Below are positions 1 through 24,711 of a stretch of 24,711 bases of DNA, piece after piece. The stretch is from a virus. The position numbers and the translations under genes are program-made. The stretch covers positions 1 through 24,711 of IMG/VR virus record IMGVR_UViG_3300012000_000120. One strand, 5' to 3'. Position 1 is the stretch's first letter, and every line of letters starts with the position of its first letter. The notes below the pieces were generated by a model, which was not told where the DNA came from, ran no database searches, and saw nothing but the letters and a program-made list of their open reading frames with translations.

Positions 1-61
1 TTAGTATAAGATTGCCTGCCGACACTGAACCACCGGTTACATGTAGGCCAGTGGCTCCTGT
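1..61. repeat. Fibre direct repeat, copy A
   Basis: Bases 1-61 are identical to 223-283. The copies lie 222 nt (74 codons) apart in the same reading frame of the fibre gene and encode the same peptide beginning [16 protein letters not shown]. The repeat may extend beyond the left edge. Confidence 0.95.
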
Positions 62-2005
62 TGCCCCTTGAGGAATATTAAAATTAAGAATTGCCGCGCT
101 AACATTTCCAGAATTTACTACGCTAGCATTACCAGTTGTTACATTTCCGATAGCAATAGTAGCTGCAAGACCAGTGGCACCAACAACCATGCCTACATTT
201 AAGGTTGATGAATCAGATCTAGTTAGTATAAGATTGCCTGCCGACACTGAACCACCGGTTACATGTAGGCCAGTGGCTCCTGTAGCTCCTGTAGCTCCTA
301 ATACACCTGTGCTTACAAATGACCAACTACTATAGCTACCAGTCCCGCTAGCATAATCAGCATTAAGAATTAGTGTATTTCCGATAAAACTAGTTATAAC
401 ACCTTCGATGAAATTAGGCCCAGACCCAACTACTCTAATTCGATTATTTGCTACGAAAGCCGTTTGATAGTCAAACAAATTAGTATTAAAAGTTTTTACA
501 CCAGGTGTAATATTGTTTGTAGTCGAACTCATTAAACTTTCGAAGCCAATTCCAGTGGCTCCTGTAAATCCAGTGGCACCAATGGCTGATCCGGCGTCAA
601 TTTGGCCGACTACCGACATACCATTGGTCAATTCTACAATAAGGTTACCAAATTGATTAATTCTGATTTGACTGATTTGGATACCGGTAGCACCAGTGGC
701 TCCCGCCCCACCTTGCGGCCCAACAGGGCCAGTGGATCCGGTAGCGCCGATAACTGTTCCTGCATTAATATTAACTGCATCCGATCTTGTAAGTACAAGA
801 TTACCACTGACCACGCTTGCTGTATTAAAGGATATACCCGAAGCACCAACAACTTGTCCCAAATTGTAAACTGTACTATCTGATCTTGTTAGTACTAAAT
901 TACCCGCAGTTATTGTGGCACTTACAATATGTAATCCAGTGGCACCTGTTAGTCCAGTTGATCCAGTGGCACCTTGAACTCCTATGTTTCCTTGCGGTAT
1001 AACCACATCGAATATGGCCTGTGTGGATGAACCTATATTGTTAAAACTGGCTGCGGTACCGGGAAGTCCCATGGTCACCGAATTAATAACCACAGTAGCA
1101 GCAGATCCAGTGTCGCCTTTAATCCCCTGTAAGCCGGTGGCTCCTGTGGCTCCTGTCAGTCCTGTAGAACCAATGGCACCTTGTGGGCCAGTGATACCTT
1201 GTGCTCCAGAAAGATCGCTGACATATTGATAGACGCTGCCTGTCCAAAGATATAACCTAGAATTGTCCGGATCATTATACATACTGTTATCAATGATGGC
1301 AAATTCGCCGGCGGTAATGTTCACAGGATTAGTATCGGCCTGCAACACTGCAACAGAATTATATGACTTTGCTATCCTAAAACCAAGTCCACTGGGGCCT
1401 TGTGGACCAGTGGCACCTGTAGCTCCGCCGGGTGTGCCTTGTAGACCAGTGGCTCCAGTCACATCACCCACATTTATCACATCGGAATTGCTTAAGGTAA
1501 TCAGCAAATTACCAAAAGTAACATTGGCTGCAATTAGGTAAAGACCGGTAGAACCAGTGGCTCCTATGTTACCTTGTATACCTGTAGCACCTGTACTACC
1601 TATATTGCCTGTTATCCCAGACGAGCCAGTGGCCCCTATATTTCCTGTGACACCAGTGGCACCGGTGGCACCACCAGGACTACCCTGCGGTCCTGTGGCA
1701 CCTGTTCCACCGGTCTGCCCTGTGGAGCCGGTCGCTCCGCCAGGACTACCCTGCGGCCCAATTGGCCCGGTTGTGCCTTGTGGACCGGCATTGCCCTGCG
1801 GCCCAGTGGAACCAATTGGGCCAGTGGCACCGGTGGCACCAAACATCATAAGATTACCCCCCGGGGTAACACCATCGTGTACTCTTATTGACTTAAACGT
1901 TGTATCCAGTGTGATTTCTCCCAGCGGACCAATATAGGTACTGCTTACTGCGGCATTGCCTCTTTTGATTAAAAATTGTTTGATGTTAATATTAGAACTG
2001 GACAT
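1..2005 (-). CDS. Collagen-like modular tail fibre/adhesin, 3' end outside window
   Basis: This is an open minus-strand frame of 668 full codons from ATG at 2005 to the left edge, with no stop. It probably forms a trimeric tail fibre that contacts the host surface. Residues 10-50 resemble the small N-terminal domain of phage fibres and tropism determinants ([26 protein letters not shown]). From about residue 56 come long Gly-X-Y stretches rich in GAT, GST and GPQ. These are interrupted by two kinds of beta-rich insert: a GNL-(V/I)LTRSD...VGATG unit seen about six times, and an A-x-F-x-(V/I)-x-IPQG unit seen twice ([18 protein letters not shown]). The start lies 2 nt after the stop of the upstream structural gene. 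The receptor-binding tip is not visible. Fibre role is likely; attachment site on the particle is unknown. Confidence 0.85.
223..283. repeat. Fibre direct repeat, copy B
   Basis: Exact 61-bp copy of bases 1-61, in frame within the collagen-like fibre. Identity at nucleotide level, including third codon positions, suggests recent duplication or gene conversion between modules rather than constraint on protein alone. Confidence 0.95.
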
Positions 2006-2007
2006 AA

Positions 2008-2502
2008 TTAAATTGTTCCGCCATTGATGATGATTCCGGACACTGTGGGCGACGGTGCGGTATCAGAATAATAAGCCGGTAATACTTCTAAATCCAATGG
2101 TACCCCATAATTATCATCTACATACAAAGGTGTTTCGGCATTGGTACCAAGATCAATGGTTCTGAATGTCAGCTTATAGAATCTTTGAGTGAGACTATCT
2201 AATAGAATTTTTGATATAGTAAATGATCCGCGACCCAGCTGAATATTGCTAAAAATCACAGGTAAAGATTGTATAGTGGACGCTGTACCAGGATCTTGAA
2301 TGTCTACTTGCAGTTGGTATCCAGTGAGATTTACCGGTTTTTGATCCTGATTCTTGGTCACTACCTGTATAGAATTATCTATACCTTGGTAAACTATAAC
2401 TGGCTTACTGTACACTTGTCTGTTCCTTGTAGAAAAAAATCCAGGGTCCGAAATTTGTACCTCTATTTTGTTAGGATATAAATATGTTTGGATTATGGTC
2501 AT
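2008..2502 (-). CDS. Probable fibre/baseplate-associated structural protein
   Basis: A 164-residue protein directly upstream of the fibre (2-nt gap), so the two are probably co-transcribed and co-assembled. It is beta-rich with no membrane segment. The central stretch [15 protein letters not shown] resembles the N-terminal immunoglobulin-like segment of phage baseplate and fibre proteins (BppU-N type), and the C-terminus has [14 protein letters not shown] and ends in GGTI. Similar proteins recur before collagen-like fibres in uncultured T4-like phages, as far as I recall. The ATG at 2502 is preceded by an AT-rich stretch with no clear Shine-Dalgarno. A connector or adaptor for the fibre is the best guess; exact function is unknown. 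Confidence 0.65.
2477..2484 (+). promoter_or_regulatory. Candidate T4-type late promoter (TATAAATA)
   Basis: An exact match to the T4 late promoter octamer, reading rightwards 41 nt before the GTG start of the only plus-strand gene. It lies inside the first codons of the opposing gene, so chance is possible in this AT-rich stretch. Expected start of transcription is about 6-7 nt after the box, giving a leader of about 35 nt. Confidence 0.45.
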
Positions 2503-2510
2503 TATTTAAT

Positions 2511-2518
2511 TATTTATT
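2511..2518 (-). promoter_or_regulatory. Candidate late promoter box (AATAAATA)
   Basis: A seven-of-eight match to the T4 late octamer on the minus strand, just upstream of the ATG at 2502 of the structural gene. It would serve that gene and the fibre. The region is very AT-rich, so support is weak. Confidence 0.3.
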
Positions 2519-2524
2519 TGTATT

Positions 2525-2896
2525 GTGGAAGAAATTTCTCAACTATTACTCAAGTATCCGTTTATTACCTATGTGATTTACGGTGGCAACGACTATATAG
2601 GAATTATTCAAAATTCCGATGATCAGATTACCACCATTTATGATTTTGGTAGTTTAAAAGAACCGACTCAAAAAAGAAAATTCTTAGAATTAGGCGAACA
2701 ATGGTGGTGGGAAAGTAATCGTTTGATACCAATTAATGTTTTTTTAAAACAAGAATGGGCTGAATTCAAGTTCAGTATTAAAACCATGAATAGCAAAGAT
2801 GTTGAAATACGTATGGGACCCCATATTAATCTAAAAGAAATGGCCGCTAAACGATCAAAAAGGCGTAGTATTACGCTAGTCAGAAAGATCAACTAA
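2525..2896 (+). CDS. Conserved phage protein of unknown function (only plus-strand gene)
   Basis: A 123-residue protein starting with GTG. It fits exactly between two minus-strand genes, 22 nt after the start of one and 3 nt before the end of the other, which argues that it is real. Visible features are YGGNDYIGIIQN near the N-terminus, a WWWESNR-IPI segment in the middle, and a basic tail (KRSKRRS..LVRK). I recall similar short proteins in T4-like cyanophages, without assigned function. No Shine-Dalgarno is apparent. A TATAAATA box lies 41 nt upstream, which would fit late expression. The basic end could bind nucleic acid, but that is a guess. No plus-strand terminator was seen after it. Confidence 0.7.
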   Translation: MEEISQLLLKYPFITYVIYGGNDYIGIIQNSDDQITTIYDFGSLKEPTQKRKFLELGEQWWWESNRLIPINVFLKQEWAEFKFSIKTMNSKDVEIRMGPHINLKEMAAKRSKRRSITLVRKIN

Positions 2897-2899
2897 TTT

Positions 2900-3487
2900 T
2901 TATTGTCGGCCAATCTGCTGATTGAGCAAGTTCATATGCACTACCACTAAGTGGGCATAGGCCACGGCATGACTCTTTTTAAATCCATATCTGCCGTCAT
3001 CGCTCTTTTCCCAGACCGTTTCAGCTATCTTATGCCACGGTGAATTCAGTAGATGTCGCTTGGCCGGTCTGATCACAGCCAGAAACATGGCCATTCTTGG
3101 TATACTGTCAACAGTTTCGGGCATGTTTCTGAGTGTGTCATAATGACCTCCGATGTGTATTAGTTGCTCAGTGAACTGGCGTTCCTGCAACCTGTCCCAA
3201 GGAGCAGGAGTTGATAACAGTTGCTCTAAGTGGTTAGAATCACGAACCTGAGCGTAGACTCCTACATTAAGTAGGTCTATTTTGATATAACCACGCTGCT
3301 CGGCAACTTGATAATCCAGACTACTTCTTTTGGTAAATGGATCAACTGGAATAACAGTGGGGTATATTCCTGTATTGTGTGCCGTGGACACAGATTGTTT
3401 GATTATACTGGCTGGCACATATTTTATTTTGTCCAATATTTGATCTCTATTGGCAAAATCAATATCAACGTCGCTGGTGAATTTCAT
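2900..3487 (-). CDS. Miniature DnaE-like (C-family polymerase palm) protein
   Basis: A 195-residue protein in which several landmarks of bacterial DNA polymerase III alpha appear in the right order. SDVDIDF at 5-11, followed by RDQILDKI, matches the PDFDVDF segment that carries two catalytic aspartates (here D8 and D10). GYIKIDLL at 66-73 matches VKFDFLGL, which carries the third (here D71). A segment at 128-141 ending in IRPA resembles the region ending in RPGPM. YGFKKSHAVAYAHL at 167-180 matches GFNKSHSAAYAL. The family is normally over 1,000 residues with PHP, fingers and other domains, all absent here. It overlaps the zinc-finger gene by an ATGA junction. It may be an active mini-enzyme, a regulator or a relic. 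I recall similar short phage proteins annotated as hypothetical. Confidence 0.65.
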   Translation of the reverse strand: MKFTSDVDIDFANRDQILDKIKYVPASIIKQSVSTAHNTGIYPTVIPVDPFTKRSSLDYQVAEQRGYIKIDLLNVGVYAQVRDSNHLEQLLSTPAPWDRLQERQFTEQLIHIGGHYDTLRNMPETVDSIPRMAMFLAVIRPAKRHLLNSPWHKIAETVWEKSDDGRYGFKKSHAVAYAHLVVVHMNLLNQQIGRQ

Positions 3488-4167
3488 AGTCCGGCCAATT
3501 CAAATACTTGTCTGGCTAAATCTACATCTTGGGGGCAGTCACGAAATTTTGATTTCCAAAAGTCCGGATCAATGAAATTAATAATCTGTGTTACCTGATC
3601 ATCGTTTAGTCTACTCAAAAAATCTTGCCCAGACTCGCAATTATACACAGCCCAGGCACTGATCCGCCCGGTCACAATGTGATAACAGATTCGATTTTCA
3701 TTGACCAATCTAAAATAATCTTTATAACCATTGAGATATTCAGGATGATCATGCATAAAGTCTATTATAGTTTTTAAGCTGCGTTCTAGTGCATCTTTGG
3801 CTGATTCTTTGCGTAGATAGTCAAACAACCATTCCGAATAAAACGATTCTTTACACCAAGAGTCTAATTTCTTATTATTTTTTAATAGCCATTGTATATA
3901 ACTGTTGAAATTCACGCAATGAATATCATGACAATGTCTGCCAAACTTTACAAAAGCAGTATAGTAAGAGCTGCCAACAAAATCTTTATAGCTTCTTGGT
4001 TGAGATATTGTTTGACTACTCTGATAAAATTTCAAATAGGCCTGTAGACCCCATTGGACTCCAATTTCACGCTCCTGCTGAAATCTTCTTTTAGATTCAC
4101 AGACGTGACTAGATAATGTGATTTCTTTTCTAAAACTTTTATGACAATATTGACATTCATAGCTCAT
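3484..4167 (-). CDS. Zinc-finger phage protein, unknown function
   Basis: A 227-residue protein with an N-terminal zinc-finger-like segment: C5-x2-C8, F12, L18, H21 and C23 (YECQYCHKSF...LSSHVCESKRR), close to a C2H2 finger but with unusual spacing of the last ligands. The rest is mostly helical with many aromatic residues and no other motif that I recognise. The start overlaps the upstream stop as ATGA and the end overlaps the start of the DnaE-like gene as ATGA, so the three genes are probably translated together. The finger suggests binding of DNA or a replication partner. The physical coupling to a polymerase-palm-like protein makes a joint role plausible but unproven. Confidence 0.65.
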   Translation of the reverse strand: MSYECQYCHKSFRKEITLSSHVCESKRRFQQEREIGVQWGLQAYLKFYQSSQTISQPRSYKDFVGSSYYTAFVKFGRHCHDIHCVNFNSYIQWLLKNNKKLDSWCKESFYSEWLFDYLRKESAKDALERSLKTIIDFMHDHPEYLNGYKDYFRLVNENRICYHIVTGRISAWAVYNCESGQDFLSRLNDDQVTQIINFIDPDFWKSKFRDCPQDVDLARQVFELAGL

Positions 4168-4622
4168 AGCTTTTCTTTGATTGTTTTCTCGTCCCAGCCC
4201 ATATCTCTGGCCAATTTTTTAACCACCTCGATGTCATTGATAGATGAAATCAGGTCTAATTCTTGATCGTTAAAATGCGGGTAAAGTTCAGCAAAAAATG
4301 TTCGAGTCTTTGATTCTTTGATTTTTTTCCCCGGAGCGATCCAATTATGTTTAAATGTACCCATGCCCGGACTCACTGTGGTGCACAATAACCACTGTAA
4401 TTTAGGATGTCGGCCCAGTGAAAAAAAGTCTTTGTTTAATCTTTCATTCAATGATAATAGATAATATTTTTGTATGTCAGTGCTGGCATCAACAGTGCTA
4501 CCCCACCTGATCATAAGATAATTGCTAAATTTTTTACGTTCTTCTGTGGTCAAATTGTCGTAGAAATTTCTATTTTTACGATCGAATTCTCGCATTTTAT
4601 TATTGATATTAAGTTTTTCCAT
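4164..4622 (-). CDS. Unknown phage protein, possibly replisome-related
   Basis: A 152-residue protein. The ATG at 4622 is preferred over a TTG two codons upstream because it forms a TAATG junction with the preceding gene. Visible features are LTTEERKKFSNYLMIRW near residue 30, LNERLNKDFF and HPKLQWLL in the middle, a VSPGMG...KHNWI segment, and a C-terminal LARDMGWDEKTI that looks like a small helix-turn-helix. The order of hydrophobic helices loosely resembles T4 gp62, the clamp loader small subunit, but I cannot show homology and gp44 is not in this window. Function unassigned. Confidence 0.6.
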   Translation of the reverse strand: MEKLNINNKMREFDRKNRNFYDNLTTEERKKFSNYLMIRWGSTVDASTDIQKYYLLSLNERLNKDFFSLGRHPKLQWLLCTTVSPGMGTFKHNWIAPGKKIKESKTRTFFAELYPHFNDQELDLISSINDIEVVKKLARDMGWDEKTIKEKL

Positions 4623-5131
4623 TACCAAGATTTTCCAAAATCAACAATTTCACTGAGCCGACTGATATCTTTGACAAAAAAAGCACACAATGGACTTTGA
4701 GACTCAGAATCAATTGGTACTGCCAACAATTGACCGGGTCTGAGCTTGGGAAAATACCATTTGACATCTTGATAGATGTCTACTATTTCTACTGCATGGA
4801 ATTCCGGTCGATAACTTTTCAGCGGATTAAAACAAAATGCACTGAAACCTCGATCATTGATACTGGTCAATGGCACAACTTCTAGATCTCCCAAATCGGG
4901 TTCGCCAATGAGCAATTGCCAATCCACTGGCATTTTTACTGTGTTCTCTCCTATGCGTAAGACCAGTGCTGGACTATTAAAACTTTCTAGAAATATCAAA
5001 GGAATAAAGTAATAGTCTGGCGCCTTTGGATCCGAGTTGTCTAACACACAGAATCGAAGATCTTCAATTTCGTCAGGTATCTCATTGAGATCATATGCTC
5101 TGTTGGTTTCAAGGTTTAGTATTCTACTCAT
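4622..5131 (-). CDS. Conserved phage protein downstream of uvsW
   Basis: A 169-residue protein beginning MSRILNLE. A longer frame reaches 5236, but that would overlap uvsW by 98 nt. The ATG at 5131 lies 7 nt after the uvsW stop and exactly 6 nt after a near-consensus -10 box, so it is the better start. No Shine-Dalgarno is visible. Segments such as CFNPLKSYRPEF, DVKWYFPKLRPGQLLAVP and CAFFVKDISRL suggest a compact alpha/beta protein. I recall similar proteins beside uvsW in aquatic T4-like phages, always without function. It seems to have its own leaderless transcript as well as read-through from uvsW. Confidence 0.7.
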   Translation of the reverse strand: MSRILNLETNRAYDLNEIPDEIEDLRFCVLDNSDPKAPDYYFIPLIFLESFNSPALVLRIGENTVKMPVDWQLLIGEPDLGDLEVVPLTSINDRGFSAFCFNPLKSYRPEFHAVEIVDIYQDVKWYFPKLRPGQLLAVPIDSESQSPLCAFFVKDISRLSEIVDFGKSW

Positions 5132-5137
5132 ATGATT

Positions 5138-5167
5138 ATTATATATAATTGACACGTTCAATGTCAA
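5138..5167 (-). promoter_or_regulatory. Sigma-70-type promoter at the end of uvsW
   Basis: TTGACA (5162-5167), an 18-nt spacer and TATAAT (5138-5143) on the minus strand. Both boxes match the bacterial consensus exactly. The -10 ends 6 nt before the ATG at 5131, so transcription should start at or next to the start codon. Confidence 0.75.
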
Positions 5168-6596
5168 ATGGATATTCGGCCTCTCTATAAAAATTTTTAC
5201 GTTGTGCGAGGTGGCGCCGGGCAAATTTGCAGCCACTGGTTATATCCCAAATTTGTACAAAGTCTTTGTCATCTGCTTTTCTAATTCCGCGCCCAATACT
5301 TTGGATAACACGTACAAAGCTCTTGCCAGGCTCAATTAGTACAAGGTTAAAAATACGAGGTATATTAATACCAACAGCCGCTACACCGTAAGTGGCCACA
5401 ATCACTTTGTCTGTGGACGTGGCCACTTCATCGTATTCTTCTTGCCGGTTGACGTTTTTGGTGGCGCCTGATACAAACACCGCATCCCTGATTCGACCGA
5501 TCAGGGCCTGGCCTGCGGCCACGCGGTCTATCAGGATCAGAGTATTGCCGGATTCACGAATTCGTTCTATTAGTGCACCAATATAATCTAGTCGTTGAGT
5601 ATTCTCTAATAGATATTTGAGTTCGCTTTGATAGTTGGCGAATTCCTTATGATCAGCCAGCTGTATAATATTTACATGGCACCTGGCCAGTACACCCTGT
5701 TGTTGTAAATCACTGGCATTGAGCTCGCCGATTACCGGTCCGATCATGCAGGTCAGAGCCAGCCTATTATAGTCCTCTTTGGGTATGGTGCCGGTCAACC
5801 CCCATCGAATGGGCACCTGACTCATGGCTCCACTCAACAGTGAGCGTAGTGCATCGGCCTTGACCATGTGTACCTCATCGACAATGACACAGACTACATC
5901 CTCAATAAATTCACCAATTGAAATATCAGTGTTGCCCGACTTGGTATTTTTAAGCAGTACATTAAGACTCTGCCAGGTACAGATCGTGTGCCGATGCCCT
6001 AGATCTTTACGGTCACCAAAGTATACACCGACATCTAGGCCTAGATTCACATAATCCTGTAGGGTCTGCGTGACCAGACTTTTATTGGGCACTATGATAA
6101 TGCTGCGACCATAGGATTCTACGCAATAGCTGAGAGAGGCAGTCATAATGGTCTTGCCCGATCCCGTGGCCACTGTCTGTATACACTGTGGATTAGATAA
6201 AAATTTATTGACAATTTCAATTTGATAGTCACGCAAGACAATGGCCTGACCCTGACAGGGATGATTTGGTGGCCATTGTCTGCAACTGAATGTGTTATCA
6301 TCCACTGCGGGAAATTTAAAATTAGTACAATAGGATCTGGTATCAGTGATTTCAATATCATACCCGTGTTCTTCGATAACAGGAATGATATCTGGCAGCA
6401 AATTGATGTAGGTAGATCCAGACAAACTAAAATAACTGACTTTGCCGTCCCAACGGCCTAGTCGCACACTAGGCAAATATCTAGCCCCGGGTACTTCAAA
6501 CTTAAATCGGTTAGTCAGTGCCCTTCTCAGATTAACGTCAAGTCCTAGAATTCGAACATTGACTTCATCGTGTATGTGCAACTGGCATTCAAGCAT
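5139..6596 (-). CDS. uvsW: UvsW-type SF2 DNA helicase
   Basis: A 485-residue superfamily 2 helicase. In T4, UvsW unwinds branched DNA and R-loops, helps strand exchange with UvsX and shifts replication from origin-dependent to recombination-dependent mode. Residues 1-100 form the small N-terminal domain (RLGRWDGKVSYF). The motor follows: LRDYQ at 121-125, Walker A ATGSGKT at 143-149, DEVH at 240-243, LTGT at 267-270, IVATYGVAAVGIN at 399-411, and motif VI QSIGRGIRK at 432-440. The length is close to T4 UvsW. The start overlaps the upstream gene by 8 nt, indicating coupled translation. An internal promoter near the stop serves the next gene. All motor motifs look intact. Confidence 0.95.
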   Translation of the reverse strand: MLECQLHIHDEVNVRILGLDVNLRRALTNRFKFEVPGARYLPSVRLGRWDGKVSYFSLSGSTYINLLPDIIPVIEEHGYDIEITDTRSYCTNFKFPAVDDNTFSCRQWPPNHPCQGQAIVLRDYQIEIVNKFLSNPQCIQTVATGSGKTIMTASLSYCVESYGRSIIIVPNKSLVTQTLQDYVNLGLDVGVYFGDRKDLGHRHTICTWQSLNVLLKNTKSGNTDISIGEFIEDVVCVIVDEVHMVKADALRSLLSGAMSQVPIRWGLTGTIPKEDYNRLALTCMIGPVIGELNASDLQQQGVLARCHVNIIQLADHKEFANYQSELKYLLENTQRLDYIGALIERIRESGNTLILIDRVAAGQALIGRIRDAVFVSGATKNVNRQEEYDEVATSTDKVIVATYGVAAVGINIPRIFNLVLIEPGKSFVRVIQSIGRGIRKADDKDFVQIWDITSGCKFARRHLAQRKNFYREAEYPFDIERVNYI

Positions 6597-7692
6597 CTTG
6601 ACCTATTTGTTGTATAAAATAAACTACTTTATCGGAGCATTGTAACATATGCTGCCTACGATTTCCTATCAATACTACATGTGTGGTCACCAATAATTTC
6701 ATATGATCGGGCGCCAACTTCCAATGATCCAAGTACACTATTTTTCCAGTCACTGATTCCTTGGGATTTAATTTCTTTTCAATTATATGATCGCTATCAA
6801 AATATTTGTCTAGATTTTTTCTTAAAATTTGAGTTCCAGATTCATAGACATATATGGGCCATCTATTGGTCAATTCTGCGTAATTGACCAAATCAGCAAG
6901 ATCTAATTCTGACTCATGATATTTTACGTCTATAGTCCGATCAAGAAAAAATTTTTTGACACCGCTGGGCAACTGTACAGGCAATTGAGTAAAAATATCA
7001 GGGTCAACCGAATATCCGCAGATTCCCGAAAGATCAATTAGTTTCAACGAATTATCAATACCAAACCCACCATTGCAGTTAATATAGTCAATGAGACTGG
7101 ACTCGGCATTTTTGATTTCAAAATAGTTATTATTCAATTTGAGACCGATGCCATAATCTTCTTGATCAAGCACAATACCCAAAATTCTATTGAATTCTTT
7201 TCCAAACTCAAAATTATATTTAGTTCCAAATTCTTTGGCCCAGATTAGTCTAGGCTCTATCACTTTGGCTGTCCAACAACCGCGGATTCGATCAAATGCC
7301 AAATTGCCAGGCACTGTGTTTATTGCTGCTCTAATATTATTAATTTGGTCTTGGTTATAAGGAAATCTGATTTCAATTTGGTCATCGATGACATCAATGA
7401 GCTGTCTGCGATCAATTATTCTAATAGGTAACCGATATCTGGGAGTACTGTCCAAATGATTTATTTCATAGCCTTTAATTGCCCACTGTCGGCGATATTT
7501 GATTACTATTTTATGAGCCAAAGCTGCCTGACGATCAGTGAAACCATTTCCGCGTTGTATTTGATCAAGCATACTATTGACAATAGGTTCATCGTATCTA
7601 GCAAGTTTTATAATTGGCTCAGAGGGTGGCCAAACCAATTGGTCGGTGGCCATTAATGCAATATAATCCTCTATATAGGGCAACTGTTTCAT
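6589..7692 (-). CDS. UvsW-coupled protein with HARP-like segment
   Basis: A 367-residue protein starting at ATG 7692. An upstream ATG at 7710 would lie inside the promoter, upstream of the expected transcript start, so it is rejected. Residues about 107-155 (IRFPYNQDQINNIRAA...FD..RGCWTA) resemble the HARP domain that SMARCAL1-type annealing helicases use to grip branched DNA. The C-terminal third has Rossmann-like strands (KIVYLDHWKL, LLVTTHVVLIGN) but no ATPase motif. It overlaps uvsW by 8 nt. A substrate-targeting partner for UvsW on forks or R-loops is a reasonable inference, not shown. It has its own terminator-promoter junction upstream. Confidence 0.6.
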   Translation of the reverse strand: MKQLPYIEDYIALMATDQLVWPPSEPIIKLARYDEPIVNSMLDQIQRGNGFTDRQAALAHKIVIKYRRQWAIKGYEINHLDSTPRYRLPIRIIDRRQLIDVIDDQIEIRFPYNQDQINNIRAAINTVPGNLAFDRIRGCWTAKVIEPRLIWAKEFGTKYNFEFGKEFNRILGIVLDQEDYGIGLKLNNNYFEIKNAESSLIDYINCNGGFGIDNSLKLIDLSGICGYSVDPDIFTQLPVQLPSGVKKFFLDRTIDVKYHESELDLADLVNYAELTNRWPIYVYESGTQILRKNLDKYFDSDHIIEKKLNPKESVTGKIVYLDHWKLAPDHMKLLVTTHVVLIGNRRQHMLQCSDKVVYFIQQIGQDA

Positions 7693-7698
7693 CAAATT

Positions 7699-7726
7699 AG
7701 TATAGCACATTATTTTATAAAGTCAA
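7699..7726 (-). promoter_or_regulatory. Sigma-70-type promoter before the HARP-like gene and uvsW
   Basis: TTGACT (7721-7726), a 16-nt spacer and TATACT (7699-7704) on the minus strand. The -10 ends 6 nt before the ATG at 7692, the same spacing as at 5131, predicting a leaderless transcript. The -35 box is joined to the U-tract of the preceding terminator. Confidence 0.8.
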
Positions 7727-7750
7727 AAAAAGTGCCCATTTAAGGGCACT
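7725..7750 (-). terminator. Rho-independent terminator ending the early accessory operon
   Basis: A perfect 7-bp stem (AGTGCCC / GGGCACT) with a 6-nt loop at 7731-7750, followed on the minus strand by a run of seven T. It lies 22 nt after the stop of the 7773-8297 gene and separates that operon from the uvsW operon. Confidence 0.92.
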
Positions 7751-7772
7751 CACAAAAGAGAGACAATAAAAA

Positions 7773-8297
7773 TTACAGATCAATGTCTGTCTTTTTCTTC
7801 TTTTCTCGGTCAATGACTTGTTGTAGGATTTGTTCTACTAATTTATTGAGTGTGATGTCCCGCTCGTGTGCCAGTTGCATAAGACGAAATATCTCTGCTT
7901 CCTCTAAGTCCAATGGAACGAGAACACGAGTGTCGTAGTCCTGACCCTGAAAGATTGCCTGAGCTTTGTCAAACCAATCATCCTCAGTGTCCAAGTCAGT
8001 GAAGCTGACATCGTCCCAGGCTTGGTCACGATACTCGGGTTCACCGCAGGCACGATAAGGATCTCTGCAGCCCGGAGCAAAATAACGATAGGCTCGGTTA
8101 TTACGGTAGTCGCAGGCTTCTAATACCTTGACATCAAATGTACGCAGGTCAACAATGGCCTGTAGGCTGTAGGTATCGTTGTCCTGATCCCAGTTGCTAA
8201 AGTAGTAGGCAGTGTCGCCAAAGCAAGTCCAGGTAAACCGATCTACTTCGGTTAAACGATAATCAACAAGTTCACAATAACGATTAAACAGTTGCAT
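7773..8297 (-). CDS. Conserved phage protein with ribbon-helix-helix-like C-terminus
   Basis: A 174-residue acidic protein. The first 115 residues are rich in aromatic and acidic residues (YYFSNWDQDNDTY, YRYFAPGCRDPYR). Residues about 127-165 (VPLDLEEAEIFRLMQLAHER and DITLNKLVEQIL) have the pattern of a short strand followed by two helices, as in ribbon-helix-helix DNA-binding proteins. The tail is lysine-rich. A good Shine-Dalgarno (GGAG, 6 nt before ATG) is present. It is the last gene before the terminator. It could be an autoregulator of the early operon, but homology is not established. Confidence 0.7.
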   Translation of the reverse strand: MQLFNRYCELVDYRLTEVDRFTWTCFGDTAYYFSNWDQDNDTYSLQAIVDLRTFDVKVLEACDYRNNRAYRYFAPGCRDPYRACGEPEYRDQAWDDVSFTDLDTEDDWFDKAQAIFQGQDYDTRVLVPLDLEEAEIFRLMQLAHERDITLNKLVEQILQQVIDREKKKKTDIDL

Positions 8298-8299
8298 AA

Positions 8300-8671
8300 T
8301 TACTCCAATATAAGTCCATTAGTGGTTAATAAACTACGATCAATTCTAAGACCAGGCTTTGATTTTAACACAACAGTATCTCCCGAGTCAATGATCTTGA
8401 GCACTTCTATTGCGTACTTCAAAGCAAATCCAGTGACCGCACGAATAGCACGAACACAGGCTACACGATCAAACTTCTGACGGTCGATGCCAACAACTAG
8501 CACACTTGACGACTGCCTACCTGCTAGCAACCTTAGAAACATTTCTTGTGCCAACACAGGATCGTTGGCAGTCATTCTTTCAAACATCTGTTGGGCTGGC
8601 TCAACACCATAATAGTGTTGGGCAACATCCATGAAGTCTAAGGCCGCATTAACTAGCTGGGTTCTTTCCAT
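8300..8671 (-). CDS. Small protein with ribosomal L7/L12 C-terminal-like domain
   Basis: A 123-residue protein. The ATG at 8671 is chosen over a frame reaching 8776, because AAGG lies just upstream and the longer form would overlap the previous gene by 128 nt. Residues 1-50 are helical. Residues about 67-105 (FDRVACVRAIRAVTGFALKY then AIEVLK..DSG) match the pattern of the L7/L12 C-terminal domain ([24 protein letters not shown]), the surface that recruits translation factors to the ribosome. That pattern is known in other small proteins too. It overlaps the upstream gene by 23 nt and ends 2 nt before the next start. Role unknown; mimicry of the stalk is a hypothesis. Confidence 0.7.
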   Translation of the reverse strand: MERTQLVNAALDFMDVAQHYYGVEPAQQMFERMTANDPVLAQEMFLRLLAGRQSSSVLVVGIDRQKFDRVACVRAIRAVTGFALKYAIEVLKIIDSGDTVVLKSKPGLRIDRSLLTTNGLILE

Positions 8672-9011
8672 CGTCCCTTCCGGTACGGATTTGTTGCAAC
8701 ATACGGTTATTACGATAGTCTTGCTCTTTACGATTCCTACGTTGATCGTGATTACCACCAAACAACATACTATCATACTTACGAGCCCATTCTATACCAG
8801 TGAGCCAGTTCTCCAAGGCGTCTAGACTACCAATAAACAACTCGGCATCTCTGCTATATAAGGGCAGACTATCGGCGTCTCTAGGCTTTACAGCCACGAC
8901 ATCTCCAAACTCCTGGTTAAAATCAATTCTGCTATGACACATCACTACACCTAGATCTAGGCATCTCTCTTCTAGGTTATGAATTCGCATTACTAAGTTA
9001 TATCCACTCAT
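8649..9011 (-). CDS. Conserved phage protein of unknown function
   Basis: A 120-residue protein starting at ATG 9011 (MSGYNLVMRI). A TTG at 9023 is in frame but less likely. The N-terminal half is mixed alpha/beta. The C-terminal half contains LENWLTGIEWARKYD followed by a strongly charged stretch, NHDQRRNRKEQDYRNNRM, probably a helix that could bind nucleic acid. I recall similar small proteins in T4-like phages without assigned function. It is part of the tightly packed run of genes that starts with the AAA+ ATPase. Confidence 0.65.
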   Translation of the reverse strand: MSGYNLVMRIHNLEERCLDLGVVMCHSRIDFNQEFGDVVAVKPRDADSLPLYSRDAELFIGSLDALENWLTGIEWARKYDSMLFGGNHDQRRNRKEQDYRNNRMLQQIRTGRDDGKNPAS

Positions 9012-9016
9012 ACCAA

Positions 9017-9463
9017 TCACCAACTTGAGTTGTAGAACACTTTCAAGCCCATAAACAGTTCGGCACGAGCACGCCTACAGAACTCCAAGTCCTGCTCACG
9101 ATAATGGTCGTCGCTGTTGCTGCCAAAAAAGAAACCCTGAGTAGCAGGTAGCCTTGAGTTTAGGACATCATCCTCTAACCTGTCAATGTCCTCTCTGGTC
9201 AGCTCGAGCTCGACTCCATTAAAGTTTATGCTGTTGCTGTCGCCTTGATATTCAGAATCTTTCATCTTCTTGTGCCAAAGCTGTTCCATCCATCCCTGCA
9301 AATTCGGGTGCTTCCTCCAATAGGCGATCTCTATAGATTCAGCGACCTCGGGGTTACTATAATAAAGGTTGCCGTTTGTATCTTTGGTTGGTACAGCTGA
9401 TTCCCAGAACTCGGCCCGTTGTCCGCGACGTCCAGCAATGTAAGCATATTGATCTAAACCCAT
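9017..9463 (-). CDS. Conserved phage protein (MGLDQYAY family), unknown function
   Basis: A 148-residue protein. The start at 9463 (MGLDQYAYI) has a good Shine-Dalgarno, GGAAGGA, 7-8 nt upstream. A longer frame to 9532 would overlap the previous gene. Typical landmarks are IEIAYWRKHPNLQGWMEQLW, an acidic LTREDIDRLEDDV segment, and LPATQGFFFGSNSDDHYREQ near the end. Similar phage proteins are widespread and, as I recall, are sometimes labelled phosphoglycerate kinase. No kinase motif is visible here, so that label should not be used. Function unknown. Confidence 0.8.
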   Translation of the reverse strand: MGLDQYAYIAGRRGQRAEFWESAVPTKDTNGNLYYSNPEVAESIEIAYWRKHPNLQGWMEQLWHKKMKDSEYQGDSNSINFNGVELELTREDIDRLEDDVLNSRLPATQGFFFGSNSDDHYREQDLEFCRRARAELFMGLKVFYNSSW

Positions 9464-9467
9464 ATTA

Positions 9468-9683
9468 TCATCCTTCCAAATACCTAGTTTTAAGTTCCGT
9501 CTGTACAGCCTTGATTGCTTTATCCCACCCATCGTCCTCGCCCATCCATCGTACCTTACCTAGCTCTTGGACAAAATCCTCGACAATCCTACCGGCTAGA
9601 GCACGACCATAGGCATCTCCGGGATAGGTTAGGTCAATGTCTCGCGCTGCCCGCTGTGCTAAATCTCTCAATCTTGGTGTCAT
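9468..9683 (-). CDS. Small conserved phage protein, unknown function
   Basis: A 71-residue protein, probably all helical (RLRDLAQRAARDIDL, GRIVEDFVQELGKVRWMGE, GWDKAIKAVQTELKTRYLEG). ATG at 9683 is preferred; an adjacent GTG at 9686 is possible. It ends 4 nt before the next start. A stable hairpin with a purine-rich loop lies 8 nt upstream and may affect its translation. No known domain recognised. Confidence 0.65.
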   Translation of the reverse strand: MTPRLRDLAQRAARDIDLTYPGDAYGRALAGRIVEDFVQELGKVRWMGEDDGWDKAIKAVQTELKTRYLEG

Positions 9684-9690
9684 CACACAC

Positions 9691-9708
9691 TTGGGGATCC
9701 CTCCCCAA
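9691..9708 (-). promoter_or_regulatory. Hairpin before the 71-residue gene
   Basis: A 6-bp perfect stem (TTGGGG / CCCCAA) with loop AGGGAT on the minus strand, between the AAA+ ATPase stop and the next start. There is no U-tract, so it is not a terminator. The purine-rich loop could hold the ribosome site, or the stem may protect or process the mRNA. Confidence 0.5.
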
Positions 9709-9714
9709 CCTCCC

Positions 9715-10749
9715 TTAGGCTGCTTTCATGCAAGTGGACTGAGCCAGTGCCTGCCACTTTGTAGGAAACGTCTTACGCAGGTCGGCAATCTTAGTTGCCA
9801 TACGCAGACTCATTTCACGCAAGCGATTCTGGTGACGCTCCATAAAAGCAATAACCTCTTGGTCTTCGTCATTCTCAAACTCATAGTCACCAAACAGCTC
9901 ACCGGTACCAGCGATCTGGCGGATACGCAACAACTTGTCACGCATGGTGTCAAGCGTAAGGTCTAGGTAGTGACAACGACTTTGCAGTGCATCCAAATGG
10001 TCACGCAACTTCTGTGACTTCATAGCATCAAACTTCAAGTTAGTAATAAAAATTACACTACCGTGGAAATTGAAGCTGTCGGGGATGCCTTCGCGACGCA
10101 GAGCCGCAGACTCTGACAACCAAGAAATCTTACGCTTCTTGCCCGAGTCCAAAGCACCTTTCAGTAAGTTAAGAGAGACGTCGTCTAGCAAGATACTATC
10201 ACAGTCATCAAACACCAGCACACAGTTCTTGTCGCTGTACTTGTACAGGGTCTGGTACAGGCCAATTGGCGTAGCCGAGCCTTTGACAACTTCGGCACGA
10301 AGCCGCTTGCCGGCCAATTGATCAATCAGTTGAGCCTTCTCAACTTCACGCTCAACGGTATAGCTCTTGCCTACTCCCGGAGGCCCACTCACAATCATTG
10401 CACGAATATCACCGGCAATACAGGCCTTGCTCATGTCGTTGAGAATGTCAAAACGCTCGGCAATCTCAGCCATGCGTTCTTCATCGGTTTGGACGAGTGC
10501 ATTTACTTGAGCGACCACTTCACTGACAGCAGGAGCAGCATCTTCGCCTACAAATTCGTAGTCTGTGAATGCTGAGACTTTGATACGAATAACCTCAGGC
10601 ATGCCTGCAAAAACACCACCATTTTTCACAGTGACATAACCACCTACGTTAGGATTACCGCTGGGCTGGAACTGCTTGATCAGCTCAAAAACTTTGCCAG
10701 CGGCATCAAAGTTACGATAACTACCTGAACGAATGCGAATTTGCGACAT
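9715..10749 (-). CDS. AAA+ ATPase
   Basis: A 344-residue AAA+ ATPase. Walker A GPPGVGKS is at 122-129, Walker B VLVFDD at 177-182, and a sensor 1-like IFITNL with N237 follows. R258 in LQSRC could be an arginine finger. The first 110 residues form a separate N-terminal region, unrelated to any domain I recognise. A long helical C-terminal part ends in KWQALAQSTCMKAA. Such proteins occur in many phages and probably remodel protein or DNA complexes; the substrate is unknown. It is the first gene of its operon, 32 nt after a near-perfect -10 box, with a GGAG ribosome site. Confidence 0.88.
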   Translation of the reverse strand: MSQIRIRSGSYRNFDAAGKVFELIKQFQPSGNPNVGGYVTVKNGGVFAGMPEVIRIKVSAFTDYEFVGEDAAPAVSEVVAQVNALVQTDEERMAEIAERFDILNDMSKACIAGDIRAMIVSGPPGVGKSYTVEREVEKAQLIDQLAGKRLRAEVVKGSATPIGLYQTLYKYSDKNCVLVFDDCDSILLDDVSLNLLKGALDSGKKRKISWLSESAALRREGIPDSFNFHGSVIFITNLKFDAMKSQKLRDHLDALQSRCHYLDLTLDTMRDKLLRIRQIAGTGELFGDYEFENDEDQEVIAFMERHQNRLREMSLRMATKIADLRKTFPTKWQALAQSTCMKAA

Positions 10750-10780
10750 TGTGTGGCTCCGTGTTGTTTACTATACCATT

Positions 10781-10809
10781 ATTATAGCTGAAATCAATGA
10801 CCCAGTCAA
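10781..10809 (-). promoter_or_regulatory. Sigma-70-type promoter of the AAA+ ATPase operon
   Basis: TTGACT (10804-10809), a 17-nt spacer and TATAAT (10781-10786) on the minus strand, almost perfect bacterial consensus. It drives the AAA+ gene and probably the five small genes after it, down to the terminator at 7725-7750. Confidence 0.85.
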
Positions 10810-10830
10810 ATTTAGGGTTATTGTAGATAC

Positions 10831-10983
10831 TTATTTCTTAAAGAGATTTGTGAAAAAACTGACAACTTTTTGTTGTAATTGAGCAACATCTAGCAGCGGC
10901 GGATGATGAGGGCATCGACCCTGCCTCCAATCGCAACTGGGCGAATATTCGCGTCTGCAGATCTTACACCGACTCTGTGACAT
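10831..10983 (-). CDS. Small zinc-ribbon-like protein
   Basis: A 50-residue protein starting at ATG 10983. A longer frame in this phase reaches 11226 but runs antiparallel to no sense: it only shadows the SWIM gene in another frame. Four cysteines and two histidines are arranged as CKIC, then C, then C-P-H-H (MSQSRCKICRREYSPSC... RCPHHPPLL), a likely zinc site, followed by an amphipathic helix and a basic end (FTNLFKK). It overlaps the SWIM gene by 20 nt, so the two small zinc proteins are probably co-translated. Similar very small proteins occur in T4-like phages as I recall. Function unknown. Confidence 0.7.
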   Translation of the reverse strand: MSQSRCKICRREYSPSCDWRQGRCPHHPPLLDVAQLQQKVVSFFTNLFKK

Positions 10984-11293
10984 GTCTGCATTGTCCTCTG
11001 TAACTATAGCCCGGGCAAGTGCACTGCCATTGTCCATTGGCTCGAGTAAGAGTATAGATTTGCCCTTTAGATCCCACAACTCGGCGGGTGTCACCGCTGT
11101 TGTTTTCATGCAACTCCATGAGAATCTTAAACTTACGTCCTCTTGGATCCCAGCGAATTGGCTGCTTAAACCGTTGTGCAATCTTCGAGCCCTCGGGCAC
11201 ATAGGCAACGATCTGCTCCATGTCATCGGAGACCAAATACATGTTATTGGCAGTACCGTTGTCCCAACGGGTTTCTTCTAAGACAATTTTCAT
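10964..11293 (-). CDS. Small SWIM zinc-finger protein
   Basis: A 109-residue protein ending in a SWIM-type zinc motif: CTC at about 90-92, then C102-R-H104 (WQCTCPGYSYRGQCRHV), i.e. C-x-C-x9-C-x-H. SWIM domains bind DNA or protein partners and are found in helicases, transposases and Rad51-associated Shu proteins. The first 75 residues form a basic alpha/beta region (RWDPRGRKFKI). The last residues follow directly after the zinc ligands, so the motif is at the extreme C-terminus. It has its own strong promoter 45 nt upstream. A DNA-binding early protein is likely; the target is unknown. Confidence 0.8.
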   Translation of the reverse strand: MKIVLEETRWDNGTANNMYLVSDDMEQIVAYVPEGSKIAQRFKQPIRWDPRGRKFKILMELHENNSGDTRRVVGSKGQIYTLTRANGQWQCTCPGYSYRGQCRHVTESV

Positions 11294-11338
11294 ATTCGAC
11301 CCACTGTTCGTGCTGACAAAATCGTTTACTTAAACTCA

Positions 11339-11368
11339 AGTATAGTATGTTTTGCTGGGCAGTGTCAA
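11339..11368 (-). promoter_or_regulatory. Sigma-70-type promoter of the SWIM protein gene
   Basis: TTGACA (11363-11368), an 18-nt spacer and TATACT (11339-11344) on the minus strand. The leader to the ATG at 11293 is about 40 nt. The -35 box lies just after the stop of the 57-residue gene. Confidence 0.8.
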
Positions 11369-11381
11369 GTTTGATCTAACA

Positions 11382-11555
11382 CTAGGTGTTGTAAAAACAC
11401 AACATCTGCACCTGTTCTGCTAACTGATCTAAGTAGAGCAGTCGCAGTTCACGATTAATCTGATCAAAAGGCATACTGGGGTCCAGGTCAAAGCGGGCCA
11501 TGTCCAACTCAAATGAGTCAATGTCCTCTTGCGTCATATAGTCTGGATATTGCAT
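11382..11555 (-). CDS. 57-residue acidic protein, unknown
   Basis: A short gene starting MQYPDYMTQEDIDSFELD and ending CFYNT before a TAG. Support comes from context: a GGAG ribosome site 6 nt upstream of the ATG and a near-consensus promoter 30 nt upstream, with nothing else in the stretch to use them. The protein is acidic and helical, with repeated D/E and L residues. Small acidic early proteins of phages often bind host enzymes, but nothing here identifies a target. Confidence 0.75.
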   Translation of the reverse strand: MQYPDYMTQEDIDSFELDMARFDLDPSMPFDQINRELRLLYLDQLAEQVQMLCFYNT

Positions 11556-11584
11556 TTCTTACTCCGTTGCGTTATTGTACTGCT

Positions 11585-11614
11585 AGTATAGCATCCGACT
11601 AACAATCCTGTCAA
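11585..11614 (-). promoter_or_regulatory. Sigma-70-type promoter of the 57-residue gene
   Basis: TTGACA (11609-11614), an 18-nt spacer and TATACT (11585-11590) on the minus strand. It lies in the gap after the GT4 gene and reads into the 57-residue gene. No hairpin terminator was seen between the GT4 stop and this promoter. Confidence 0.8.
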
Positions 11615-11655
11615 GTCCAGAATTTTCGATAAATTTGTCTATTTTTTAAGCAGAT

Positions 11656-12795
11656 TCAATTGGCTGGGATTTGCTTTTTTAACCAATTAAGATTTTGTCT
11701 TCCAATTTTGGGTTCATACCATCCCTGTTTACCGTATATGTTGAGAACCAATTCAAAGTACTCATCGTACATTTCACCAACTTTTTCTAGACTAAAATTA
11801 TCAACTGCCCAATTCCTGCAATTCCAGGGGTTTATCCTATGAATATTTTGTGCGGCCCAAACAAAATGATCAAATGTGCGACAACGATATCCTGTAAGTC
11901 CGTGTATGTTGTTTTCTACAAAACTACCCCAATCGGTACTGATAGTTGGAGTACCCGACATCAACATTTCAATTTGTACACCACCAAAAGGTTCTACATA
12001 CATACTAGGAACGAAAGCGGCACGAGCACGACTCATCAATTGTTTTCTAGTTTCAATATCTGCATAACCAACAAATTCCACATGCTTGGGTATTGTTGTG
12101 TAGCCCATATCTGCTAGACTTCCTTGACCTGCTATGACCAGTCGGGCACCAATTTTTTCTGTCACTTGAATAGCTATGTGTACGCCCTTGCCTTCGTATA
12201 CCCTGCCCATGAATAAAAAGTAGTCTTCTTTTTTTTCTGGGTCAAATTCAAAATTTTCAATATCGAAATAGTTAGGAATAACAGCATCATACCAATCTTG
12301 TCGACAACGGCCCACTGCATCAAGACCGTAATAGGCATGATAAATGGCGTAGCTTTCGAATATTTTAAATCTAGCCCAGTGCCCGCCGGCGTAGCCTATA
12401 CCGGGTTCGACAGTGATCATGTCGGGGTGTGAATCACATATGGGTCTTACTCCACTGCCCCAAAAGGGTAAAATAAAATCTAGAGACTGTTTTCGTAACC
12501 CAACTTCTCTTATAGCATTGGCATAGAAAGTCTGATAGGCATGATCGCTGGTGTCGAATTTAAAAAAATTTCGACGCCAGTCGTAGTTACCATAGGCTAT
12601 CTCTAGATCTCGATTGGTTAACACTGTAACATGTTCATCACAGACCAGGTCGCTGTCTTCGTGACCGTAATGAATGATCTCGTGGCCACGAGCCTTCATC
12701 ATTTTGCCAAACTTTAAAACCTTTTGTGTATAAGCGCAGGCATTATACTCAGGGCTAGTTACGGTATGAGGTAATCCTAATATGTGAAATCGCAT
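11656..12795 (-). CDS. GT4-family glycosyltransferase
   Basis: A 379-residue GT-B fold glycosyltransferase of group 1 (GT4). The N-terminal Rossmann domain starts with [10 protein letters not shown] and binds the acceptor. The C-terminal donor domain shows [18 protein letters not shown] at 192-209, the FVGYAD segment, and the EX7E nucleotide-sugar signature with E268 and E276 ([11 protein letters not shown]), followed by [11 protein letters not shown]. It transfers a sugar from an activated nucleotide donor; the acceptor is unknown. It is the last gene of a four-gene cassette with a methyltransferase (2-nt gap) and two glycosyltransferase-like proteins, suggesting synthesis or capping of a glycan on the virion, host surface or DNA. 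The fold assignment is firm. Confidence 0.9.
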
Positions 12796-12797
12796 GA

Positions 12798-13418
12798 TTA
12801 TTTTGAATATCTACCCTTTTTATGTAATTCACTGTTGGTTCTTTTTCTTACTACGAACTCTAAAGCGCATTCACTAAGACCTTGTGCAGTTTGATCCCAC
12901 CTACCTTGATCATATATATAGTATCTATTAGCCAGATCAATTTTGATGATTTCTATTTTATCAAGAAATAGACCTAGAAAATCTACAGCATTTACACTAA
13001 CCGGGCTCCAGCTTGATTGTTTCTTTATTGTCCAAGTGGTCTTATGATCTCCGTTATAGGTACTAGGCCATTCTCCCTGTTCGTAAAGATCTTCGTCGGG
13101 CACAGTGACAATGATGTGTCCGCCGGGCTTACAGATTCTAATCCAATTTTCAAAAGCGATTTCCGGCTTGTCCATGTGTTCCAGGCAATGACTACTATGA
13201 ACGAAATCATAGGCATTGTCTTCCACTGTGCTCATATAGTGAGCATCGCCATCTGGCATATCCCATGCTCTTACATCTGTGATCATAGGGAAATACATTT
13301 TGTAATGTTTAAGACTATCGCTGCCTGCACCGACGTCTATGCCATGACCAACAAAAAACATATTAATAAATCTGCTGTCATAGGTCCTTCTGGTCACTGA
13401 TTTACATGTTTCGTACAT
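12798..13418 (-). CDS. SAM-dependent methyltransferase (Methyltransf_11 type)
   Basis: A 206-residue class I methyltransferase. Motif [12 protein letters not shown] lies at about 26-36, an acidic residue ends the next strand (VRAWDM), and [13 protein letters not shown] precedes [17 protein letters not shown]. The SSHCLEH form is common in methyltransferases that act on sugars or surface glycans rather than DNA; no DNA-methylase NPPY/DPPY motif is present. It sits 17 nt after one glycosyltransferase-like gene and 2 nt before the GT4 gene. O-methylation or capping of a glycan is the likely role; the substrate is inferred from neighbours only. Confidence 0.85.
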
Positions 13419-13435
13419 TTTACTTTTCCAAATTG

Positions 13436-14158
13436 TTAATCGCTGACCTTAACACCATTGGGACCAATGTTACCCTGAATACCAATGAGGTCAACTTGAT
13501 GCACATGATCGTGATCAAGTAAACGGAATAGACCATGCTCGATATCGATATAGCCGCCTTTTCGTAACCTGTCAAACATTAGGTTTAACATATTGTCATA
13601 GACTGATATGACTTCTACGGTTCTACCTTGAGGCCACGACCATAACCTGCTCATAAATTGATGCACTATACCTCCGGTAATACTCGTATTAAATTGACTG
13701 GTTCGCATCTTAGCTAAAACAAATTTATCAAAAATCGCTGGATTATGATATAAGTCTATATCAAAATAGTCATTTAATGTGTATCTTCCGCTGATTTTAA
13801 AAATTCTTTTTGAATTTTCAAAACGATTGTCAGCGGTGAGAGTTCGCAAAGCCTGCCCAAAACAAGTTACTTCATTGACATTTTTAACCACATCCCAGTT
13901 GTCGGTGCTGTTGTACAAATCTTGTACATGAGAATTTCCAGTATAGTCAATTATTAGATCGACAAGGTTGGTTATCTGTGTTTTTTGTTCGGATTCAAGT
14001 GGTAGACCGGACATTTCTAAAAAAATTATTTCCGAGTTGGGCACTCTACTCCTGATACTTTTTATAGTATTCTCTGTTTGTGTAAATCTTTGCTGGCCTG
14101 TAAAAATACCAAATTTGGTATTAATAGCACTGGTCATTATAAAAGTAAATTTATTCAT
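13436..14158 (-). CDS. Glycosyltransferase-like protein
   Basis: A 240-residue protein starting at ATG 14158 (MNKFTFIMTSAI), which gives an 8-nt overlap with the previous gene; a frame reaching 14200 would overlap by 50 nt. The opening strand FTFIMTSAI, followed by ENTIKSIRSRVPNSEIIFLE, looks like the first half of a GT-A glycosyltransferase. A KISGRYTLNDYFD segment in the middle resembles phage and bacterial glycosyltransferase-associated proteins. No clear DXD metal motif is seen. Position inside the glycan cassette supports sugar-related work. Could alternatively be a nucleotide-sugar binding protein without transferase activity. Confidence 0.6.
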   Translation of the reverse strand: MNKFTFIMTSAINTKFGIFTGQQRFTQTENTIKSIRSRVPNSEIIFLEMSGLPLESEQKTQITNLVDLIIDYTGNSHVQDLYNSTDNWDVVKNVNEVTCFGQALRTLTADNRFENSKRIFKISGRYTLNDYFDIDLYHNPAIFDKFVLAKMRTSQFNTSITGGIVHQFMSRLWSWPQGRTVEVISVYDNMLNLMFDRLRKGGYIDIEHGLFRLLDHDHVHQVDLIGIQGNIGPNGVKVSD

Positions 14159-14990
14159 TGAAATATTCTTGAACCCATTGAGTGGCCATATCAGGCCCAT
14201 ATAAAAACCGTTGTCGATCTCGAATCCATTTTCGTATCAGTTGCAAATCTTTATTTTTTACTGCTTGTAATTTAAGTTCACTGAGATCTTGAAGTTCTTG
14301 CGGAATTTTTGTTTCATAGTGTCTATACGATTTTATTTTGTATTTGTATTGATTTGATTGAACAAATGTGGTCAACAGTCTTTCGTGCATAAATGGAAAA
14401 TAACTGAGTTCAGAATCTGAAGATTTTTTTCCCGAATATTGAGCACTTTGATTGTGCATATTTTTGATGTCCGGGCTTGAATAAATCAAAGCGGTGGGAT
14501 AGGAGGTAAAAAAATTAAACCATTCTTTCCAAAAGTTACTGTGTGCAACAACATAACAACACCAAAAGATTGTCTCCTTGGTAATTGGCATCTTAAGCCA
14601 TTTGAGATCCATATTCATATGAGGTAGTAGAGCATTGGCAATTGGCAAGATATAAGGATGATAAAAATTTCCCTGTTCCCAGACATTGTAGCTATAGGCA
14701 TCATACCATGGCACTGGATCGTAGACATAGATATCATAACCGGGGTTATTGACAATGAAGTCTATCAATGCTTGCCCTTGAATGGCCGGCATTTTTTCCT
14801 TCCATCGTGTGCTCATTAGCCCGTAATATTCGACTTTATCTTGTTGAGCTTGATCGTGCATTCTTAGCATGACCGGGAATTCACGCAATTCCGGATGCGA
14901 GTTAGCTCTATTATCTAAAGGGGTAAAAGCAGGATCTAAGTTGTTGATGTGATCATCAGAATAAAAAACTTGATAAATTCGTAAATTCAT
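14151..14990 (-). CDS. Glycosyltransferase-cassette protein, unknown activity
   Basis: A 279-residue protein beginning MNLRIYQVFYSDDHINNLDP. Proteins with this kind of start (IYQ-x-Y...LDPAFTPLDN...ELREFP) occur, as I recall, in phage and bacterial glycan loci. The segment MSTRWKEKM...GQALIDFI followed by YDIYVYDPVPW is consistent with a GT-A-like core, with DP near the end of a strand as a possible metal site. The C-terminal 80 residues are basic and helical. It is the first gene of the cassette, 1 nt after the stop of a 50-residue gene. It is notably rich in Tyr, Trp and Phe. Confidence 0.6.
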   Translation of the reverse strand: MNLRIYQVFYSDDHINNLDPAFTPLDNRANSHPELREFPVMLRMHDQAQQDKVEYYGLMSTRWKEKMPAIQGQALIDFIVNNPGYDIYVYDPVPWYDAYSYNVWEQGNFYHPYILPIANALLPHMNMDLKWLKMPITKETIFWCCYVVAHSNFWKEWFNFFTSYPTALIYSSPDIKNMHNQSAQYSGKKSSDSELSYFPFMHERLLTTFVQSNQYKYKIKSYRHYETKIPQELQDLSELKLQAVKNKDLQLIRKWIRDRQRFLYGPDMATQWVQEYFNE

Positions 14991-14991
14991 A

Positions 14992-15144
14992 CTAGGTTTT
15001 TGGTTTATCTGATTCGAGATAATCTTTTATTACCCTGATAGCTTTTCTACTGGTATCGTACACGTACTCTCGAGTTTCTTCTTCTGTGGTAACAACAAGA
15101 ATGAAACCATTGGTGGCTCGCCTAATTTCAATTGATTCAAACAT
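14992..15144 (-). CDS. 50-residue conserved phage protein
   Basis: A short gene starting MFESIEIRRATNGFILVV and ending before TAG. It has a GAGG ribosome site, 7 nt before ATG, and a TGC-TATAAT extended -10 box 30 nt upstream. The predicted fold is a beta hairpin followed by one helix (VYDTSRKAIRVIKDYLE). I recall near-identical small proteins across aquatic T4-like phages, so it is very probably real. Function unknown. Confidence 0.78.
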   Translation of the reverse strand: MFESIEIRRATNGFILVVTTEEETREYVYDTSRKAIRVIKDYLESDKPKT

Positions 15145-15168
15145 GATTGATCCTCAAGTTATGTTGAG

Positions 15169-15183
15169 CTGCTATTATAGCAG
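15169..15183 (-). promoter_or_regulatory. Extended -10 promoter inside a palindrome
   Basis: The sequence CTGCTATAATAGCAG is a 7-bp inverted repeat about one central base and contains a TGC-TATAAT extended -10 box (TATAAT at 15174-15179). The -35 region is weak. The symmetry could be an operator for a repressor or a small hairpin after the preceding gene. Confidence 0.5.
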
Positions 15184-15186
15184 TGA

Positions 15187-16347
15187 TTAACGCTTTTCTC
15201 TACCTGGACTTGCTCGTTTTTCTCTTTTTGGTTCTTCGACGCCCGGTGGACGGATACTGATTGGACGCTGTGTGACTGCATTGGGCACGGTTGCAGGCTC
15301 AACCGGCTTTTTTATAGCGGCCGCTGCGGTATTACGACCGCCTCTGATTGTACCAACTCCGGGCTCCGGGATCAGATCAACCTGCGGCATAGCCTCAGAT
15401 TCTGGAGCATAAACATAACCTTGACCGGCTTTGGCATGACCACGCATTTCTGCATAATTTCTAAAATACTGAGCTGTTTCGCTGGGTACATCAACTAACA
15501 AGATTCCATCAAAATCACTATAGGCTTTATAATTATCAAATCCTACTGTAAGTATAGCATCTTGTATGGCAGCAAGATCGCCATTGATCAATGCATCTAC
15601 ATACTGCTGATTGTTGACATGTTTGAACATGCCATCGGCCATACTCTTGGCCAGTTTTGGTAATAATTTAGGATCTAAATTAGGACGAATGTTATTCAGA
15701 AAATAATTGATATTAGTACGATCAGGCAATACTAACTCTTCGGTATTCTTACTCTTTACCCATGCAGTTTCAATAGCACGACGAACACCGGCCATGTCCA
15801 TGGCAGCTTTTCTAGTGTTTAACCAACGCCCACCTTTGCTGACTCGGGCCTTGACCTCAACTGCTACTTGATTAACCTGTATGTCACCGCCTCCGCCGGC
15901 ACGACCACTCCATCTTATTTTAGGGCTTAAGACAGCAAACGCCACTTCGCAGGGACCTACCCCTTGACTAGTCAATTGGGTGCTAAGGATTTTAAATAAA
16001 TCCATGGCCAATTTATCATTGATAAACTCTCGATAATTATGCTGCTTTCCATCTAATAGCAAGTCGGTATTAATAAAACCATTGGTGTAATTATCAACAA
16101 AAGAAATTTTTTCAGCGTTACTAGCATCCATGCTCATAATTACTCGAGCAATGGCTTCGGTGAATTTTCTAGCATCGACGTCTTTGCTTAAGACATTTTT
16201 TAACCTGGCAGGTAAGTCACCAACTGTCAATGAATTTAGAATACGTTGCAGTAATTGTATATCATCTGTTTTTTTGATGGCATCGATGATTTCCTTTTTC
16301 AATGAAGGATCTTCGAATATATCAATGAGTTTACGCAGGTCATTCAT
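15187..16347 (-). CDS. PD-(D/E)XK nuclease-like protein
   Basis: A 386-residue protein with a likely restriction-endonuclease-type core. E134 (GPCEVAFAVLSPKI), D155 (GGGGDIQV) and E164-x-K166 (VAVEVKAR) form the E...D...ExK pattern, with the right 8-residue gap between D and ExK. This fold cuts DNA in restriction, repair and homing enzymes, though virion forms exist. Residues 1-130 are helical and begin MNDLRKLIDIFE, a start I associate with phage structural or maturation proteins. The last 50 residues are proline-rich and basic, probably disordered and DNA-binding. It may repair, process or degrade DNA. No clear ribosome site precedes the ATG. Confidence 0.65.
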   Translation of the reverse strand: MNDLRKLIDIFEDPSLKKEIIDAIKKTDDIQLLQRILNSLTVGDLPARLKNVLSKDVDARKFTEAIARVIMSMDASNAEKISFVDNYTNGFINTDLLLDGKQHNYREFINDKLAMDLFKILSTQLTSQGVGPCEVAFAVLSPKIRWSGRAGGGGDIQVNQVAVEVKARVSKGGRWLNTRKAAMDMAGVRRAIETAWVKSKNTEELVLPDRTNINYFLNNIRPNLDPKLLPKLAKSMADGMFKHVNNQQYVDALINGDLAAIQDAILTVGFDNYKAYSDFDGILLVDVPSETAQYFRNYAEMRGHAKAGQGYVYAPESEAMPQVDLIPEPGVGTIRGGRNTAAAAIKKPVEPATVPNAVTQRPISIRPPGVEEPKREKRASPGREKR

Positions 16348-16353
16348 AATATA

Positions 16354-16614
16354 TTATTTAGCTGCAAGCCCAGCGATTAGATCATTGTATATTTTATCGC
16401 GTACTTTAAGATATTCAAGTTCAAATCGATTACAATCTGTGTCTAAATTAGGGTTCGGAGCCGGAGCATACAAACTCAACCGTATTGAATTGGCCAATGC
16501 TTGTAGATTGTCCTTGTGTTGTTGTATGTCAATCACATGAATACAACTGCGGCTGGTGCGTAGAGCATCCCATAAGTCCAGTAGACGTTGTGCTCGATCC
16601 TGTGCGGGAGTCAC
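16354..16614 (-). CDS. 86-residue protein, unknown
   Basis: A small helical protein starting at GTG 16614, which overlaps the uvsY stop as GTGA. The N-terminal helix MTPAQDRAQRLLDLWDALR, a proline-rich break (YAPAPNPNLDTD) and a second helix pair (FELEYLKVRDKIYNDLIAGL) are visible. No known domain. Tight coupling to the UvsY-like gene suggests a related role or simply co-expression. Confidence 0.6.
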   Translation of the reverse strand: MTPAQDRAQRLLDLWDALRTSRSCIHVIDIQQHKDNLQALANSIRLSLYAPAPNPNLDTDCNRFELEYLKVRDKIYNDLIAGLAAK

Positions 16615-17063
16615 ACTGAATAGTCTTCCATGCCAGCAGTTTTGAGTTTGACCAAATGCCCCATGGAAAAAGACTTGGATTCTAGACCTTTGACCACGGC
16701 CAAATACTTGTTTCTGATCAAGGCCACTTCGTTGATAATTGTTTCCATGTCAACAACTTCGTCGGTGCCGTCGGTGTATTTTTCAGCATCACGACTACTC
16801 AAAGCACGATTGTAATTTTCAAGATATTTTTGAAAATAGGTTTTTCGAATTTTCCTTAGCTGAATATTGAGAAAGTTCAGTACCGCTTCGATCTCTTGAA
16901 GTTGATTGAAACGATGCTCGGTTATGCCCGGCAATTGACTTATACTCTTTTCCACACTGCCACGTATCTGACATTCACGACGAGCAGCGGCCAATTCACC
17001 CTCGTAATAGGCCATGGCATCGGGTATTTTGCCCAAATCTCTTACAATTTGATTGTACCACAT
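16611..17063 (-). CDS. uvsY: UvsY-like recombination mediator
   Basis: A 150-residue, strongly helical protein. T4 UvsY (137 residues) loads UvsX onto gp32-covered single strands. Shared features are the length, the RKIRKTYFQKYLENYNRALSS basic helix corresponding to the lysine-rich KKVALKARLDYYSGR part of T4 UvsY, the following acidic stretch (DGTDEVVD), and a C-terminal helix with a basic end (YLAVVKGLESKSFSMGHLVKL) like the AIKSRGFAIKH part. Identity is low, so the call also rests on position: four genes after UvsX in the same operon, behind gp32. Similar proteins in uncultured T4-like phages are named UvsY as I recall. Starts in a TAATG junction. Confidence 0.68.
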   Translation of the reverse strand: MWYNQIVRDLGKIPDAMAYYEGELAAARRECQIRGSVEKSISQLPGITEHRFNQLQEIEAVLNFLNIQLRKIRKTYFQKYLENYNRALSSRDAEKYTDGTDEVVDMETIINEVALIRNKYLAVVKGLESKSFSMGHLVKLKTAGMEDYSV

Positions 17064-17290
17064 TATTGGTCATAGTCTTCGTCGTAGTCGTCTTCGATGT
17101 CGCCGGCATATTCCTTGAATGCTCGCCCAAGAGCCGAATCAGTCTGACCAAGGTCTTTGAGCTCTTGATCGTTGAGAAGATCAACCATGGCACTCATGAG
17201 ATTGTCCGCGGCTTCTTGCCGGTCTTTTTGAGGAATATACTGTTTGAGTATACTGTAAGCTTCGATTAATACTTGGCTATCGATGGTCAT
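17063..17290 (-). CDS. 75-residue acidic phage protein
   Basis: A small protein in the recombination operon, overlapping both neighbours (ATGA and TAATG). The middle part, LKQYIPQKDRQEAADNLMSAMV, and the segment ELKDLGQTDSALGRAFKEY are probably helices. The last 13 residues are almost all acidic (DIEDDYDEDYDQ). Similar proteins recur in aquatic T4-like phages as I recall, without function. The acidic tail could compete for the basic surface of a single-strand binding or recombination protein, but this is speculative. Confidence 0.7.
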   Translation of the reverse strand: MTIDSQVLIEAYSILKQYIPQKDRQEAADNLMSAMVDLLNDQELKDLGQTDSALGRAFKEYAGDIEDDYDEDYDQ

Positions 17291-17466
17291 TTATTTTTCC
17301 CACGTTTCAATGATCTAGATATAGTATGTATGATAGATTCGGCTTTGTCAATGTCGTATCTGGTTTCAATTTGTTCTTTTAGGTCTTGAATATTTTGATC
17401 CAACAGTTGTAGATATCTCAATAGTTTATCTATGCGATCTTCCAGTGACCGTAGTTTGTCGGACAT
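17287..17466 (-). CDS. 59-residue coiled-coil protein
   Basis: A short gene between the homing endonuclease and the 75-residue gene. It starts with ATG at 17466 in a TAATG junction and ends in an ATGA junction. The protein is one long amphipathic helix (LRSLEDRIDKLLRYLQLLDQ and following) with leucine/isoleucine heptads, then a basic end (SLKRGKNK). A parallel coiled-coil dimer or trimer is likely. The exact packing with both neighbours is good evidence that it is real. Function unknown; probably an accessory of the UvsX/UvsY machinery by position. Confidence 0.78.
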   Translation of the reverse strand: MSDKLRSLEDRIDKLLRYLQLLDQNIQDLKEQIETRYDIDKAESIIHTISRSLKRGKNK

Positions 17467-17474
17467 TATACATC
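17462..17474 (-). repeat. Near-copy of uvsX stop region at homing endonuclease end
   Basis: Reading GATGTATAATGTC on the minus strand, this matches 11 of 13 bases of GATGTCTAATATC at 18228-18240. Each copy holds the final Asp-Val codons and TAA stop of the gene it ends. See the homing-endonuclease finding. Confidence 0.6.
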
Positions 17475-18239
17475 TTCGGTCATGATCTCCGAAGTCTCCT
17501 CTTTGGTTCCTCGGTGTGGGTTAGCCTGAAAATCGGCCATAACCCTATCCAAGCTCGAGTCCTCATTTTTCTTCTTTATGTAATTTTTATGACTGGGGTT
17601 ATTAATCCCGGATCTCGCTTGCCCATAGTTTAAAGTATTCCTAGTAGTACCTATATTTTCATCCAAGTTAAATGCTTGCCACCCTGCACAACTTCCGCGC
17701 CTCGGAATCCACCCTTCTCTTATAGCTTTTTTAATAGTATTAGGTGAAATACCGTGTTCTTTACAAAATTGCTTTAACCCACCACAAATATTGTATTCTT
17801 TTCCATCGGGGGCTATAAGTTTCCAGTTAACCGATTTATTATTTTCGTGACTCCTCCGAGATGGCCAATTGGTCGGGTTTAAATTTCTAAGTTCAGAAAT
17901 CTTTTTACCTATTCTCACATTAACTTCTTGATATCTAGAAAAAATATTTCTTCCGCCGTAGTCTAAGTTAATATTCAATGGATCGTGTAGTACGTCATCA
18001 GTTATGTATTTTGTTTCTAATAAGTTCATTTCATTGTGACTAAAACCAAATTCTAATATTTCTCTTACCAGAGCAGCTTTTCCTTTTGATTTTATATAGT
18101 CGACTAAAACAACCCCTGATCCAAAATAAAGTGGATCAAGAGTTCTATGGCTTATTATTTTATGTTGGCCTATATAGTACCTACCATCAGGTAGTATAGT
18201 TTTATATATAAAACCATATGGTCGAGCGATATTAGACAT
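17466..18239 (-). CDS. GIY-YIG homing endonuclease with NUMOD-type DNA-binding repeats
   Basis: A 257-residue free-standing homing endonuclease. The ATG at 18239 is chosen over a TTG at 18269; it overlaps the uvsX stop by 8 nt. The GIY-YIG catalytic domain covers residues 8-100 (GFIYKT, YYIGQHK, LYFGSG, E75 in NLLETKYI, then YGG). A NUMOD-type helix-turn-helix follows at about 150-190 (LKQFCKEHGISPNTIKKAI, GSCAGWQAF), and a NUMOD3-like SGINNP at 210-215. The last 30 residues differ in composition (about 50% GC against about 30% in the body) and resemble the UvsX C-terminus. Such genes cut an allele lacking them and spread by repair. Insertion behind uvsX probably targets uvsX itself. Confidence 0.9.
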   Translation of the reverse strand: MSNIARPYGFIYKTILPDGRYYIGQHKIISHRTLDPLYFGSGVVLVDYIKSKGKAALVREILEFGFSHNEMNLLETKYITDDVLHDPLNINLDYGGRNIFSRYQEVNVRIGKKISELRNLNPTNWPSRRSHENNKSVNWKLIAPDGKEYNICGGLKQFCKEHGISPNTIKKAIREGWIPRRGSCAGWQAFNLDENIGTTRNTLNYGQARSGINNPSHKNYIKKKNEDSSLDRVMADFQANPHRGTKEETSEIMTEDV

Positions 18240-18240
18240 C
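18228..18240 (-). repeat. uvsX stop region, copy matching 17462-17474
   Basis: GATGTCTAATATC on the minus strand. It contains the uvsX stop codon and, in another frame, the ATG of the homing endonuclease. It matches 11 of 13 bases at the end of the endonuclease. Confidence 0.6.
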
Positions 18241-19293
18241 GGACTCCTCAATGATTGGTTCTTCAACAACTGGAACTTTTTTATGAAACTCAGACATTAC
18301 TAAATCCATTATCCCATTGATATTTTTGTTCCATTCTTTTCGAAAATATTTATGTGTGTTATTACTCAAATCAACATAAACATATCTATTACCTTCTTTG
18401 GTAATGATTTGTTTTTTTTCAAATAAATCAAATAAACCACTGAATGGATCCATTCCGTGGTCGTAAGGGATTCGTAGTTCAACATCTTCAAATGGTTTTG
18501 AGTATCTTGTTTTCATAATCTTACAACCCGAACGAATACCCCGTACTTCACTTACTTTGTTACCTTCATCATCTTCTTTTAGTTTGAGTTTTTTCATTGC
18601 CACAACAATACTACTAGCGTAGATAAATCCCTGACCACCTGAAATATTAGGGTCCGGATTGTAAGGATCTTGGCTTGCATAAGTGTGGTTAGTTGCCACC
18701 AATCCAATATTTAAACTACCAAACATGTTGACACAGTTACGAACCAAGGCAGTCAATGCTTTGGGCTTGCGTCCTAGATCACCTTTAAGGTCGCCGCCTT
18801 CAAATTGATTGACATCTGTGGGCGTTAACAGCATACCTAAACTATCCAATACGAATAAGACTTTGGGCCTTTGATCCTCGGGAATAGTTTTATACTCTTT
18901 GACAAACTCACTAATCATTTTGGCCACATCGTCAACCATGGCCATGTTCAATTTTAGCAATTGCCCTTCACTAGTATCTACCCCTAGTGCTTTAAGCCAA
19001 TCTTCGTCTAAGGCATTTTCTGTGTCAATAAGAATAGGATAGATGCCCTGTTGTTGTGCCTGTCGAACTAGGTTACCCGAACAAATATAACTCTTACCCG
19101 AACCCGATTCTCCGGCAAATACCACAACCTTACCCAGTGGTACTCCCCTGTTGAAATCACCGGAAATTAGGTAGTTTAAGGCGTAATTTCCGGTACTAAT
19201 CCAATCTGTAGGGTCGTTAAATCCAATACTGACACCTTCGATGCTCTTTGTTATGCTTCGACGAAATTTGCTCAAATCAAAGGGTCGAGCCAT
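18232..19293 (-). CDS. uvsX: UvsX recombinase (RecA family)
   Basis: A 353-residue RecA/Rad51-type recombinase, slightly shorter than T4 UvsX (about 390). It forms filaments on single-strand DNA and drives strand exchange for recombination-dependent replication and repair. Walker A GESGSGKS is at 61-68, the catalytic-type glutamate region at DTENALDEDW 90-99, Walker B VLFVLD at 145-150, a GGDLKGDLGRKPKAL segment at 167-181, and the second DNA loop after SGGQGFIYASS at 218-228. The acidic C-terminus ends EEPIIEESDV. It starts in a TAATG junction after the 70-residue gene. Its 3' third is clearly more AT-rich (about 24-33% GC) than the 5' part (about 40-45%), possibly brought in with the endonuclease. 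Confidence 0.96.
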   Translation of the reverse strand: MARPFDLSKFRRSITKSIEGVSIGFNDPTDWISTGNYALNYLISGDFNRGVPLGKVVVFAGESGSGKSYICSGNLVRQAQQQGIYPILIDTENALDEDWLKALGVDTSEGQLLKLNMAMVDDVAKMISEFVKEYKTIPEDQRPKVLFVLDSLGMLLTPTDVNQFEGGDLKGDLGRKPKALTALVRNCVNMFGSLNIGLVATNHTYASQDPYNPDPNISGGQGFIYASSIVVAMKKLKLKEDDEGNKVSEVRGIRSGCKIMKTRYSKPFEDVELRIPYDHGMDPFSGLFDLFEKKQIITKEGNRYVYVDLSNNTHKYFRKEWNKNINGIMDLVMSEFHKKVPVVEEPIIEESDV

Positions 19294-19505
19294 TATTTCG
19301 CTCCCTTACTGTATTCTTTGGGTTGTACCACAATGTCTGAGCGTCCAATGGCCTGTAGCCAGGTGTTTAATCTATGAATGATGACACTGTCATCTCGTGG
19401 ATTATCAAAATTAATTGCACAGTCCATGACTGTGTCACCGCTGTTGTCTTCTCGAGAACTATAATTTAAGGTAAAGTTCTCATTTACCTTTACTGTTTTT
19501 GCCAT
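19293..19505 (-). CDS. 70-residue protein between gp32 and uvsX
   Basis: A small protein starting MAKTVKVNENFTLNYSSRED, probably a beta sheet followed by a helix (IIHRLNTWLQAIG). It has a clear AGGA ribosome site 7 nt before ATG and shares TAATG with uvsX, so translation of the two is coupled. A strong hairpin lies 22 nt upstream, after gp32. Function unknown. Position between single-strand binding protein and recombinase suggests an accessory to filament assembly, but no motif supports this. Confidence 0.75.
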   Translation of the reverse strand: MAKTVKVNENFTLNYSSREDNSGDTVMDCAINFDNPRDDSVIIHRLNTWLQAIGRSDIVVQPKEYSKGAK

Positions 19506-19526
19506 AGTCAGATCCTAGTCAAGGGT

Positions 19527-19551
19527 GGACAAGGATCCAGGACCCTTGTCC
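19527..19551 (-). promoter_or_regulatory. Strong intercistronic hairpin after gp32
   Basis: The 25-nt stretch has arms GGACAAGG / CCTTGTCC (8 perfect pairs, extendable by about 3 inside). On the minus strand it is not followed by a T-run, so it is probably an RNA-stability, processing or partial-termination element that sets gp32 above uvsX. A TTTTT run follows 6 nt after it on the plus strand, so termination of antisense RNA is also possible. Confidence 0.6.
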
Positions 19552-19562
19552 ATGCGTTTTTG

Positions 19563-20549
19563 TTATTGTTTTTGACGATTGCGAATCATTGCCAATATGT
19601 CCTCGGCTCTCTGGCTGGAATTTTTGGTGGTTGACTCTGCAGTCTTTACCGGAGCTGTGGGCACCACATCATCGTCATCAACATGATCCTCTACCGAGGA
19701 TGCAACTGTGACTGTCTTGGCCACTGCGGATGAATCAGAGCTATTAGATACAACTTCAAACCCCGGAGGTTTATAGTATTGACCCCAACGTTGGGCATCA
19801 TATTCCTGGCCATCTACTGACGCTTCAAACATGTCTTTGATCACACGCAACTCAACTTCACCGGGTTTTTTAGGTAGAAATTCGCCAAGATTAAACAGTC
19901 CATGTCGTTCTATCATGGCCATGTCTTCTGCAGACAATGCAGATTCACGACGTGCCCATTTACTGGTACTGTAGTCGGCATAGCCACCTTTGCTGGTCTT
20001 GCTGATGGTGAAGTCAAGACCCTGTTCATAATCTGTGGGCAGATTCTCTAGTTCGGGATCCATCAAGCTGCCTTTGATAAGGTTAAAAATTTGTGGACTG
20101 ATGATAAATCTGCGTATGGGATTCTCAGGTGTTCGATCTTCTTTGAGAGGATTTTCACGGACAAAACCTTGGAAAAGATATGACTTTTTCTTCCAGTACC
20201 GACGACCCATTTCCTCAAGTGCCGGATCCTTGAACCAAGTGCGTACTTCGGCTAGAATCGGGCAAGGTGTGTCCTTGCCATACATTTCCGTACATGGCAC
20301 CTGTACCACAACCGGACGGCTGTCGGCCTGACCTTTGATGCCGGCAAATGGTAGTTTGATCATTGCTCGTTCGACCCAGAAGAACGAATTCTTGGCATCG
20401 GCATCAGGTAGGAAGCGAACTTTGACACTGGTACCTTCTTCGATATTCCAGTGCGGATAGATTCCGCCATCACCATTAGTTGAACCGGATGAGCCGCGGT
20501 TCTCGGCTGCTGCTAGTTTTGCACGAATTTCTGCTAGAGTAATTGCCAT
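19563..20549 (-). CDS. 32: gp32-type single-strand DNA binding protein
   Basis: A 328-residue homologue of T4 gp32 (301 residues), which coats single-strand DNA at forks and during recombination and recruits UvsX/UvsY. The core starts after a Gly/Ser-rich linker: GIYPHWNIEEGTSVKVRFLPD at 29-50 and FFWVERAMIKLPF. C86 and C96 (VPC..YGKDTPC) lie in the region where T4 gp32 binds zinc, but the full set of ligands is not obvious. PIRRFIISPQIFNLIK and AEDMAMIERHGLFNLGEFLP are typical of aquatic T4-like versions. The acidic linker (DHVDDDD) and a conserved tip AEDILAMIRNRQ recruit partner proteins. It has its own strong promoter and an AAAGGA ribosome site. Confidence 0.92.
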   Translation of the reverse strand: MAITLAEIRAKLAAAENRGSSGSTNGDGGIYPHWNIEEGTSVKVRFLPDADAKNSFFWVERAMIKLPFAGIKGQADSRPVVVQVPCTEMYGKDTPCPILAEVRTWFKDPALEEMGRRYWKKKSYLFQGFVRENPLKEDRTPENPIRRFIISPQIFNLIKGSLMDPELENLPTDYEQGLDFTISKTSKGGYADYSTSKWARRESALSAEDMAMIERHGLFNLGEFLPKKPGEVELRVIKDMFEASVDGQEYDAQRWGQYYKPPGFEVVSNSSDSSAVAKTVTVASSVEDHVDDDDVVPTAPVKTAESTTKNSSQRAEDILAMIRNRQKQ

Positions 20550-20615
20550 GATGGATTTCCTTTAAATTTAAGATGGTCTTTGTTTAATTGTCTAGATATA
20601 CTATACACAGTGTCT

Positions 20616-20643
20616 AGTATAACACTACTATTTATCTTGTCAA
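20616..20643 (-). promoter_or_regulatory. Sigma-70-type promoter of gp32 and the recombination operon
   Basis: TTGACA (20638-20643), a 16-nt spacer and TGT-TATACT extended -10 (TATACT at 20616-20621) on the minus strand. The leader to the gp32 ATG is about 60 nt. The -35 box directly follows the terminator of the previous gene. Confidence 0.85.
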
Positions 20644-20645
20644 AC

Positions 20646-20669
20646 AAAAAGGCAGAATAAATTTGCCTT
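20646..20669 (-). terminator. Rho-independent terminator after the 465-residue gene
   Basis: Stem AAGGCA / TGCCTT with a 9-nt loop, followed by TTT-G-TTT on the minus strand. It lies 21 nt after the stop codon. The U-tract runs straight into the -35 box of the gp32 promoter. Confidence 0.8.
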
Positions 20670-20689
20670 ATAATACTAGTATATAATTT

Positions 20690-22087
20690 TTATATTCCGG
20701 CCAATCGACGAATGCTTAAAATTGATTCCTTAGGCAATTTGTCTGGGGATCGCGGAGGTTCTGGGACAGGCTCAATGGGCAAATCAGCTGAAACCGGTTT
20801 TCGTGTCAGAGTCAATTCTAAATCATTGACCAAATCAGCATAATTATTATTTTTTAGCCATTCGATCACAGCAGGCCTTACATCCGTGTTCGGACTAATT
20901 TTACCTGCGCTATAAAAGACATCATTCAAATCATCATTGCCAATCAGTTCAGTGAAAACACTGATAGCTTCAATTCCGTTTTCGCCGGCAGTTATGGGTT
21001 TACTCATCAGCCTTTTTAATTGATCAATTTTTTCCGGGGAATCCGGCAAGCTCCAGGTTCCTTCTGTGACATCGTCAGTCCAGGATTCAAACTCTTTTAT
21101 ATAAGGATTATTAGTTTCTTGTATTTTTGTTTGATAGGCACGATATACATAAGGTAATGCTGTTTCTAACCTATCATCAAACATTTTTTTAACGAACCGC
21201 TCTTTGAGTTCATCAATATCATATCCGTGATCAATGGGCCCGCTGGGTCGAAATCGCTCGGCAAAATTTTGATAGCCTCTTGTTTTTCCCAGAGCATGAA
21301 AACCTGCTCTTAATGATTGAAATCGCTCAACGGCAGATTCAATCATGGCCCGAGTTTGTTCATCCTCGAATACTCTATTGCGGGTGTTCCTTACAAAAAA
21401 AGCCAGACTGGTCATTTCTTCTGTCATGCCTACTAGGTGTTGTCCTACATCATCGTGTACCTGACCACCATGTGCTATATGTTGTGCCATGGCTCGGCCT
21501 GCACTGAGACGTTTGAATGGCATGCGGAACCTCTCGCCCAGATCGGTTTCAATAAACATACTATCAATTTTACGGCTGCGAGAACCAGGAACTTCTTCAT
21601 TGACTGCTTCGCTGTGTTTAATAATCAATCTTACCGGGCCAAATTCTTGTATACTAGTTCTTGTAGTACCGTGCCATTGGATACCTTCGGTCACAGTAGA
21701 CTCTGACCCTTGGGTACTGCTTACCTGCTTGATATCTCTTTTGGTCAAACTATTCTTACTAATATCTCGTACATCAAAATTTATTATATTACGTCTTGCA
21801 AATTGCCTGAGACTGCGTAAAAATTCTTCCCATTCTTTTGATTGAACTTCGTCAAAATCTCCGATTAAGCCTCGAGCAAAATGTACTTTTAATGATTTAT
21901 TAGCAGCCAGACTTAAAGTAAGATCGCCGTGCTCTATACCATCTCGAGTGGTATAATTAAAGACCATGAATCGAGCTTGTTCGGGATTGTCTGTGGGTTT
22001 ACCTTCTTCGTCAATCAGAGTCACACGATCAAATCGTGATCTAACTTTATTAAATAATTCTTCTGCTATACGTTCAATATTTTTCAT
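20690..22087 (-). CDS. Probable virion or head-related protein
   Basis: A 465-residue protein starting MKNIERIAEELFNKVRSRFD. It lies 21 nt after the large terminase and ends at a terminator. Typical stretches are EGKPTDNPEQARFMVFNY, LTLSLAANKSLKVHFARG, EFLRSLRQFARRNIINFDVR, and later AMAQHIAHGGQVHDDVG with LAFFVRNTRNRV. I recall proteins of this type in many uncultured T4-like phages, labelled virion or hypothetical. The C-terminal part is proline-rich (LPIEPVPEPPRSPDKLP) and ends ILSIRRLAGI, a peptide style seen at the ends of other phage structural proteins. No enzyme motif. Internal-head or scaffold function is only a guess. Confidence 0.65.
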   Translation of the reverse strand: MKNIERIAEELFNKVRSRFDRVTLIDEEGKPTDNPEQARFMVFNYTTRDGIEHGDLTLSLAANKSLKVHFARGLIGDFDEVQSKEWEEFLRSLRQFARRNIINFDVRDISKNSLTKRDIKQVSSTQGSESTVTEGIQWHGTTRTSIQEFGPVRLIIKHSEAVNEEVPGSRSRKIDSMFIETDLGERFRMPFKRLSAGRAMAQHIAHGGQVHDDVGQHLVGMTEEMTSLAFFVRNTRNRVFEDEQTRAMIESAVERFQSLRAGFHALGKTRGYQNFAERFRPSGPIDHGYDIDELKERFVKKMFDDRLETALPYVYRAYQTKIQETNNPYIKEFESWTDDVTEGTWSLPDSPEKIDQLKRLMSKPITAGENGIEAISVFTELIGNDDLNDVFYSAGKISPNTDVRPAVIEWLKNNNYADLVNDLELTLTRKPVSADLPIEPVPEPPRSPDKLPKESILSIRRLAGI

Positions 22088-22108
22088 TCTTAGACCCCAA
22101 CACAGTAT

Positions 22109-23677
22109 TTAGCTGACCATTATAAAGGGCATAGGCATTATAATATCATCTAAGGAATCTTTTAATTTATTATCTAAATCTGGATCAAAGGTTTTTAGAA
22201 ACTGTATCATACGAACTGCCAGCAGTAAGCTGGTAACCAAATCGTCGTTTTCTCCAGGCTTTGCCGCAAAACTACCACCGACTGCTACAAAATTCTTTAG
22301 TTCGCTAATCAAATTTTTACTGGTCAGAATCATTTTTCCTGTTTCAATCATGGATTTCAACTTGGCACAGGCAGCTAGTTTACTCTTATTGGTGGTGAGA
22401 AAACCTTTTCTATATCTCCGACCTTGGCCGGATTGTTTGGGCTCACTGAGGAATATTCCCGGAATATTTTCTTCGCCAATTTCGTCTATGGACATTAGCG
22501 CGGCTTCACCAATGGTGTTATTTTCTACACTATAATAAATATCGTTCTGTGTACCAATTAGTTCGAAAATACAAGCACATATTTCTTTGATTATTTTAAT
22601 TTGCCCGGGCACCGGAGTTTTGTTGTGCTGCCATTCAGCAATTTGTCTACACTCCGGTAACTCAATGACCTGAACTCCTGCGTAGTCGCCACCGGTGCCC
22701 AAACTAGGATCTAGTGCTACCACATAGACTTTGCCTCGTTTTGGGCGATCATACCAACGAATTTGTCCTTGCCGCTCAACAGGATCAATGCCCTCTAGCG
22801 TGATTAATGTTGTACTATTGATTAGGGTTTCGTCGTAGATCAAAAACTCGCAGTCCATTTCTCGCCGGAATCTTTCTACGCCAATTCGACCTTGTTCTTG
22901 TGCTGCCCACTGTTCGTTGCGTTCTGGATGCTCATTCCAATAACTGCGATAGGACTTAAATCCGTTTATACCAACGGCAGTGGCATTGCCATATTCGTCG
23001 ATACACCGGTTGGCGCCTTTCCAAATTTCTGCAAATTGATCTTCGTCGCTGTTAGGGGTACTGGTAATAATAGCTTTACCTCCGGTACTGAGTGTGGGAC
23101 TTATAGACACCCAAAATTCTTTAGCAATCGTAGGCCTAACATAGGCAAACTCATCGGCATAGAGCAAGGATATACTCATACCACGACCGGTAGTTTCGGT
23201 TGTAGTTTGACTAACTATGCGGCTTCCATTGTCAAATTCTATGCTGCCTTTGTTGTATGTTGTTACCCCGGCTCTGATATGGTCTGGACAGTTTTCATAA
23301 GCAAAACTTACACGTTTCATGATTTCTTGAGCGCCGGTATACTTGTGTGCAGCAACTAACACTGTACTGTCCGGAATAAACATAGCAAACCAAAGTAGAT
23401 ATCCGGCAGCACTTGTGGTTTTACCAGATTGTCTAGGCATCAGGCTAATGCTAAAACGGTACTTATGATAGGTATCAATTAACCTGTTTTGGTAATCATA
23501 CGGTTGGTAAAGAATTCGCCCTTGTGTCGGATGCTGTATCCAAAAAAAGTGATTCAAAAAATAACTGGGCCCGGTGTCGGGGTTGACGCAAGCCACAAAT
23601 TCTTTGATCTGCTGATCAGTAAAAACCTCTCTGGTATGAGGTTTTTTGATCAATGTGTAATCCATTGGCTTGCTCAT
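22109..23677 (-). CDS. 17: Large terminase subunit (gp17 type)
   Basis: A 522-residue packaging motor, shorter than T4 gp17 (610). It cuts concatemeric DNA and pumps it into the prohead. ATPase domain: Walker A variant MPRQSGKT at 80-87, Walker B LLYADE at 171-176 with catalytic E176, and coupling motif TSTP at 205-208. RNase H-like nuclease domain: D323 in ALDPSLGTGGDYAG, E385 in YSVENN, and D478/D479 in KPGENDDLVTS. All key residues are present. ATG at 23677 is used; M5 is a less likely alternative. A 29-nt gap separates it from the upstream 88-residue gene. No small terminase (gp16) is recognisable here. Confidence 0.96.
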   Translation of the reverse strand: MSKPMDYTLIKKPHTREVFTDQQIKEFVACVNPDTGPSYFLNHFFWIQHPTQGRILYQPYDYQNRLIDTYHKYRFSISLMPRQSGKTTSAAGYLLWFAMFIPDSTVLVAAHKYTGAQEIMKRVSFAYENCPDHIRAGVTTYNKGSIEFDNGSRIVSQTTTETTGRGMSISLLYADEFAYVRPTIAKEFWVSISPTLSTGGKAIITSTPNSDEDQFAEIWKGANRCIDEYGNATAVGINGFKSYRSYWNEHPERNEQWAAQEQGRIGVERFRREMDCEFLIYDETLINSTTLITLEGIDPVERQGQIRWYDRPKRGKVYVVALDPSLGTGGDYAGVQVIELPECRQIAEWQHNKTPVPGQIKIIKEICACIFELIGTQNDIYYSVENNTIGEAALMSIDEIGEENIPGIFLSEPKQSGQGRRYRKGFLTTNKSKLAACAKLKSMIETGKMILTSKNLISELKNFVAVGGSFAAKPGENDDLVTSLLLAVRMIQFLKTFDPDLDNKLKDSLDDIIMPMPFIMVS

Positions 23678-23706
23678 ATTATATTTACATATTTCTCCGT
23701 GCCATC

Positions 23707-23973
23707 TTATATATTTTCTTTAAACCAATATGGCCTTGAGAACCAAAGTTTGAACCACTCAGGAGTGCCCGGTTTAATATCATGTTGTTTCATCAAATTG
23801 ACCTTTTCCATAGCAGTATGACTGATATTAATCATGTTTTCTGGAAGAGCTGCATTGGTAGGTTGTAGCCCTGCTAATACTTGCAGGTTTCTTATGTCTT
23901 GGTCACAAAGTACTGTATCGGGAATTTGTTCCTCAGGAACAAAATCTTGAGATGTGTATTTTATTTGTTTCAT
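23707..23973 (-). CDS. 88-residue conserved phage protein upstream of the terminase
   Basis: A small protein with a structured C-terminus: a helix TAMEKVNLMKQHDIKPGTPEW followed by FKLWFSRPYW. The PGTPEWFKLWFS motif is, as I recall, widespread in aquatic T4-like phage proteins. ATG at 23973 overlaps the upstream stop as ATGA. Position directly before the large terminase raises the possibility of a packaging role, but it is half the size of gp16 and shares no motif with it that I can see. Confidence 0.7.
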   Translation of the reverse strand: MKQIKYTSQDFVPEEQIPDTVLCDQDIRNLQVLAGLQPTNAALPENMINISHTAMEKVNLMKQHDIKPGTPEWFKLWFSRPYWFKENI

Positions 23974-24299
23974 TCAATTACATAGGCACGATTGCCTACC
24001 AATGCAATGTCAGTTGTTGGTTGAACTCTTTGTCGTCCAAGATCACGACTTCTTAGCTTGACCACAGTGGCAGAGTCAACTTCGTTACGTGGTATCGTTG
24101 AACCTTGTAGAGCATAATCTTTGCCTTGATAGTTAATCATACCATTATGATAACTAGCTCCCAGAGTAGTGTCTCCCACTACTCTAGGATCTACTAGACT
24201 GGATGATGGTTTTTGTTGTGCTTGAACTGTGTGCGTAGCACCCAGTGCTGCTGCCCCGGCTAGAGCAGCAGCACCGATACCTTTTTTGATTTTATTCAA
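23970..24299 (-). CDS. Small protein with signal-peptide-like N-terminus, start uncertain
   Basis: A frame of 109 codons whose only nearby start is TTG at 24299, without a ribosome site. It begins with a basic residue cluster (NKIKKG), a hydrophobic Ala/Gly stretch (IGAAALAGAAALGATHTVQA) and then QQKPSSS, like a Sec signal peptide with cleavage after VQA. The rest looks beta-rich (YHNGMINYQGKDYAL, DIALVGNRAYVIE). The frame is open upstream through an A9 run in the preceding gene, so it could be made by a -1 frameshift, or be fused by a sequencing error in that run. If truly internal, the Ala/Gly stretch would not be a signal peptide. Function unknown. Confidence 0.55.
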   Translation of the reverse strand: MNKIKKGIGAAALAGAAALGATHTVQAQQKPSSSLVDPRVVGDTTLGASYHNGMINYQGKDYALQGSTIPRNEVDSATVVKLRSRDLGRQRVQPTTDIALVGNRAYVIE

Positions 24300-24310
24300 A
24301 TCAAGTTCGT

Positions 24311-24711
24311 TTACTGATTGGTTACTTTTTTTTTAAAACTTTCAGATTCGCCTACTTTTTTAGGTAAACCTTTGTGCTTGGTTGCAGCGTAATCCCGAAC
24401 ATCTTTCTGACTCATGGATCGTGCCACTTTCTTTAACTCTGGACTGGCACCTTTGATTCGCTCGCCCTTTTGCATGGCATGCACCATGCCCATGAATTTT
24501 TGTTGTTGCTGACTCTTTGCCTTTTCAGCAACAACAGTCTCAGCTACTTTTTTTTTAGGTGCTGCTTTTTTATCAGCTAGAGCCTCTTTCATTAGCTCTT
24601 TACGGTCACCGTCCATGTCTAGGAAGTCTGGCTTAGAACCTTTTTTAGCTTCCGCCACACCTTGCTCGTCTTTATATTTTTTGGCTGTTTTTGGATCCTT
24701 TACCAAGCGAT
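24311..24711 (-). CDS. DUF3008-type phage protein, 5' end outside window
   Basis: The frame is open to the right edge. A TTG at 24706 is unlikely to be the true start, so at least 133 codons of a longer protein are visible. The C-terminal third (KSQQQQKFMGMVHAMQKGE, then ASPELKKVARSMS and TKHKGLPKKV) matches the DUF3008 family of small phage and bacterial proteins as I remember it. The visible N-terminal part is rich in Lys, Ala and Asp (DFLDMDGDRKELMKEAL), probably disordered. It ends FKKKVTNQ at an A9 run. Such segments often sit at the ends of phage virion proteins. Function unknown. Confidence 0.7.
   Translation of the reverse strand, partial: RLVKDPKTAKKYKDEQGVAEAKKGSKPDFLDMDGDRKELMKEALADKKAAPKKKVAETVVAEKAKSQQQQKFMGMVHAMQKGERIKGASPELKKVARSMSQKDVRDYAATKHKGLPKKVGESESFKKKVTNQ

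Follow-up and report, generated by a model that had tools for sequence, protein, structure and literature searches.

A leaderless-type layout of promoter and start codon conserved at genes beside uvsW in relatives of T4-like jumbo phages

Background

How might a phage gene be expressed if the -10 box of its promoter stands so near the start codon that the transcript would have no leader? The question arises from a virus record of 24,711 bases, which was analysed over its whole length and is called the window here, and in which the two genes that flank the gene for a UvsW-like helicase, designated Y367 and P169, each begin with an ATG six nucleotides after the -10 box of a sigma-70-type promoter (Table 1). 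Transcription usually starts 7 nt after the -10 box, so that in this arrangement the RNA should begin on the A of the start codon. The window also encodes a UvsX-like recombinase, a single-strand DNA binding protein and a T4-type large terminase, and the closest UvsW proteins of cultured phages are those of the jumbo phages Phosso (52%), Atu_ph07 (51%) and the PA5oct group (49%).

Table 1. Features of the Y367-uvsW-P169 region of the window
Feature	Position	Strand	Remarks
174-aa ORF	7773-8297		upstream transcript that the terminator at 7751-7730 would close
Terminator-like hairpin GAGTGCCC-TTAAAT-GGGCACTT	7751-7730	minus	8 pairs, 5 of them GC; T-run continues into the -35 box
-35 box TTGACT	7726-7721	minus	upstream of Y367; TTGAC at the same place in L001, L002 and L003
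Promoter spacer, 16 nt	7720-7705	minus	3' end TGC = extended -10 'TGn'
Upstream in-frame ATG	7710-7708	minus	within the promoter spacer; not the Y367 start codon
-10 box TATACT	7704-7699	minus	Y367 promoter, TGC just before
Discriminator AATTTG, 6 nt	7698-7693	minus	between TATACT and the Y367 ATG
Y367 start codon ATG	7692-7690	minus	predicted transcript start is the A at 7692
Y367 ORF, 367 aa, MKQLPYIEDYI...	6589-7692	minus	leaderless-type start
UvsW-like DNA helicase, 485 aa	5139-6596	minus	phrog_16, E 9.6e-74; P169 promoter in its 3' end
-35 box TTGACA	5167-5162	minus	in the uvsW end; promoter matches 12/12
-10 box TATAAT	5143-5138	minus	18 nt after TTGACA; overlaps the uvsW stop codon
Discriminator AATCAT, 6 nt, then ATG	ATG 5131-5129	minus	P169 start
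P169 ORF, 169 aa, MSRILNL...	4622-5131	minus	phrog_11279, unknown function; leaderless-type start

The promoter and start codon of Y367

A preliminary description of this DNA, made from its letters, had read the Y367 upstream region as TTGACT, 16 nt, TATACT and 6 nt to the ATG at 7692, with another ATG, at 7710, inside the spacer, and had noted a second case with the same distance from -10 box to ATG. The first reading holds base by base, and the equal 6-nt spacing was found at both ATG 7692 and ATG 5131. The boxes of the Y367 promoter, whose activity is a prediction, agree with the consensus at 10 of 12 positions, and with a spacer of 16 nt and a TG ahead of the -10 box they have the form of a sigma-70 promoter (TTGACA-like and TATAAT-like boxes 16 to 18 nt apart). 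The GC-rich hairpin upstream, followed by a T-run, likewise has the form of an intrinsic terminator. In T4 late promoters TATAAATA replaces the -10 box and there is no -35 box, and in T4 middle promoters a MotA box about 30 bp upstream replaces the -35 box. Neither class describes the window sites, which carry TATACT or TATAAT together with a clear -35 box and have TTGAC at the -35 position (judged by eye against the MotA motif). Rfam and tRNA searches of the window gave no match.

The program that listed reading frames had opened this gene at 7710, as an ORF of 373 aa and hence six codons longer than the one that starts at 7692. Conservation of the intervening residues had been named as one observation that would overturn the shorter version; among the relatives these residues are not conserved, and protein similarity in the family begins at the equivalent of ATG 7692. 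The start at 7710 is rejected on these grounds, and the annotated start of Y367 would be corrected to 7692. In one relative (L001) a stop closes the reading frame a few codons before the Y367 ATG, and in another (L003) an upstream ATG is absent; among 104 distinct Y367 upstream regions, an in-frame upstream ATG is present in only 6 and an in-frame stop within 17 codons in 83.

To how many starts in the window this spacing applies was scored with a strict rule (at most one mismatch per box and two in total, spacer 16 to 18 nt), by which 2 of the 26 listed minus-strand ATG gene starts have a promoter at exactly 6 nt. Over 3000 dinucleotide-preserving shuffles of the 60-nt upstream regions of these starts the mean was 0.005 and none of the 3000 reached two; for distances of 5 to 8 nt the mean was 0.019 and one of the 3000 did so. 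Elsewhere on the minus strand, at 23677, the ATG of the terminase gene stands immediately next to a TATAAT hexamer, with 0 nt between them, and at that distance the hexamer cannot serve this ATG as a promoter. Between about 500 and 1940 the reading frames of the window are highly repetitive (PVAPVAPV in the plus frames) and suggest a putative collagen-like Gly-X-Y protein on the minus strand.

The Y367 protein belongs to no Pfam or PHROG family at E 0.001; the best hint is to phrog_21015 (unknown function), with E 0.0002 at best and for 6 of 9 members. A tblastn search of 50,697 phage records gave no match, one distant relative was found by profile in a piece of Phosso, a marine Y367 protein used as query matched only two copies of itself, and a scan of genome contigs for a host found no match to Y367. 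The structural model is of moderate quality (pLDDT 82.7, pTM 0.50). Its residues 240-367 align with the RecA-like lobe of SF2 helicases (VIA Z up to 9.5 over 127 residues; Foldseek E 4.4e-4), a hint that the C-terminal part of Y367 may weakly resemble such a lobe. Judged from the model, Y367 could be an inactive partner of the adjacent UvsW-like helicase.

Conservation of the layout in the Y367 family

Proteins related to Y367 are found in many uncultured phages akin to the T4-like jumbo phages. Three relatives, L001 to L003 (L001 and L002 being nearly the same sequence), are 46-47% identical to Y367 and present a terminator, TTGACT growing out of the T-run, 17 nt, TATAAT, 6 nt and the ATG. 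A wider sample came from a UvsW-based scan, the best 80 of at least 600, which together with L001 to L003 and the window makes 84 sources. Y367 is present in 63 of these and could be scored in 56, since 7 lacked a start; the promoter's -10 box lies 6 nt before the ATG in 34, at 5 nt in 10, at 7 nt in 2 and at 8 and 12 nt in one each, a -10 box alone is found at 6 nt in 3 and at 14 nt in one, and 4 have no box. A scan with a Y367 profile, from which the best 80 of 373 relatives were taken, partly on contigs shared with the UvsW-based set, allowed 76 of the 80 to be scored: 44 at 6 nt, 6 at 5 nt, 5 at 7 nt, one each at 8 and 4 nt, a -10 box alone elsewhere in 6 and no box in 13. A -10 box taken by itself lies at 6 nt in 37 of the 66 distinct upstream regions of this profile set, as compared with 0.7 after shuffling. 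The layout extends to two very distant marine relatives, the contigs L210 and L211, whose Y367 was recognized by profile at E 9.7e-26 and 2.1e-18, and both of which have TATAAT-6-ATG.

When the two protein-based retrievals were pooled into 104 distinct upstream regions and scored with a relaxed -10 rule, the distance was 6 nt in 65, 5 nt in 15, 7 nt in 6, 8 nt in 2 and otherwise in 3, with no promoter call in 13; 86 of the 104 thus fall at 5 to 7 nt. Shuffles gave about 0.7 at 6 nt and 91.3 without a call, so that the enrichment at the exact position is about 90-fold. Where the spacing is 5 nt (15/104) or 7 nt (6/104), the predicted transcript start could miss the A by one base. A T-run with a hairpin of at least 6 pairs precedes the -35 box in 69 of the 104, and the T-run overlaps that box in 59; the module usual for Y367 consists of an intrinsic terminator, with a T-run that enters the -35 box, followed by the -10 box, 6 nt and the ATG. 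A word resembling a Shine-Dalgarno (SD) sequence occurs at 4 of 34 Y367 loci with 6-nt spacing, where it overlaps the -10 region and lies upstream of the predicted RNA start.

P169 downstream of uvsW

P169 was found in 83 of the 84 sources and scored in 80, as 3 were without a Met. The promoter's -10 box stands at 6 nt in 35, at 5 nt in 2, at 7 nt in 3, at 8 nt in 2 and at 2 nt in 4; a -10 box alone was seen in 4, and 30 have no box, 7 of them with an SD. For a few of these 30 boxless starts a downstream Met was probably taken as the start. To judge from their upstream regions, the Y367 (13/104) and P169 (30/80) starts without a promoter call must be expressed otherwise, several apparently by means of a Shine-Dalgarno or overlapping stops.

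In 76 loci uvsW could be placed and its distance to P169 measured. Members with the 6-nt spacing have gaps between the uvsW stop and the P169 ATG of 7, 12, 20, 24, 30, 31, 36, 39, 49, 752, 1195 and 1456 nt, from which it follows that the distance from -10 box to ATG is fixed and that everything upstream slides; where the gap is -4 to 3 nt, a promoter at 5 to 7 nt is absent. The P169 genes of L031, L042 and L078 apparently have as family start an ATT behind a good AAGGAG, about 36 nt upstream of the scored ATG, and AUU initiation of P169 is a possible reading of these relatives.

A P169 scan of genome contigs gave four contigs (JAFMJX010000205.1, PBPT01000016.1, PBPT01000082.1 and PAOW01000003.1), from bins named Chitinophagaceae, Neomarinimicrobiota and Euryarchaeota. 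The contigs carry phage genes and are most likely mis-binned phage DNA, and for this reason no host is claimed.

Two classes of promoter in related phages

The preliminary description had called for sigma-70 boxes in front of ATG codons of related phage genomes to be compared with shuffled controls, and the comparison returned a sharp peak at 6 nt. Over all ORF starts of the 84 sources, strong promoters at this distance number 65 as compared with 3.0 in shuffles. A further collection of 663 strong promoters (from the loci obtained through UvsW, from the window and six long contigs, and from parts of three cultured phages), with the distance taken to the first ATG at the head of an ORF of 60 codons or more, is bimodal: 57 have the ATG at 6 nt, none of the 57 with an SD, and 83 have it at 29-33 nt, 73 of them with an SD, while 383 have no such ATG. 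A control of 355 sites with reversed consensus was flat, with none at 6 nt. Start codons at 6 nt are ATG in 55 cases, GTG in 1, TTG in 2 and CTG in 1, and only ATG is enriched. A pyrimidine (C or T) precedes the ATG in 50 of 62 leaderless-type starts versus 52 of 123 leadered ones.

Not every 6-nt site is an independent case. A looser set of 88 such sites falls into 25 protein families, with sizes of 30, 28, 5 (UvsW itself) and 4 and with 21 singletons, so that two families dominate and many singletons may be due to chance; 58 of the 88 are relatives of Y367 or P169. Some sites look like 5'-terminal AUGs, as at G002 88515 and G008 188662, where the 6-nt ATG is placed ahead of an in-frame start with an SD of its own.

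The leadered class is itself patterned (T-A-T-A-G) at the bases 6-10 nt after the -10 box, and the +1 position was for that reason not argued from these bases. In the window at 10809-10749 on the minus strand (TATAAT-AATGG-TATAGT), and in leadered promoters of related contigs, the -10 box is followed at about 6 nt by a TATAG(T)-like sequence; in such SD-led promoters it is perhaps a tandem -10 box, and exact TATA[GA]T is present in only 11 of 123 leadered starts. A 343-kb contig (G002) repeats a promoter, TTGACCAGAAAT-CCATTT-TATAAT, for example at 986, 31888, 72031, 87305 and 215950, mostly with SD leaders and in a few cases with an ATG at 6 nt.

Cultured jumbo phages and uncultured contigs

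PA5oct, Munch, BF, CBB, Phosso and Atu_ph07 have a P169 homologue downstream of uvsW, as the window does. Unlike the window, however, Munch, BF and CBB have a clear SD before the P169 start, and the PA5oct start, a TTG, comes after a promoter-like TATAAT and an SD-bearing leader. These cultured relatives use a leader or an SD for P169, and the leaderless mode is consequently not universal.

Strong promoters with an ATG at 6 nt that opens an ORF of at least 40 codons were also counted record by record. Eight uncultured contigs have 22 of 361 (G001 4/35, G002 8/100, G003 0/57, G004 0/34, G005 1/12, G006 2/21, G008 4/57 and G009 3/45), as against 4 of 559 in three cultured phages (Fisher p 1.9e-6), namely PA5oct with 1/164 (280,000 of 286,783 bases scanned), Munch with 2/238 (340,000 of 350,103) and Atu_ph07 with 1/157 (400,000 of 490,380); as we read them, the 22 include 6 seed genes and at least 2 other sites that look like 5'-terminal AUGs before an in-frame SD-led start. 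Under the strict rule no such site was counted in G003 and G004, although weaker forms of the layout are present at their Y367 or P169 starts. In PA5oct (NC_071039.1) the exonuclease gene gp244, with its ATG at 158242, has TTGACA-17-TATAAT-7-ATG, and is a candidate for leaderless expression within a cultured jumbo phage.

A proposed mechanism and its alternatives

The explanation that we consider best for the Y367 site, with a probability of about 0.83, is that a sigma-70-type promoter gives rise to a leaderless mRNA, which is read by 5'-AUG-dependent initiation. Host RNA polymerase would use the promoter directly before Y367, starting 7 nt after the -10 box, and the intrinsic terminator upstream, its T-run doubling as the start of the -35 box, would end the previous transcript. 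The leaderless mRNA would then be read by a 70S ribosome, or by a 30S subunit with fMet-tRNA, and not by Shine-Dalgarno pairing. Such a compact module of terminator, promoter and leaderless start would make the Y367-uvsW unit an independent transcript, and another such promoter, lying within the end of uvsW, would drive P169. According to PMC9031893, 70S ribosomes read leaderless mRNAs from a 5' AUG, and in E. coli and Caulobacter other codons work poorly as leaderless starts; the latter fits the restriction to ATG at 6 nt. As for the proposal in the preliminary description of a leaderless mode around uvsW, it is the repetition of a leaderless-type layout there that is borne out, and the mode itself stands as a prediction from that layout.

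Promoter-like boxes are common in AT-rich DNA, and between 4600 and 20700 of the window they number 61 versus 42.6 in shuffles, which means that many single matches are due to chance. As an account of the Y367 promoter, chance is nevertheless rejected with next to no probability left to it, being refuted by the enrichment in the Y367 family, the excess over all ORF starts and the failure of any of the 3000 window shuffles to yield two 6-nt sites. It is very unlikely, too, that the promoter is real and the mRNA that is translated has a leader, acquired by read-through or from an upstream promoter, with initiation at 7710, 7692 or further downstream. The presence of an ATG at 7710, of an SD-like GAGG before a later Met codon and of a P169 that follows uvsW by 7 nt and could be coupled to it would agree with such a leader, but a terminator separates Y367 from the preceding gene, relatives do not conserve the residues that follow 7710, not all of them have the Met at residue 14 and 6 nt leave no room for an SD.

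Two further possibilities concern the reason for the layout. Compaction might have left a space between terminator and ATG too short for a leader, in the absence of any selection for leaderless translation, and the frequency of the hairpin with T-run before Y367, the overlap of the T-run with the -35 box and the location of the P169 promoter inside the uvsW end in loci with the shortest gap (7 nt) are all in keeping with this. The 6 nt are kept, however, at the three longest gaps between uvsW and P169, where a leader could fit, and compaction predicts neither one exact distance nor a restriction to ATG; we regard it as doubtful. The remaining explanation, possible but held only tentatively, accepts the leaderless starts and ascribes them to hosts that commonly use leaderless mRNAs, as do Deinococcus, Actinobacteria and Caulobacter, the phage promoters simply following the habit of the host. 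It draws support from Deinococcus, in which the same -10 motif is reported 6-7 bp before ORFs in nearly one third of genes (PMC12340547), and from the hosts of the cultured relatives with SD leaders, which are Pseudomonas, Salmonella, Serratia and Pectobacterium. Against this, the same phages hold the larger promoter class at 29-33 nt with a clear SD, GTG, unlike in mycobacteria or Streptomyces, is not used at 6 nt, and the arrangement goes with certain gene families in phages that are very distant from one another and probably have different hosts.

The preliminary description had offered the conjecture that the leaderless mode is perhaps used when infection alters ribosomes or initiation factors. 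That the genes of the uvsW region (Y367, P169 and, in some phages, uvsW) are under strict selection for a dedicated second expression mode, with synthesis rising as infection alters the ribosome pool (more free 70S, less IF3, an altered 16S 3' end) in a switch from SD-led to leaderless translation, seems unlikely.

Relationship to known leaderless systems

The closest parallel in geometry is that of the Deinococcus-Thermus leaderless genes, for which a -10 hexamer 6-7 bp ahead of the start, the absence of an SD and a transcript assumed to be without a 5' UTR are described (PMC12340547), much as in the window. Those are cellular genes, genome-wide, whereas the present cases are viral and confined to a few gene families, and here, unlike in that account, a canonical -35 box and a fused terminator are present in genomes that are otherwise SD-led. 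The leaderless mRNA of phage lambda cI (PMC9031893) likewise comes from a phage gene served by host sigma-70 polymerase (as predicted here). The cI case is a single regulatory gene of a temperate phage, with PRM as its promoter, in contrast to genes beside a recombination helicase, in relatives of T4-like jumbo phages, conserved over wide distances. E. coli mRNAs with SD leaders can also carry 5'-terminal AUGs (PMC4965119), which resemble the present sites in having an AUG at the transcript 5' end (predicted here) and differ in that this AUG precedes a leadered gene and is not, as here, the family's own start codon. A remark made in passing in PMC5312081 holds that transcripts of phages "are often leaderless". 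Searches of the open-access PMC library found no paper in which a leaderless layout specific to certain genes is described as conserved within a group of phages. Both the geometry and leaderless phage mRNA were known beforehand, and what would appear to be new is the conserved, gene-specific layout in phages.

Leaderless translation has usually been described as a cellular oddity or as the property of a single phage repressor. Here, in a group of viruses, certain genes retain a leaderless-type start across great sequence distances, beside a normal class of SD-led genes in the same genomes. The group offers a natural and replicated setting in which to study the purpose of leaderless translation and in which a rare mode of initiation can be tested in viruses, and the layout of a -10 box, 6 nt and an ATG provides a simple signature for the annotation of such genes.
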